From: Methylomarinum vadi
GTDB lineage: Bacteria; Pseudomonadota; Gammaproteobacteria; Methylococcales; Methylomonadaceae
Direction: 5' to 3'
Assembly (NCBI RefSeq): GCF_000733935.1
Contig: NZ_JPON01000001.1
Span: 310,001 to 374,000, forward strand
DNA: 64,000 nt
In this document: positions 1 through 64,000 of the stretch, in pieces
Numbering within the stretch: position 1 is the stretch's first letter
How the letters are laid out: each line of letters opens with the position of its first letter
Notes under the pieces: model-generated
Told to the model about the DNA's origin: nothing
Database searches by the model: none
Seen by the model: the letters and a program-made list of their open reading frames with translations, nothing else
Translations under genes and position numbers: made by a program

Positions 1-593
1 CCCTAGAGTTAGCCTTGAATAATAAGCGGCTGGATTGGGAGTTACAGCCGGGAGAGGGGGCCTTCTACGGACCTAAGATCGAATTTTCCTTGAAAGACTG
101 TATTGGCAGGGTGTGGCAATGCGGTACAATACAGGTTGATTTTTCCATGCCGGGACGCCTTGATGCGAGTTATGTCGCCGAGGATGGTTCCAGGCAGGTG
201 CCGGTTATGTTGCACAGGGCAATACTGGGATCGCTGGAGCGCTTCATCGGTATTCTGATCGAGCATCATGCCGGTACTTTTCCGTTGTGGTTGGCGCCGG
301 TTCAGGCAGTAATTATGAATATCGTCGATCGTCAAGCCGAATACGCCGAACAAGTGAGAAAACAGTTGGAGCGGCTAGGTTTTCGCGTGAAAATCGACTT
401 GAGAAATGAGAAGATAGGTTTTAAAATTCGCGAGCATTCGATGCAACGCGTACCGTATCTTCTTATCCTTGGCGATAAGGAATTGGAAAATCAGACCATT
501 GCGGTACGCACGCAAAAAGGTGAAGATCTGGGCGGTTTGACAATCGATCAACTAAGCGAACGCTTCAGAGAAGAGATTGCAAACAGACAATAA
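1..593 (+). CDS. thrS: Threonyl-tRNA synthetase, C-terminal part (5' end outside the window)
   Basis: Charges tRNA-Thr with threonine in the cytoplasm. Only the last 196 codons are present; the frame is open from base 3 leftwards, so the TTG at 15 is not the start. Seen: a class II core segment with [12 protein letters not shown], then [13 protein letters not shown], motif 3 around [21 protein letters not shown], then the anticodon-binding domain from about [14 protein letters not shown] to the end with [14 protein letters not shown]. These match the end of bacterial ThrS closely. infC follows after 22 bases, the standard thrS-infC order. Identification is very secure. Confidence 0.97.
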
Positions 594-615
594 TAATTAC
601 TTGGAGGATTAGGGC

Positions 616-1140
616 ATCGCTTCTAAAAGAGATACAACGCGTCTGAATGATGATATTACCGCAAGACGCGTAAGAGTCATTGGCGCTGAAGGCGAACAAA
701 TCGGGATTATTTCATTAACGGAGGCTAAACAGCTTGCGTATGATGCAAATTTGGATCTAGTGGAAATTTCACCCAATGCCGATCCTCCAGTCTGTAAGAT
801 AATGGATTATGGCAAATACCAGTTCGAGCAAAATAAAAAGCAACAGGCCGCCAAGAAAAAACAAAAACTGATTCAGGTTAAAGAAATCAAGTTCAGGCCG
901 GGTACGGAAGAAGGCGACTACCAGGTCAAGCTAAGAAACCTGATCAAATTTCTGAACGAAGGCAATAAGACCAAGATTACCATTCGCTTTCGGGGGCGTG
1001 AAATGGCGCACCGTGAAATTGGAATGGAGTTGCTGAAGCGGATCGAACAGGATTTGGAAGAGCTGGCAGCGGTCGAGCAATTTCCAAAAATGGAAGGCCG
1101 GCAGATGGTCATGGTGATGGGGCCTAAAAAGAAAAAATAG
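616..1140 (+). CDS. infC: Translation initiation factor IF-3, rare ATC start codon
   Basis: Binds the 30S subunit, prevents 50S joining and checks start-codon pairing. No ATG in this frame lies early enough: the first one (751) would remove about 45 conserved residues. An ATC at 616 lies 8 bases after a strong GGAGG (603-607) and gives a 174-residue protein beginning (M)[13 protein letters not shown], the normal IF-3 length and N-terminus. The N-domain (about 1-75, with [13 protein letters not shown] and [16 protein letters not shown]), the basic linker ([11 protein letters not shown]) and the C-domain ([19 protein letters not shown], ending GPKKKK) are all visible. Non-AUG infC starts are known in enterobacteria and let IF-3 repress its own translation; the same control is inferred here. 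Confidence 0.96.
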
Positions 1141-1292
1141 TTTTGGTTGTTTTATAAAACAGCTTGATGACCGTGGATGAGTCATTATTGACGTATCGTA
1201 TGCGATACAAGAAATTCGGCCGGGCCATGCATTTTGCCTTGTCGTTTTTTTATTTCAGGGATGTTTAATTACTTTTAATTTGGAGAAAACAA

Positions 1293-1490
1293 ATGCCTAA
1301 AATGAAAAGCCATAGCGGCGCCGGCAAGCGGTTCAAAAGAAATGGCGGCGGCAGTTTTAAATGTAACCAGTCGCACAGACGCCATATTCTGACAAAAAAA
1401 TCGACTAAAAGAAAAAGGCAGTTGCGTAAAGCGGCAACTCTTCATGCAGCAGATGCGCCAATGGTTGCGCGTATGTTGCCTTACAGTTAA
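1293..1490 (+). CDS. rpmI: 50S ribosomal protein L35
   Basis: A small, very basic 65-residue ribosomal protein that binds 23S rRNA. It begins [20 protein letters not shown] and contains [23 protein letters not shown], typical of L35. A GGAG sits 8 bases before the ATG. It lies 152 bases after infC and 26 bases before rplT. In E. coli, L20 represses rpmI-rplT translation through an operator reaching back into infC. The infC-rpmI gap here could hold such an element, but I cannot fold it reliably. Confidence 0.97.
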
Positions 1491-1516
1491 CTTTTTTAAC
1501 GCAAAGAGAAGAGACT

Positions 1517-1879
1517 ATGCCTAGAGTAAAACGCGGCGTCACCGCCAGAGCAAGACATAAAAAAATTCTAAAGCAAGCGAAAGGCTATTACGGCGCAAGA
1601 AGCCGTGTCTATCGTGTCGCCAAACAAGCGGTCATCAAGGCGGGGCAATATGCCTATCGTGACCGTAAACAAAGAAAACGTCAATTCCGCGCCTTGTGGA
1701 TCGTACGCATCAACGCGGCGGCACGGCTATGCGGGATTTCCTATAGCCGTTTGATCAACGGTTTGAACAAAGCCAATGTTGCGATCGATCGTAAAGTATT
1801 GGCTGACCTTGCGGTGCGCGATATGGATGCATTTGCTCAAATCGCTGAAATTGCTAAAGCGAATCAAAGTCAACCGTAA
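1517..1879 (+). CDS. rplT: 50S ribosomal protein L20
   Basis: A 23S rRNA-binding assembly protein of 120 residues, the usual length. It begins [19 protein letters not shown], has the basic helical N-terminal half, and continues into [20 protein letters not shown] in the globular domain. An AGAAGAG Shine-Dalgarno precedes the ATG. Cotranscription with rpmI is likely. In relatives, L20 is also the autogenous repressor of this operon. Identification is secure. Confidence 0.97.
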
Positions 1880-1918
1880 GGAAACAGCAAGCCTATTAGC
1901 TAACTTTAGTAGGTATGC

Positions 1919-1975
1919 ATACCCTCGCTCGACAGGGCGGGGGTATTTACATAAAAAATAACGACAGTTATTTTT
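1919..1975 (+). terminator. Two consecutive stem-loops between rplT and pheS (attenuator or terminator candidate)
   Basis: Hairpin 1: 1919-1930 pairs with 1935-1946, a 12-bp stem with two G-U pairs and loop GACA. Hairpin 2: 1954-1962 pairs with 1967-1975, a 9-bp A/T-rich stem, again with loop GACA, and its 3' arm ends in five T. Neither is followed by a long clean T-run, so terminator strength is uncertain. The position, after the ribosomal genes and before pheST, is where E. coli has the pheM-controlled attenuator. I found no convincing Phe-rich leader peptide. Confidence 0.5.
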
Positions 1976-1999
1976 CCTTATTTCTCCCCTGCCATTTAA

Positions 2000-3040
<1,041 letters not shown>

Positions 3041-3054
3041 GGAAGGGTTGAGTC

Positions 3055-5430
3055 ATGCAAGTTAGTGAAGCCTGGTTAAGAGAACTGGTCAACCCGTCCG
3101 TTACCACTGATGAATTGGTGGAGCAGTTGACCATGGCCGGCCTGGAAGTCGATTCAGTGGAGCCTGCAGCGGCCAAATTCAGTCATGTTGTTGTCGCGCA
3201 AGTGGTGTCGATGGTTCAGCACCCGAATGCCGATAAATTAAAAGTCTGCCAAGTTAATGTCGGCGAAGCGGAGCCGATACAAATAGTTTGTGGTGCCAGT
3301 AATGTTCGCGAAGGATTGAAAATACCGGCCGCTTTGATTGGCGCCGTTCTGCCCGGCGATTTCAAGATTAAGAAATCCAAATTACGCGGCGAGTTGTCGT
3401 TTGGCATGCTTTGTTCGGAAAAGGAATTGGGACTTGCCGATGACGCCAGTGGCCTAATGGAGTTGCCTGATGATGCGCCAGTGGGCACGGATATCCGCGA
3501 ATACCTGGCTTTAGATGATTCGTTGATTGAAGTCGATCTGACTCCTAACCGCGCCGATTGTTTAAGTGTGGAGGGTATTGCACGTGAACTGGCTGTTTTG
3601 AATAAAATGAATTGGGCACCGGTACAGGTTGCGGAAGTCAAGATTGCTCACGAGGATGTGTTGAATGTCGAGGTGGGAGCACCGCAAGATTGCCCGCGTT
3701 ATTTGGGGCGGTTGATCAAGAACGTCAATCCGCAAGCGGAAACGCCGATGTGGATGCAGGAAAAATTGCGCCGCTCCGGCATAAGAAGTCTTGGCCCCTT
3801 GGTGGATGTAACCAACTATGTGTTGGTGGAATTGGGACAACCGCTGCACGCCTTCGATGCGGCCAAATTAAATGGCGGAATCGTAGTCAGAAAAAGCCGC
3901 CGGAATGAAGAGCTGAAGTTGTTGAACGAGCAAACCATTAAGTTGGATGGGGAGGCGCTAGTCATCGCCGACCAACACCAAGCGTTGGCTTTAGCAGGGG
4001 TCATGGGTGGAGAAAGTTCCGCGGTAAGTGATGATACTCGAGACATTTTTCTGGAATGCGCATTCTTCAGTCCTACCAGCATCGCAGGAAAGGCGCGCCA
4101 GTTCGGGCTGCATACCGACTCTTCCCACCGTTTTGAGCGCGGCGTCGATTTTACCTTGCAACAACGGGCAATCGATCGGGCGACGCAATTAATCATCGAA
4201 ATTAGCGGCGGTGAGGCGGGCGCTATCACCGAAGTCAGTCATTATGAGCATCTGCCGCAACGGGCCCCGGTTGAACTGAGACGTGAGCGTATCGGGAAAA
4301 TTCTCGGTTTAGCAATTGCCGATGACGAAGTCGTTGCGATCTTTCGTGGTCTCGGCATGCAGGTGGCGACGATTGTCGATGGCTGGGAAATCACGCCACC
4401 GGGTTGCCGCTTCGATATCGCGATCGAAGCCGACTTGATAGAGGAAATCGCGCGGATCTATGGGTATAACAATCTGCCGAATAGCAGTTTGTTGATGCGT
4501 ACCGAATTGGGCAAGGCGCCTGAGGCTTTACTGCCCCTGGATAGAGCCAAGAACTTATTGGTGGATCGCGGTTACCAGGAAGCCATTACCTATAGCTTTG
4601 TTGACGAGGACATCCAGCAGATGCTGGCTCCGAACGACGAAGTCATCCGCCTGCAAAACCCGATTTCATCCGAATTGTCGGTGATGCGTACCACCTTGTG
4701 GTGTGGTCTACTGAATGCGGCGCTTTACAATACCAAGCGCCAGCAAAACCGGGTCAGATTGTTTGAAAGCGGTCTGCGTTTTATAAGACACAACGGCGAG
4801 ACATTGCAGCAGCCGATGTTGGCCGGTTTGGCCTTGGGTGGCGTTCATGCCGAGCAATGGGCCGAAAAAACACGTAAGATCGATTTCTTCGATGTGAAAG
4901 CCGATCTCGAGGCTTTGTTTTCTTTGAGCGGAAGTAGGGTTGCTTTTAAGGCGGAAAAGCATTCGGCCTTGCATCCAGGCCAGTCGGCGCAACTGTTTAA
5001 CGATGCGGGTGAGGCGCTCGGCTGGCTGGGCATGCTGCATCCGACTTTGGAAAAACAATTGGGATTCGACAGTCAGGTTTTCTTATTCGAACTGGAACTA
5101 AATAAAGTATTGGAAAAACGCGTTCCGGTATTCAAATCGCTGTCGCGCTTTCCGTCGGTCAGACGCGATTTGGCGGTTACCGTCGCGAATAAGGTTACGG
5201 CAGCTGAAATTATTGCTTGTATTGAGAATTGTAGGGAACAGGCGATACAATCCGTGCGTATTTTCGATGTTTATCGTGGCGCCGGAGTGGAAGACGGTTA
5301 TAAAAGCGTTGCACTGAGTCTCACATTGCAAGATTTTTCACAAACACTCACGGATTCTGAAATTGATGCTATATTTAACAACGTATTGCATGCATTAATG
5401 ACAGAATTAAGTGCAAAATTGAGGGACTGA
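3055..5430 (+). CDS. pheT: Phenylalanyl-tRNA synthetase beta subunit
   Basis: Non-catalytic partner of PheS that binds tRNA-Phe and edits misacylated product; 791 residues, the normal length. Domains in order: an EMAP/OB-fold tRNA-binding domain at about 40-150 (HPNADKLKVCQVNVG), B3/B4 editing domain at about 200-380 (FDAAKLNGGIVVRKS, ALAGVMGGESSAV), B5 domain at about 400-475, class II-like core, and a C-terminal ferredoxin-fold anticodon-binding domain (SRFPSVRRDLAVTV onward). It is cotranscribed with pheS, and ihfA begins 4 bases after its stop. Confidence 0.97.
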   Translation: MQVSEAWLRELVNPSVTTDELVEQLTMAGLEVDSVEPAAAKFSHVVVAQVVSMVQHPNADKLKVCQVNVGEAEPIQIVCGASNVREGLKIPAALIGAVLPGDFKIKKSKLRGELSFGMLCSEKELGLADDASGLMELPDDAPVGTDIREYLALDDSLIEVDLTPNRADCLSVEGIARELAVLNKMNWAPVQVAEVKIAHEDVLNVEVGAPQDCPRYLGRLIKNVNPQAETPMWMQEKLRRSGIRSLGPLVDVTNYVLVELGQPLHAFDAAKLNGGIVVRKSRRNEELKLLNEQTIKLDGEALVIADQHQALALAGVMGGESSAVSDDTRDIFLECAFFSPTSIAGKARQFGLHTDSSHRFERGVDFTLQQRAIDRATQLIIEISGGEAGAITEVSHYEHLPQRAPVELRRERIGKILGLAIADDEVVAIFRGLGMQVATIVDGWEITPPGCRFDIAIEADLIEEIARIYGYNNLPNSSLLMRTELGKAPEALLPLDRAKNLLVDRGYQEAITYSFVDEDIQQMLAPNDEVIRLQNPISSELSVMRTTLWCGLLNAALYNTKRQQNRVRLFESGLRFIRHNGETLQQPMLAGLALGGVHAEQWAEKTRKIDFFDVKADLEALFSLSGSRVAFKAEKHSALHPGQSAQLFNDAGEALGWLGMLHPTLEKQLGFDSQVFLFELELNKVLEKRVPVFKSLSRFPSVRRDLAVTVANKVTAAEIIACIENCREQAIQSVRIFDVYRGAGVEDGYKSVALSLTLQDFSQTLTDSEIDAIFNNVLHALMTELSAKLRD

Positions 5431-5434
5431 TTGA

Positions 5435-5731
5435 ATGGCATTAACGAAAGCCGACTTTGCTGAAAGACTATTTGACGAACTTGGTTTGAATAAACGCGAA
5501 GCCAAGGAGATGGTCGAGCTTTTTTTCGAGGAGATCAAAGGGTCGCTGGAAAAAGGCGAACAGGTTAAAATATCCGGTTTCGGCAAATTCGAACTGCGTG
5601 ACAAAAGCAGTCGTCCAGGGCGTAACCCTAAGACCGGTGAAGAGATTCCCATTACGGCTCGCCGTGTGGTAACATTCAGATCAGGTCAAAAATTAAAAGC
5701 CAGAGTGGAATCCTATGCTGGAACCCAGTAA
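5435..5731 (+). CDS. ihfA: Integration host factor alpha subunit
   Basis: DNA-bending nucleoid protein that works as a heterodimer with IhfB in transcription, replication and site-specific recombination. At 98 residues it has the normal size. It begins [28 protein letters not shown]-like and carries the DNA-intercalating arm [14 protein letters not shown] and [14 protein letters not shown]. It starts 4 bases after pheT, the conserved pheST-ihfA linkage. Its product could assist the tyrosine integrase of the neighbouring island, since P4/lambda-type integrases commonly need IHF (inference). Confidence 0.96.
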
Positions 5732-6068
5732 TAACAATGAATTGCCGGCGATACCGGCAAAACGCTATTTCACCATCGGTGAGGTCAGTGAACTGTGCGG
5801 CGTCAAGCCGCATGTGCTGCGTTATTGGGAGCAGGAATTTTCCGAGCTAAAGCCGGTCAAGCGGCGAGGCAATCGCCGTTATTATCAGCGTCATGATGTG
5901 TTGATGATCCGCCAGATCCGTTCGCTACTCTACGAACAAGGTTATACTATCGGCGGTGCCCGCGCACATCTGGCCAGCGATGGCGCCAAAGAAGATTCCA
6001 TGCGCACCAAACAATTAGTTCACCAAATGATCGGCGAACTGGAAGATATCTTGGAACTTTTAAAGTAA
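5715..6068 (+). CDS. MerR-family transcriptional regulator
   Basis: A 117-residue protein with an N-terminal MerR winged helix ([27 protein letters not shown], then [19 protein letters not shown]) and a short helical C-terminus ([21 protein letters not shown]) without an obvious effector domain or metal-binding cysteines. It overlaps the ihfA 3' end by 17 bases, so it is translationally coupled. This small MerR protein downstream of ihfA is a common gammaproteobacterial arrangement; its ligand and targets are unknown. The family call is secure, the function is not. Confidence 0.9.
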
Positions 6069-6159
6069 CATTTTTCCGGCATTTATGTTATTATTTGCCG
6101 GGTTGAAATTCCCGGATCGATTCTTTGATCCGTTCTCCTATGAAAAAGCAATTCAACCT

Positions 6160-6236
6160 CGGGGCGTAGCGCAGCTTGGTAGCGCACTATACTGGGGGTG
6201 TAGGGGTCGTGGGTTCGAATCCCGCCGTCCCGACCA
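6160..6236 (+). tRNA. tRNA-Pro (anticodon GGG), CCA encoded; island attachment site
   Basis: A 77-nt cloverleaf. Acceptor arm CGGGGCG pairs with CGTCCCG, followed by A73 and CCA. The D-arm is GCGC...GCGC. The anticodon stem CTATA/TGTAG encloses the 7-base loop CTGGGGG, giving anticodon GGG. The T-arm is GTGGG TTCGAAT CCCGC. The gene is complete, so the island insertion at its 3' half left tRNA function intact. A copy of only its 3' part lies at 22732-22778. Confidence 0.97.
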
Positions 6237-6238
6237 AT
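6192..6238 (+). repeat. attL core, 47-bp direct repeat (3' part of tRNA-Pro)
   Basis: Identical to 22732-22778. Weaker similarity continues beyond the core: 'aatcaattggttatagaggt' at 6241-6260 resembles 'aatcgattggtttagaggtt' at 22781-22800. Left of the core the two copies differ at once. This sets the crossover within or 3' of the anticodon loop, a usual position for tyrosine recombinases at tRNA genes. Confidence 0.93.
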
Positions 6239-6271
6239 AAAATCAATTGGTTATAGAGGTTGAATCCTGGA

Positions 6272-6314
6272 TTTTTTAGCCAAATTTCATTGTGGCTAAA
6301 AATCTGGCTAAAAA
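6272..6314. promoter_or_regulatory. Left cluster of TGGCTAAAAA repeats (probable integrase arm-type sites)
   Basis: TGGCTAAAAA occurs at 6293-6302 and 6305-6314, two direct copies spaced 12 bp, and inverted (TTTTTTAGCCA) at 6272-6282. The same 26-base arrangement with one mismatch recurs near the right end at 22577-22602. Short direct repeats at both ends of an integrated element, outside the core, are the signature of integrase arm-binding sites. The assignment is inferred from position and symmetry. Confidence 0.6.
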
Positions 6315-6750
6315 CAGAATCAGGGTAGGGGCTGAGAATTTGCTTTTTCCCTGCCGGCAATCATTGCTAGTCAGGTGTTAATAATTATCCTGACTTCTCC
6401 CCGTTCCGCTCCCTCGCTATCTGGCTACGCCAACTTCATAGCCCAACTAAGCACCCTAATCCCGTTTACCGTTCAACCACGCGCCTGACGGGGCTTTGTG
6501 ATGCCCGGGCATGCCGGGAGGGGTATCGGCTATTATTTACCAAATGCAAACAATCGTTTCTCTAGCTGGATTTCGTGTCAACATGCCGTAAGACTCTATA
6601 TTCATAGCATACAGGCCGGCATGGTTCTTGACATGTATGCTGTTTACTACTAATTAACAATCAATTAGGCTCCGGCAAGGTAAACGCCTTGTATAGAGGC
6701 CACGCTCGGCCTGTATAACAGGTCTCCGTTCGGTGTTGCGCTTCCTCCAG
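6315..6750. other. Non-coding stretch inside the left end of the island
   Basis: No reading frame with coding character. It contains a G/C-rich hairpin-like sequence near 6509-6523 (CCCGG, loop, CCGGG) and otherwise nothing I can name. It lies downstream of the minus-strand gene at 6806-7258, whose terminator is at 6754-6779. Confidence 0.5.
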
Positions 6751-6753
6751 GCA

Positions 6754-6779
6754 CAAAAAAACCGGCGCTGCGGCCGGTT
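6754..6779 (-). terminator. Intrinsic terminator of the minus-strand gene at 6806-7258
   Basis: On the minus strand, AACCGGC (6779-6773) pairs with GCCGGTT (6766-6760) around a 6-base loop, followed by a run of seven T (6760-6754). It lies 27 bases past the stop codon of the gene it would serve. Confidence 0.8.
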
Positions 6780-6805
6780 CGTTTGGTCGAATAGAAGGAT
6801 AGTGC

Positions 6806-7258
6806 TTATCGATCACCCTCTATACAGGAGTTTAGGCCGTCGATAGCCTCTTGCAGTAATTTCTCATTGCTATACTTATCCAGGTCTCCCGTGAGACAGT
6901 TGACGGCGCCAGCCAAATAGCGATCCAGCTCACTGAAAAAGCCTACCATTTGACCACGCAAAGCATCATGTTCTGGTGAATCGTTGCCTTCACTATCGAA
7001 CATATCCATCGCTATCGTCTGTAAGGATCCGCCGCCATCGCCACAACCGTACTCTCTAAGATGCTTTAAGTAGATCAAGGCAAGAGCGTTACCAGTTTTG
7101 CAGCCACCAGAATAGCCACCTGTTTTCGGAACATTCCAAAAAGAAATGCCGCTCTTTCCTGGCTGGGTATCCACGAATGGCAAACGGTGAACCGGGACTT
7201 CTTTACCGTTCTTGAAATTCAATTCTGTTGTTGTATGGATGGTTGTTTGAGTAGCCAT
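6806..7258 (-). CDS. Hypothetical island protein, 150 aa
   Basis: I do not recognise a family. The 150-residue protein begins MATQTTIHTTTELNFKNGKE, has a Gly-rich, partly Cys-containing middle (SFWNVPKTGGYSGGCKTGNALA) and an acidic helical C-terminus. No signal peptide or membrane segment is visible. Coding is supported by a strong AAGGAGG (7262-7268) just before the ATG and a well-formed terminator after the stop. It sits alone on its strand at the left end of the island, where accessory genes are common. Confidence 0.75.
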   Translation of the reverse strand: MATQTTIHTTTELNFKNGKEVPVHRLPFVDTQPGKSGISFWNVPKTGGYSGGCKTGNALALIYLKHLREYGCGDGGGSLQTIAMDMFDSEGNDSPEHDALRGQMVGFFSELDRYLAGAVNCLTGDLDKYSNEKLLQEAIDGLNSCIEGDR

Positions 7259-7462
7259 GATGTCCTCCTTTTAGTTTTCTTCGACAAAATTTCGCCCTAC
7301 ACATGGGCGACCAGGAGGGTCGAAACGGCCCAAAAGAAACCGCTCTGCCTATTTCCCGAAGGTGTTGTATTCGACAGAACTCCCGGTCATAACGATGGCT
7401 TGGATTTGTGCCATAGCAAAATCAATCACTTTCTTGCTGGCACAAAAAAACCGCAAAACTAA

Positions 7463-7595
7463 CGGGTGCGGATGTCCGCTTTTGGGGAGGTTTCGACGCC
7501 TCTTAATGCAATCCTAGTCATCATAAACCGACCTGTCAACCAATTCCACAATTGGTTATTTTAGGGTGGTTTTTAGGAGCTTTTTATCGCACCCG
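7463..7595. ncRNA. Possible structured RNA or regulatory region
   Basis: CGGGTGCG (7463-7470) is complementary to CGCACCCG (7588-7595). Between them is a perfect 8-bp hairpin, AACCAATT/AATTGGTT with loop CCAC (7538-7557), followed by ATTTT on the plus strand, and a smaller GAGG/CCTC hairpin near 7487-7503. The whole 7269-7689 stretch between divergent genes has no good reading frame, so a promoter region or small RNA is likely. I cannot assign it to a known RNA family. Confidence 0.25.
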
Positions 7596-7689
7596 CTAAT
7601 AAAGAATCCTTTACTCTAATTCGATGTGAATTTATTTCACTTCGCCTACACTATAAAAGCATCGATCACTTAACTCTAACCACAAAGAC

Positions 7690-7965
7690 ATGGTTTACAG
7701 GATAAGACCTTTAAAACCCGAGGCGGAACTCCCGTTACTGACGATCAGCTTGACCGACTGGGTATTGATGGAAGTCGGCGGATCGCAAGAAGAATTGAAC
7801 AATATCCTCTCCGACAAAGACAGACTGAAGAGTTTCCAGAATCGATATACCTACGCACGTCGATTAAAAGAGCAATACTCACAAATGCCGTCTTACAGGA
7901 AAGCGATTCAGCGGGACGGGGACGAATTTTTTCTGAGATTAGCCGCAACCTATCGGGGGGATTAG
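7690..7965 (+). CDS. Hypothetical island protein, 91 aa
   Basis: An unrecognised 91-residue, charged, probably helical soluble protein (MVYRIRPLKPEAELPLLTIS..., then KSFQNRYTYARRLKEQYSQM). It has no signal peptide or membrane segment. It is transcribed away from the 150-aa gene across a 430-bp non-coding stretch. The Shine-Dalgarno is weak. An IS200-like element has inserted about 50 bases after its stop. It is real in length and composition, but the evidence for expression is thin. Confidence 0.55.
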   Translation: MVYRIRPLKPEAELPLLTISLTDWVLMEVGGSQEELNNILSDKDRLKSFQNRYTYARRLKEQYSQMPSYRKAIQRDGDEFFLRLAATYRGD

Positions 7966-8015
7966 ATAAGTCGTTTGATTGTAACGGATAAATTGACTGC
8001 CATTAAAAAATGGCC

Positions 8016-8608
8016 TTAATTATCCATCATAAGGTTTAAACCACCGGCTTTAGCCGGTCAGCTTTAGCTGCGATAATTTGCCCAAGGAGGTGGCGATGGA
8101 CTATAGATACGGCAGCCATACGGTTTACCAAATTGAGTATCATTTTGTTTGGGTTACGAAGTATCGTTATAAAGTGCTGAAGGATGAAATAGCCGAACGA
8201 GTGAGAGACTTGGTGCGGCAGACATGCGAAGCCTTTGAGATACGGATTATCAAAGGTGTCGTGAGCAAAGATCATGTGCACATTTTGGTGAGTGCGCCGC
8301 CGACTATGGCCCCAAGCGAAATCATGAGGCGAATCAAGGGACGAACTTCGAGCTATCTGTTCGAAGAGTTCCCGCACTTGAAAAAGCGATATTGGGGTCG
8401 ACATTTTTGGGCCCGCGGTTATTTTTGCGCCACAGTGGGGCAAATGACTGATGAGATGATAAAGCAATATTTGGAGCATCACTTTGAACCTAATCCAAAC
8501 GATAATTTCAAGATGGAGCCCGACTAAGACGCGTCGTTTAGTCGACGCGTATCCGGACTTTCAGTCCGTTATTGGAACCCACCCGCTTGAGCGGGTGGTT
8601 GTTTAGTT
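8016..8608 (+). mobile_element. IS200/IS605-family element, copy 1
   Basis: A 593-bp block identical to 55976-56568. It encodes only a Y1 transposase, with no tnpB. Subterminal hairpins are visible: CCGGC/GCCGG at 8043-8056 on the left; GCGTCG/CGACGC (8531-8548), CGGACT/AGTCCG (8554-8568) and ACCCGC/GCGGGT (8581-8596) on the right. IS200/IS605 elements end in such hairpins and make no target duplication. The exact ends are uncertain by a few bases because TTAAT on the left may be target sequence. Confidence 0.9.
8096..8527 (+). CDS. tnpA: IS200/IS605-family transposase TnpA
   Basis: A 143-residue HUH/Y1 transposase that cuts and joins single-stranded DNA at hairpin ends. Seen: HVHILV (the HUH motif region), the family N-terminus YRYGSHTVYQIEYHFVWVTK, and a C-terminal helix with the candidate nucleophile Tyr (TDEMIKQYLEHH). 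I place the start at ATG 8096 because AAGGAGG (8084-8090) lies just before it; an upstream in-frame TTG at 8078 precedes that ribosome site. It is identical to the copy at 56056-56487. Confidence 0.95.
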   Translation: MDYRYGSHTVYQIEYHFVWVTKYRYKVLKDEIAERVRDLVRQTCEAFEIRIIKGVVSKDHVHILVSAPPTMAPSEIMRRIKGRTSSYLFEEFPHLKKRYWGRHFWARGYFCATVGQMTDEMIKQYLEHHFEPNPNDNFKMEPD

Positions 8609-8647
8609 TGCTTGCTCAGCTAAATCCAACTTCATAGTACAGCATTT

Positions 8648-8968
8648 ATGTTTGAATTAACGACAGGCAAAACAATTGCTCTTTTATCGCTGGTATTGAT
8701 TATCGCACTCTATTACCAGCCGATGTCGTTAGATTTAGGTGAGGATGTTTTGTCATTCTATGCTATTTTTCTTTACGCATTTTTACCAGCCTTTAGTTAC
8801 CAATTAAACAAACTTATTCAATCACTGACAATACCCATATGTATAGGCACAGCGCTTATGTTAGGTGTTATCTGGTTTGTAGCCATTGAGTCTTTTTTTC
8901 CGAAATATGCTCTGTTATTTGCCTCCACAGTGGCTTGCGGTAATTATTTGCTACTGAGATTAAAGTAA
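8648..8968 (+). CDS. Small integral membrane protein, hypothetical (106 aa)
   Basis: No family recognised. The 106-residue protein has about four hydrophobic segments (IALLSLVLIIALYY; FYAIFLYAFLPAF; IPICIGTALMLGVIWFVAI; LLFASTVACGNYLLL). It lies 45 bases before the large pseudopilin gene on the same strand and could belong to the same transcription unit. A/T-rich codon use matches the pilin-like genes rather than the host flanks, consistent with acquired cargo. Confidence 0.6.
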   Translation: MFELTTGKTIALLSLVLIIALYYQPMSLDLGEDVLSFYAIFLYAFLPAFSYQLNKLIQSLTIPICIGTALMLGVIWFVAIESFFPKYALLFASTVACGNYLLLRLK

Positions 8969-9013
8969 GTGAAATGCCACAATTTTGTATTTTAAATAAC
9001 ACAGTTTAATTAA

Positions 9014-10942
9014 ATGCGCCGAAATTTCATGTTTCAATCCGGTTTTACACTGGTCGAATTATTGGTGGTTTTATTAATCATTACCGCCATGACCAAAATA
9101 GCCCTTGAATATACTAAAGACTTTGCATTTCAGGGGCGTTACGAAGTCACTAAAGACCGCTACGAAAAAATCAAACGCGCCATCATCGGCCGCCCGGATG
9201 TACTGATTAACGGACAGCCGGACATATCGGGTTTTGTGGCCGATATGGGGAGGTTGCCTAGGAATTTACAGGAATTGTTGGTGCAGAATTATTGCAGCGA
9301 CGACTACCGTATTTCTGACAATACACCCGACGCTACAGGTATTACCGGCGCAACGGGAGCAACCCCAGAAGAATGGTGTACTTCCGAAACAGATACACCC
9401 GGGGGAGTATGGCTCAGTGCAAGTTGCAATGACCCAACCAAAACAACACTGGCCACATGCGGAGCATCTGATTGGTCAGATTGGAATGGTCCTTATATAA
9501 CAAGTAAAAAACCAGACTATAAACCCAATGCAATTTCCGATGGCTGGGGCAATGAAGCAACCGGTTTAACCGACCATAATTATGGTTGGGCATTTTGTTT
9601 AAGCGACAATCCGGATATAGAGACTCCCAGCACTTGCTATAGTCCCACTAACACTGGTGTTGGAACGAGTCGCTTGGCACTTCAAAGCAAAGGGAAAAAC
9701 AGCTCTATCAATAGTATCGATTCAGAGTACGATGCTGACTATCCTACCGACCCGATATTGCTAAATAATGGTGATTGGATGGTTCCCTTGCAAAATATAA
9801 CTATTAATATGCAAGCTCCAGTTCAGCACCTTTATAACTGCTCAACAAACGGAGTTGCAGAAAATGCCTGTAAAAATACGGCTAACTGGAATTGGTTTGG
9901 CAAGCCAGAATGTAGAGACGGAAGTAATGCTTTAACTTCTCATGTTACCCCATCCACTTGCATAGCCGCGGGAAACACATGGTACTGGTTTACTGGATGG
10001 CCAGCAGGTCTCTCCTTTTGTGCTGGTGGCACTTCAATAGGTAACGAAATTGACTCTACTACATGTTCGTCAGTTTCCGGACACTGGATTACAGACGGCC
10101 TATGTAGTGGAGGCACAGGAAATGAAACAACCTTATCTGAATGCTTGAGTGTTTCAGGCATATGGCGAAGAGGTTGGTGTCGAGGTGGCTCAGCTTCTGG
10201 AAATGAAGCAGACTCTGCCTCTTGTGCTTCTGTTTCTGGAACTTGGTATACGGAGTGGCCTTTGAATGGTTCCAAATGTTCCAATCCTTATTATTTAAAT
10301 CAAACTGATTGCGAATCTGCCGGTCATTCTTGGATTGTTCCTTTTTGCACTAATCCAGCTCAATCGACCAAAGCATTATGTACTGGGGCTAATGAAAGCT
10401 GGGTAATTTCCTTTTGTTCTGTTTCAGGAATATCCACGACTGATGACTCAACTTTTACTGAAGCGAATTGCGATACTTCCGGAGGTGTATGGGGAGGTTG
10501 CATCGGCGATACAAATTCAAAAAATTTTTGCGACTCAAATGGAGGACGATGGATTGCATCTACACAAGATATCGACTTGGTATTAGTTCATGAAGATGGC
10601 ACCGATACTGTGACTGTTACTGCTACCATTGAAGAAAATGGATATAACCAGAATGTTGTTTTTTATCCGGCCACAAGTTTCCCTCAAGGGTTAGCTGATA
10701 TAAATATTTACAAATCGGGAACAACTAACATTTATCCTCCTTCATGTTCAGGATTGGACGTTGATACAATCGCAGATGCTTTTCCTTCCGACTGCGAAAG
10801 TATAGGTGGAACCTTGTTGAGTAACGGTTTATGTGATGATGTAACAATAATCGATTGTAGAGCTACAAATGGGCATTTATTGAGGCAGACGTCAAAAGCA
10901 TTAATTGTACCTAACAGTAACAATTTGGTGATTAACTGGTAG
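9014..10942 (+). CDS. Large pseudopilin-like protein with tandem Cys/Trp repeats (642 aa)
   Basis: The N-terminus has a class III signal: a short basic leader, then G/FTLVELLVVLLIITAMT, matching prepilin peptidase sites (cleavage before Phe, Glu at +5). Methylated, membrane-anchored export through a type IV pilus or type II secretion-like machine is expected. A pilin-like helix runs to about residue 60. Residues about 300-512 contain roughly eight tandem units of the form C-x(7-15)-C-x(3-5)-G-x-W (for example SCASVSGTW and FCDSNGGRW). Ordinary pilins are 130-200 residues, so this is an adhesin-like or tip-like giant. A second Met (9029) is an alternative start. I do not recognise the repeat family. 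Confidence 0.85.
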   Translation: MRRNFMFQSGFTLVELLVVLLIITAMTKIALEYTKDFAFQGRYEVTKDRYEKIKRAIIGRPDVLINGQPDISGFVADMGRLPRNLQELLVQNYCSDDYRISDNTPDATGITGATGATPEEWCTSETDTPGGVWLSASCNDPTKTTLATCGASDWSDWNGPYITSKKPDYKPNAISDGWGNEATGLTDHNYGWAFCLSDNPDIETPSTCYSPTNTGVGTSRLALQSKGKNSSINSIDSEYDADYPTDPILLNNGDWMVPLQNITINMQAPVQHLYNCSTNGVAENACKNTANWNWFGKPECRDGSNALTSHVTPSTCIAAGNTWYWFTGWPAGLSFCAGGTSIGNEIDSTTCSSVSGHWITDGLCSGGTGNETTLSECLSVSGIWRRGWCRGGSASGNEADSASCASVSGTWYTEWPLNGSKCSNPYYLNQTDCESAGHSWIVPFCTNPAQSTKALCTGANESWVISFCSVSGISTTDDSTFTEANCDTSGGVWGGCIGDTNSKNFCDSNGGRWIASTQDIDLVLVHEDGTDTVTVTATIEENGYNQNVVFYPATSFPQGLADINIYKSGTTNIYPPSCSGLDVDTIADAFPSDCESIGGTLLSNGLCDDVTIIDCRATNGHLLRQTSKALIVPNSNNLVINW

Positions 10943-11065
10943 GAATAATCCTGATCAGATATTTCCTAATGCACTTTTGTAAACAATGAGATTATTTGAC
11001 AGACTAGCCCGATAAGTGGGATCGGATCGTCCTGAAAAGGGACTACATTATTTTGTGAAAAAAAC

Positions 11066-11815
11066 ATGCAACAAAGAAACGATCAACTAGGCATGACCCT
11101 TATCGAATTGACAGTGGTTCTGTTAATCTTAATCGCTTTGGCCGGTTTAGCGATTCCCTATCTCGGAGGAACTAGCAAAAAGGCCTTATGCGAAGCGACG
11201 GATGCTTCCATGGCGAATATTAAGAAAGCCATTATGAATGGTTATTATCTGGACACCTTAGGAAAATTTCCTCAAAACTTGTCCGGTCTCACTGTGGAGG
11301 CTTCCCCCGAATACAGTCTTCATTACTTGTTTTCTTCTCGAAGCCTTGGGGTAGATGGGATTCCAAATAATGCAGATGATCGAGTCCATAAAGCTTTCGA
11401 TCCGGATAGCGCAATTGGTTGGCGCAGCGGCGGGTATTTACAAAATGGCTTTGTTTTAGAAAGTGACTTAACGACTGGCAATTTCAATGACACAGCTTAC
11501 ACGGCAAAATTTCTTGCTGGTCACCATTTTATTTCCGATGCCTGGGGTAGACCTATTGTGCTTCAAGTTGTAAACAAGACGGATTGCTCCAACGAGTGGG
11601 GAATTGTTACCACTGAAGATTTTTGCGCACGCCTCGTTTCAGCCGGTTACCTAGGAGGCATGGGTTTGACAAACGGCACGATAGACACTCGAATCCAAGA
11701 TGATGCATCGACAACCACCGTTCAGGAACAACATCGTCAGAATGACGACCGTTTGCTGTATTTGAATGTGCCGACGCCACCGGATGACATTAATATTTCT
11801 TGTGATGATTATTAA
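11066..11815 (+). CDS. Pseudopilin-like protein (249 aa)
   Basis: It begins MQQRNDQLG/MTLIELTVVLLILIALAGLA, a prepilin peptidase motif (Gly before the cut, Glu at +5) followed by a hydrophobic helix. The rest is a globular domain with DAWGRPIVLQVV, reminiscent of type II secretion pseudopilins, and four Cys. It follows the 642-residue protein by 123 bases on the same strand and probably forms a pair with it. No pilus assembly ATPase, platform protein or prepilin peptidase lies in the island, so host machinery would be required. A bidirectional terminator follows at 11888-11914. Confidence 0.85.
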   Translation: MQQRNDQLGMTLIELTVVLLILIALAGLAIPYLGGTSKKALCEATDASMANIKKAIMNGYYLDTLGKFPQNLSGLTVEASPEYSLHYLFSSRSLGVDGIPNNADDRVHKAFDPDSAIGWRSGGYLQNGFVLESDLTTGNFNDTAYTAKFLAGHHFISDAWGRPIVLQVVNKTDCSNEWGIVTTEDFCARLVSAGYLGGMGLTNGTIDTRIQDDASTTTVQEQHRQNDDRLLYLNVPTPPDDINISCDDY

Positions 11816-11887
11816 TGTGCCCGATTTTCGATGGTTTTCCGTATTTTAGACAGCTATTTAGTTAAAGTACATTGTTCAGATTGAGCA

Positions 11888-11914
11888 ATAAAACCGGCAC
11901 AGAGCCGGTTTTAT
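11888..11914. terminator. Bidirectional intrinsic terminator between convergent genes
   Basis: An 11-bp perfect stem, ATAAAACCGGC (11888-11898) with GCCGGTTTTAT (11904-11914), and loop ACAGA. The TTTT in the 3' arm on one strand and the AAAA in the 5' arm let it act in both directions. It lies between the pseudopilin stop (plus) and the stop of the minus-strand gene at 11934. Confidence 0.8.
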
Positions 11915-11933
11915 ATTGATCACTTTCCAAAAT

Positions 11934-13082
11934 TCAATACAATCTCATCAGTTCGTCATCTCCCAAAGGAAGAGGAGCATACCCTAGCTTTTTTAGCCGC
12001 TGTTGAATCTTGTTGATAACACCAACCTTATCCTCCTGGCTTAAATCTGAATCGGCCAATTTTTCCAAGGCAAGAACCGCCTCGTCATGCGCTTGAGTTT
12101 CCGCGATTCGTCCCGTATTCGGATTAATTGCAATCGGTTCCTCTCCCACAACAACCTTATTGCCAAGACCATCGTCTTCATAAATTTTCCGTAATTTGAC
12201 AATTGGCTGATTCAATTCCTTTTGTTTTAACTGGTTATTCGTATTTTTCAGATTTACCAAATCATCCAGTTTGAGGCTTTCCAGGACAAAATTCGCCTTC
12301 TTGCTCGCCGCCTCGTTATCGAGCTCCATTGCTTTAAGCGCTTGGTCGTTTTCCGTATTACGCTGTTTTATCGCCGATTTAACTTGATTATTCCTTGCGA
12401 CCGCTGGCAGCATCGAGGCAATAGCCATATTCAACCCTGCGATACCGCCAAAGGCACCGCGCGGAATGTTTTTAGCGTTTATACCGGTTTGCTGGAGCAA
12501 AGGATTTGTAATGGCCGCTCCTGAATCATTATTCAAGTAATCGGATGCTCTGCCTTGGTTAACGTTTATCCGCAATCCTCTGGGCATCGCTAAAGAGGGT
12601 GTTACTTCTTTCTGGAGCGGTTTTTGAACCGTCTGCTTAGCGCTCGGCGAGACCGCCGAGAAAGGAATGGAACCATTAATGCCGACCGGCTTGGTTTCAC
12701 CGGGCTTAGGTGTCGGCAAAGTGTCTTTGTTTTTAACCAAACTATAACCGAGCGGATTACCATCTTTTTCCGCCTTGTGTAAATAGTCAATCAATTGTTT
12801 TGATTTATCGTCCCACTTTCTACCGAAAAGCACTCCAGCCGTTTTACCGAGGGCCCGAATTTGAAAATCCCGAATGGGATTTGCAATTTCTGTCAGCCCC
12901 TCAATTGACTTAAATGCGAGATCCCCGCCAGCTCCAACAAGCCCGCCTTCGTCAAACGAGTTTTTTACGTCACGCCCAATTTCGCCAAGGCGATTATTTA
13001 CAGCTTCACCGTATTGTCCAAGCTCTGATTCACGCAGATTATCAAACAATGATTTTGGTTTTTTTTGAGAATATAAAGGCAT
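11934..13082 (-). CDS. Hypothetical island protein, 382 aa
   Basis: Not recognised. It is a soluble, Ala/Gly/Asn-rich protein with a hydrophobic Gly/Ala patch near the middle (RGAFGGIAGLNMAIASMLPA) and a long charged helical segment after it (KQRNTENDQALKAMELDNEAASKKANFVLESL). It has no signal peptide. Helix plus Gly-rich patch recalls phage internal or ejection proteins, but I cannot name a family, so that is only a hint. It lies 64 bases after the 160-aa gene on the same strand, probably one unit ending at the terminator 11888-11914. Confidence 0.7.
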   Translation of the reverse strand: MPLYSQKKPKSLFDNLRESELGQYGEAVNNRLGEIGRDVKNSFDEGGLVGAGGDLAFKSIEGLTEIANPIRDFQIRALGKTAGVLFGRKWDDKSKQLIDYLHKAEKDGNPLGYSLVKNKDTLPTPKPGETKPVGINGSIPFSAVSPSAKQTVQKPLQKEVTPSLAMPRGLRINVNQGRASDYLNNDSGAAITNPLLQQTGINAKNIPRGAFGGIAGLNMAIASMLPAVARNNQVKSAIKQRNTENDQALKAMELDNEAASKKANFVLESLKLDDLVNLKNTNNQLKQKELNQPIVKLRKIYEDDGLGNKVVVGEEPIAINPNTGRIAETQAHDEAVLALEKLADSDLSQEDKVGVINKIQQRLKKLGYAPLPLGDDELMRLY

Positions 13083-13146
13083 ATTTGTTACCTGTCTGGT
13101 TGATATGCCCTCTTGAGCATGGGTTTAAAAATTATGGAATTTACGT

Positions 13147-13629
13147 TCAAGGACAAGCCGGTTTCTGTTTCTCTGCCAAAAACTCTTGGTGCTGCCTAGC
13201 CTCTTCCTGTTTTCGTTTTTTGAACTCTGCGTTAAGCCGCCTATTTCGCGCGTAATTGCTTTCCCGGTTTTCAGAAGGCGTAGGTGCATCCACATTGGCT
13301 TTCGTTTCCTGTGGCGCTTGTACTTCGCCATGTGGCCGGATTGCGCCGATAGGTAAGCCGGTTAATTCCTCCAGACGTTCACCAAGGCGGCTTGTTGACC
13401 GGGCGAATACTTCAACCTCCTGACCATCGATCTCAACAAACAAATGATGCAGGCAATTTTCCGCTACCCGGTCGATCACTCGGCGATAATGTAGGAAGTC
13501 GCTAGATGCTGCGCCAAGGGTTCCCCAGTGTTCGGGATAAAGCCGGTTGGCTATACTAGGATTAACAACCAGTATTCCAGTAGCCAATAGGCTTTGTTGT
13601 GCATAAGTTTTGATTTTTAAATCTGACAT
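13147..13629 (-). CDS. Hypothetical island protein, 160 aa
   Basis: Unrecognised. An N-terminal globular half (MSDLKIKTYAQQSLLATGIL..., HYRRVIDRVAENCLHHLFVE) is followed by a low-complexity Pro/Glu linker and a basic coiled-coil tail (NRRLNAEFKKRKQEEARQHQEF). No signal or membrane segment. It is the first gene of a probable two-gene minus-strand unit with the 382-aa protein. Upstream lies the insertion-damaged small gene interrupted by the IS1182-like element, so it may originally have followed that gene. Confidence 0.65.
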   Translation of the reverse strand: MSDLKIKTYAQQSLLATGILVVNPSIANRLYPEHWGTLGAASSDFLHYRRVIDRVAENCLHHLFVEIDGQEVEVFARSTSRLGERLEELTGLPIGAIRPHGEVQAPQETKANVDAPTPSENRESNYARNRRLNAEFKKRKQEEARQHQEFLAEKQKPACP

Positions 13630-13749
13630 GATTTTATTTTTTCCTGGCTTTCGCCGTTAAAAGCACTCATGCGCTTGGTTTAGTTAAATTATCCGTAATA
13701 AGCGTCTATGGCGCTTAAATCGAAACCTCCTTCCATTGGAGGGCGTCGT

Positions 13750-15132
13750 GAGCTATGATCATTTCTGGTGTATGACTTGAGAAGAAAGCGGTGTAACCTG
13801 TTTGGCTAAGATCTCGCCAGATCAACCACCAAACGAGAAGGAAACACCACCATGGTACATAGTAATGTCATCAACCTGAATAAGCTAGAGCAAAATGATC
13901 CGTTGCAAGAAGTGTTGCGAGACGGTGCCCGTAAAATGCTGGAGGTAGCGATTGAAGCGGAAGTAAAAGCCTTTATTGATCAGCATAGCGGGCTGAAGAC
14001 CGACGAAGGTAAGGCAGCGGTCGTTAGAAATGGTTATTTGCCTGAACGTTCAATTCAAACAGGGCTGGGTGATATTGAAGTCAAAGTCCCGAAGGTTCGG
14101 GATCGATCCGGTTCGGGGATCAAGTTTAACAGTCGCTTGGTGCCGCCATATTTGAAGCGAAGCAAGAACATCGAGGAATTTCTGCCTTGGCTGTATTTGC
14201 GAGGAATCTCGACGGGAGATTTCCCGGAGACCTTAAAACACCTATTGGGATCGGACGCTCCTGGCTTATCCGCTGCGACGATCAGTCGGCTCAAGCAGGA
14301 TTGGGAGCATCACTATCGGGACTGGACGCGTCGGGACCTGAGTAATAAACGATATGTGTATGTCTGGGCCGATGGTATTTACAGCAACGTCAGAATGGAT
14401 GATCGACTCTGTCTACTAGTCATCATTGGTTCCGATGAAACGGGGCGCAAAGAACTCATCGCCTTAGTCGATGGCTACCGGGAATCGGCTGCGAGCTGGG
14501 AAGAGGTGTTGATGGATTTAAGGCAGCGTGGCCTCTCTACGGACCCGAAATTAGCGATTGGAGATGGCGCTCTCGGTTTCTGGAAAGCCGTCGCTAAGCT
14601 TTGGCCGCAGACCGACCAGCAACGCTGTTGGGTGCATAAGACAGCCAATGTACTGGAGAAATTGCCCAAAGCCATGCAACCCAAGGTTAAAGAGGCGTTG
14701 CACAATATCTGGCAAGCCGAGACGCGGGAGGCGGCCTATCAAGCCTTTGATCACTGCCTCGAACGGTTTAGTCCGAAATACCCGAAGGCCATGGAATGCT
14801 TGGCAAAAGACAAAGCCTCGATGTTGGCATTTTATGATTATCCTGCTGAAAACTGGCAGCATATTCGAACGACCAACCCGATCGAGTCCGTCTTTGCTAC
14901 GGTGAGATTGAGAACGACTAAGACCAAGAATTGCGGCAGCCGGATAACCACGTTGGCGATGGCGTTTAAACTGATCGAAACAGCCCAGAGAAGATGGTTT
15001 CGGCTTAGGGGCTATAAACATTTAGCCGATGTGATTACCGGCGTGAAATTCGTCGACGGTATTAAACAAACGGGAGATCAAAAACAGGACGCCGCTTGAT
15101 TCTCTTCTATACACCAGATTTGACAATAGCTC
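13750..15132 (+). mobile_element. IS256-family insertion sequence with 9-bp target duplication
   Basis: 1,383 bp flanked by the direct repeat GGGCGTCGT at 13741-13749 and 15133-15141. Terminal inverted repeats of about 24 bp (left begins GAGCTATGATCATTTCTGG; right, read inward, GAGCTATTGTCAAATCTGG) match at 20 of 24 positions. A 9-bp duplication fits the 8-9 bp of IS256. The target lies in the left terminal repeat of the IS1182-like element, so this insertion is the later one. Confidence 0.95.
13852..15099 (+). CDS. IS256-family transposase
   Basis: A 415-residue DDE transposase (Mutator/IS256 class), full length. It begins with EVLRDGARKMLEVAIEAEV. Candidate catalytic residues: Asp in VYVWADGIYSN, Asp in LAIGDGALGFWKA, and Glu in TNPIESVFATVRLRT, with the family signature QRCWVHKTANVLEKLP between the second Asp and the Glu. 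The frame is intact and the element has clean ends, so it may still be active. Confidence 0.96.
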   Translation: MVHSNVINLNKLEQNDPLQEVLRDGARKMLEVAIEAEVKAFIDQHSGLKTDEGKAAVVRNGYLPERSIQTGLGDIEVKVPKVRDRSGSGIKFNSRLVPPYLKRSKNIEEFLPWLYLRGISTGDFPETLKHLLGSDAPGLSAATISRLKQDWEHHYRDWTRRDLSNKRYVYVWADGIYSNVRMDDRLCLLVIIGSDETGRKELIALVDGYRESAASWEEVLMDLRQRGLSTDPKLAIGDGALGFWKAVAKLWPQTDQQRCWVHKTANVLEKLPKAMQPKVKEALHNIWQAETREAAYQAFDHCLERFSPKYPKAMECLAKDKASMLAFYDYPAENWQHIRTTNPIESVFATVRLRTTKTKNCGSRITTLAMAFKLIETAQRRWFRLRGYKHLADVITGVKFVDGIKQTGDQKQDAA

Positions 15133-15161
15133 GGGCGTCGTAAAACCCCAATTTCTTTGAT

Positions 15162-16799
15162 TTACCACTGGAAACCGGCCGTATTTTCCACGGTCGGCGA
15201 AGTTGGCAAGTCAGTAGTGTAACTCAGCCAAATGTCGACCATTCGGTCAAACGAGCTCATAAACCGGCTAAGCCAATGATATAAAGCACGAAAAAGAGCT
15301 GCCACTAAGGCGCGGCTCAGATTGTAAGCCATGGCGTGCAAGGCGAACTCTACTTTGACACCCGCCAAACCTTTACGGCGAAAGCGATTCAAACCTTGGC
15401 GACCGCGTAGCTGACTGAAGACGGGCTCCACCATGGCCTGCCGCTGTCGATAGCGTTGCCGAGGTTCGGGCTGGTCCATTTTCAGGCGCAGGGCTTCTTT
15501 TTGTGTATCGCTGTCATAGCGTTTGAGGGTGCGACCACTCTCGCTACGCGTGCATTGGGATTTCAGCGGGCAGTCTGAACAGGCATCGCAGGCGTAGACG
15601 GTATAAGCGCGGCCACTTTTACCGCCTTTGCAGGTGTGACGGCGAGTCAAGCGTTGTTGCCCCGGACAGCGATAGGTGTCGTCGTCGGCCTGATAAATAA
15701 AGCGGCTTTTGGGGATTTGTTTGTTGGATTGTTTGTTCCAATCGTCTCCTTCACTTTGGCCTTCCGGACAAAGCAATTCGATGTTGTGTTGCTCAGCAGT
15801 ATCCAAGACGCCATTGCTGAAATAGCCAGCATCGAACAGAGCTGTTTCGACGCCTCCCATGGCTTGGGCGCGATCCAGTAAGCCCGGCACCACCTCGGTT
15901 TCGCTGGAAGGATGAACGTCGCAAGCCACGATCACTCGATTGTCGTTCGCCAATACCGACGGTTTATAACTGCCGCGAAAGTCTTTGGAGTTCTTTTGCG
16001 GCTGTAATACCGCCTCCGGCTCGTTGCTTTGTACTTGGGTCTTGGCCGGATCTTTGCCTTTGGCGGCTTGTTTTTGCTGGCGAGACTTTAGCTCGGCTTG
16101 GGCTTGTTCCAATAGGTTCAACCGCTTGCTTGCCGCTGCATCGTCGGGTTTGGCTTGCGCGGCTTCCTGCGCTTGCGCCAAGGCTTGCTTGAGCGCTTCT
16201 TCCTTCATCAATTGAAACCGGGAGGACATGGCTTCGATCACGGTACCGTCGCCCGCCAACGTCGTCGTGCCTGAGCCTGTGACTTTCAAAGTACGACGCG
16301 CCAGTTGATCGAAAAATTCGGTCGTCAATGATTCGGCATGCTGATGGACGAAACGGCCAATGACTGAGTGATCCGGCATGATACCGCCACTTAGCCACCA
16401 ACACCCCACATCGGCTCGAGCTAAACGCTCCAAGTCGCGCAGGCTGCTGATGCCTTGTAACAGGCCGTAGAGAATAATCCCCACCATCGCACGTGGCGCA
16501 TACGGCGGACGCCCGCCGGGCCGATAACGGGCTTCGAACTCGGCGAAGGATAGCGATTGCAGGAAGGGGCGCAATTTCAACGGGATGGTTAAGCCGGCGT
16601 GCTCCAGATGTTCGCCGAGCGGTTTACCGTTGATCGATAAGCCGCGCGGGTCGGGCGCTTCAAAACGGGCCATCGGTTCGCTCGAGATCGATTGAGCGAT
16701 CAACTCAGGTAACGGTTCAACCTCGCATTCATCGAATAGCGAATATTGCTTGGCGCTATACAATGTCCTGACGGGTCTAATGTTCACTTCGGCTGCCAT
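15162..16799 (-). CDS. IS1182-family transposase
   Basis: About 545 residues from the likely native ATG at 16799 (MAAEVNIRPVRT). The same frame is open upstream to 17117 only because the insertion fused it in frame to a host-island gene. Seen: the family N-domain (RPPYAPRAMVGIILYGLLQG, SSLRDLERLARADVGCWWLSGG), Asp in LAGDGTVIEAMSS, Asp in LFDAGYFSN, a Cys-rich segment (CDACSDCPLKSQC) and Glu in VEPVFSQLRGRQG. The transposase frame itself is intact, but the left end of the element has been broken by IS256, which should impair its mobility. Confidence 0.92.
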   Translation of the reverse strand: MAAEVNIRPVRTLYSAKQYSLFDECEVEPLPELIAQSISSEPMARFEAPDPRGLSINGKPLGEHLEHAGLTIPLKLRPFLQSLSFAEFEARYRPGGRPPYAPRAMVGIILYGLLQGISSLRDLERLARADVGCWWLSGGIMPDHSVIGRFVHQHAESLTTEFFDQLARRTLKVTGSGTTTLAGDGTVIEAMSSRFQLMKEEALKQALAQAQEAAQAKPDDAAASKRLNLLEQAQAELKSRQQKQAAKGKDPAKTQVQSNEPEAVLQPQKNSKDFRGSYKPSVLANDNRVIVACDVHPSSETEVVPGLLDRAQAMGGVETALFDAGYFSNGVLDTAEQHNIELLCPEGQSEGDDWNKQSNKQIPKSRFIYQADDDTYRCPGQQRLTRRHTCKGGKSGRAYTVYACDACSDCPLKSQCTRSESGRTLKRYDSDTQKEALRLKMDQPEPRQRYRQRQAMVEPVFSQLRGRQGLNRFRRKGLAGVKVEFALHAMAYNLSRALVAALFRALYHWLSRFMSSFDRMVDIWLSYTTDLPTSPTVENTAGFQW

Positions 16800-17343
16800 T
16801 GATCTATTTCTAATAGGTTTGGATAGGGTTATTTTACCGTATGTAGCTGGTTGGGGGGCTTTTACGACAGCCTCCATTGGCGGGGGATTCTTGCGAAGGA
16901 AATCAGCCCGACCTTTGCGAAGCTGTTTCAACTGAATTCTTCGCTTTTGTCGATTCATACCAGCCGCCTTCATAAATGCGACTTCCATCAATGTCGATGT
17001 TTTATCCAGTTCGGCCAAAAGATTCATCGATCTTTGGAACCGGGTTCCCTGGGTCAGTCGGTTATGGGTTTCGCGGTCGATCATCGCGCTTTTGCCGTCT
17101 TGTGAAATTTCAATCATGGAGATTCCTGCTTTGTGGTTAGTGAATTGAATTCGGTAATAGGGCCGAGTGAACGTTCGGAGCGTTATAGGAAACCAGTCTG
17201 TAATTTCCAGGGATCTGTTTCCAGGAATCGGAATTGATATGGAAGGTGATTGTTTGTGATTTTTTCATATTGAGAATTTCCAATCGGCTACTGTTTCTGT
17301 TTTCTTCATTCCGGCATATCGGGCGGGTGATTCTGTCTTGATA

Positions 17344-17371
17344 AAATCCGCCGCCCTATAGGGGCGGATTT
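17344..17371. terminator. Hairpin terminator downstream of the primase gene
   Basis: AAATCCGCC (17344-17352) pairs with GGCGGATTT (17363-17371), a perfect 9-bp stem. On the minus strand it is followed by TTTTATC and on the plus strand by a TTTATATATTTATA tract, so it could act on either strand. It lies about 220 bases past the stop of the minus-strand primase gene. Confidence 0.6.
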
Positions 17372-17406
17372 ATATATTTATATATAAGACTACTTGGGGC
17401 CTAACC

Positions 17407-17548
17407 CGGCACTATAAAAATCAATAGCTTACGTGTAACCCGGCAAAGTCGGCACGAACACGGGGGGCTTAACAAAATCAATAACTTGCAGACCTACTCG
17501 GCAGAATTTTGGGAAGTCGTCACACTGACTGCCCCATGTTGCTTGCCG
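17407..17548. repeat. Iteron-like short repeats beside the primase gene (possible origin region)
   Basis: CGGCA occurs at 17407-17411, 17441-17445, 17450-17454 and 17499-17503, with an inverted TGCCG at 17544-17548. AAAATCAATA occurs at 17417-17426 and 17474-17483, 57 bp apart. They fall in the 474-bp non-coding stretch directly downstream of the primase-helicase. In P4-type elements, replication origins consist of short repeats bound by the primase-helicase. The origin role is inferred and the repeats are short. Confidence 0.35.
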
Positions 17549-17591
17549 AGTTGCCCCGTGTTCTATAAATCATTGAAATTTAATAATTATT

Positions 17592-19715
17592 TTATCTCCG
17601 GGTTATTTCTTTACTGTGCCCCCTGCGTTTTTCAACCACATGGATGACATTTGTATCAAATAACCGCTTCATCGATTCCTCAAGCTGTTTTTTACTCCAC
17701 TTGAGGCTTCTACTTTTCACTATGTCGTAAAACTCTTTGGGAGCATAATGACCTTGCTTATGATCGGAAACCGATTGTCCACGGGCATTAAATTCATCCA
17801 ATAAACTTAAAAACAGAGCGTCAATTTCATCCTGTTCTTTTTTGAGTTCGGAATTTACGAAATTCGGAATTCCCTGGTTGGGAACAAAGGCTCCGTTTTG
17901 CCAAACCATTTCTATTTTTTCACCGGTCTTGCCGTAATTGGCTTTCTTAAGCTCCAGTGTGACTATTCCGGTTTTGTCGTCGCGGGTTAAATAAAGGCGA
18001 GAGCGAACGGTATTGCTCCAAGCGGTGGAACCACCGTCACCGTTGTTGCTATTAATACCTGTCTGTGAGGGGTGGGCCAATAGGAGAACGGCACAATTAA
18101 ATTCGGTGGCAATATTGGTTAAGCATCGTTGGATGTACTGCCTAACTTGTGGGCGAATATTCTCATTTCCGCCGAATGTATCAGCGGCGGTATCGACAAT
18201 CACCAAGATGGGGCGAATGCGTTTTACTTCGCCGTGTAATTGATGCCAGAAAGGCGTTAATTCGCCTCTGTCACCACTAAAGGTAATCAGTAAATTGTCA
18301 AACCCAACACGGCTGCAAAGGTGCGAGTTACCTAATTCTTTATAGGAAGCGCCAAGAGCGTTATTGATGTCTTCTTGTCGCCTGTGGAGTTCGTCAAATG
18401 TGTCCTCACAGTAGATACCAAGGACAGGGCCGTGTTTAACATCGAAGCCCAAGAACTTCTTTCCTGTTGCAACGGCGGTTTGTAACTGTTGAGTAGCTAA
18501 CGACTTACCAGTACCGCCGGAAGCGTAGAAAATGGTTGTTTGCGCTGTTGGAATAATACCGGGCCATAACCATTCTCGCTCTTTGACGGGTTTGCCATCG
18601 AATAAGGATGCTGGTTGACAATATAGCGGCTCAACAAATTTCCCTTCGTTTTTGGGGTCTTGTCTGGCCGCATTCAAAACGCCTCGGATCGCATCCAGGC
18701 CGAATACTTGGTGAAAATCATTGAAGTCCGTGCGCGGTTTACCGTTTTCGTCGAACTGATAATTTTCCTCATGGCTGCGCCAGAATTCCGGCCAAATACA
18801 AATCGCCCCTATTTCTTTCGCTGCTGCCTTGCCGCGGTGAATCCCGGAATTTTCGTTTTCCGGTCTGAGAGCTCCATCCTTTCTATATCGATCGTTGTCG
18901 GCGCAAATCGTGATATTGGTATCGGGATGTTTGATCCTGACCATTCGCGCGACTGTTTCCAGGTTATAGCAATCGAACGCGACATAAACCGTTGCGCCAG
19001 TTGCCATGTGATAACTGGCGCCTGTCGCATAGCCTTCACAGATTGCCAATTCAAATTCCGACCCTGAAATAACAAAAAAACAACCTTTTTTCTCTCCGCC
19101 AAATGGGAATCTTTTCTTACCATCCATGTTGATGGTTTGATAGTTCCTGATTTCTCCATGTTCGTTTCGCAGGGGGAGAACCAAATTGACGCCTTCAATT
19201 CTTGCATCCCCGAAAGCTTTGACTTTTTTTAATTCGAGATACCGGTGGTTTTTTGCCGGCTCCAGTTCCTCAGCCTTTTGTTTTGCCTTTTCCGCAGTAG
19301 CGTCGTGAACTGCTTGTATTTTGGCGTCGGATCGAGCTTTCTCTTCTGCCTGAATCCTTTGATGATGCCCAATTTCTGAAGGCGACATCTGAGGCCGGTC
19401 TTTATGCCAACTGCTCCAGTTCTGGCGCGGGACTTCATCATTCCAGGTGCCAAAATTGACATACAAATGGTTGCCGATCCAGGAGGCAATATAAAAACCT
19501 GTTTTCTTTCCTCGTTTGTCGTTGGCGTGCTTTACTCTATGCCATTCGCCATCCGTGTTGATGTGCCCGGAGATTAAAAGCCCGTGTGATTCAAGATGAC
19601 GTGTTGCCTCTGAAGTAATTTCATATCCAGAGTAAGAGTTTGTCGGTTGATTCGCCGCCGGTGGTTGGTACGGCTCATGTTCTGAAGGGTCGAATTCAAA
19701 GCCAAAATAGGCCAT
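17592..19715 (-). CDS. TOPRIM primase / RepA-like helicase (707 aa)
   Basis: Element replication protein. The N-terminal ~150 residues are charged. A TOPRIM domain follows at about 200-300 (ELAICEGYATGASYHMATGA with the conserved Glu, then YVAFDCYNL and ITICADNDRY), as in P4 alpha-type primases. An AAA/RepA-like ATPase begins near residue 385, with Walker A YASGGTGKS, GIYCEDTFDELHRR and Walker B LVIVDTAADTF. The C-terminus is helical and basic. The architecture fits plasmid/phage-satellite primase-helicases. Repeats that could be its origin lie just downstream; AlpA is upstream. Confidence 0.9.
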   Translation of the reverse strand: MAYFGFEFDPSEHEPYQPPAANQPTNSYSGYEITSEATRHLESHGLLISGHINTDGEWHRVKHANDKRGKKTGFYIASWIGNHLYVNFGTWNDEVPRQNWSSWHKDRPQMSPSEIGHHQRIQAEEKARSDAKIQAVHDATAEKAKQKAEELEPAKNHRYLELKKVKAFGDARIEGVNLVLPLRNEHGEIRNYQTINMDGKKRFPFGGEKKGCFFVISGSEFELAICEGYATGASYHMATGATVYVAFDCYNLETVARMVRIKHPDTNITICADNDRYRKDGALRPENENSGIHRGKAAAKEIGAICIWPEFWRSHEENYQFDENGKPRTDFNDFHQVFGLDAIRGVLNAARQDPKNEGKFVEPLYCQPASLFDGKPVKEREWLWPGIIPTAQTTIFYASGGTGKSLATQQLQTAVATGKKFLGFDVKHGPVLGIYCEDTFDELHRRQEDINNALGASYKELGNSHLCSRVGFDNLLITFSGDRGELTPFWHQLHGEVKRIRPILVIVDTAADTFGGNENIRPQVRQYIQRCLTNIATEFNCAVLLLAHPSQTGINSNNGDGGSTAWSNTVRSRLYLTRDDKTGIVTLELKKANYGKTGEKIEMVWQNGAFVPNQGIPNFVNSELKKEQDEIDALFLSLLDEFNARGQSVSDHKQGHYAPKEFYDIVKSRSLKWSKKQLEESMKRLFDTNVIHVVEKRRGHSKEITRR

Positions 19716-19794
19716 AATATAATCTCCCTATCGACCTTAACCACTCCTGCGGAAATTGGTTGATATTTTTGTTTTTATTGATGTTGAAATTCAG

Positions 19795-19832
19795 AGCCGC
19801 TGGTGCGATGTGACGCATGGCGGCTTTTTTTT
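19795..19832 (+). terminator. Plus-strand intrinsic terminator between alpA and the primase gene
   Basis: AGCCGC (19795-19800) pairs with GCGGCT (19820-19825), with an inner TGCG/CGCA stem, followed by eight T (19825-19832). Both neighbouring genes run on the minus strand, where no T-run follows the hairpin. It therefore looks built to stop plus-strand (antisense) transcription; no plus-strand gene is seen. Confidence 0.6.
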
Positions 19833-19842
19833 GGTTTTCGCG

Positions 19843-20082
19843 TTACGCCATTTTTTCCATAAGGTTGTTAGCTGGCGCTACTGTTTGCTCAACAGAATTT
19901 ATCCAGCGAGTAACATCATCTTGATACCAAAGTTTTTTGCCGCGAATGTAAACTGGCTTGGGGAAGGTTGGGTCGGTTTTTGACAATCGCCAAATCGTTG
20001 TTCTGGATAAACCGCTCTGGGCTTGAAATTTGCGGTCTGTAATGCGGTATCTTACGGATTGGTGTGGTGCTGGTGTTCCCAT
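19843..20082 (-). CDS. AlpA-family DNA-binding regulator (79 aa)
   Basis: A short winged-helix protein of the AlpA/MerR-like group: YRITDRKFQAQSGLSRTTIWRLSKTDPTFPKPVYIRGKKLWYQDDVTRWI. In E. coli, AlpA activates excision of a cryptic prophage, and in Gram-negative phage-inducible islands it is the master activator. Here it probably controls excision or replication genes of the island. It lies 127 bases upstream of the primase-helicase on the same strand. The family is secure; the regulatory direction is inferred. Confidence 0.92.
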   Translation of the reverse strand: MGTPAPHQSVRYRITDRKFQAQSGLSRTTIWRLSKTDPTFPKPVYIRGKKLWYQDDVTRWINSVEQTVAPANNLMEKMA

Positions 20083-20184
20083 CGTTTGTCCTCGTTTGTC
20101 ATCGTTTTGTTGAGTTTCGATGGGTTAAGGATAAGAATTTGCTATTTACCTGTCATGGAAACAAAAACTGATTTGTTTCCAAAT

Positions 20185-20574
20185 TTATATTTCTTCTGAT
20201 TCCTCGATTAAGCTCTTAAGCTTTTGGTAGATTTTAATTGCGGAATCCTCGGTTACACCTTTGTACTTGGATGCTACGATTTCTGCTGCTCCGTTGGAAT
20301 TGGCGTTTGAAGTGAGGTTAAGATCAGTATTTTGTCTTAGAAGCTTATTTATCTCATATGCAATATCCCAATTACGAAGTAGGTTTTTATTTGGTTGTTG
20401 CCCTCGGGGCCTAATGATTTTGCCCTCCATGACATCAGCTATAAATTCCTTTGTCTCCCGTGATAGCGGTTCATCGCGTCTGATATATTCAGCCAAGCCT
20501 TTCAACCCATCATTTTCAAAAGAAACCTTTGCGTCAAATAGTTCAAGATTAAATGTAAATGGTAATTTTGCCAT
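20185..20574 (-). CDS. Hypothetical island protein, 129 aa
   Basis: Unrecognised soluble protein beginning MAKLPFTFNLELFDAKVSFE, with helical segments and an acidic C-terminus (LKSLIEESEEI). I place the start at 20574 because GGAG lies 6 bases upstream on the minus strand; an earlier in-frame ATG at 20589 overlaps that ribosome site. It lies between the toxin-antitoxin genes and alpA, all on the minus strand. 'RPRGQQPNKNLLRNWDIAYEI' resembles segments in small element-encoded proteins, but I can give no function. Confidence 0.65.
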   Translation of the reverse strand: MAKLPFTFNLELFDAKVSFENDGLKGLAEYIRRDEPLSRETKEFIADVMEGKIIRPRGQQPNKNLLRNWDIAYEINKLLRQNTDLNLTSNANSNGAAEIVASKYKGVTEDSAIKIYQKLKSLIEESEEI

Positions 20575-20612
20575 AGAGCACTCCATCAAAGTGCATCATC
20601 ACTGAAAGGATA

Positions 20613-20665
20613 ACCGGGCAAGCTGGGTGATGAATCCAGCGGTTCGGGGATCAGCCTAGCCCGGT
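20613..20665. other. Branched inverted repeat between the toxin gene and the 129-aa gene
   Basis: ACCGGGC (20613-20619) pairs with GCCCGGT (20659-20665), enclosing a second stem GCTGG (20622-20626) with CCAGC (20636-20640). No T-run follows on either strand. It could be a processing or regulatory structure in the minus-strand transcript. Confidence 0.35.
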
Positions 20666-20672
20666 CAACTCA

Positions 20673-21026
20673 TTACATCTTATTGCCCAGCGTCTTGTCC
20701 AGAGTAAGTAGCTCAAGACGGTAGGTGAGGGCGGTCGCGGCGATAATCGCATCCGGAAGCTTCATACGATGTTGCTTCCTCAATTCAATCGTGGCGTCTT
20801 CAATAGTCGTATCAATGCCGATATGCGTCATTTGTTTCAGCAAGCTATTTATCACTTGCTCTTCCAGTTCGGTAATACCAGGAAATCCAAGCAATTCCAT
20901 TCGAGTAATTGAACTGTATGCACAATCGGACAGAGCAATACCACGTAACCGGTCTACTGCTGGCGCATGGCCTTTTGTCAGCCCGATCAGAATATTGGTG
21001 TCGGTCAGAAACTTAATCCCATTCAT
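20673..21026 (-). CDS. VapC-like PIN-domain toxin
   Basis: A 117-residue PIN nuclease; VapC toxins usually cut tRNA or rRNA. The acidic metal-binding residues are in place: Asp in FLTDTNILIG (near residue 8), Glu in TRMELLGFPG, Asp in KLPDAIIAATAL and Asp in LTLDKTLG. It overlaps the upstream small antitoxin gene by 14 bases, the standard translationally coupled arrangement. On an island it most likely stabilises the element. The target is unknown. Confidence 0.9.
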   Translation of the reverse strand: MNGIKFLTDTNILIGLTKGHAPAVDRLRGIALSDCAYSSITRMELLGFPGITELEEQVINSLLKQMTHIGIDTTIEDATIELRKQHRMKLPDAIIAATALTYRLELLTLDKTLGNKM

Positions 21027-21240
21027 CGCGCATTTTCCGTTGTATTTCCACCGGATCGCCCTGAAAGTTGGGTGAGTCGGCTAATGCTCCGGCAAAGTCG
21101 GCAAAGCTTTTAGGCGTTTCTTCTTCGGTGCTGTATTTTTGGATAATGCGCTCGATCAACTCAACGCTTGATACATGGGCCTTTTCAGCCATCTTTTGAA
21201 GCTTGGTTGCAGCTTCATCGCTAATACGAAGTGTTTGCAT
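21013..21240 (-). CDS. Antitoxin of the VapBC-type pair (75 aa)
   Basis: A short protein whose N-terminus (MQTLRISDEAATKLQKMAEKA, VSSVELIERIIQKY) resembles a ribbon-helix-helix DNA-binding domain. Its acidic C-terminus (FADFAGALADSPNFQGDPVE) would wrap the toxin. It overlaps the PIN toxin gene by 14 bases and comes first, as expected for an antitoxin. RHH membership is inferred from pattern; the gene pairing is strong evidence. Confidence 0.85.
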   Translation of the reverse strand: MQTLRISDEAATKLQKMAEKAHVSSVELIERIIQKYSTEEETPKSFADFAGALADSPNFQGDPVEIQRKMRDEWD

Positions 21241-21272
21241 AAATTATGTCCGATAAATTGCGTGAAATAAGG

Positions 21273-22505
21273 TTATCCGACATTTCGAATCGGAACCACA
21301 TTAGTTTGTGGGTTAACTTGTAACATCACGAACCGTGACCAGCGTTCCAACGCTTCCCTCCGTTCATCCAGGTAGCTGTTTTGGTTATAAACTGCGTTGA
21401 TTGCGCCAAGGGAATGGTTCAGGCATTTTTCGGCAATATGCGGCTGAACATTTAGTTTTTCCAAGTGGGTGCGGATTGTGCGCCGGAAGTCGTGCGGGGT
21501 TGCGCGGTCAATGGTCAAGGCCTGGCATTCAAATAATCGGCGCATGGCCCGGCCTAACACCTTGTCGGTGATTTGACCGTTTTTACCGGGGAAAACATAA
21601 ACCGGGTCGATTCCCTGTAATTCTTCAATAAGCTGGCAAATCTCGTCGGTTAACGGAACCACCCATTCCGAAAAGGTCTTAGTGTGTTCCTTTGGAATAA
21701 ACCATTCCCGTCGCTCCAGGTCGATATTGCACCATTCGGCTTGTAATAGCTCCCCAGTGCGCACACCGGTCAGCATGAGCGTTTTTAGGGCGTTCTTGAC
21801 GGGTAGGGACATCTTAGGGGCTTCGCTGATTGCGTCCCATACCGGCTTTAATTCTTCGGTTTTAAGCCATCTGTCGCGCTTATTCAGGACAACGCCTAAA
21901 TCTTTCTTGTCCAAGGCGTAGGCTGGGGATCGGTCGATATATCCACGCCCCTCGGCAAATTTGAAAAGTTGTTTCAGAATCGATGTGACCTTGCCGGCGT
22001 GAGCGATTGCGCCGCGCTTAACGACGACCTGAACGCAATTGACAACCGCCACGGTAGATAGGGTGGCTAATGGTTTTCGGCCCAATACGGTGTTTATGTC
22101 GTGGTCTATGACTTGCTTAACAGCTTCGGGTCGGCGAAGGTGGGGAAGTATCCTATCTTGATAAAAAACAGCGCATAATTCCTCGACTGTTTTCGGCACG
22201 TTGGTTGTCGCGTTTAACTCTCCAGCATCATGTTTCTTTTTCGCCGTTTCCAGGGCCTTCCTTGCTGCTGATAATGTAAGTTGGCTGTCGCCGTCACCAT
22301 ACCTGCCAAGGGTAAGCATTTTCAGCTTATTGGTTTCAGGATCATTGTAAAACCAGACAAAGGATTTTTTCCCGGTTGTTCCAACGCGAACACGTAAGCC
22401 ATGACATGATTTGTCGGCAACGTCATAACGTTTATCTTGTGGTTTTAGATTCTTGATAAAGGCATCGGTCAAGCCTTTGGGGGGTGCTATAATTTTTTCC
22501 GCCAT
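21273..22505 (-). CDS. int: P4-type tyrosine recombinase (island integrase)
   Basis: Catalyses integration and excision at tRNA-Pro. 410 residues. An N-terminal DUF4102/arm-binding domain (about 1-95, with SCHGLRVRVGTTGKKSFVWFY) is followed by a core-binding domain (about 110-205) and the catalytic domain: Arg in MLTGVRTGELLQAEW, HDFRR (H-x-x-R) near residue 345, and Tyr in INAVYNQNSYLDE. It lies 227 bases inside attR with its start pointing towards that end. Arm-type repeats lie between its start codon and attR, so its promoter overlaps its own binding sites; autoregulation is plausible. Confidence 0.95.
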   Translation of the reverse strand: MAEKIIAPPKGLTDAFIKNLKPQDKRYDVADKSCHGLRVRVGTTGKKSFVWFYNDPETNKLKMLTLGRYGDGDSQLTLSAARKALETAKKKHDAGELNATTNVPKTVEELCAVFYQDRILPHLRRPEAVKQVIDHDINTVLGRKPLATLSTVAVVNCVQVVVKRGAIAHAGKVTSILKQLFKFAEGRGYIDRSPAYALDKKDLGVVLNKRDRWLKTEELKPVWDAISEAPKMSLPVKNALKTLMLTGVRTGELLQAEWCNIDLERREWFIPKEHTKTFSEWVVPLTDEICQLIEELQGIDPVYVFPGKNGQITDKVLGRAMRRLFECQALTIDRATPHDFRRTIRTHLEKLNVQPHIAEKCLNHSLGAINAVYNQNSYLDERREALERWSRFVMLQVNPQTNVVPIRNVG

Positions 22506-22536
22506 TGGTGATACCTCTCTTTATCATCGGTGGCTA

Positions 22537-22572
22537 AACCGGGTGATGTTTGCGGCATCATCCGGTTTTTTT
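22537..22572 (+). terminator. Plus-strand intrinsic terminator upstream of int
   Basis: A 12-bp stem, 22537-22548 with 22556-22567, one G-U pair, loop TTTGCGG, and seven T to 22572. It is oriented against the integrase gene. It would stop transcription leaving the island toward attR, or an antisense int RNA. It lies only 32 bases before the int start codon. Confidence 0.7.
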
Positions 22573-22578
22573 ATGCTG

Positions 22579-22619
22579 TGGCTAAAAAACTGGCTAAAAA
22601 CAACAATTGAAATTAGCCA
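22579..22619. promoter_or_regulatory. Right cluster of TGGCTAAAAA repeats (probable integrase arm-type sites)
   Basis: Two direct copies at 22579-22588 and 22591-22600 spaced 12 bp, plus an inverted TTAGCCA at 22613-22619 and a partial TGGCTAAA at 22531-22538. The copy number and spacing repeat those at the left end of the island. Confidence 0.6.
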
Positions 22620-22731
22620 GAACTGAGTGAAACAACATATAGCCTAAGTATACAGCAATGCATTGATAATTCTAGTATTATAGGTATTTTTTGAAATTAA
22701 TTGAAACAGGGTGGGATGTGTATTCGATACT

Positions 22732-22778
22732 CTGGGGGTGTAGGGGTCGTGGGTTCGAATCCCGCCGTCCCGACCAAT
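22732..22778 (+). repeat. attR core, 47-bp direct repeat of the tRNA-Pro 3' part
   Basis: Identical to 6192-6238. It lacks the acceptor 5' strand, D-arm and 5' anticodon stem, so it is not a tRNA gene. The host sequence resumes to its right. Between 22779 and the yqaA stop at 22899 I see nothing else. Confidence 0.93.
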
Positions 22779-22898
22779 GCAATCGATTGGTTTAGAGGTT
22801 GATTTGGCTATTCCCGCCCACTCATTCTTCACATCATGCCGTTCGGCAGTTGTTTCTCGAAGTGAACGACTAAAAGTTGATCGTGTTGAATGGCAAGC

Positions 22899-23330
22899 TT
22901 ATAGCGGCGATTGTTCGGCCAGATAAACGATGACGATATAGCGTAGCGCCTTGCCGGAACCAACCAGCGTTAGAAACAACCATAACCTTACCTTCATAAT
23001 TCCGGCGATCAATGTCAAAGCGTCTCCGCCTACAGGCATCCAGGCGAGTAACAGCGACCAAAAGCCGTAATTCTGATACCAGCGCTGAGCCTTTTCAATT
23101 TGTTTCTTGCTGAAATAAAACCAACGACGGTCCTGGAAATGCAGCAGATAGAGCCCCATGAACCAATTCACGACCGCGCCTAGTGTGTTGCCGAGCGTAG
23201 CCGTCATTACCAGGGAGTAGGGATCGCCGCCTTCACGCAGCAAGGCGAATAAGATGACTTCGGAGTAGAAGGGCACGAATGTCGCTGCCAGAAAGGCGGA
23301 GCCAAATAATATCAAATAAGAGGTAATCAT
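22899..23330 (-). CDS. YqaA-type (DedA/SNARE-associated-like) membrane protein
   Basis: A 143-residue inner-membrane protein with about four hydrophobic segments. It carries the YqaA pattern: LFGSAFLAATFVPFYSEVIL near the N-terminus, TLGNTLGAVVNWFMG in the middle and WMPVGGDALTLIAGIM in the re-entrant loop region. Related DedA proteins move lipid carriers or phospholipids across the membrane. It overlaps the amidotransferase gene by 4 bases (ATGA) and so ends a three-gene minus-strand operon. Whether it acts with those enzymes is inferred only from coupling. Confidence 0.88.
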   Translation of the reverse strand: MITSYLILFGSAFLAATFVPFYSEVILFALLREGGDPYSLVMTATLGNTLGAVVNWFMGLYLLHFQDRRWFYFSKKQIEKAQRWYQNYGFWSLLLAWMPVGGDALTLIAGIMKVRLWLFLTLVGSGKALRYIVIVYLAEQSPL

Positions 23331-23992
23331 TTACAATGTTGTAACAGAGAACGAAAAATTGAAAATTGCGAAGGCAGGTAAATCAGGTATTCCGGGTGCC
23401 ATTGAACCCCTATGATGCGAGTCGACCTATCGCTTTCCACCGCCTGGATGATACGGTCGAGGTCCCAACCCACCGCGTTGAGTCTTGTTCCCGTTCTTTT
23501 AATAGCTTGATGGTGCAGGCTGTTAACCCGCAAATGGCTTTTTCCACAAATTTTCGCCAGAGCCGAGTCGGGTTGTAATTGCACTTGTTTGGTCGGCAGC
23601 AGTCCAGGTCGGTTATAAGTAAGTTTACGTAGCGGGCGAATGTCTTGATGAAGCGATCCGCCAAGCGCCACATTAATCAATTGGGCGCCACGGCAAATCC
23701 CTAACAGTGGGATTTTTTTGTCCAAGGCCTTATGAATCCACTCGATCTCCAATTTGTCGCGTTTGGGATCGAGTTTGACCTTGGCGCTAATGTCACCGTG
23801 ATAATGCTCAGGACTGATGTCATTGCCGCCGCCGATGATCAGGGCGTCGAAGGGCTTGCCGCTGGGTCGATGCTGAGTGCTGATACGTTCAGGCACTGCG
23901 CCGGCTAGGCGCAAGGCCAGAGCGGTGCACCACCAACTCGGAGCCCAGCGCCGCGCATTGCCGGTTACGCCAACACGTGCTTTTTTAGCCAT
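23327..23992 (-). CDS. Class I glutamine amidotransferase-like hydrolase (peptidase C26 type)
   Basis: A 221-residue gamma-glutamyl hydrolase/PuuD-like protein. The nucleophile Cys is in PLLGICRGAQLINVALGG (near residue 99), and the His-Glu pair is in IGVQWHPEYL near 197. An early loop DALIIGGGNDISPEHY is typical of the family. It overlaps the amidoligase gene (28 bases) and the YqaA gene (4 bases). Members of this family cut gamma-glutamyl amide bonds. Next to an amidoligase it probably removes or edits the same kind of linkage, or supplies ammonia. Confidence 0.9.
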   Translation of the reverse strand: MAKKARVGVTGNARRWAPSWWCTALALRLAGAVPERISTQHRPSGKPFDALIIGGGNDISPEHYHGDISAKVKLDPKRDKLEIEWIHKALDKKIPLLGICRGAQLINVALGGSLHQDIRPLRKLTYNRPGLLPTKQVQLQPDSALAKICGKSHLRVNSLHHQAIKRTGTRLNAVGWDLDRIIQAVESDRSTRIIGVQWHPEYLIYLPSQFSIFRSLLQHCK

Positions 23993-24954
23993 TGATCAAT
24001 AAATTCTACCCATTCCTGACGGTTGACGCCGATTAGAGGCCTTGAGGCTTGCAGATAGTTGTTACATAGATTTTCCAGGTCATCCCGACGTTGCGCTAAT
24101 TGTTCGACGATCCACCAGGTATTCCAGGAGTCCGCCAAGGACCAGTCCTCTTGTTCGATATGACAGTTAGGCAAACGGTAATGGAAGGTCGGTCTGGCTT
24201 GGATCTTCGGATCGTCAACGACCCTTCGTAACGCCTCTTGATCGATATGGGCGAACAAAGGCAGCATATCCAGGGCCCGGTTACGACTGGCGTTGTGTTC
24301 AAGGTAATCGGCAAAAATCTGCGCCAGTGTCGGCTGTGGCTCGGTGAACAATTTTTTCAGATAGGCTTCCGGGTAAAGATCAATGTAGGGACTCATTTTC
24401 CGGGCGACATCGACATCGTGTGCATCCACCAGCCACCATTGCAGTAGCGAGAATGCCCTAAGGTATGCCCTTAAGGTTTCCGCATCAAGACTTGGCAGTT
24501 CGGTATTGATATGCACCCCGTATGCCGCCAGTAATGATTCCTCGGTGCCTACGGCGCCGGCTTGGCGTAACCCGACAACCATTGGCGTAAGCGCTTGCAG
24601 GTCGTTTATCGCGATCGGCGGACAGACTATCTCCATCGGCACAAGGCTATTGGCCGCCTCGGCCAGTAGATCGATCCATTCACCATTCTCTTCTTTTTGT
24701 TCGTTCTCCTCGGCCTTGCGTTTTAAAAAATTCCAGTCCAGCTCGATATGGAAAACTCCCAATTCATCGACGGTGAGTTCGCTCTCGGCAGCGGACAGCT
24801 GCCTTAGATTGCCGCCTAATGCATCGCGCAAGACCTTGCCTGCCTGTTCAAGATCGAGACCGGAAAACTCCAATTCGTACCCTACTTTTCTGGGGGTGCC
24901 GTCATCCTTGTTGATAATGGAAGGAGGCTTAAAATGAATTGCTGACTTCGGCAT
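23965..24954 (-). CDS. Amidoligase-family enzyme (COOH-NH2 ligase of the glutamine synthetase/GCS fold)
   Basis: A 329-residue protein resembling the Pfam amidoligase group: an early RKVGYELEFSGLDLEQA strand with acidic metal/ATP ligands, FHIELDWNFLKRK, PMEIVCPPIAI, then YGVHINTELPSLDAETLRAYLRAF and SPYIDLYPEAYLKKL. These enzymes are predicted to form peptide-like amide bonds using ATP. Comparative studies noted that such genes sit beside class I amidotransferases, exactly as here. The substrate is unknown; a cell-surface or small-peptide modification is a reasonable guess. First gene of the amidoligase-GATase-YqaA operon. Confidence 0.82.
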   Translation of the reverse strand: MPKSAIHFKPPSIINKDDGTPRKVGYELEFSGLDLEQAGKVLRDALGGNLRQLSAAESELTVDELGVFHIELDWNFLKRKAEENEQKEENGEWIDLLAEAANSLVPMEIVCPPIAINDLQALTPMVVGLRQAGAVGTEESLLAAYGVHINTELPSLDAETLRAYLRAFSLLQWWLVDAHDVDVARKMSPYIDLYPEAYLKKLFTEPQPTLAQIFADYLEHNASRNRALDMLPLFAHIDQEALRRVVDDPKIQARPTFHYRLPNCHIEQEDWSLADSWNTWWIVEQLAQRRDDLENLCNNYLQASRPLIGVNRQEWVEFIDQWLKKHVLA

Positions 24955-25165
24955 GACAAATGTTTCAAAATGATGAGTAAAAAGAATCCGGTTAACAATA
25001 ACTTATCGGAATGAACAAAATCAACCGGCCGCACGATGAAGGAAGCTTTGTAAAGCAGGGTGGCAATTAAACGAAGGACGGAATTTCGCCTCGAACATAA
25101 ATCGAGGTGCTTTAGCTAACGAGATTTCTTTCGCAGGGAATGGATGGTTTTGTCGGCTCGGTTTC

Positions 25166-25453
25166 TTATTTGAATCGAGAAAAAGCCGATTTCAATGCCG
25201 AATTCATTGATGTCCAGGACGTTTCAAAGCCTGCTTTGATGTCTTCCCAGGCTTCGTCGCTTGCGGATTCAAGCGATTTCAGTTTAGCCTTCGCTTCATC
25301 ACGTTGTTTTTTTAAGGCATCGATTTGTTGATGAAATTCGGCCTTTATGTCGGTCTGAGCAATTTTGGCCTGAGCTTCCAGCTTGTCGATATCGGCATTC
25401 CATTTGTCTAATGTGGTCTTCATTTTTTCTACATATTCACTTCGCTTGCTCAT
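25166..25453 (-). CDS. Small coiled-coil protein (95 aa)
   Basis: Almost entirely heptad-like helix: MKTTLDKWNADIDKLEAQAK, then HQQIDALKKQRDEAKAKLKSL, ending with an amphipathic FSRFK. No signal or membrane segment. Short coiled coils of this type include stress-induced proteins resembling cyanobacterial Sll1863; I mention that as a resemblance, not an identification. A GAGGAG ribosome site lies upstream on the minus strand. It is 211 bases upstream of the amidoligase operon on the same strand. Confidence 0.75.
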   Translation of the reverse strand: MSKRSEYVEKMKTTLDKWNADIDKLEAQAKIAQTDIKAEFHQQIDALKKQRDEAKAKLKSLESASDEAWEDIKAGFETSWTSMNSALKSAFSRFK

Positions 25454-25574
25454 ACTACTCTCCTCAAGATATTAGTATTAGCTAAAAATTCCGTTCCCTT
25501 CAGCTATTATCCAGGTTACATTATCATCATCCGCCCGCTATTCGGAGTTTGTCAAGGTCTTATATGGTGCCAAC

Positions 25575-26825
25575 ATGCTAAATAAAGATCTTTCGTCGGG
25601 AAACCAAAATTTTTCTGAGACTCCTTCGTTATGGGAGTTTGTCCGCCTGAACGATTATCGCCTGCCGAAAGTCAGTGGTGCCAGCGCGGCACGATTAAAG
25701 TGGGTTTCGTTCAAACGTTTCTTCCTGCGTCTTGAAACGGAGGAATTGGCACCCTTGAAAAAGGAGAGCGAGCTGCAGCCCTTGTCGCAGGAGCATCTCG
25801 ACCGTGTGGTGAAAGAGATCGATTGGGGCCGTGCGGTCGATGCGTTCGATAGGGCAATAGACAAGGAAGAATGGATCTCTACTGCGGACAATTCGGTTAA
25901 ATTCGTCGTCGGTCCGCCCTATTCAGGGCATTGCCGAATGTTGACGGCATGGGCGAGTCGGCATGGCGCTCATGTGGTCGCCCCTCCTTCGCTCGAGCAG
26001 ATTCTGGGTTCATGTTCGGCTTGGTTTAAAGATTGGCCTGAACCAGGACGGTTATGGGTGTTACCGCATTTGGAGTCTTGTTATTTACGGCATGCGCAAG
26101 GACTCAAATTAATGCGGCGTTTGTTCGAAATGGTTTTGCGGGGAGAACTTGGTAACGGAGTCATTGGTTGCGATAGTTGGGCATGGATTTATTTGCAACG
26201 CATTTGGCCCCTTCCAGAATGGGATGTTTTAACAGTGCAAGGATTTGACGGCGCGCGTCTTAGCCGTCTTTTTTTTCATTTGGCCGTCGATAACGAAGGC
26301 GAAAGTGTTTTATTCAGGAATGCCGGTAACGGCAAAATCATAGCGCTGGAAGCATCCGACGCAGAGCACGAAATCAGTCCCGAATTGAGCCAGCTCGCCG
26401 TTTATTGTCGTGGTAATGTCGGTCTTGCCAGAATGTATTGGCGGGAAAGATTGAAGGCGGAACCGGAGTCGGAACGGCAACACGGAAAGTCTGAGCAAGA
26501 GCAAAATCCGCCTCGCTTGGCGCAAGATGCCGCGGAGCGGTGCGTTTGGGTGGCCGATATGCCTAAGGAACCGGTATTGCCCAGTGAAAAGGCTGAGGAT
26601 ATGGCCTTCATCATGCATGTGTTGCTATTGCATAACGGCTTGCCTGAAGCCGTCTTGACTCAGCTTCTTCCTTTGCCCCATCATCGCATCATGTCTTTAT
26701 TATTACGCTTAAAAGACATGGGAATCGTTGCCTTGCGCCATGATTACTGGCAAATCACCCCGCTGGGATATATCAGCGTGCGCGATTACTTGCGCTCCCG
26801 CGATTATATGCTTGATGCTTTTTAG
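25575..26825 (+). CDS. Hypothetical protein with degenerate P-loop and C-terminal winged-helix-like region (416 aa)
   Basis: Family not recognised. Around residue 115 is VVGPPYSGHCRML, at the place and with the shape of a Walker A loop, but with His where Lys should be, so it probably cannot hydrolyse ATP. Downstream, GRLWVLPHLESCYLRHAQGL recalls a Walker B strand. A charged linker follows (about 290-335) and a C-terminal helix-turn-helix-like segment (NGLPEAVLTQLLPLPHHRIMSLLLRLKDMGIV, then LRHDYWQITPLGY). Eleven bases separate it from the MscS-type channel gene, so the two are cotranscribed. It could be a regulator or adaptor for the channel. Confidence 0.8.
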   Translation: MLNKDLSSGNQNFSETPSLWEFVRLNDYRLPKVSGASAARLKWVSFKRFFLRLETEELAPLKKESELQPLSQEHLDRVVKEIDWGRAVDAFDRAIDKEEWISTADNSVKFVVGPPYSGHCRMLTAWASRHGAHVVAPPSLEQILGSCSAWFKDWPEPGRLWVLPHLESCYLRHAQGLKLMRRLFEMVLRGELGNGVIGCDSWAWIYLQRIWPLPEWDVLTVQGFDGARLSRLFFHLAVDNEGESVLFRNAGNGKIIALEASDAEHEISPELSQLAVYCRGNVGLARMYWRERLKAEPESERQHGKSEQEQNPPRLAQDAAERCVWVADMPKEPVLPSEKAEDMAFIMHVLLLHNGLPEAVLTQLLPLPHHRIMSLLLRLKDMGIVALRHDYWQITPLGYISVRDYLRSRDYMLDAF

Positions 26826-26836
26826 AAGGAGTTGCC

Positions 26837-27673
26837 ATGGAAAACCAGCAGCTTGCGCAGATCTTTAAAACCCCGGATAGCAGCACGATCCTGGAGTTGT
26901 TGTTGATCGTGATCGGCGCCGGGTTGCTGATCATAACGACGCAAAAATTGTTACCTTGGGTCGCCAATCGCTTGCACGGCAAGCCGCGCTTCTTTCTGTT
27001 GGCCATGGTCCCTTTATTACGCTTGTTTTTTATCGTTGCGTCCATCCTGCTGGTCGTGCCGCGCGTAATTGAGCCTTCGCTGCAAAACATGATTGCCGTT
27101 CTCGGTTCACTGGGCCTGGCATTGGGCTTTGCCTTGAAAGATTATGCCGCTAGTCTCATTGCTGGGGTGGTTGCGGTTGGGGAAAGGCCCTACCGTAATG
27201 GCGATTGGATCGAAATAAACGGCATATACGGAGAAGTTAGCCACGTCGGCATACGTACGTTACAACTCGTCACACCGGACGATACTGTGGTCACGATCCC
27301 GCATTTGAAACTATGGAACCAGGCCATTGCCAATGCCAATAACGGAACGCCGAAATTGCAGTGTGCCGCCGATTTCTACTTGCATCCCGATCATGACGCC
27401 AGTCAGGTCGAACAGTTATTACTGGATGTTGCCCTGACCAGCCCGTACCTTCGTTACGATGAGCCGGTTGCGGTTGTCGTGCAGGAACATCCTTGGGGAA
27501 CGCGGTATCGGCTCAAGGCCTATCCGATCGATCCGCGCCAACAGTTTCGCTTCATTTCCGACTTGACTGTCCGAGGGAAAGAAGAGTTAAGAGCGTTAGG
27601 CGTGGCCTTTTCCCTGGTTTCGGCAACTAAGAGCGGAACGGGACAAATATATCATGAGAATAATCTACCATGA
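26837..27673 (+). CDS. Small mechanosensitive channel (MscS family)
   Basis: 278 residues. Hydrophobic segments at about 18-40 and 55-75 precede the pore-lining TM3, which has the family pattern GLALGFALKDYAASLIAGV. The beta domain follows (VGERPYRNGDWIEINGIYGEVSHVGIRTLQLVTPDDTVVTIP). It releases solutes from the cytoplasm when membrane tension rises. It has one transmembrane pair less than the long MscK/MscM forms. An AAGGAG ribosome site precedes the ATG. It is coupled to the unrecognised 416-residue protein upstream. Confidence 0.92.
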   Translation: MENQQLAQIFKTPDSSTILELLLIVIGAGLLIITTQKLLPWVANRLHGKPRFFLLAMVPLLRLFFIVASILLVVPRVIEPSLQNMIAVLGSLGLALGFALKDYAASLIAGVVAVGERPYRNGDWIEINGIYGEVSHVGIRTLQLVTPDDTVVTIPHLKLWNQAIANANNGTPKLQCAADFYLHPDHDASQVEQLLLDVALTSPYLRYDEPVAVVVQEHPWGTRYRLKAYPIDPRQQFRFISDLTVRGKEELRALGVAFSLVSATKSGTGQIYHENNLP

Positions 27674-27815
27674 ATTAGGTTCGCTTAGAGGATGTGCGGA
27701 TTTAAAATTCACCGGTGATCAAAAAGCAAGGATTCAAGCTTAGGAGTTTGCCGAACAACGTAATTGGCAGTCTAACTTATGGTGGAATCCGTCCCAGCCT
27801 GAGCTTAAACCGGCT

Positions 27816-28172
27816 TTAATAAGGATTACCGCGCGGGTTTCTGGGTAAAAAAAGGAGGCTTTGCCGTCTTTCGGCGCCTATCGTTGGGAGTTTGATTGGT
27901 TTCCCTGTTTGTCCTGCAACTAATATATGTATTCTTTTCAAATTGTAGGCCATGGCCACCAGTTTCCATTCGCCGGTTGTCGCTTGCAGACCTCCTAACG
28001 AGAACTGGCGAAAGCTTATGATCTTTTTGATGATCCCAAACATGGGCTCGACGGTGCATTTGCGTTGACCACATACGGCTCGGCCTTGTTTGGTTTTCAG
28101 CGCATGGGGCATTTTGACCACAAAATCATCGTTGTTGGGTTCTGGGACATCAGGCTTAAGGTGTTCTTCCTA
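27816..28172 (-). pseudogene. Remnant of an IS1182-like transposase (C-terminal part)
   Basis: About 118 codons are readable and match only the C-terminal end of this transposase class: CTVEPMFGIIKKIISFRQFSLGGLQATTGEWKLVAMAYNLKRIH carries the catalytic-Glu region (VEPMFG). Upstream in frame is LKPDVPEPNNDDFVVKMPHALK, then a TAG at 28170-28172. The N-terminal two thirds and both ends are missing. It differs in sequence from the IS1182-like element in the island. Confidence 0.8.
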
Positions 28173-28478
28173 GGGCAAATGATGAGTGTAACGACCCAGG
28201 GGGCCGTGGTCCTTTGCGAATGGAGCTCAACCCGATGAATAATGCGTTATTTCCAGACGAACAAAAGCCGTAAATTTCCGAGTGAGTCAATCTAGAGGTT
28301 AGCGGAAAATCTATGCGGCTTTTTCCGACTCGTTTAAGCCTGAGCCGACTGTTCCGGTAGATGCCAGTTCGAGTTGAAACTGAAATGCCGTGATCAAAGA
28401 ATTAAATCGATTTGTGTTCTTTTATTTTCATCCCGTTAATTTCGCATCGATGCATGAGTAATAACCGATAGTGAAAAG
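28173..28478. other. Non-coding stretch after the transposase remnant
   Basis: No convincing reading frame, RNA gene or terminator. It probably contains further decayed insertion-sequence DNA. Confidence 0.4.
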
Positions 28479-29756
28479 TCATGAACCATGCGCCTGATTC
28501 TTTTTCAGCTTTTCCAGCAATGCCACAAGCGCTGTAAACAGAATCGCCGCGAAAATCACCGACACCGACACCGACATATCGCTGAGCCATTCCGGTTTCA
28601 ACAGAAGGATCGTTCCGAGCCCCAGCATCATGCTGCCGGACAATAACTTCAATAGGCGTCCTTCCTGTTCCGATAGTTTTTTGCTGCCTAATGTCATCGT
28701 GAACACGAAGACAATCATCAGTAAGGGAATGACATAGATGAGGTTATAAAAAAACAAATAAAGATAGTACTGTGTGACGTTTAGTTCGTTAAGCGTCAGT
28801 ACCCGCGTGAACACCATCGGCAAGCCGGCGGTGCATAGCAGTTCGTAACTGTTGGCGGCGACGGCCAGGACCAGCGTGGCGAGAATCATGGTTGGCCAAC
28901 TGCCGGTCTGGCTCAAGCTTCTGATACGGGCAAACAGTTTGTTCTTGGCCGAATCCGACAATGACAACGAAACACCCTGTTGGAAAAAAAAGAAATCCTT
29001 GATGTTGATCAGACCGAAGGTAAATGCAACCAAGCCGGCAATCGCGGTGATGAACATCAATTCTTCGGTGATTAGAAACAGGTTCAACCAGGCGGCCATG
29101 AACAGAAAATACATAATGCCGGAACAGGCGACGAATGTCGTGCCGACGGTCAGCATACGGATGCGGCTACGGTGATGGACCATTAGGCTGAGCAGGAAAA
29201 ACAGCACGAAAAAGGCGCAGGGATTGAAGGCATCCAGCGCGGCGATAATCAACGTGAAAACCGGCAGGGAAAAATCCTGATAATGGACCTGACCCAAGCC
29301 GGGCAGAGTGAATTGTTGCGGTAACTCGGTCAACGGCCGGCTGTGTTGGCGGTAGCATTCCAGTAATTTCTTCTCCAACTGTTGGCCGGTGCTATCGGCT
29401 CTGTCGAAGCCGACCATCATTTGGCCGCAGTATATGAAGGCGGGGACCGATTTGGCTTGTTGCCCCAGTTGTTCGGCCATCGTCAAGTAGCGTTGTTGAT
29501 TGGCCCGGTTGCCGACCAGGTCGTAACTGTGCACATTCAGCCAGGCGTATTTTTTCGGCAGACTTTCGATGAACGGTTTGGCTTCCCGGCAATGCGGGCA
29601 ATATCTGGACCAAAAATAATACAGGTCGACGGCTTTCCCTCCCGTGAGGCCGTTAATTTCCGCCTGGGCGGGAGCGGGCAACAAGGAAACGTCCAATAAT
29701 GCACAAATAAAGGCAAGAATGGCTTTGTAAGTTAAAGATTCAGTGTTTGAATTCAT
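28479..29756 (-). CDS. Thioredoxin-domain / DsbD-CcdA-like membrane hybrid (425 aa)
   Basis: A signal-peptide-like N-terminus (LAFICALLDVSLLPAPAQA) is followed by a periplasmic thioredoxin-like domain with a CPHC active site at about residues 53-56 (FWSRYCPHCREAKPF). About seven transmembrane segments begin near residue 165, including a conserved Cys in AFNPCAFFVLF and a second in SYELLCTAGLPMVF, the pair expected for a DsbD/CcdA-type electron carrier. It probably moves reducing equivalents from the cytoplasm to periplasmic thiols. It overlaps the upstream gene by 17 bases. A possible client is the exported MsrA nearby (inference). Confidence 0.82.
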   Translation of the reverse strand: MNSNTESLTYKAILAFICALLDVSLLPAPAQAEINGLTGGKAVDLYYFWSRYCPHCREAKPFIESLPKKYAWLNVHSYDLVGNRANQQRYLTMAEQLGQQAKSVPAFIYCGQMMVGFDRADSTGQQLEKKLLECYRQHSRPLTELPQQFTLPGLGQVHYQDFSLPVFTLIIAALDAFNPCAFFVLFFLLSLMVHHRSRIRMLTVGTTFVACSGIMYFLFMAAWLNLFLITEELMFITAIAGLVAFTFGLINIKDFFFFQQGVSLSLSDSAKNKLFARIRSLSQTGSWPTMILATLVLAVAANSYELLCTAGLPMVFTRVLTLNELNVTQYYLYLFFYNLIYVIPLLMIVFVFTMTLGSKKLSEQEGRLLKLLSGSMMLGLGTILLLKPEWLSDMSVSVSVIFAAILFTALVALLEKLKKNQAHGS

Positions 29757-31311
29757 CGAGATAATTCCAAAACTGGGTTAGGGTTTCCGCACGGCCGGTG
29801 TCTATGCGATAAGTATAGTTCAGTTCCAGGTCGCTTAACGGCTGTAGGGCTTGCAATTGATGCCGAAGCACCTCGCGGTCGGCATCGGAAACATTGTCAA
29901 GTTGTTGAGCCCGCTGCCGCAGACGTTGATCCAGCATTTCCTGGTCGGCAATAGTTTGAATGATTGCGATGGGTACCCCGATTATTTCGGCCAGCTCTAA
30001 AAACGGCCGGCGTTGTTGCCGTTGTAAAAAGGTGGCGTCGACGATGACGTCGAAACCGGCGGCCAATATGGTTCTTGCCAGTTGCAGCAAGCGGTCGTAG
30101 GTTTGCCGAGTGGCGTCGGCGTTATAAAGGCCCTGTCCGAAACCGGCAGGCTTTGACTGAAACGAAGCCGGGGGAAACAGCCGCTTCCTTTCCACATCGG
30201 AGCGGATACGGATGGCCGGCAGACGTTCCAGCATTTGTTCCGACAACCAGCTTTTTCCGGAAGCGGAAATGCCGTGCATCAACCAAAGGCGGGGGGAAGG
30301 CGGTTGGGTAAAATCGTTCGCCAGGCGCAAATAGGTGCGATAGGCCTCTTCGGCTTGTTGTCGTTGTTTGTTGTCGATGGGCTGGCAGGCGCGAATGGCG
30401 CTGACCTTGGTCCGCACCATGGCGCGATAGACCAGGTAGAAGCGGAGTAATTTGAGGGCGGCATAATCGCCTGTATGTTGTAGATAATCGTTCAGAAAAC
30501 GAAAAGCCAGATCAATGCGCCAATTGTCGGCGAGATCCATGACCAGGAAGGCTACTTCGCTGATCACGTCTATCCAATAAAGGGCTGGATTGAATTCGAT
30601 TCCGTCGAACGGTACGGGAGTGTCGTCGATCAAGACGATATTGCCCAAATGCAGGTCGCCGTGGCATTCGCGAATAAAACCGTCCTGTTTGCGTTGAAGC
30701 AAAGCCGGTTGCAGGGCGATGAATGCGCGTTCGCTCCATTGTTTCAGCGAAGAGAGCAGTCCGGGATGTTCTATCTCCTGCAAACGCTCGATCTGCATGA
30801 AATTTTCTCTGACGGGCTGCATTACGGTATCGGGGAGCCCATAGCGGGATGCGTCCGCAGCGGGCGTAATCCGGTCATGAAATTCGGCAATGATTCGGGC
30901 CGTTTGCCTGATGTGTTCGGCCGTGAGCAATTGCCGTTGTAATAAATGGTCGAAGGTTCGATGATGGTTGAAACGGCGCATCTTGACGGCATAGTCGATT
31001 ACCGCGCCGCGACCGTCTAGCTTAGGGCGGCTTTCGCTACCGTTTATCGTGACCACATCGAGATAAATGTCGGGCGCCAATCGCTTGTTGAGACGTAGTT
31101 CTTCCAGGCAATAGTGGTGCCTTTTTTCCACCGTGGAAAAATCAAGAAAGCCGAGGTCCAGGGGCTTCTTGATCTTGTAGGCATGGTTTCCGGCTAGTAT
31201 GACCCAGGAAATGTGGGTTTCGATCAGTAAGATATCGTCAGCCTCATGCGGATAAAGCGCGGGATTTTGCAGTGAACGGATCAATGGCGGAGTGGTCGCA
31301 AGCGTCGTCAT
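29740..31311 (-). CDS. Aminoglycoside-phosphotransferase-like / AAA ATPase fusion protein (523 aa)
   Basis: Two-part cytoplasmic protein. The N-terminal ~320 residues form a kinase-like fold, with KIKKPLDLGFLDFSTVEKR near the start and the catalytic-loop pattern ECHGDLHLGNIVLIDDTPVPFDGIEF. From about 340, a P-loop nucleotide kinase-like domain begins with LMHGISASGKSWLSEQM, IRIRSDVERKRLF and DVIVDATFLQRQQRR. This fusion is widespread in proteobacteria under names such as 'bifunctional aminoglycoside phosphotransferase/ATP-binding protein', and its real substrate is unknown; it need not confer drug resistance. It is coupled to the thioredoxin/DsbD-like gene. Confidence 0.88.
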   Translation of the reverse strand: MTTLATTPPLIRSLQNPALYPHEADDILLIETHISWVILAGNHAYKIKKPLDLGFLDFSTVEKRHHYCLEELRLNKRLAPDIYLDVVTINGSESRPKLDGRGAVIDYAVKMRRFNHHRTFDHLLQRQLLTAEHIRQTARIIAEFHDRITPAADASRYGLPDTVMQPVRENFMQIERLQEIEHPGLLSSLKQWSERAFIALQPALLQRKQDGFIRECHGDLHLGNIVLIDDTPVPFDGIEFNPALYWIDVISEVAFLVMDLADNWRIDLAFRFLNDYLQHTGDYAALKLLRFYLVYRAMVRTKVSAIRACQPIDNKQRQQAEEAYRTYLRLANDFTQPPSPRLWLMHGISASGKSWLSEQMLERLPAIRIRSDVERKRLFPPASFQSKPAGFGQGLYNADATRQTYDRLLQLARTILAAGFDVIVDATFLQRQQRRPFLELAEIIGVPIAIIQTIADQEMLDQRLRQRAQQLDNVSDADREVLRHQLQALQPLSDLELNYTYRIDTGRAETLTQFWNYLDEFKH

Positions 31312-31449
31312 GGCATCGGCACGAGCAGTGGTAAAGAGGCAATATAACGTTCATGCCTTTGTCTTTGCCAGGGTTTTCGTGCTAACCAAGCGGAAAAGGG
31401 CTACTATGTCATTATCGATATGTGCTGTGCGTGCTGCAAGGGGGGCGAT

Positions 31450-32193
31450 ATGAGCAGGCCAATCAATTTCCCAACTAGGCTGCTGTGGATAATGATACTG
31501 TTTTGTTTTCACCTAACGGTGCGGGCCGAGGAGGATTACGCCATGGCGAGACAAGAATTGGTCAACGAAATCAAGGAAAATGTCAGAGCCACCCGATTTT
31601 ATCTGGATCGGGAGAAGCTGGATGAAAAAGTGATGCGGATGTTGGCGACGGTGCCGCGGCACGAATTCGTACCGCAGGATTCCAGACGCTTCGCTTATGA
31701 AAACCGGCCCTTGTCGATCGGTTACGGGCAAACGATCTCCCAGCCTTATATCGTCGCGATCATGACCGATTTGCTCGATCTACACCCCGATGCCAAGGTG
31801 TTGGAACTGGGCACCGGCTCGGGGTACCAGGCGGCGATTCTCTCCGGTTTGGTCAAGGAGGTCTACACGATCGAGATAGTCGAAGCGTTGGGGTTGAAGG
31901 CCAAGGAACGCCTGGTCCGACTGGGATATGATAACGTCACGGTCAAGATCGGTGACGGCTATTACGGTTGGGACGAACATGCGCCGTTCGATGCCATCAT
32001 CGTCACGGCGGCGGCCAGTCATATTCCTCCGCCGTTAACCCAGCAATTGAAAGTCGGAGGCAAGATGATCATTCCGGTCGGCACGATGTTTTTGACCCAA
32101 CAGCTGTTATTGGTGACCAAGCAGGAAAAGGGCAAACTGGTCAGCCGCCAGATTTTACCGGTACGTTTCGTGCCGGTGACCGGCGGCCATTAA
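31450..32193 (+). CDS. pcm: Protein-L-isoaspartate O-methyltransferase with signal peptide
   Basis: Repairs isomerised aspartate residues in proteins with S-adenosylmethionine. I place the start at 31450 because AAGGGGGG lies just upstream; an earlier ATG (31420) would add a Cys-rich stub and bury the ribosome site. The resulting 247-residue protein has an N-terminal hydrophobic stretch (LLWIMILFCFHLTVRA) like a signal peptide. Typical PCMT motifs follow: VPRHEFVP, RPLSIGYGQTISQPYIVA, SAM motif VLELGTGSGYQAAIL and DAIIVTAAASHIPPPL. A membrane spermidine-synthase-like gene starts 12 bases later. Confidence 0.93.
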   Translation: MSRPINFPTRLLWIMILFCFHLTVRAEEDYAMARQELVNEIKENVRATRFYLDREKLDEKVMRMLATVPRHEFVPQDSRRFAYENRPLSIGYGQTISQPYIVAIMTDLLDLHPDAKVLELGTGSGYQAAILSGLVKEVYTIEIVEALGLKAKERLVRLGYDNVTVKIGDGYYGWDEHAPFDAIIVTAAASHIPPPLTQQLKVGGKMIIPVGTMFLTQQLLLVTKQEKGKLVSRQILPVRFVPVTGGH

Positions 32194-32205
32194 TCGATGG
32201 AGTGA

Positions 32206-34638
32206 ATGATGGCACGTTTGCCGGTTTTTTCGTTGGGTTCGTTGTCGGCGGCGGCATTGGCTTACGAATTGTTGTTAATGCGGTTGTTCTCGATCATTCA
32301 TTGGCATCATTTTGCCTATATGGTGATTGGCCTGGCGCTGTTGGGCCATGCCTTCAGCGGCAGCGTCGTGCTGTTGCTGCAACGGCATTTGCTCAAATAC
32401 TTCCAGAACGTTTATCCGGTCGTAATGTTGCTGTTCAGCCTGTTCGCCATATTGAGTTTCCAATGGGCCCAATCCGTTCCCTTCAATGCCGAGGAAATCC
32501 TGTGGGACTGGCGTCAAGGACTTTATTTATTGCTGATTTTTCTGCTCCTCAGTGTGCCGTTCTTCTTCGTCGGCACCGCCATTTGCCTGGCGTTTTTGTA
32601 TTTCAAGCGGGAGGTGGCAAAGTTGTATGCGGCCGATTTATTCGGGGCTGGTTTCGGCTGTTTGGGCTTCGTTTGCTTGCTTTATCTCGTGCCGCCGCGC
32701 GAGGCATTGTTTTATATCGCGGTGCTCGGCTTAGTCGCGGCGGTGCTGGCTTGCGTTGAATTACGCCTTGAGCGGTTCAATCTGATCGCCGTCGTGGCGG
32801 CATTTTTTTTGCTGCAATGGAGCGCGGCGGGATTGCACTTGCACATTTCTCCCTACAAGAGCCTGTCACAGACGCGTCTGATTAACGGCACTCGGGTGGT
32901 CGCCGAAAAATCGGGCCCGCTGGGCATGTTAACAGTATTGGCCAGCGATCGGGTCCCGTTTCGTTATGCGCCCGGCATGAGCCTGGTTTCAGGCAGCGAA
33001 CCTTTGCCGCAGCTGGCCGTTTTCACCGATGCCGATAACATGACGGTGATCACTCGCCGACCCGATCGTATCGAGGAACTAGACTATCTCGATCAAATGA
33101 CCTCGGCCTTGCCTTATCATTTGCGTAAGATCGATGATGTGCTAATTATCGGTTCCGGCGGCGGTAACGATGTCTGGCAGGCGCGATTGCATGATGCGGC
33201 AAACATTGTCGCGGTCGAGTTGAATCCGCAGATGGTCGAACTGACTACCTTGAGGGAGGATGATTTCGTCAGTGATGTTTACCGGCAGCCGGGAGTGTCC
33301 GTGCATATCGGCGACGGCCGCGATTTTCTCAATACCCGCCAGCAAGACTACAGTCTCATTCAATTGACGCTATTGGACTCGTTCAATGCCGCGGCCGCCG
33401 GTCTCTATGCCTTGAATGAAAATTATCTGTACACCGTCGAAGCCTTGCGGCTTTACCTGGCCCATTTACAGCCCGAAGGCTATTTATCGATCACGCGTTG
33501 GGCTAAGATGCCGCCTCGCGATACGTTGAAGTTATTCAATACGGCCTTGACGGTGTTGCGGGAAAAGGGCAGCGCCCGCCAACATCTCATGTTAATTCGC
33601 AGTTGGCAAACGGCGACCTTGATCGTCAAAAACGGCATTTTCAGCCGCCAGGAAATCGCCGCCGCCGAAGCATTCTGCGAACAACGCAATTTCGACCTGG
33701 TCTATACGCCGGCGATAAATGCCGCCCAGGCTAACCGCTTCAACATGTTGCGCGAACCGTTGTTTTACGAATCGACGCAGGCCTTGCTAGGACCGGAGCG
33801 GGAAAGTTTCGTCTCCCGTTACAAATTCAATCTGCGGCCGGCCACTGATGACAGGCCGTATTTTCAGCATTTTTTCCGCTGGTCGTCGTTGCCGGAAATG
33901 ATTGATTTATTCGATAAAGGCGGGGCGAGCCTAATCGAAAGCGGCTATCTCATCATCTTCGCCACATTAGGTATCGCGGTGTTGAGCAGTATCGTATTGA
34001 TATTGGGACCGTTGCTGTTGCTTCCGAGATCATCCTCGGTGGTCGGCGAGGACGGCGTCAGGCGACGCGATGTGTTTGGTTATTTTTTCGCTATTGGCCT
34101 GGCTTTTTTATTTATCGAGATCGCCTTCATGCAAAAGTTCATTCTGTTTCTGCATCATCCGGTTTTCGCCGCCTCCGCGATATTGACGGCATTCCTGGTT
34201 TTCGCCGGCTGCGGCAGCGCCTGTTCGACCGCGTTTGGCAATCGCTATGGCCGTCATACCGCCGTGAGGGGAGCGGTCGCCGCCATCGTGTTGATTAGTC
34301 TTGTTTATTTGTTGATTCTGCCGCCGCTATTTGCCGGGTGTGCGGGTATGGCGATGACGCCACGGTTTGTATTGGCGATAACTCTGATAGCGCCGTTGGC
34401 ATTTTCCATGGGCATGCCGATGCCGTTGGCTCTGGACAGCTTGGCCAAACACCGTGGCAGACTGATTCCCTGGGCCTGGGGTATTAATGGCTGCGCTTCG
34501 GTGATTAGCTCGGTCTTGGCGGCGTTGCTGGCGATGCAGTTCGGCTTTAGTTTGGTGATCCTGGCGGCGATGGCATTGTATGGCGCGGTGGTTTTTATGT
34601 TTCCGACGCCGCACAAGGCCGCCGGAATCCAATCTTAA
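32206..34638 (+). CDS. Membrane-embedded spermidine-synthase-like protein (810 aa)
   Basis: An N-terminal block of about six transmembrane helices (to about residue 205), a Rossmann-type aminopropyl/methyltransferase-like domain at about 210-560 (DDVLIIGSGGGNDVWQARLH, VAVELNPQMVELTTL, IGDGRDFLNTRQQDYSLIQL), then another set of about six helices. The soluble spermidine synthases are near 290 residues; fusions with membrane domains are known, but their reactions are unproven. GSGGGND replaces the usual GGGDG, so SAM-type binding is likely but the substrate is open. Coupled to the exported PCMT gene. Confidence 0.85.
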   Translation: MMARLPVFSLGSLSAAALAYELLLMRLFSIIHWHHFAYMVIGLALLGHAFSGSVVLLLQRHLLKYFQNVYPVVMLLFSLFAILSFQWAQSVPFNAEEILWDWRQGLYLLLIFLLLSVPFFFVGTAICLAFLYFKREVAKLYAADLFGAGFGCLGFVCLLYLVPPREALFYIAVLGLVAAVLACVELRLERFNLIAVVAAFFLLQWSAAGLHLHISPYKSLSQTRLINGTRVVAEKSGPLGMLTVLASDRVPFRYAPGMSLVSGSEPLPQLAVFTDADNMTVITRRPDRIEELDYLDQMTSALPYHLRKIDDVLIIGSGGGNDVWQARLHDAANIVAVELNPQMVELTTLREDDFVSDVYRQPGVSVHIGDGRDFLNTRQQDYSLIQLTLLDSFNAAAAGLYALNENYLYTVEALRLYLAHLQPEGYLSITRWAKMPPRDTLKLFNTALTVLREKGSARQHLMLIRSWQTATLIVKNGIFSRQEIAAAEAFCEQRNFDLVYTPAINAAQANRFNMLREPLFYESTQALLGPERESFVSRYKFNLRPATDDRPYFQHFFRWSSLPEMIDLFDKGGASLIESGYLIIFATLGIAVLSSIVLILGPLLLLPRSSSVVGEDGVRRRDVFGYFFAIGLAFLFIEIAFMQKFILFLHHPVFAASAILTAFLVFAGCGSACSTAFGNRYGRHTAVRGAVAAIVLISLVYLLILPPLFAGCAGMAMTPRFVLAITLIAPLAFSMGMPMPLALDSLAKHRGRLIPWAWGINGCASVISSVLAALLAMQFGFSLVILAAMALYGAVVFMFPTPHKAAGIQS

Positions 34639-34756
34639 TAGTAGAGCCAGTGTCAATAGACCATTGGCGATTTCTGTTCATAGGCAGCTAGCCGCGAAGT
34701 AACGGCAATTCTGTTATGATTGAAGGCTTGGTCCAATGTGGTGCAGGAGCGGGAGA

Positions 34757-35353
34757 CTATTTTGATTTGCCCCATAATTCGGTCAAGCGTTTGTCCCGAC
34801 CGCAGGTAAAGCGATAGAACTTATACGAGAGCGGATTTTTCTGATAGTAATTTTGATGATAGGCTTCGGCCGGGTAAAAGGGGCCTGCCGCTATGATCTC
34901 GGTTTTGACCGCCCCCGGAAAAGGTTTGTTTTGTTGCAACTGCGTTTTAGCGTTTTCGGCGAGTCGGCGTTGTTGGTCGTCATGATAAAAAATCGCCGAA
35001 CGATACTGAGAACCTTTGTCACAGAATTGTCCCTGGTCATCAGTCGGGTCGATATTTTTCCAAAATACCTGTAACAATTGTTGATAACTGATTTTTGCCG
35101 GGTCGTATAGGATCCGTATGGCCTCGTAATGCCCCGTGTTGCCGCTGGAAACTTGTTCGTAGCCGGGATTCTTCAGAGTACCGCCGGTGTAACCGGTGGT
35201 CGTTTTTAAAACACCGGGAAGCTTGTCGAAAGGAGGTTCCATGCACCAAAAACAGCCGCCGGCGAATGTCGCTTCCGCGCTGACTTGTTCGGCATCGACC
35301 CGGCCGAAGCAGGAAAACAGTAACAGAATCAATAAAATTTTATTATTCGGCAT
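34757..35353 (-). CDS. msrA: Exported peptide methionine sulfoxide reductase A
   Basis: Reduces Met-S-sulfoxide in proteins. The 198-residue protein has a signal peptide (KILLILLLFSCFGRVDA, predicted cut after residue 21), then the active site TFAGGCFWCMEPPFDKLPGV with catalytic Cys at 34, and GYTGGTLKNPGYEQVSSGNTGHYEA as in all MsrA. A resolving Cys may be the one in RFTCGRDK. Export means it acts in the periplasm, where it needs a thiol donor; the thioredoxin/DsbD-like hybrid at 28479-29756 is a candidate. No MsrB is seen nearby. Confidence 0.94.
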   Translation of the reverse strand: MPNNKILLILLLFSCFGRVDAEQVSAEATFAGGCFWCMEPPFDKLPGVLKTTTGYTGGTLKNPGYEQVSSGNTGHYEAIRILYDPAKISYQQLLQVFWKNIDPTDDQGQFCDKGSQYRSAIFYHDDQQRRLAENAKTQLQQNKPFPGAVKTEIIAAGPFYPAEAYHQNYYQKNPLSYKFYRFTCGRDKRLTELWGKSK

Positions 35354-35492
35354 GATTTCAATGGCTTATTTCTGTCTTTATGATTAATATGGCAAATATA
35401 CAAATTTTTTCGTTACCATTTTTTAGTGGGTGGGCTAATGCTGTTAGTTCCAACTTCGAGGTTGCAGTCATGGTCATCGGGCGAGGTTTCTG

Positions 35493-35951
35493 ATGCGGTT
35501 ATTAAATAAAAATAAACCGGTCCAGGGAGCTGCCACTATCGAAATTGATAAACCCGTTCGACAGGTATTTTCATTCGTCGCCGAGCATTTTTTCGAAAAC
35601 TATCCTAGATGGGCCCTTGAAGTCGTCGAGTTCAAACCCATCAACAACAATCCGATGCAAGTCGGTGCGCTAGCCAAGCAAGTCCGTTACGATCAAGGCC
35701 ACAAGGTTGAGTCCGTTTTCGAAATTGAAAAATATGAGCAGGATAAATTGTTAGTTTGCCAAGGTTTATCCCATCCTTTCCGCCATAGTTATCTGTTCGA
35801 CCAATTGACCGATGAAAAGACTCTGCTGACGGACCGTTTCGAGCTATTGGAATTGGAACTGTTTATGCGGCCTTTTGAGAAACTGATTCGGGTCGCCATC
35901 GAAGAAGGGTTGCAAAATTCCTTGGACAATATCAAAAAACTGCTGGGTTGA
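35493..35951 (+). CDS. SRPBCC-fold (polyketide cyclase/START-like) protein (152 aa)
   Basis: Begins MRLLNKNKPVQGAATIEIDK, then VRQVFSFVAEHFFENYPRW and a beta-rich core, ending in the long C-terminal helix IEEGLQNSLDNIKKLLG. This is the layout of SRPBCC ligand-binding proteins, which hold hydrophobic molecules in a cavity. No catalytic residues are identifiable. It lies 39 bases before the LOV gene on the same strand and may be part of a light- or lipid-related unit with the following two genes. Confidence 0.78.
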   Translation: MRLLNKNKPVQGAATIEIDKPVRQVFSFVAEHFFENYPRWALEVVEFKPINNNPMQVGALAKQVRYDQGHKVESVFEIEKYEQDKLLVCQGLSHPFRHSYLFDQLTDEKTLLTDRFELLELELFMRPFEKLIRVAIEEGLQNSLDNIKKLLG

Positions 35952-35990
35952 TATTTACATGGCGGTTTAAGCAAAAAAGAGAGGTCGATT

Positions 35991-36440
35991 ATGTCGTTTG
36001 TTGTAGAAAAAGATCCCGGCTTGATTCCCCAGATTTTATCGATCATTTTGGACGAATGCGTCAACGGAGTGACGTTGGCGGACCCTGATCTGGAGGACAT
36101 GCCCATCGTTTATGTCAATAAGGCTTTCGAAAGAATGACCGGTTATGCAGAGAACGAAATCATCGGTAAAAATTGCCGTTTTTTACAGGGAAAGGAGCGT
36201 GATCAAAAGGAAAGATATCAATTGGCGGAAGCGATCAGGAAGCGCAAGCCCATCGAAGTCACGTTGCGCAACTATAAAAAAAATGGCGAATTATTTTATA
36301 ATCGCTTGAAACTCACGCCATTATTCGATCATCAGGGTAATCTGCTTTATTTTTTAGGGGTGCAGTATGACGTCACCCAACAGGTGGAAGCGGAAGATGA
36401 AATACAACAGCTTAATAGGCGTCTCGAGGAAGTTTTGTAA
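35991..36440 (+). CDS. Short LOV-domain photoreceptor (149 aa)
   Basis: A single LOV (PAS) domain with almost nothing attached. The flavin-adduct Cys is at residue 62 in GKNCRFLQGKERDQ, and all other FMN contacts are present: Asn in EVTLRNYKKNGELFYNRL (two) and Gln in YFLGVQYDVT. A short C-terminal helix (EAEDEIQQLNRRLEEVL) could be the signalling or dimer helix. Short LOV proteins bind FMN and respond to blue light, often by dimer change. There is no output domain, so it must act on a partner. The sterol-desaturase-like gene follows at 115 bases. Confidence 0.93.
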   Translation: MSFVVEKDPGLIPQILSIILDECVNGVTLADPDLEDMPIVYVNKAFERMTGYAENEIIGKNCRFLQGKERDQKERYQLAEAIRKRKPIEVTLRNYKKNGELFYNRLKLTPLFDHQGNLLYFLGVQYDVTQQVEAEDEIQQLNRRLEEVL

Positions 36441-36554
36441 AAACAACGTTTGTGAACGAAAAAAGTTAGAAGCGCCTAATGAACATTCAAAACATCGGAA
36501 TGTCGAATTGTTCGATTTTCAGTTAACGTTTTTTTCTAGGGTCGGTATTCAGCG

Positions 36555-37385
36555 ATGTCAGAACAAGCCATTCAAAGCAATCAGGAAGCGTTTTCACTCA
36601 ACGAATTTTTACTGCTGCTGGCGATCATCGCTTTTGGCCTGTTGTTGATCATGGAAGTGGTAAAACCGTATCAATCGGTTAATAAACGTATCAAGCAGGC
36701 TTCGGTGGTCACCAATAGCACGGCGTTTATTTTCAATAACGTTATTCTGACCGCGCTAAGAGCCTCATCATTATTCTTCGTTGCCCAGCAATTTTCCTAT
36801 TTCGGCTTGCTAAGCGGCATGGCGAACGGTCCGCTAAAATGGCTGATAACGTTTCTTTTGTTCGACTTGATGATGTATGGCTGGCATGCCGCCACCCATA
36901 AATTCGAGTTTTTATGGCGTTTTCATAAGATTCATCACAGTGATAAAACGGTCAATGTCACTACCGGATTCCGTTTCCATGTGTTCGATTTGTTCATAGA
37001 AATAGTGATCAAGTGTTTGTTCGTCATCGTTGTAGGCGTGGAAGCTTATCTGGTACTGGCCATCGAGTTGATCGAAATGCTGTTTATCTTTTTTCATCAT
37101 TCCAATGTCGCTTTCAAGCACGAAGCCGAAATATCCAAGGTTTTGATCACTCCATCCCTGCATCGTACTCATCACTCGACTTTACGCAGTGAACATGACA
37201 GTAATTATGGCATTGTGTTATCGATCTGGGACCGTCTGTTTGGCACCCGCAAGGAGGTCATTCCGGCCAAGCTCGGCTTGGACGTGATCGAGGCCGAGAA
37301 TTTCTTGCAGTTATTCTTTCTCGCCTTCGTGACCGAGCGTCATATCAAGAAATTATTGCAGATCTTGCCGAAAGGGAAACAGTAG
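36555..37385 (+). CDS. Sterol desaturase / fatty acid hydroxylase-family membrane enzyme (276 aa)
   Basis: A diiron membrane oxygenase. Three His boxes are visible: HAATH near residue 111, HKIHH near 124, and HRTHH near 204, together with FHHSN between them. About four to five transmembrane segments surround them. Family members hydroxylate or desaturate sterols, carotenoids or fatty acyl chains using oxygen; the substrate here cannot be read from sequence. It follows an SRPBCC protein and a LOV protein on the same strand. Confidence 0.9.
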   Translation: MSEQAIQSNQEAFSLNEFLLLLAIIAFGLLLIMEVVKPYQSVNKRIKQASVVTNSTAFIFNNVILTALRASSLFFVAQQFSYFGLLSGMANGPLKWLITFLLFDLMMYGWHAATHKFEFLWRFHKIHHSDKTVNVTTGFRFHVFDLFIEIVIKCLFVIVVGVEAYLVLAIELIEMLFIFFHHSNVAFKHEAEISKVLITPSLHRTHHSTLRSEHDSNYGIVLSIWDRLFGTRKEVIPAKLGLDVIEAENFLQLFFLAFVTERHIKKLLQILPKGKQ

Positions 37386-37479
37386 TCGATTGGCCCCATG
37401 AAAAAGTTGTTAGCAACTTGGTCTACTGCTCCCCTTTCGTGAGATAGTTGGCGTCGCCTTAGAGAGAACGCCTAGCGTG

Positions 37480-37725
37480 TTATATTTGTCGGGCTTGGTT
37501 TTCCCAGAGCCCATTCTTATCTACCCACCTCATGCTGATCCAATACCAAAGCGTCATTGGCAGCATCATGGCGAACCTTTCCCAGTCGTTAATTAAATAC
37601 AGTTTGGCTATCCAGCCATTGCCATCTAAATAAAGATTCCATGGGGTATAGTAGAGTTTGAATAAAACGCAACTCCATATGAAAGTTAATGCACCCTTGC
37701 GACTCTCGATACTCGAAAATGCCAA
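37480..37725 (-). CDS. Small hypothetical membrane-associated protein (81 aa)
   Basis: Unrecognised. An 81-residue, Trp/Tyr-rich protein (LTFIWSCVLFKLYYTPWNLYLDGNG, WERFAMMLPMTLWYWISMRWV) with two likely hydrophobic segments. It is convergent with the desaturase-like gene. Real coding status is uncertain because of its size; the hydrophobic pattern is coherent for a small membrane protein. Confidence 0.5.
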   Translation of the reverse strand: MAFSSIESRKGALTFIWSCVLFKLYYTPWNLYLDGNGWIAKLYLINDWERFAMMLPMTLWYWISMRWVDKNGLWENQARQI

Positions 37726-38730
37726 AAAATACCCATAAAGGCATATCTTTTGTTTTTCATGAAATATTCCTGTCGATTAGATGATTTATTTATTGCCTAG
37801 CATTGTCCTTTTCTGGCCTGGCCCGGACTACAAGTAATAAGTCCATTATCACTGCTCAGCCCCAGAATCGAGTCAATCCAAGACGCGTACATGGATAATC
37901 GCGAGTCGGCTAAAAATTCCCCAAAACTACTGTTATTCGTCACAAACGGTCTATATTGGTTGTATTTTTTTACGGTGCTATCAGGCAGGATTCGAGCAGA
38001 ACAGATTTGCCGTATTGCTCATCAGTCGTCGGACTGTCGTCAGCGGGTACTTGGTTTTCCGATGCCGTTGCTGGGCTTGACGCAGGCTTAGTGGCAAACT
38101 AGAACTGAAAGAGAATAGAGGCCAGCGTATGAATTTTGTGCCAACAAAAAGCTGTCTATTATGGCTAGCCTGATATGTTAATGGCTTCCTTGGTCGATGA
38201 AACTTCGCTTTGGTGATGTAGGAAATCGGTCAAATCCCGCGACTTTTCCGACAGTTAATGGCGGTAGGCCATGGCGTTAACGCCGTCCTTTTACTTATCG
38301 ATATTGTTGCTATTTTGTGGATGGTAAGTTTATCGTCGGCATCCACACTAATTTTGTCAGCGCCTGCCATATATTAGTGTCAACCGTCATCTGGGGAGCG
38401 GGTATTCGTATCGAATATCGCTTAACGGTTCATCCGCTCATCGTAAGGTCAAATTCGGTTTGCTTCATTTCGGATAAGTTCGTAATCTATGGGCTGATGA
38501 ATGCTAACATCTTTCTGCTTGGGAGAGTTTTAATTCCCATAGCTTATCGGGAAAAGCAATCGTTTTTTCACCATTATTGTTATCATCGATTATCTGGAGC
38601 CTGTTGACACCGATTTTCACTGATGTAGTTTTCCTTGGAATGCGAATCTATTCCATACTGTATCTGGAATCTGAATCAGCGAGATGTGTTCAACTCGACC
38701 CATGTGATCCACGTAACGGGAAGGGCTGCC
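37726..38730. other. About 1 kb without a convincing gene, upstream of gltB
   Basis: Open frames of 66 and 96 codons (37891-38091, 38317-38607) have no recognisable character, and their composition does not match neighbouring genes. A 12-base palindrome GGCGTTAACGCC lies near 38273-38284, and a TTGACA at 38604-38609 could be a -35 box for gltB without a clear -10. It may be decayed sequence plus the gltB promoter. Confidence 0.4.
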
Positions 38731-41700
38731 ATGAGTATCCGTGACTTACCTACCGCGCAGGGGCTCTATGACCCTGTCAACGAACATGATGCTTGCGGTG
38801 TCGGCTTCGTGTGCCATATCAAAAACAGCAAGAGCCACGACATCATACTGCAGGGCTTAAAGATTCTGGAGCGGATCAATCATCGTGGCGCGGTCGGCGC
38901 CGATCCCAAGGCAGGCGACGGCGCAGGTATGCTGGTTCAGATACCGGATGCCTTTTTTCGAGCCGTCGTCGATTTTACCCTACCGCCGCTTGGCCATTAC
39001 GGTGTCGGCCATATTTTTCTCCCGAGAGACGCCGACGAACGGCATAAAATGGAGGAAATCGTCGATTGCCATGTACGGGAAGACGGCCATCAAGTGTTGG
39101 GGTGGCGCGATGTGCCCGTGGATAACGGCGATCTCGGAGAAAGCGTGCTGGCCATTGAGCCGGTGATCCGGCAAATATTCATCGCCAAAGACCCTGCTTG
39201 TCCCGACCAAGACGGTTTCGAACGAAAGTTGTTCGTGACCCGTAAGCGCATGGATAATGCCATACGCGATGCCGGCATTCAAAAAACCGCCTATTACGTC
39301 ACCTCGATGTCGTCGCGGACAATTACCTACAAGGGGATGTTGCTGGCGGGCCAAGTCGGAAACTATTATCTCGATCTCCAAGACGAACGTTTCCAGTCGG
39401 CATTGGCCCTGGTGCATCAGCGTTTCTCCACCAACACCTTTCCGACCTGGGACTTGGCACAACCGTTTCGGATGATTTGCCACAATGGCGAAATCAACAC
39501 GCTGCGGGGCAATGTCAATTGGATGGCGGCGCGTCGCCACACGATGCGTTCCGAGGTGTTGGGCGAGGATCTTAATAAAATTTGGCCGTTGATCGCCGAA
39601 GGCCAATCGGATTCGGCTAGTTTCGATAATGCCTTGGAACTACTGGTGATGGGCGGCTATTCCCTGGCCCACGCGATGATGATATTGATTCCGGAGGCCT
39701 GGAGCGGCAATAACCTGATGGACAACGATCGCCGCGCCTTCTACGAATATCATGCCGCGTTGATGGAACCGTGGGACGGCCCCGCCGCGGTGGCCTTCAG
39801 CGACGGCCGGCAGATCGGCGCCACGCTGGACCGTAACGGCTTGCGCCCGGCCCGATATCTGGTTACCAACGATGACATGGTGATCATGGCTTCGGAAATG
39901 GGGGTGCTGGATATTCCCGAGGAAAAAATCGTCAAAAAATGGCGTCTGCAACCGGGCAAGATGTTTTTGATCGACCTGGAGCAGGGCCGTATCATCGACG
40001 ACGCCGAAATCAAGGCGGAACTCGCCGCCGCTCGTCCTTACCAAGACTGGCTGGATCGAACGCAAATCAATTTGGACGAACTGCCGACCGATGTCGCGCC
40101 GATGGCGCCCGACGCCAAAACCTTGCTGAACCAGCAACAGGCCTTTGGCTATACCCAGGAGGATATCAAGTTTTTGTTGACCCCGATGGTGTTGACCGGT
40201 CAGGAGGCGATGGGCTCGATGGGGGCGGACAATCCGCCGACGGTGTTGTCGCGCCGGGCCAAACATTTGTCGACCTATTTCAAACAAAATTTCGCCCAGG
40301 TGACCAATCCCGCCATCGATCCGATTCGCGAGGAATTGGTCATGTCGTTGGTCTCGTTGATCGGTCCCCGGCCCAATTTGCTTGGCCTTAACGAGGCCGG
40401 CAAGCACATGCGCCTGGAAGTGAAACAGCCGGTATTGAGCAACGAAGACCTGGAGAGGGTGCGCCATATCGAAGACAATAGCGGCGGCGCGTTTCGCACT
40501 TTTACGCTCGATGTCACCTATCCGGCCGAACAAGGCGCCGAAGGCATGGAACCAGCGTTGAGAAAGCTGTGCGGACAGGCCGAGCAAGCCGTTCTTGAAG
40601 GTTACAACATTTTGATTCTGTCCGATCGCAACATGAATCGCGATCATATCGCGATTCCGGCCTTGCTCGCGACCTCCGCGCTACATCATCACCTGATCCG
40701 CAAAGGCCTGCGCACCAGTTCGGGGCTGGTCGTCGAGACCGGCAGTGCATTGGAAGTCCATCATTTCGCCACGTTGATCGGTTACGGCGCGGAAGCCATC
40801 AATCCTTATTTGGCGTTCGACACGATCCAGGAAATGTTGCCGCGGTTGCCGGAACAACTGAGCTTCGAGGAAGCCCAAACCCGCTATATCAAGGCGCTCG
40901 GCAAAGGCTTGAAAAAGGTCATGTCGAAAATGGGCATATCCACGTTCCAATCCTATTGCGGCGCGCAGATTTTCGATGCCGTGGGGTTGTCCACCGCTTT
41001 TGTCGAGCAATATTTCACCGGCACTCAAACTCAGGTCGAAGGCGTCGGTCTCGATGAGATCGCCCAAGAAGCGGTAAACTGGCATCAGACCGGTTATGGT
41101 TATCAGCATATCTACAGCGATCAACTCGATGTCGGCGGCGATTACGCTTACCGGCTGCGCGGAGAAGACCATGTCTGGACTCCGGACACGATCGCCAAGC
41201 TGCAACATGCCACACGCGCCAATCGTGCCGAAACCTATCGCGAATACGCCGCCTTGATCAACGAACAGAACGAGAGGTTGTTGACCTTTCGCGGGCTGAT
41301 GGAGTTTAAGTGGGCCGATCACGCATTGCCGCTGGAGGAGGTCGAACCGGCGCGGGAGATCGTCAAGCGCTTCGCGACTGGCGCCATGTCGTTCGGCAGT
41401 ATTTCCTACGAAGCGCATTCGACCCTGGCCAAGGCCATGAACCAGATTGGCGGCAAATCGAATACCGGTGAGGGCGGCGAGGAAGCGGAACGTTTCAATC
41501 CGCTGGCGGACGGCTCGTCGAATCCGGAACGTTCCGCGATCAAACAGGTGGCCTCGGGGCGTTTCGGCGTGACGATCGAATATTTGGTCAATGCCGACGA
41601 TATCCAGATCAAGGTCGCCCAGGGCGCCAAGCCGGGGGAGGGTGGCCAATTGCCGGGACATAAGGTCAACAAGCAGATCGCGCGAGTGCGTCATTCGTCG

Positions 41701-43395
41701 ACGCCGGGGGTCGGGCTGATTTCGCCGCCGCCGCATCACGATATTTATTCGATCGAAGATTTGGCGCAACTGATCCATGACTTGAAGAACGCTAATCCCA
41801 AGGCCCGTATTTCGGTCAAACTGGTTTCCGAAGTGGGCGTGGGTACGGTAGCGGCCGGCGTGTCCAAGGCTCATGCCGACCACGTCACGATCGCCGGCTA
41901 CGACGGCGGCACCGGTGCTTCGCCGTTGACATCGATCAAACATGCGGGATCGCCATGGGAAATCGGCTTGGCCGAAACCCACCAAACCCTGGTGTTGAAC
42001 CGCTTGCGCGGGCGTATCGCCGTGCAGGCGGACGGCGGCATGCGCACCGGTCGCGATGTGGCGATTGCGTTGTTGCTCGGTGCCGACGAAATCGGATTTT
42101 CTACCGCGCCCTTGATCGCCGAGGGCTGTATCATGATGCGCAAATGTCACCTGAACACTTGCCCGGTCGGTGTGGCGACGCAGGACCCGGAATTGCGTAA
42201 GAAATTTACCGGCAAACCGGAATATGTGGTCAATTATTTCTTCTTTGTTGCCGAGGAACTCAGGCAAATCATGGCTAGGCTCGGTTTCCACACGGTCAAC
42301 GAGATGATCGGTCAAATGGACCGTTTGGAAATGCGCCGGGCCATCGATCATTGGAAGGCCAAAGGAGTCGATTTCAGCAAGCTTTTGACCAAACCAGACG
42401 TGTCCGGCACGGTGGCTGTCTATAATTCGGAGCTTCAGGATCACGGTCTGGATCAGGCGCTGGATCGGCAACTGATCGAACAAGCCAAGCCGGCGCTGGA
42501 GCGGGGCGAACCGGTGCGTATCGAGCTTCCGGTCAAAAATTTCAACCGCACCGTGGGTACGATGCTTTCCGGACGGGTCGCCGAAAAATACGGTCTTGCC
42601 GGGTTGCCGGACGACACGATATATATCAAGGCGACGGGCACCGGCGGCCAATCGTGGGGCGCCTGGTTGGCCAAGGGCGTCACCATCGAGTTGGAGGGGG
42701 AGGCCAACGACTATGTCGGCAAGGGGCTGTCGGGCGGACGCCTGGTCATTTATCCGCCGCGACATTCCGCCATGGCTAGTCAGGCCGAGGAAAACATTAT
42801 CGTCGGCAATACCGTGCTTTACGGCGCCATCAGCGGAGAATGTTACTTCAGCGGCATCGCCGGAGAACGCTTTTGCGTGCGTAATTCGGGGGCGACGGCG
42901 GTGGTCGAAGGTTTGGGCGATCACGGCTGCGAATACATGACCGGCGGCATCATGGTGTGCCTGGGCCCGACAGGACGCAATTTCGCCGCGGGCATGTCGG
43001 GAGGCATCGCCTATGTTCTGGACGAGCACGGCGATTTTGCTCACTATTGCAACATGGCGATGGTGGAATTGGAGCCTATCGCGGCCGAGGACGACGCCTT
43101 GGAGGCGATGGATCATCAGGGCGGCGACCTGGAAACGATGGGACGGGTCGATGTCAGCCATGACATGACCCGTTTCGATGCTATTCGACTGCGGCAGTTG
43201 ATCAGCAATCATTTGCATTACACCGGTAGTTCCGTGGCCGAGCGTATCCTGTTGTCCTGGGAGGATTATCTGCCTAAATTCGTCAAAATAATGCCGGTCG
43301 ATTATCGGCGGGCGTTGACGGAAATGGAGGCGCAACATCGCCGACCGCCGCAATTGCCGAAGCAACCGATCAGAAGGGAGAGCAAACATGGGTAA
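38731..43395 (+). CDS. gltB: Glutamate synthase (NADPH) large subunit
   Basis: Transfers amide nitrogen from glutamine to 2-oxoglutarate, giving glutamate. I choose ATG 38731 (GGGAAGGG at 38718-38725 before it). An upstream in-frame ATG at 38635 would add 32 residues without family resemblance. The protein is 1554 residues. The glutaminase domain has nucleophile Cys 22 (HDACGVGF). The central domain follows, then the FMN/synthase domain with [27 protein letters not shown] and the [3Fe-4S] cysteines in [17 protein letters not shown]-terminal GXGXG helix domain ends the chain. gltD overlaps by 8 bases. Confidence 0.97.
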
Positions 43396-44842
43396 ACCGA
43401 CTGGCTTCAGAGAATACGTGCGTCTGGACCGTGGCTATCAACCGGTCGCCGATCGTGTCGTTCATTACGACGAATTCATAGTTCCCCTGACCGACGCGGA
43501 TGTCAGTACGCAGGGCGCAAGATGCATGGACTGCGGCATTCCTTATTGCCATTCCGGATGTCCGGTCAACAACCTTATTCCGGACTGGAACGACCTGGTT
43601 TACCGGGGTGATTGGCGCAAAGCCATCGACGTGTTGCATTCCACCAATAATTTTCCGGAGTTTACCGGGCGGATTTGTCCGGCGCCCTGTGAGGCGGCTT
43701 GCACCCTCAATCTCGAGGATTCGCCGGTCACCATCAAAACCATCGAATGCGCCATCATCGATAAGGCCTGGGCCGAAGGCTGGATACAGCCGCAAATCTC
43801 TCATCACAAGACCCGCCGTCATGTCGCCGTGGTCGGTTCGGGACCGGCTGGACTCGCGTGCTCCCAGCAATTGGCCAGGGCCGGCCATTTCGTGACGTTG
43901 TTCGAGAAACAAGACAAAATCGGCGGATTGTTACGTTACGGCATTCCTGATTTCAAACTGAACAAGCGCTTGATCGATCGCCGTATGGCCCAGATGCGTG
44001 CCGAGGGCGTCGATTTTCGCACTAATATTCACGTGGGTGTCGACATTACGATGGCAAAGTTGCGCGAGGATTTCGACGCCTTGGTGCTGACCGGCGGGTC
44101 GGAACAGCCGAGGGACCTGCCTGTTCCCGGGCGCGATCTGAACAATATCCATTTCGCAATGGATTTCCTGCGAGCCAACAGTAAGCGGGTACAAGGCATC
44201 CATGTTCCGGATGCGGAATTTATCAGCGCGGAAAACAAACGGGTCGTGGTGATCGGCGGCGGCGACACCGGCTCAGATTGCATTGGCACTTCCAATCGTC
44301 ATGGCGCCAAGTCGGTCACTCAATTGGAGATTCTGCCTAAGCCGCCGGAACGCGAAGAGAAGGGGCTGACCTGGCCGCATTGGCCAAACCGGCTGCGCAC
44401 TTCCAGTTCCCAGGAAGAAGGCTGCGATAGAATGTGGTCGGTGGCCACCAAGTCGTTCGTCGGAGACGATGCCGGTAACCTGAGACTGCTCAATTGTATT
44501 AAGGTCGAGTGGCAGAGGGACGATGCCGGCAACTGGCGCATGTCCGAAATTGCCGGATCCGAATTTAGTCTGGAAGCCGATCTGGTCTTGCTGGCAATGG
44601 GCTTCGTGCATCCGGTGCATGAGGGCATGTTGCAAGAGCTCGACGTCGAGCTGGACAAACGCGGCAATGTCGCCGCTGTGACAGAAGGTTCCGATGCTTA
44701 CCAGACCAGCGTGGAAGGCGTTTTTGCGGCCGGCGATATGCGCCGCGGTCAATCTCTTGTGGTTTGGGCCATCCGCGAAGGAAGGCAGTGCGCGAGGGCG
44801 GTGGACGAGTGGCTGATGGGGCGCTCCGACTTGCCAAAATAA
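43388..44842 (+). CDS. gltD: Glutamate synthase (NADPH) small subunit
   Basis: Feeds electrons from NADPH through FAD and 4Fe-4S clusters to GltB. 484 residues. N-terminal Cys motifs [19 protein letters not shown] and [15 protein letters not shown] bind Fe-S clusters. The FAD site is [19 protein letters not shown] and the NADPH site [18 protein letters not shown]. It begins within the gltB end (ATGGGTAA overlap). A TTCCGA/TCGGAA hairpin follows at 44845-44879 but lacks a T-run. Confidence 0.97.
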
Positions 44843-44930
44843 CGTTCCGAGCATTTTCTCTCTTCGATTTTTATCGGAATAGCGTCCGCAGGGATTTCTG
44901 TTCAACTCCTTAAAACTGTTGCTTTCTTAA

Positions 44931-44947
44931 ATGTTATGTTGTAACAT
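44931..44947. promoter_or_regulatory. Zur-box-like palindrome upstream of the zinc receptor gene
   Basis: ATGTTA-TGTTG-TAACAT: perfect 6-base half sites around a 5-base centre, closely matching the Zur operator pattern (TGTTATNNTATAACA-like). It ends 41 bases before the receptor ATG, where a promoter would be expected. Regulation by the Zur-like protein two genes downstream is inferred. Confidence 0.7.
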
Positions 44948-44988
44948 ATTGTTTTGTTCTTAAGGATTTTAGGATTGGATTTGTTGCG

Positions 44989-47043
44989 ATGTTACGTTTG
45001 TTTTCATTGTTTGCTTTGCTTTTTTTATTCGGCCAACCGGCATATTCTGGTTCGGAACATGTGCAGGAACTCGACAACCTGATCGTCAGCACGCCGTTGG
45101 AGCAGTCGACGGCCAATACCGCATTGCCGGTTTCCATTTTAAGCGGCGATGAATTGCGCATGAAGGCCGCCTCGACGGTGGGCGAGACGCTGCAAAACGA
45201 GCCGGGGATTACTAACCAGTCGTTCGGGCCGGGTGTCGGCCAGCCGGTGATTCGCGGCCAGTCCGGCCCACGAGTGCATGTGCTGCAAAACAGTCTAGGC
45301 AGTCTGGACGTATCGTCATTGAGTCCCGACCATGCCAACAGCACCGAATCCTTATGGGCGGAACGGATCGAGGTAATCAGGGGGCCTGCGACCTTGCTAT
45401 ACGGCAGCGGAGCGATCGGCGGGATCGTCAACGTACTGGACAACCGTATCCCGGATGCCATTCCGGAAAACATTGTGCAAGGCGCCGTCGAACAACGGTA
45501 CAACACGGTCAACGAAGGCAAGTCCACCGCCTTCAAGCTCGACGGCGGCAAAGGCGTGTTGGCCTGGCACCTGGATGGCTTCTATCGCGACAGTATCAAT
45601 CTGCAGATACCGGGAAATGCGCTGGATGAAGCCGCCATTCACGAAGAACATGGGCATGACGACGAACAAGGCAGCGAGGGACGCTTGCTCAATTCCAATA
45701 CCCGCGCCCGCAGCGGCACGGCCGGCTTTTCCTTGGTCGGAGAACGCGGTTTTATCGGCGTATCCGTCAATCATCTGGATAACAATTACGGCGTACCGCC
45801 TGGCGCGCATGAACATGAAGGGGATGAGTCCGCGGAAGTCCGCATCGATTTGCGGCAAAACCGTTACGATCTGAAGGCGGAAGTTAACGACCCCTTCGCC
45901 TTTGCCGACAGTCTGCGGCTGCGTTTGGGTTATAACGATTATCAGCACGCCGAATTGGAAAACGGTATTGCCGGGACCGTCTATAGCAACGAAGGTTTCG
46001 AAAGCCGCATCGAACTGGTCCAGAAACCGTGGTTGTTTTTCGATCATGGGGTCGTGGGCGCGCAAACTAAAAACAGCGAGTTTTCCGCATTGGGCGAAGA
46101 GGCGGTCGTGCCCAAGTCGAACATCGATTCGTTCGGTTTGTTTACCGTGCAGGATATCCATGCCGAAACGATGACTTACGAAATCGGCATGCGGATCGAG
46201 CAACAATGGATCAAGCCGACCGATAGGCAAGAAAGTTCGCATACGCCGGTCAGTTTCTCAACCGCGGCCATTTGGAGCGTGACCGAACAGGATACGATTA
46301 AATTGAGTTTTTCCCGCTCGCAACGGGCTCCGGATATTCAGGAGTTATTCAGCCATGGCCCTCATTTGGCGACCGCTAGTTATGAAATCGGTAACGCCGA
46401 TTTGATCGAAGAAACCTCGCATAACCTGGAGTTGGGCATTCATGTCGACCGCGATTGGTTGCAGGCAGATTTCAATCTGTATCAAAACTGGGTACAGGAC
46501 TATATCACCCAAATAAACAGCGGCCTATTTTTCGACCACGATGCCGAAGCCATTGTGGCATCGTGCGCGGGCGATTGCCTGCCGATTTATCAAACCCAAC
46601 AGAAGGACGCCCAATTCCAAGGTTTCGAGGCCCAGGTGACCGTGCCGTTATGGCGCACCGATTACGGTCAGCTGGACAGTCAGCTATTTGCCGATTATGT
46701 GCGCGGTCGGTTCAGCGATGGCAGCGATATTCCTCGTATGCCGCCGTTGCGTTACGGCATGGAACTGGCTTGGAATAATTCCGACTGGCGCGCCAATATC
46801 CGCATGACCCGCGCGGAAAGACAAGACAATCCAGGGTTCAACGAAACCGAAACAGACGGTTATTGGCAGTTGAACGCCGGCGCCAATTATCGACTGCATG
46901 TCGGCGGGTACGCCGATATGTTATGGTTTGTCAAAGCGAACAATCTGTTGGACGATGACATCCGTAATTCGGTTTCCTATTTGCGTACCGTGGCTCCGCA
47001 AGGCGGGCGGGGCGCCGAAATGGGGGTGCGTATCGAATTTTGA
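44989..47043 (+). CDS. TonB-dependent outer-membrane receptor, ZnuD-like (zinc uptake)
   Basis: 684 residues with a signal peptide (LFALLFLFGQPAYSG), a plug domain at about 30-150 (PGVGQPVIRGQSGPRVHVL, IEVIRGPATLLYGSGAIGG) and a C-terminal beta-barrel ending in MGVRIEF with the terminal Phe. His-rich extracellular loops (HEEHGHDDEQGSEG near 220 and GAHEHEGDE near 268) suggest metal binding. A Zur-box-like palindrome lies upstream, and Zur and a COG0523 GTPase follow, so zinc is the likely cargo, as in Neisseria ZnuD. The substrate is inferred from loops and context. Confidence 0.9.
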   Translation: MLRLFSLFALLFLFGQPAYSGSEHVQELDNLIVSTPLEQSTANTALPVSILSGDELRMKAASTVGETLQNEPGITNQSFGPGVGQPVIRGQSGPRVHVLQNSLGSLDVSSLSPDHANSTESLWAERIEVIRGPATLLYGSGAIGGIVNVLDNRIPDAIPENIVQGAVEQRYNTVNEGKSTAFKLDGGKGVLAWHLDGFYRDSINLQIPGNALDEAAIHEEHGHDDEQGSEGRLLNSNTRARSGTAGFSLVGERGFIGVSVNHLDNNYGVPPGAHEHEGDESAEVRIDLRQNRYDLKAEVNDPFAFADSLRLRLGYNDYQHAELENGIAGTVYSNEGFESRIELVQKPWLFFDHGVVGAQTKNSEFSALGEEAVVPKSNIDSFGLFTVQDIHAETMTYEIGMRIEQQWIKPTDRQESSHTPVSFSTAAIWSVTEQDTIKLSFSRSQRAPDIQELFSHGPHLATASYEIGNADLIEETSHNLELGIHVDRDWLQADFNLYQNWVQDYITQINSGLFFDHDAEAIVASCAGDCLPIYQTQQKDAQFQGFEAQVTVPLWRTDYGQLDSQLFADYVRGRFSDGSDIPRMPPLRYGMELAWNNSDWRANIRMTRAERQDNPGFNETETDGYWQLNAGANYRLHVGGYADMLWFVKANNLLDDDIRNSVSYLRTVAPQGGRGAEMGVRIEF

Positions 47044-47055
47044 TAAGGCAAGGGT

Positions 47056-47529
47056 ATGAGTCAAGTTGAATTGGCCTTGCAGAAGGCCCAAAGCGAATGT
47101 AGCCGCAGCGGTCTGCGGCTGACCGATAAACGCTCTAATGTGTTGAGAATCCTGTTGCAGGCTGACGAACCGTTATCGGCCTACGATATCGCGGAGCATT
47201 ACCGGTGCGATATCGGCAAACCGTTGTCTGCCATGTCCGCTTACCGGATGCTGGATTTTTTGTTGCAGGCCGGTTTGGCGCATAAATTGGAAACGACCAA
47301 TCAATATGTCGCCTGTTCCCATATCACGTGCGAACATGAGCATCAGGTGCCGCAGTTTCTGATATGCGATCGCTGCCATGCGGTCAAAGAGGTTGGCATA
47401 CGCAAGCAATTGTTGAACGAGTTGAAAGCAAGCATCGAGAACACCGGCTTCGTGCTTTCCAGTCAGCAATTGGAATTGCACGGAATTTGCGAACATTGCC
47501 AGGAAAAAACTGAACATGGCCCGAACTGA
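47056..47529 (+). CDS. zur: Fur-family regulator, probable zinc-responsive Zur
   Basis: A 157-residue metalloregulator. The N-terminal winged helix contains SGLRLTDKRSNVLRILLQADEPLSAYDI and SAMSAYRMLDFLLQAGLAHK. The C-terminal dimer domain has two Cys pairs, CDRC and CEHC, for structural zinc, and an HITCEHEHQ metal site. The divergent start and separation from ferric-uptake Fur, plus the zinc receptor upstream and the zinc GTPase downstream, point to Zur. With zinc bound it should repress the promoter at 44931-44947. It lies 12 bases after the receptor and overlaps the next gene by 14 bases. Confidence 0.9.
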   Translation: MSQVELALQKAQSECSRSGLRLTDKRSNVLRILLQADEPLSAYDIAEHYRCDIGKPLSAMSAYRMLDFLLQAGLAHKLETTNQYVACSHITCEHEHQVPQFLICDRCHAVKEVGIRKQLLNELKASIENTGFVLSSQQLELHGICEHCQEKTEHGPN

Positions 47530-48529
47530 TTTGTACGCGATTCCCGCTAATATCATCACCGGTTTTCTCGGCGTCGGCAAAACCACCGCCATCCAATGGT
47601 TGTTGGCCATGAAACCGGCCGAGGAGGCCTGGGCCGTGCTGGTCAATGAATTTGGCGAAATTGGTATCGACGGCAATTTATTGCGGGCTTCCAGTCGGAG
47701 TGGCGAAAAAGTATTTATTCGGGAATTGCCGGGCGGCTGTATGTGTTGTACTGCCGGGGTACCGTTTCAAGTAGCCCTGAACCAGCTGATCAAGCAAAGT
47801 CGCCCTGACAGGTTATTAATCGAACCGACCGGGTTGGGGCATCCTCGAGAAGTGATAGCCATGCTGACGACGGGGGCGTATGCCGAAATCATCGATTTGC
47901 AGGCCACGCTGACTTTGATCGATGCGCGTAAAATTGCCGAACCGCGTTACCGCGAACATGATATTTTTCGTCAGCAATTGCAAGTGGCGGATAGGATCGT
48001 CGCCAATAAAAAGGATCTCTATGGCGATAATGATGCGCACCAGTTGCAGGAATACTTACTGGAGCTGCAATTGCCGCATGTGCCGGTGAATTTTGTGGAG
48101 CAGGGGCGTCTGCAATACGATTGGTTGCTCGGTGCCAGGCGTTACACGACTGCCGATGTTCATAACCATCATGAGGGCGATTTTTTTGCTAACCCCTTGT
48201 CATTGCCTGATTGCGGTTTCCGCCGTATCGATCATCGAAACCATGGTTTTTATAGCAGCGGCTGGCTGTTCGCGCCGCACTTTCGCTTCGATTTCATGAA
48301 AATTTACCAATTGTTGTCCGTCACTGATGTAGCACGATTGAAAGCGATTGTTAGAACCGAACGCGGTTGGGTCTTTTTCAATATGAGCGATGCGGTATTG
48401 ACGCATTCATCGCTAGATCAGGCCGGCGATAGTCGGCTCGAGCTGATCGGCACTATTCCGGCCGCTTGGCTGGACTTCGAAAATCAATTGCTTCAAGCCA
48501 TATTGCCATCAGGGAAGGAATGTCCATGA
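47516..48529 (+). CDS. COG0523/CobW-family GTPase, probable zinc chaperone
   Basis: A 337-residue G3E GTPase. Walker A ITGFLGVGKTTAIQWLL, the metal site PGGCMCCTAG (CxCC), LLIEPTGLGHPREV and a guanine motif VANKKDLYG; the CobW C-terminal domain follows (about 230-337). Members of this family induced in zinc shortage (ZigA, YeiR, ZNG1-like) deliver zinc to client enzymes. Translational coupling to zur supports that role rather than cobalamin synthesis. Confidence 0.9.
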   Translation: MARTDLYAIPANIITGFLGVGKTTAIQWLLAMKPAEEAWAVLVNEFGEIGIDGNLLRASSRSGEKVFIRELPGGCMCCTAGVPFQVALNQLIKQSRPDRLLIEPTGLGHPREVIAMLTTGAYAEIIDLQATLTLIDARKIAEPRYREHDIFRQQLQVADRIVANKKDLYGDNDAHQLQEYLLELQLPHVPVNFVEQGRLQYDWLLGARRYTTADVHNHHEGDFFANPLSLPDCGFRRIDHRNHGFYSSGWLFAPHFRFDFMKIYQLLSVTDVARLKAIVRTERGWVFFNMSDAVLTHSSLDQAGDSRLELIGTIPAAWLDFENQLLQAILPSGKECP

Positions 48530-48938
48530 ATTCAGTATTGCGGGAAAGCGGAAAAAATTGGTCGGTGCAGGCGTTCAATTTTGTGAGGCTAAACCTATGC
48601 CCTGTAAGACAGTAAGAAAGGTGGTCTCATCGTTAGCGAAATTACGGCGCAAGGCCGTTTTGGATAAATGCCGAATTCGCAGTGCGAACAGTATAAATTG
48701 CTAATCAACCGGCCTGTATGTATTAGAGCAAGAGTCGTCCTTATCCTACTTGAATCCCACCAGTCCCGCTTTGGACCAGGTTTTCTAAAGAGTATTGCTT
48801 GGTACTTCCAAATCGCACGGTTTTTATACCGTTTTTCAAGGAGCTTTTCCGGTAAAACCTAACGCCCAGGTTGTATTTGCCTTGGCTTGCACTAAGCTTT
48901 AGGAGATTTTTGCCCAATGCTTCCAGCAGGAGAACAAG
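48530..48938. other. Non-coding stretch after the zinc locus
   Basis: No good reading frame. A weak hairpin ACGGT (48817-48821)/ACCGT (48828-48832) followed by TTTT could be a terminator. The rest presumably contains the promoter of the following operon, which I cannot define. Confidence 0.4.
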
Positions 48939-49709
48939 ATGAGTTTATTGGCCGAACACCCTAATACCATTGCGAAAGTCCTCGATTCGAGTTTCAAATT
49001 ATACCTGCTCAGTTTTAGGAAACTGATCGGCATGGCGCTCATTATCGCCGCTGCCGCCATGGTGTTTAATGTCGTCGTGCAGATGACTATGCCGACTCTG
49101 CAAAATAGTGGTAACGATCCAGCAGCCATGCAAAGCCTGCCTTTACTGTTTGGCGCTTTATTGGTTTACGGTTTAACAGCAATGATTTTGTATGTCGCCA
49201 TGGTGTACCGGATCGATAATCTGCTGCATGAAAACGAAGACAGTTTTGCCGAGGCCATCATGCTGGGGGTGAAAAAACTGCCTTCCATGCTTTGGGCCAC
49301 GATTTTATATATGCTTGCATTAGCGGTGGGGTCGTTGTTGCTTGTCATTCCTGGCATCATTTTGTGGTTGTCGCTGGCATTTTTCCCCTATGTGTTGGTT
49401 GTCGACGGGGAGGGGGCTTATCAGTCTCTGAAAAGCAGCCATCAGTTGGTGTGGGGTAATTGGTGGCGCACAATGACCGTTTTCATGGTACCGGGCATCA
49501 TCATTATGATCGTGTTCTTCATGCTGGGAATCATTGCCGGCGTTACGGGAAGCCTGGTTCCGCAAGGATTCAATTGGTTCGATGCGGTCAGCAACCTGTT
49601 TGTGGCCATCTATTTGCCCTATTTCTACTGTTTGGGCTATGTACAATATCGCGATCTCAAACTGCGTGCCTATGGCGGTGACCTGGAAGCGAGATTGGCC
49701 GTTCAATAA
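48939..49709 (+). CDS. Multi-pass membrane protein, unknown function (256 aa)
   Basis: Five to six hydrophobic segments, including LIGMALIIAAAAMVFNVVVQM, LLFGALLVYGLTAMILYVAMVY, LAVGSLLLVIPGIILWLSLAF and VPGIIIMIVFFMLGIIAGV. The pattern SLAFFPYVLVVDGEGAYQSLKSSHQLVWGNWWRT is typical of YciC/glycerophosphoryl-diester-phosphodiesterase membrane-domain proteins. It lies 20 bases upstream of the DUF4129 gene, so it is probably the first gene of that operon. The function is unknown. Confidence 0.8.
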   Translation: MSLLAEHPNTIAKVLDSSFKLYLLSFRKLIGMALIIAAAAMVFNVVVQMTMPTLQNSGNDPAAMQSLPLLFGALLVYGLTAMILYVAMVYRIDNLLHENEDSFAEAIMLGVKKLPSMLWATILYMLALAVGSLLLVIPGIILWLSLAFFPYVLVVDGEGAYQSLKSSHQLVWGNWWRTMTVFMVPGIIIMIVFFMLGIIAGVTGSLVPQGFNWFDAVSNLFVAIYLPYFYCLGYVQYRDLKLRAYGGDLEARLAVQ

Positions 49710-49729
49710 ACGACGCGATTTAACCCGGC

Positions 49730-50620
49730 ATGAGTTTTAAACGATTGGCCTATGCGGCATCGTTGTTCTTGATGATCGAAGTCGGCGCGGCGTTGGCTGC
49801 ACCGAATGGACTTACGCCTGGCGCTAAGGTTTTCGAGTCTCGAGTCGGCGGGCCGAATGCAATTTCGGTTCCGCTCAATCGCCAGTATTGGGTGACAAAG
49901 CAAGGAAACGATTTGCCGGAAAAGCTTACTGCAAGACAATTGCTGTTCTTGAATTCGACGCAACAGCCGTTCGATTCTGGAGTTATAGCGGCATTGGATG
50001 AATCCCAATTGGATGCGCTTTTGGCGGAGATCATCGAACCGCGCAAGGATTCGGTATTCGAGCAATGGTGGGAATCCCTGCTGAGTTGGCTTAATAGTTT
50101 CGCTGACGAACAGGAGGAAGGCGATTTAGATTGGCTGCTGGTTTTTTTCAAGGCGATCACCCCGTCGGCGCAAAGCGCGCGAATAATGCTTTACCTGGTT
50201 TTTGCCGCAACGATCCTGGCGGCTGTCGCCCTGGTCTTGCATGAGCTTTACCTCAGTGGCTGGTTGGCTCGTATGGGAAGCCGATTCCGGCGAAAAGAAA
50301 CGGTCAAAAAGGACTTAAGCGAAAAAATCAACACCGATGTGACGTTGGCCGATCCCGAATTCCTGCCCGCCAGCAAGCAAGTGGCGCTGCTGCTTAAACG
50401 ATGTATCGACGTGTTGGTGGCGCGGGGAGAGATGCCGTTAAATCCCGCTTTGACCAACCATGAGCTAAGGCGGTGCTTGCAACAAAGGCAGACCGGCTCG
50501 GCCGCCGCTTTTGCATTATTGACGGAGTTGGCGGAGCCCGTATTGTATGGAGGGAAGCCGCCATCGGCCGATGTTCTAAACATGTGCCGGCAGCAGTCCC
50601 AACAAATTCTTGAACCATGA
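49730..50620 (+). CDS. DUF4129-containing membrane protein
   Basis: 296 residues. A signal peptide or N-anchor (SLFLMIEVGAALAA), a periplasmic segment, one transmembrane helix near 145-168 (IMLYLVFAATILAAVALVLHELYL), and a cytoplasmic DUF4129-type C-terminus (ALLLKRCIDVLVARGEMPLNPALTNHELRRCL). DUF4129 proteins occur with MoxR, DUF58 and DUF4350 proteins, as here. It overlaps the next gene by 4 bases. The role is unknown; it is a presumed component of the membrane AAA+ system. Confidence 0.85.
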   Translation: MSFKRLAYAASLFLMIEVGAALAAPNGLTPGAKVFESRVGGPNAISVPLNRQYWVTKQGNDLPEKLTARQLLFLNSTQQPFDSGVIAALDESQLDALLAEIIEPRKDSVFEQWWESLLSWLNSFADEQEEGDLDWLLVFFKAITPSAQSARIMLYLVFAATILAAVALVLHELYLSGWLARMGSRFRRKETVKKDLSEKINTDVTLADPEFLPASKQVALLLKRCIDVLVARGEMPLNPALTNHELRRCLQQRQTGSAAAFALLTELAEPVLYGGKPPSADVLNMCRQQSQQILEP

Positions 50621-51900
50621 GAGACCGCCTGCTGACCTTCGCGGCCGCGGTCGCAGCCCTATTAGTGGCTTTCATCTTTCTGAAACCGCCGCACGATGAC
50701 GGTCATAAGGAGTTATCGCTGCCGACAACCGAGGATGCCGGTGTTGAAGGTTTGAAAGCTCTGAAAACCTGGTTGGAACAAGGGGGGATTCCGCTGCTTA
50801 GCCTCAGGAAACGTTATCCTGAATTGGCAAATTCGGCCGCGCTCGCCGAGAGTGGAAATCTATTGATTGTCAGTCTGCCGTTCTCCCGCGAGGCATTGCG
50901 TTCCGAATGGCAAGCGTTAATACGCTGGATCGGGAGAGGCAATAGTTTGCTGATTCTGGGGCATGCTTATAACCGGCAACCATGGTCGGGCACCGACGAT
51001 TGTCTATGTGATGCCGTCCGTTTGCTCAAGGATCTGGAGTGGAAATTGACCAAGTTAATGCCGGAGCGAGCGAAAGGTGAAAATGACCGCGGTGGCATCC
51101 AGCAACGTATCGAAAGTTTACAGTCCGGGTTGCAGGGGGTGAAACCGGTGGTAACCGAAATTTTTCCATTAACGGCGATTTCACTGACGAAAGAGGTCGA
51201 ACGGCTAGAGAGTCGGATGATGCCTGCTTTGCTGGACGAAACATGGCATTTGTCCACCGCCAGCGACCAACTGGCCTTGCGGGCGTTCACCACGGGCCTC
51301 GATAGAACGGTCGTCTGGCAGATCGAAGCGGGTGAGGGGCGGATATTCCTGTCGTTGGCCGGCGATATTTTTTCCAACGAGATGCTTAATCGGGCCGGTA
51401 ACGCCCGTTTGTTTAAGAATCTGTTATCACTGACGCTCGCTCGCGACGGACGCGTCATCTTCGACGATTATCATTTCGGCTTGTCGGATTTGTACGACCC
51501 CGAACAATTCTTCAGGGATTCCCGCTTGCATCGCACCATCGGGCTCGTCATAGTGTTTTGGTTTATATATGTCCTCGGCTATAGCAATCGTCTCGCGCCG
51601 GTAAGGGCAAAAAAGGCTAAGGTGTCCGTGCTCGATTCGGTCGAGGCGATGGCGGGTTTTTTTGCCGGCCGGCTCGATAAAAAAATGGTGGCGCGGGAGC
51701 TGACACGGCATTTGCTGCAAGATATCCGTCTAAAACGGCACTTGCGCGACGAGGAGGCCGTCTGGCGATGGCTGGAGCGGCATCCACAAATACTGGATAA
51801 CCAGATCGACTTGATGAGAGAAGCGGCGCAGCAGCGTTGTTCCCGGTTGAATTTGCTAACCGATACCTTAAGTAATATCAGAACTAAGATTTTATCATGA
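50617..51900 (+). CDS. DUF4350-containing membrane protein
   Basis: 427 residues. An N-terminal anchor (TFAAAVAALLVAFIFL), a periplasmic alpha/beta domain (GVEGLKALKTWLEQGGIPLLSLRKRYPEL, LLIVSLPFSREAL), a second membrane helix near 310-328 (IGLVIVFWFIYVLGY), then a cytoplasmic helical tail. DUF4350 is a rhodanese/GATase-like fold of unknown function. It overlaps both neighbours by 4 bases and so is tightly coupled with DUF4129 and MoxR. Confidence 0.85.
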   Translation: MRDRLLTFAAAVAALLVAFIFLKPPHDDGHKELSLPTTEDAGVEGLKALKTWLEQGGIPLLSLRKRYPELANSAALAESGNLLIVSLPFSREALRSEWQALIRWIGRGNSLLILGHAYNRQPWSGTDDCLCDAVRLLKDLEWKLTKLMPERAKGENDRGGIQQRIESLQSGLQGVKPVVTEIFPLTAISLTKEVERLESRMMPALLDETWHLSTASDQLALRAFTTGLDRTVVWQIEAGEGRIFLSLAGDIFSNEMLNRAGNARLFKNLLSLTLARDGRVIFDDYHFGLSDLYDPEQFFRDSRLHRTIGLVIVFWFIYVLGYSNRLAPVRAKKAKVSVLDSVEAMAGFFAGRLDKKMVARELTRHLLQDIRLKRHLRDEEAVWRWLERHPQILDNQIDLMREAAQQRCSRLNLLTDTLSNIRTKILS

Positions 51901-52859
51901 ATGCAGCGGCACACTTTCATTCCACGTTAACAAAAGAATTAAACCAGGTCATATGCGGTCTCGACGACACTTTGCACGGGCTTGCAATCGCATTGATTGG
52001 ACGCGGCCATACGCTATTGGAAGGTGCTCCGGGGCTGGGTAAGACGCTGTTGGCAAAGTCCCTGGCACAAATTTTGGGTGGCGAATTTGGCCGCATTCAA
52101 TGTACCGCGGATCTGATGCCGTCGGATATGACCGGCATCCATGTGTTCAATGACCGGGAAAACTGTTTCGATTTCCTGCCGGGTCCGCTATTTAACAAGG
52201 TCGTATTAGTGGATGAAATCAATCGCACCGGTCCGAAAACCCAGTCCGCCTTACTGCAAGCGATGGAGGAAAGCATGATTTCCCTCGATCGTAAAAGTTA
52301 TCCGTTGCCGGATGATTATTTCGTCATCGCCTCGCAGAATCCCCTGTATTTCGAAGGCGTATTTCCGCTACCGGAATCCCAACTCGACCGTTTCTTGTTG
52401 CGTTTGGAAATCAACTATCCCGACCAGGAAACCGAAATCGCGATCTTGCGCCGTTATGACCGGCCCGGTGGCGGTCATGCGGAGTTGCCGGTGTCGCTCG
52501 AAAACTTGCCCGAAGGTTTGCTGGAGCAAGCTAGAAGCGAAGCCGCCGAGGTCCATGTCGCCGATTCTTTATATCGTTATGTCGCGGAAATCGCGGCGCA
52601 CAGTCGCAATCATCCGCACTTGTCATTGGGTTTGTCGCCCCGCGGCGCCTTGGCATTGATGCGCTGTGCCAGAGCCGAGGCGGCGATTCAGGATCGGGCC
52701 TATGTGATACCCGACGACATCAAAACGATTGCTGCGTGGGTGATCGGACATCGGTTGTTGCCGACATCGGAAGCCGTGTTGGAGGGCATCGACGTAATGA
52801 ATATTTTTCACGAAATAACCAATGAGGTGCCGGTGCCGAGAGAAGCGGCGTTTGCTTGA
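51897..52859 (+). CDS. MoxR-type AAA+ ATPase
   Basis: A 320-residue chaperone-like ATPase. Walker A LLEGAPGLGKTLLAKSLA, Walker B VVLVDEINRTGPKTQSALLQAMEE, sensor PDDYFVIASQNP, and the lid RAYVIPDDIKTIAAWVIGHRLL. MoxR proteins fold or activate partner complexes with von Willebrand or DUF58 proteins. The name comes from methanol dehydrogenase clusters, but no such genes lie here. It overlaps DUF4350 by 4 bases; the DUF58 gene starts immediately after its stop. Confidence 0.93.
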   Translation: MNAAAHFHSTLTKELNQVICGLDDTLHGLAIALIGRGHTLLEGAPGLGKTLLAKSLAQILGGEFGRIQCTADLMPSDMTGIHVFNDRENCFDFLPGPLFNKVVLVDEINRTGPKTQSALLQAMEESMISLDRKSYPLPDDYFVIASQNPLYFEGVFPLPESQLDRFLLRLEINYPDQETEIAILRRYDRPGGGHAELPVSLENLPEGLLEQARSEAAEVHVADSLYRYVAEIAAHSRNHPHLSLGLSPRGALALMRCARAEAAIQDRAYVIPDDIKTIAAWVIGHRLLPTSEAVLEGIDVMNIFHEITNEVPVPREAAFA

Positions 52860-52860
52860 G

Positions 52861-54156
52861 ATGTCTTTTTCGCAACGGACATTGTTGCTGGTAGGAGCGG
52901 TCATCCTGGTGGCGATCGCCGGCATTTGGAGCGGCGAGCCGTTGGCCGGGGCCTGGCGTTGGCCGGCCGCGCTATTGCTGTTGACGATGGTTTGGGAACG
53001 CTACCGGTTGCCGCGTGATTTCCGAATTGATAGGGCTATCGCTCCCAGCCTCGCCTTAGGGCGGCCGGCCGGTTACCGCCTCATCGTCGTCAACAACGGT
53101 CGCCGGCGCGTGCTGTTGGATTATCAGCCGGATTACCCGGCAGCCTTGGTCGGCGACTCGTCGCTGCGCCGTTTCCGTGTAGCTTCCGCCGAAACACTCG
53201 ACAACGAAATTTCATTGACCCCGGTGAAGCTGGGAACTACGCGATTGGGGCCGTTTTATATCAGGGTGCTTGGTCGTTATGGCCTGATCTGGTGGAGTCG
53301 CCGTATCGACGACCGGCTTGAAGTCGTCGTCGAGCCCGATTATTTGGACCGTTCCGCATTGCTGCGAGGCCTAGGGGGCGGCGGTAAGCGCAAGTCACTC
53401 GACAAGCCCGGTACAGGCTATGAACTGTTGACGCTACGCGATTATCGCCATGGCGATTCCTTGCATGGAGTGGATTGGAAGGCGACCGCCCGGCGCCGAC
53501 AGCCGATGGTGCGTGTTTTCAACCAGGAACAGCGTCTGGAAACGGCGATTCTGGTCGATTGCGGCCGTGGCGGCGACATTCACTATCAGTTATTGGATCG
53601 GTTGCATCATTACGTAAATGTCGCCGCCCGGTTAAGCGATTATGCCGTCGCCAATGGCGATCAGGTGGCAGCCGTCGCCTATGCCGCGAACATCGTCGAC
53701 AGGACGGCGATGGCCGGCGGTACGGCGGCATTGCAGCGCATCCGTAAGTTGTTGGCAGGGCTATCGCCGCTGGATCAGGAGTCCAATCCGTTGGCCATGG
53801 CGCTGGCCTTGGCGCGTCAATTACGCCATCGTAGTCTGGTCGTCTTTTTGACCGAAATGGAACATGCGAATGCGTCGGGTCAGTTGCTGCAAGCGGTCCA
53901 GTTGCTCGCTGGCAAGCATCATGTCTTGGTCGCTTCCATCGAGGATGATGACGTCGGAAGCATCGTCAAGCAACCGGCCGAACATTGGATGGGTCCCTAT
54001 CGCAATTTGGCGGCGCTGGAATACTTGCGGGGCCGCGAGTTGACTCGCGCTAAATTGCTGCGTTCGGGGGTGTCGGTGGTTACGGCTTCGGCCCGCGCAG
54101 TCGATCATGAAGTCTTGCAGCTTTATCGCCAATTGCGCGAACGCTCGGCGGTTTGA
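52861..54156 (+). CDS. DUF58-family (vWA-like) protein, MoxR partner
   Basis: 431 residues from ATG 52861, one base after the moxR stop; an earlier in-frame ATG (52822) would overlap moxR by 38 bases. Two N-terminal membrane helices (LLLVGAVILVAIAGIW, WPAALLLLTMVW) are followed by the DUF58 core TLRDYRHGDSLHGVDWKATARRRQPMVR and a vWA-like domain with AILVDCG. It is the usual partner of MoxR ATPases. Its 3' end overlaps the convergent SpoIIM-like gene by 34 bases. Confidence 0.88.
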   Translation: MSFSQRTLLLVGAVILVAIAGIWSGEPLAGAWRWPAALLLLTMVWERYRLPRDFRIDRAIAPSLALGRPAGYRLIVVNNGRRRVLLDYQPDYPAALVGDSSLRRFRVASAETLDNEISLTPVKLGTTRLGPFYIRVLGRYGLIWWSRRIDDRLEVVVEPDYLDRSALLRGLGGGGKRKSLDKPGTGYELLTLRDYRHGDSLHGVDWKATARRRQPMVRVFNQEQRLETAILVDCGRGGDIHYQLLDRLHHYVNVAARLSDYAVANGDQVAAVAYAANIVDRTAMAGGTAALQRIRKLLAGLSPLDQESNPLAMALALARQLRHRSLVVFLTEMEHANASGQLLQAVQLLAGKHHVLVASIEDDDVGSIVKQPAEHWMGPYRNLAALEYLRGRELTRAKLLRSGVSVVTASARAVDHEVLQLYRQLRERSAV

Positions 54157-61383: not shown

Positions 61384-63339
61384 ATGATCCCGGAAATAGG
61401 ACATTTCTCGCTGATCCTGGCCTTGTGTATGGCCGTTATCCAAGGTTTTTTGCCGATCATCGGCGCGGCGCGTGTGATACCCGGGTGGGTGCATGTTGCC
61501 AGACCTGCCGCCTACGGGCAGCTGTTGTTCATGGCGATCTCATATGCCTGCTTGACCCAGGCCTTTCTGACCCATGACTTTTCCGTCGCCTATGTCGCGC
61601 AAAATTCCAACACGGCCTTGCCGACGTTGTATTTGATTTCCGGCGTCTGGGGCGCGCATGAAGGGTCGTTGTTGCTGTGGGCCTTGACCCTGTCTATCTG
61701 GACCGGCTTGGTCGCGATGTTCAGCAACAATATTCCCGATGTTACCCGGGCCAGGGTGTTGGGGGTAATGGGGCTGGTCAGCATCGGTTTCATCCTGTTT
61801 TTATTGTTGACTTCCAATCCGTTCGCTCGCTTGTTTCCGTCGCCGCCGGAAGGGCGCGATTTGAATCCTTTGTTGCAGGACCCCGGTCTGGCTATCCATC
61901 CGCCGATGCTTTATATGGGCTATGTGGGTTTTTCGGTCGCTTTCGCCTTTTCCATCGCCGCGTTGTTGGAAGGGCGGCTGGATGCCGCATGGGCGCGCTG
62001 GTCGCGGCCCTGGACCAATGTCGCTTGGATGTTCCTGACGCTGGGTATTACGCTGGGCAGCTGGTGGGCCTATTACGAACTGGGCTGGGGCGGCTGGTGG
62101 TTTTGGGACCCGGTCGAAAACGCCTCGTTTATGCCGTGGCTGGTCGGTACCGCCTTGATTCATTCATTAGCGGCCAGTGAGAAACGCGGCGTGTTCAAGA
62201 CCTGGACCGTGCTGCTGGCGATTTTCGCTTTTTCGTTGAGCCTGCTCGGTACTTTTCTGGTGCGCTCCGGCGTGTTGACCTCGGTGCATGCTTTCGCCAG
62301 CGATCCGGCGCGGGGGTTGTTCATCCTGATTTTCCTGGCCGTCGTCGTCGGCGGTTCGTTGCTGTTGTATGCGATAAGGGCGCCGTATGTGAAGAGCAGT
62401 GCCAGTTTCGAACTGGTGTCGCGCGAGTCGGTGTTGTTGATCAACAATGTGCTTTTAGTCGTCACCGCCGCCAGTATTTTGCTCGGTACCCTCTATCCGC
62501 TGTTTGTCGACGCTCTGGGCTTGGGCAAAATCTCGGTCGGGCCGCCGTATTTCAATGCCGTGTTTATTCCGTTGATGGCGCCCTTGGCGGTCGCGGTTGG
62601 GTTGGGCGTCATGTTGCGTTGGAAACGCGACCAACTCGGAACCTTAATGATAAGACTGGGCTGGCTGATAGCTTTTTGCGTCGGCGGCGGTTTGTTGGTT
62701 CCGCTGGCGATGCCGTTTTATTCCTGGGGCGCCGCGCTCGGCGTGACCTTGGCCTTATGGACCGTGGCCGTTTCCGGTCTGGCTTTCAAGGACCGTTTGG
62801 GACAGCAAGGTTTTAGCTGGCAACGCCTGACCCAGATTCCTGCCGGTTTCTACGGCATGACGCTGGCGCACTTCGGTATTGCCGTGTTCGTCATCGGCAT
62901 TACCTTTACCTCGATCTACAGTGTCGAGCGGGATGTCAGAATGGCCCCTGGTGACAAGTTGGACATGTCCGGTTACATTTTCGAATTTCACGGCGTCAAG
63001 CAAACCGAAGGCCCCAATTACTTGGCCGAACAGGGTTTTTTGACCGTCACTTATGACGGCAAAGAAGTGGCCAGGCTGGAACCGCAGAAACGGGTTTACC
63101 GCGTACAGAAAATGCCGATGACCGAAGCGGCGATCGACGCCGGTTTGTTCCGCGATTTGTTCGTCGCTATCGGCGAACCCTTAGGCGACCAGGGCGCCTG
63201 GAGCCTCAGGGTTTATTACAAAGCCTTCATCCGCTGGATCTGGCTGGGCGCGTTATTCATGGCCGGAGGCGGTTTGCTGGCAATCGGTGACAGACGTTAC
63301 CGCATCAGTCATAAAAAAAAGATAGTGGCCCATGCTTAG
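61384..63339 (+). CDS. ccmF: Cytochrome c heme lyase subunit CcmF
   Basis: 651 residues with about 15 membrane helices. The heme-handling motif is GWGGWWFWDPVENASFMPW, and conserved His residues occur in GAHEGSLLLW and GTALIHSLAASEKR. It attaches heme to apocytochromes together with CcmH. The length is normal. It overlaps the ccmG start by 8 bases. Confidence 0.96.
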   Translation: MIPEIGHFSLILALCMAVIQGFLPIIGAARVIPGWVHVARPAAYGQLLFMAISYACLTQAFLTHDFSVAYVAQNSNTALPTLYLISGVWGAHEGSLLLWALTLSIWTGLVAMFSNNIPDVTRARVLGVMGLVSIGFILFLLLTSNPFARLFPSPPEGRDLNPLLQDPGLAIHPPMLYMGYVGFSVAFAFSIAALLEGRLDAAWARWSRPWTNVAWMFLTLGITLGSWWAYYELGWGGWWFWDPVENASFMPWLVGTALIHSLAASEKRGVFKTWTVLLAIFAFSLSLLGTFLVRSGVLTSVHAFASDPARGLFILIFLAVVVGGSLLLYAIRAPYVKSSASFELVSRESVLLINNVLLVVTAASILLGTLYPLFVDALGLGKISVGPPYFNAVFIPLMAPLAVAVGLGVMLRWKRDQLGTLMIRLGWLIAFCVGGGLLVPLAMPFYSWGAALGVTLALWTVAVSGLAFKDRLGQQGFSWQRLTQIPAGFYGMTLAHFGIAVFVIGITFTSIYSVERDVRMAPGDKLDMSGYIFEFHGVKQTEGPNYLAEQGFLTVTYDGKEVARLEPQKRVYRVQKMPMTEAAIDAGLFRDLFVAIGEPLGDQGAWSLRVYYKAFIRWIWLGALFMAGGGLLAIGDRRYRISHKKKIVAHA

Positions 63340-63862
63340 ATACGTCATTCCCTTATTGCTATTTGTCGTCCTGGCGGTATTTTTGGCGTTGGGACTGAAA
63401 TTGAATCCGCGCGATATTCCCTCGCCGCTGATCGGCAAACCGGCACCGGCGTTTTCCTTGCCGGTGTTGTCGACCCCCGAGCGGCAGCTGACCGAACAAG
63501 ATTTCAAAGGCCAAGTCTGGCTGCTCAATGTTTGGGCTTCCTGGTGCGTTTCCTGCCGTTCCGAGCATCCGGTATTGAATGAAATGGCGAAATTGAATGC
63601 GGCCCCTATCGTCGGCCTGAATTACAAGGACGAGCCGGAGGCCGCCGAGCAATGGCTGGCGCGATTGGGCAATCCCTATCGAGTCAGCATCATGGATATC
63701 GAGGGCCGCACCGGCATCGATTACGGCGTCTATGGTGTTCCGGAAACCTTCGTCATCGACAAACACGGCGTCATTCGATACAAGCATACCGGCCCGGTCA
63801 CGGCCGAGGATGTCGAGCGAGTGTTTTTGCCAATGATCAACCAATTAAAGGCGGAAAGCTGA
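63332..63862 (+). CDS. ccmG: Thiol:disulfide interchange protein CcmG/DsbE
   Basis: 176 residues. An N-terminal anchor (VIPLLLFVVLAVFLALGL) and a thioredoxin-fold domain with active site NVWASWCVSCRSEHPVL (C-x-x-C), then GVYGVPETFVIDKHGVIRYKHTG with the cis-Pro region. It keeps apocytochrome cysteines reduced for heme attachment. It overlaps ccmH start by one base. Confidence 0.95.
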   Translation: MLRYVIPLLLFVVLAVFLALGLKLNPRDIPSPLIGKPAPAFSLPVLSTPERQLTEQDFKGQVWLLNVWASWCVSCRSEHPVLNEMAKLNAAPIVGLNYKDEPEAAEQWLARLGNPYRVSIMDIEGRTGIDYGVYGVPETFVIDKHGVIRYKHTGPVTAEDVERVFLPMINQLKAES

Positions 63863-64000
63863 TGAGGTGGCTTTATTTTTTTGTGCTGGCATTGTTTCTG
63901 GCACACAGCCAGGCCGGTGTCGAATATCGCGAATTCGACAATGCCGACCAGGAGGAGACCTACCAAGGCTTGATTTCTGAACTGCGGTGTCTGGTGTGTC
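63862..64000 (+). CDS. ccmH: CcmH, N-terminal part (runs off the right edge)
   Basis: 46 codons are visible from ATG 63862, overlapping the ccmG stop (TGATG). They give a signal peptide (WLYFFVLALFLAHSQA) and the start of the mature protein, ending LRCLVC at the edge, which is the conserved LRCxxC active site of CcmH. The rest lies outside the window. Confidence 0.92.
   Translation, partial: MRWLYFFVLALFLAHSQAGVEYREFDNADQEETYQGLISELRCLVC

Follow-up and report, generated by a model that had tools for sequence, protein, structure and literature searches.

Why should a mobile element of Methylomarinum vadi, a presumed methanotroph, carry a pseudopilin of 642 residues, and which filament would such a protein enter when no secretion or pilus machinery lies beside its gene? 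The question arises from a 64,000-nucleotide stretch of an M. vadi contig, referred to here as the window, in which a sequence-only reading had described a giant pseudopilin (P0001) with Cys/Trp tandem repeats. The features of the locus are collected in Table 1.

Table 1. Features of the P0001 locus and of the element that carries it (window coordinates).
Feature	Position	Strand	Remarks
tRNA-Pro(GGG), integration target	6160..6236	+	
attL, 61-nt direct repeat including the tRNA 3' end	6192..6252	+	
150-aa phage-family protein	6806..7258	-	phrog_12849, E 3e-20; tblastn: 36 records, all Pseudomonas phages
91-aa protein, weak phage-family match	7690..7965	+	phrog_17864, E 3e-4
IS200-type transposase	8078..8527	+	PF01797
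P0003, 106 aa, hydrophobic (by eye a membrane protein)	8648..8968	+	
P0001, giant modular pseudopilin	9014..10942	+	predicted cleavage after Gly10 (9043/9044)
Cys/Trp repeat arm, residues 276-513	9839..10552	+	9 of the 10 loose units
C-terminal beta domain, residues 515-642	10556..10939	+	final residue is the family's conserved Trp
P0002, GspG-like pseudopilin partner of P0001	11066..11815	+	TIGR01710
382-aa protein	11934..13082	-	32-aa block in common with a 422-aa protein of prophage G062
160-aa protein	13147..13629	-	no match in Pfam, PHROG and TIGR profile scans
Mutator transposase	13852..15099	+	PF00872; presumably IS256-type
DDE transposase	15162..17117	-	PF13751; which we take to be IS1182-like
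TOPRIM/AAA phage-type primase-helicase	17592..19715	-	PF13362, PF13481, phrog_2249
79-aa AlpA-like regulator	19843..20082	-	label by eye; no Pfam match
PIN-domain protein	20673..21026	-	PF01850
Tyrosine integrase	21273..22505	-	PF00589, PF13356, PF22022, phrog_1
attR	22732..22792	+	direct repeat

The P0001 gene is a single uninterrupted open reading frame, the product of which carries the prepilin motif QSG/FTLVELL; it scores 21.2 bits with PF07963 (cut-off 21.2) and 21.6 bits with TIGR02532 (above the cut-off of 16.3). The one-frame protein with a prepilin signal described earlier is thus borne out. A frame error joining a pilin N-terminus artificially to the repeats, raised as a possible artefact, can be set aside, since the relatives of P0001 have the identical continuous layout. 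Both the class III signal (G/FTxxE) and a hydrophobic helix are present, the latter spanning residues 13-58 in a predicted structure of poor overall quality (pLDDT 54.9). Gly10, Glu15 and the N-terminal motifs are conserved in the alignment with relatives, and P0001 shares with the large pseudopilins of Methylococcales both the N-domain motifs (NGQPDISGFVADMG and GW-GPY) and a C-terminal domain with a final Trp. In a TIGRFAM-type profile scan the matches listed for P0001 are solely N-terminal pilin matches, with no GspK family match among them.

The protein contains 28 Cys and 22 Trp residues, and the roughly eight repeat units attributed to it stand in part. The motif as first formulated, C-x(7-15)-C-x(3-5)-G-x-W, fits only four times, a number attained in 0.05% of 2000 shuffles (shuffled mean 0.12), whereas a looser unit, C-[^C]5-17-C-[^CW]3-6-W, fits ten times (shuffled mean 0.95, maximum 5, in 2000 shuffles). 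In addition, eight consecutive C-x6-W spacings can be traced, in which the Cys residues from 316 to 506 each open the last part of a unit and the series ends at Trp513. The arm units are judged to be old, since their pairwise DNA identity averages 56% and TRF detects no DNA tandem repeat in the gene. A profile check of the repeat region found no Pfam domain that covers the arm.

The surrounding DNA is A/T-richer than its neighbourhood, as had been noticed before: the GC content is 0.42-0.43 in three 2-kb intervals over 8-12 kb, compared to 0.46-0.51 at 1-6 kb. The gene lies within a 16.5-kb element bounded by 61-nt direct repeats at tRNA-Pro (95% identical), which share an exact 27-nt att core at 6210 and 22750. 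Together with the tyrosine integrase, these repeats support the proposed mobile island, and att repeats at a tRNA gene combined with an integrase are a trait of integrated prophages. The primase-helicase matches 96 phage records, in two of which the match extends over at least 80% of the query. None of ten proteins of the element matched head, tail or packaging families when scanned against PHROG; the element, which resembles a prophage remnant, is therefore termed a remnant or satellite rather than a prophage. The IS200-type transposase frame next to the P0003 gene occurs a second time in the window, at 56038-56487, with an identical translation.

P0001 does not form a separate family: its homologues serve as the large pseudopilin in a machine of type II secretion/MSHA-like kind and occur chiefly in Methylococcales. 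When the proteins of 61 genomes, those of the host and of 60 relatives, were searched, 11 genomes had matches, and a profile search at E 1e-8, with up to five candidates scored per genome, matched at least 59 of 311 Methylococcales genomes, a related second system included. Scanning of GTDB contigs yielded 58 loci, about half of them under Methylococcales names and the rest from Methylophilaceae, Methylophaga and several distant phyla. Thirty-five first-system loci were mapped, a count that omits the truncated giants L049, L051 and L069 and the unfetched matches of the 311-genome profile search. Of these, 24 have machinery genes, six have P0003 (the window, L042, L045, L089, L092 and L143), and five have neither on the stretch read (L036, L072, L151, L154 and L157). 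The machinery beside the 24 distinct homologue loci comprises GspE, GspF, a secretin and genes in the PilM/PilO positions, part of it being named by eye at L016 and L029. The secretin scores best with the GspD and MshL models, below their cut-offs in both cases, hence the designation type II secretion/MSHA-like. M. vadi itself possesses, near 4.15 Mb (L016), its own pseudopilin pair, GspE and GspF genes (named by eye) and a secretin frame of 783 residues without stops.

The sequence-only reading knew of no pilin family with this repeat, and the idea that none has it is not supported: relatives with such units exist, most of those mapped lie next to type II secretion/MSHA-like genes, and a further pair is present in the host chromosome. 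Like P0001, the Methylococcales large pseudopilin (host copy L016:9365-10717) combines the N-domain, a C-terminal domain ending in Trp and Cys/Trp units. Unlike the operon pseudopilin, P0001 resides on a prophage-like element without machinery, is accompanied by P0003, and its arm is among the longest. No machinery families were found among the ten element proteins scanned, and P0001 is thus classed as a relocated homologue rather than an operon component. Its use of a host filament machine, also suggested earlier, is probable.

The number of loose units in 34 first-system members ranges from 0 (three members) to 11, P0001 with ten sharing second place with L031, which indicates that the arm is an expandable insert; 30 of 33 second-system or distant members have no loose unit. 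The host chromosomal giant is 92.6% identical to that of the congener G002 over 94 residues near the N-terminus, and for its last 140 residues G002 is absent from the best six matches. The best match to the last 140 residues of P0001 is the host chromosomal copy, at just 27% identity. The simplest reading of these comparisons is that the giant pseudopilins would have an exposed, fast-changing C-terminal end.

Several other large pseudopilins were encountered. Compared with L018:8435-10222, the host chromosomal giant looks mosaic, with a conserved N-terminal part and a divergent end. Bigger Cys-rich proteins occur at L149:8911-11406 (831 aa, 32 Cys) and L157:7933-10302 (789 aa, 32 Cys), and a 724-aa pseudopilin with 20 Cys (L046:3806-5980) lies beside second-system genes in a Chromatiaceae MAG.

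The second pseudopilin reported next to P0001 is real; its score with TIGR01710 (34.9 bits) is far below the cut-off of 88.85. A GspG-like neighbour of this kind is a trait of the Methylococcales large pseudopilin that P0001 shares. P0002 matches PHROG 3433 only at E 0.049, and P0001 is not matched at E 0.1. PHROG 3433 is labelled pilin and placed in the moron category, so that pilins in phages are not without precedent. The third gene, P0003, links the pair to other mobile copies. With a P0003 profile applied to the window and loci L016-L106, five places were found (the window, L042, L045, L089 and L092), all beside machinery-less giants; among the 311 Methylococcales genomes, with up to 15 candidates scored in each, there are at least four, each again next to a machinery-less giant, and P0003 was seen at none of the 24 machinery-linked loci. 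Of the indications that these three genes belong together as a module, this association is the strongest. A promoter scan gave 4 hits compared to 7.8 expected, none of which stands out. At L143, a P0003-like remnant with stops (about 3585-3749) lies beside an intact pilin pair, with a YebC gene on its other side.

Phage genes accompany several of these copies. The IMG/VR contig G062 is a 53-kb integrated prophage, with 50 nt of a tRNA-Met gene exactly repeated near both ends; it encodes a giant pilin together with a P0002-type pilin, and its P0003-type gene lies on the opposite strand. PHROG matches were obtained for nine of its ten scanned proteins, among them a portal/head-tail adaptor, a terminase, a major head protein, an integrase and the C-terminal part of a DarB-like protein. 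The tRNA-Met is identical in 78 of 78 bases to that of two of 151 Methylococcales genomes, both of genus g20, whereas 65 of the 151 match at all. The phage contig G061 carries a giant and P0003 amid genes for phage replication, thymidylate synthase and endolysin, with PHROG matches for 9 of 10 scanned proteins, and has no separate P0002; the record may be a fragment. At L045 (G237:C91, a MAG contig) the trio lies beside phage anti-repressor, primase and helicase genes, and five of seven scanned proteins match PHROGs. There is no clear phage context at L042, where the trio has one weak PHROG match in three proteins, or on the 4.1-kb contig of L143, with its pair and interrupted P0003 remnant. 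Two further IMG/VR contigs (L090:9968-10477 and L091:9962-10471) encode a 169-aa protein whose N-terminus is pilin-like and which may be another kind of phage pilin.

The window and G062 share an arrangement in which the module lies near one att end and is followed by late-type genes on the opposite strand. The 382-aa product of the window and the 422-aa product of G062 have one 32-residue block in common, with 18 identities (E 9e-9 in a single comparison), and are 25% identical overall. Since a search of 310 other genomes and of IMG/VR gave no further relative, this likeness supports the link without proving it. In G062 the module clearly sits among phage genes, and in the window it probably does. 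The gene immediately downstream of the G062 pilin pair, read from the other strand, encodes a 4021-aa protein with a DarB-like C-terminal part (L103:5472-17537), and the gene of the 422-aa protein comes after it. That the module adjoins this DarB-like gene and head genes would suit products that serve as parts of the virion, such as a fibre, and not as subunits of a host filament. We regard this as most improbable: the prepilin signals, like the homologues in machinery operons, speak for assembly by the host, and the G062 pilin pair runs opposite to the DarB-like and head genes.

The ancestry of the pair bears on another explanation, namely that it was captured from the chromosome of another methanotroph on an integrative element and is now a functionless passenger. 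In the P0002 tree the window groups with L032, L031, L092 and L045 (99/99), its nearest relative being the operon copy L032 (100/96; 69% identity). In the giant tree it groups with L038 and L032 (97/93; L038 only 41% filled), within a clade that also holds L031, L089, L045 and L092 (97/97); L042 falls outside the window clade in both trees. Operon and phage copies are thus intermixed, which indicates that exchange between chromosomes and phages has occurred. As the closest relatives, L032 and L038, are operon copies, the window pair may have been captured directly from a chromosome. The passenger explanation also accords with the three transposase genes of the element, its lack of a recognised head or tail gene, and the absence from P0002 of a five-residue loop and a VSAGP motif that are present in eight other aligned copies. 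The loop is likewise missing in L092, L045, L031 and L032 and present in L042. Against a loss of function, all three window frames are intact, the P0003 association recurs on separate phage contigs, and the copies without machinery in two other genomes appear constrained. Between the P0002-type genes of L045 and L143, dN/dS is 0.12 (dS 0.74), and between their giants it is 0.17 with saturated dS (2.0), compared to 0.18-0.30 for operon pairs; P0002 and L032 gave no usable dS. These ratios indicate purifying selection between the two machinery-less copies, as judged from coding sequences. We consider a mere passenger unlikely.

The reading we prefer, with belief and doubt in about equal measure, is that P0003, P0001 and P0002 are a phage's cargo, borne on a decayed prophage, by which alternative pilins enter the filament of the host. 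The homology, the phage context of several copies and the linkage of the module are evident at the level of sequence. P0001 would be a modular minor pseudopilin whose conserved N-terminal part would permit both cleavage by the host prepilin peptidase and assembly by the host type II secretion/MSHA-like machine. The Cys/Trp arm, inserted in its C-terminal part and possibly stabilised by disulfides, would be exposed and would probably occupy the tip of a short filament. P0002 would serve as the partner of P0001, and P0003 may help, or restrain, the pair outside the operon. In a lysogen the phage pair would mix with, or replace, the chromosomal pair, and the filament might then bind, secrete or admit differently.

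This proposal of substituted pilins is favoured by the operon homologues, the host machine, the P0003 linkage, the phage contigs, the 382/422-aa likeness, the dN/dS of 0.12 and the fast-changing end. It is weakened by the state of the machine in the four P0003 genomes. A first-system secretin without stops is present in G000 and G272, whereas the secretin match of G231 is interrupted by stops and G237 (90% complete) has a distant match only (23%). A second giant was not found in G231 or G237, both MAGs with 7% contamination, and assembly by a first-system machine is accordingly doubtful in these two. Further weaknesses are the operon copies as nearest relatives, the poor P0001 model, the lack of a standout promoter, L042 and L143 without clear phage context, G061 without P0002, the 32 residues that carry the 382/422-aa link, and a window element without a head or tail gene.

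Modular pilins are established in PilB of Streptococcus sanguinis and in CofB/TcpB, as outlined in PMC8179133, where, as in P0001, a small pilin module bears a bulky functional one; P0001 differs in a repeat without Pfam match and in its copy on a phage-like element. A close mechanistic analogue is ComZ of Thermus thermophilus, which carries a large module inserted in a pseudopilin-like fold, has the adjacent partner PilA2 and is argued, in PMC6561018, to occupy the pilus tip. The ComZ insert is a beta-solenoid and the protein binds DNA, whereas the P0001 arm is a Cys/Trp repeat.

Phages are known to act on such filaments. Pseudomonas phage proteins, namely Pf4 pVII and the PilB inhibitors, are established inhibitors of type IV pili that serve exclusion (PMC11436027); like the module, they are carried by phages and have a type IV filament of the host as their target. 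They lend some credit to superinfection exclusion, in which the phage pair, perhaps with P0003, would jam or mask the filament against other phages, and the restriction of P0003 to machinery-less giants and the fast variation of the exposed end are in keeping with it. However, the examples considered from PMC11436027 are inhibitors that block pili or lower their expression, with no substitute pilin, whereas the window module consists of pseudopilins. Moreover, no phage using this filament came to light, and jamming does not need long repeat arms. Exclusion by jamming or masking is in our estimate somewhat unlikely.

A more specific form of the preferred reading, substitution of host pilins by phage cargo, is put forward tentatively, as possible though doubtful: temperate phages of methanotrophs would carry a dedicated three-gene module, a small membrane protein and two pseudopilins, that makes the host machine build a phage-specified filament with a lengthening, swapping tip arm, amounting to lysogenic conversion or to exclusion by pilin substitution. 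The literature searched yielded no phage-borne substitute tip pseudopilin, nor any study of this machine, be it for secretion or for pili, in bacteria that oxidise methane. If real, the supply of substitute pilins by a phage itself would represent another strategy beside switching type IV pili off, and it would reveal at which end this little-studied filament encounters viruses. The findings point to a secretion or pilus machine of methane oxidisers whose largest subunit changes its exposed end quickly, and the phage gene set shared with related viruses suggests that viruses re-equip or block this host surface filament.
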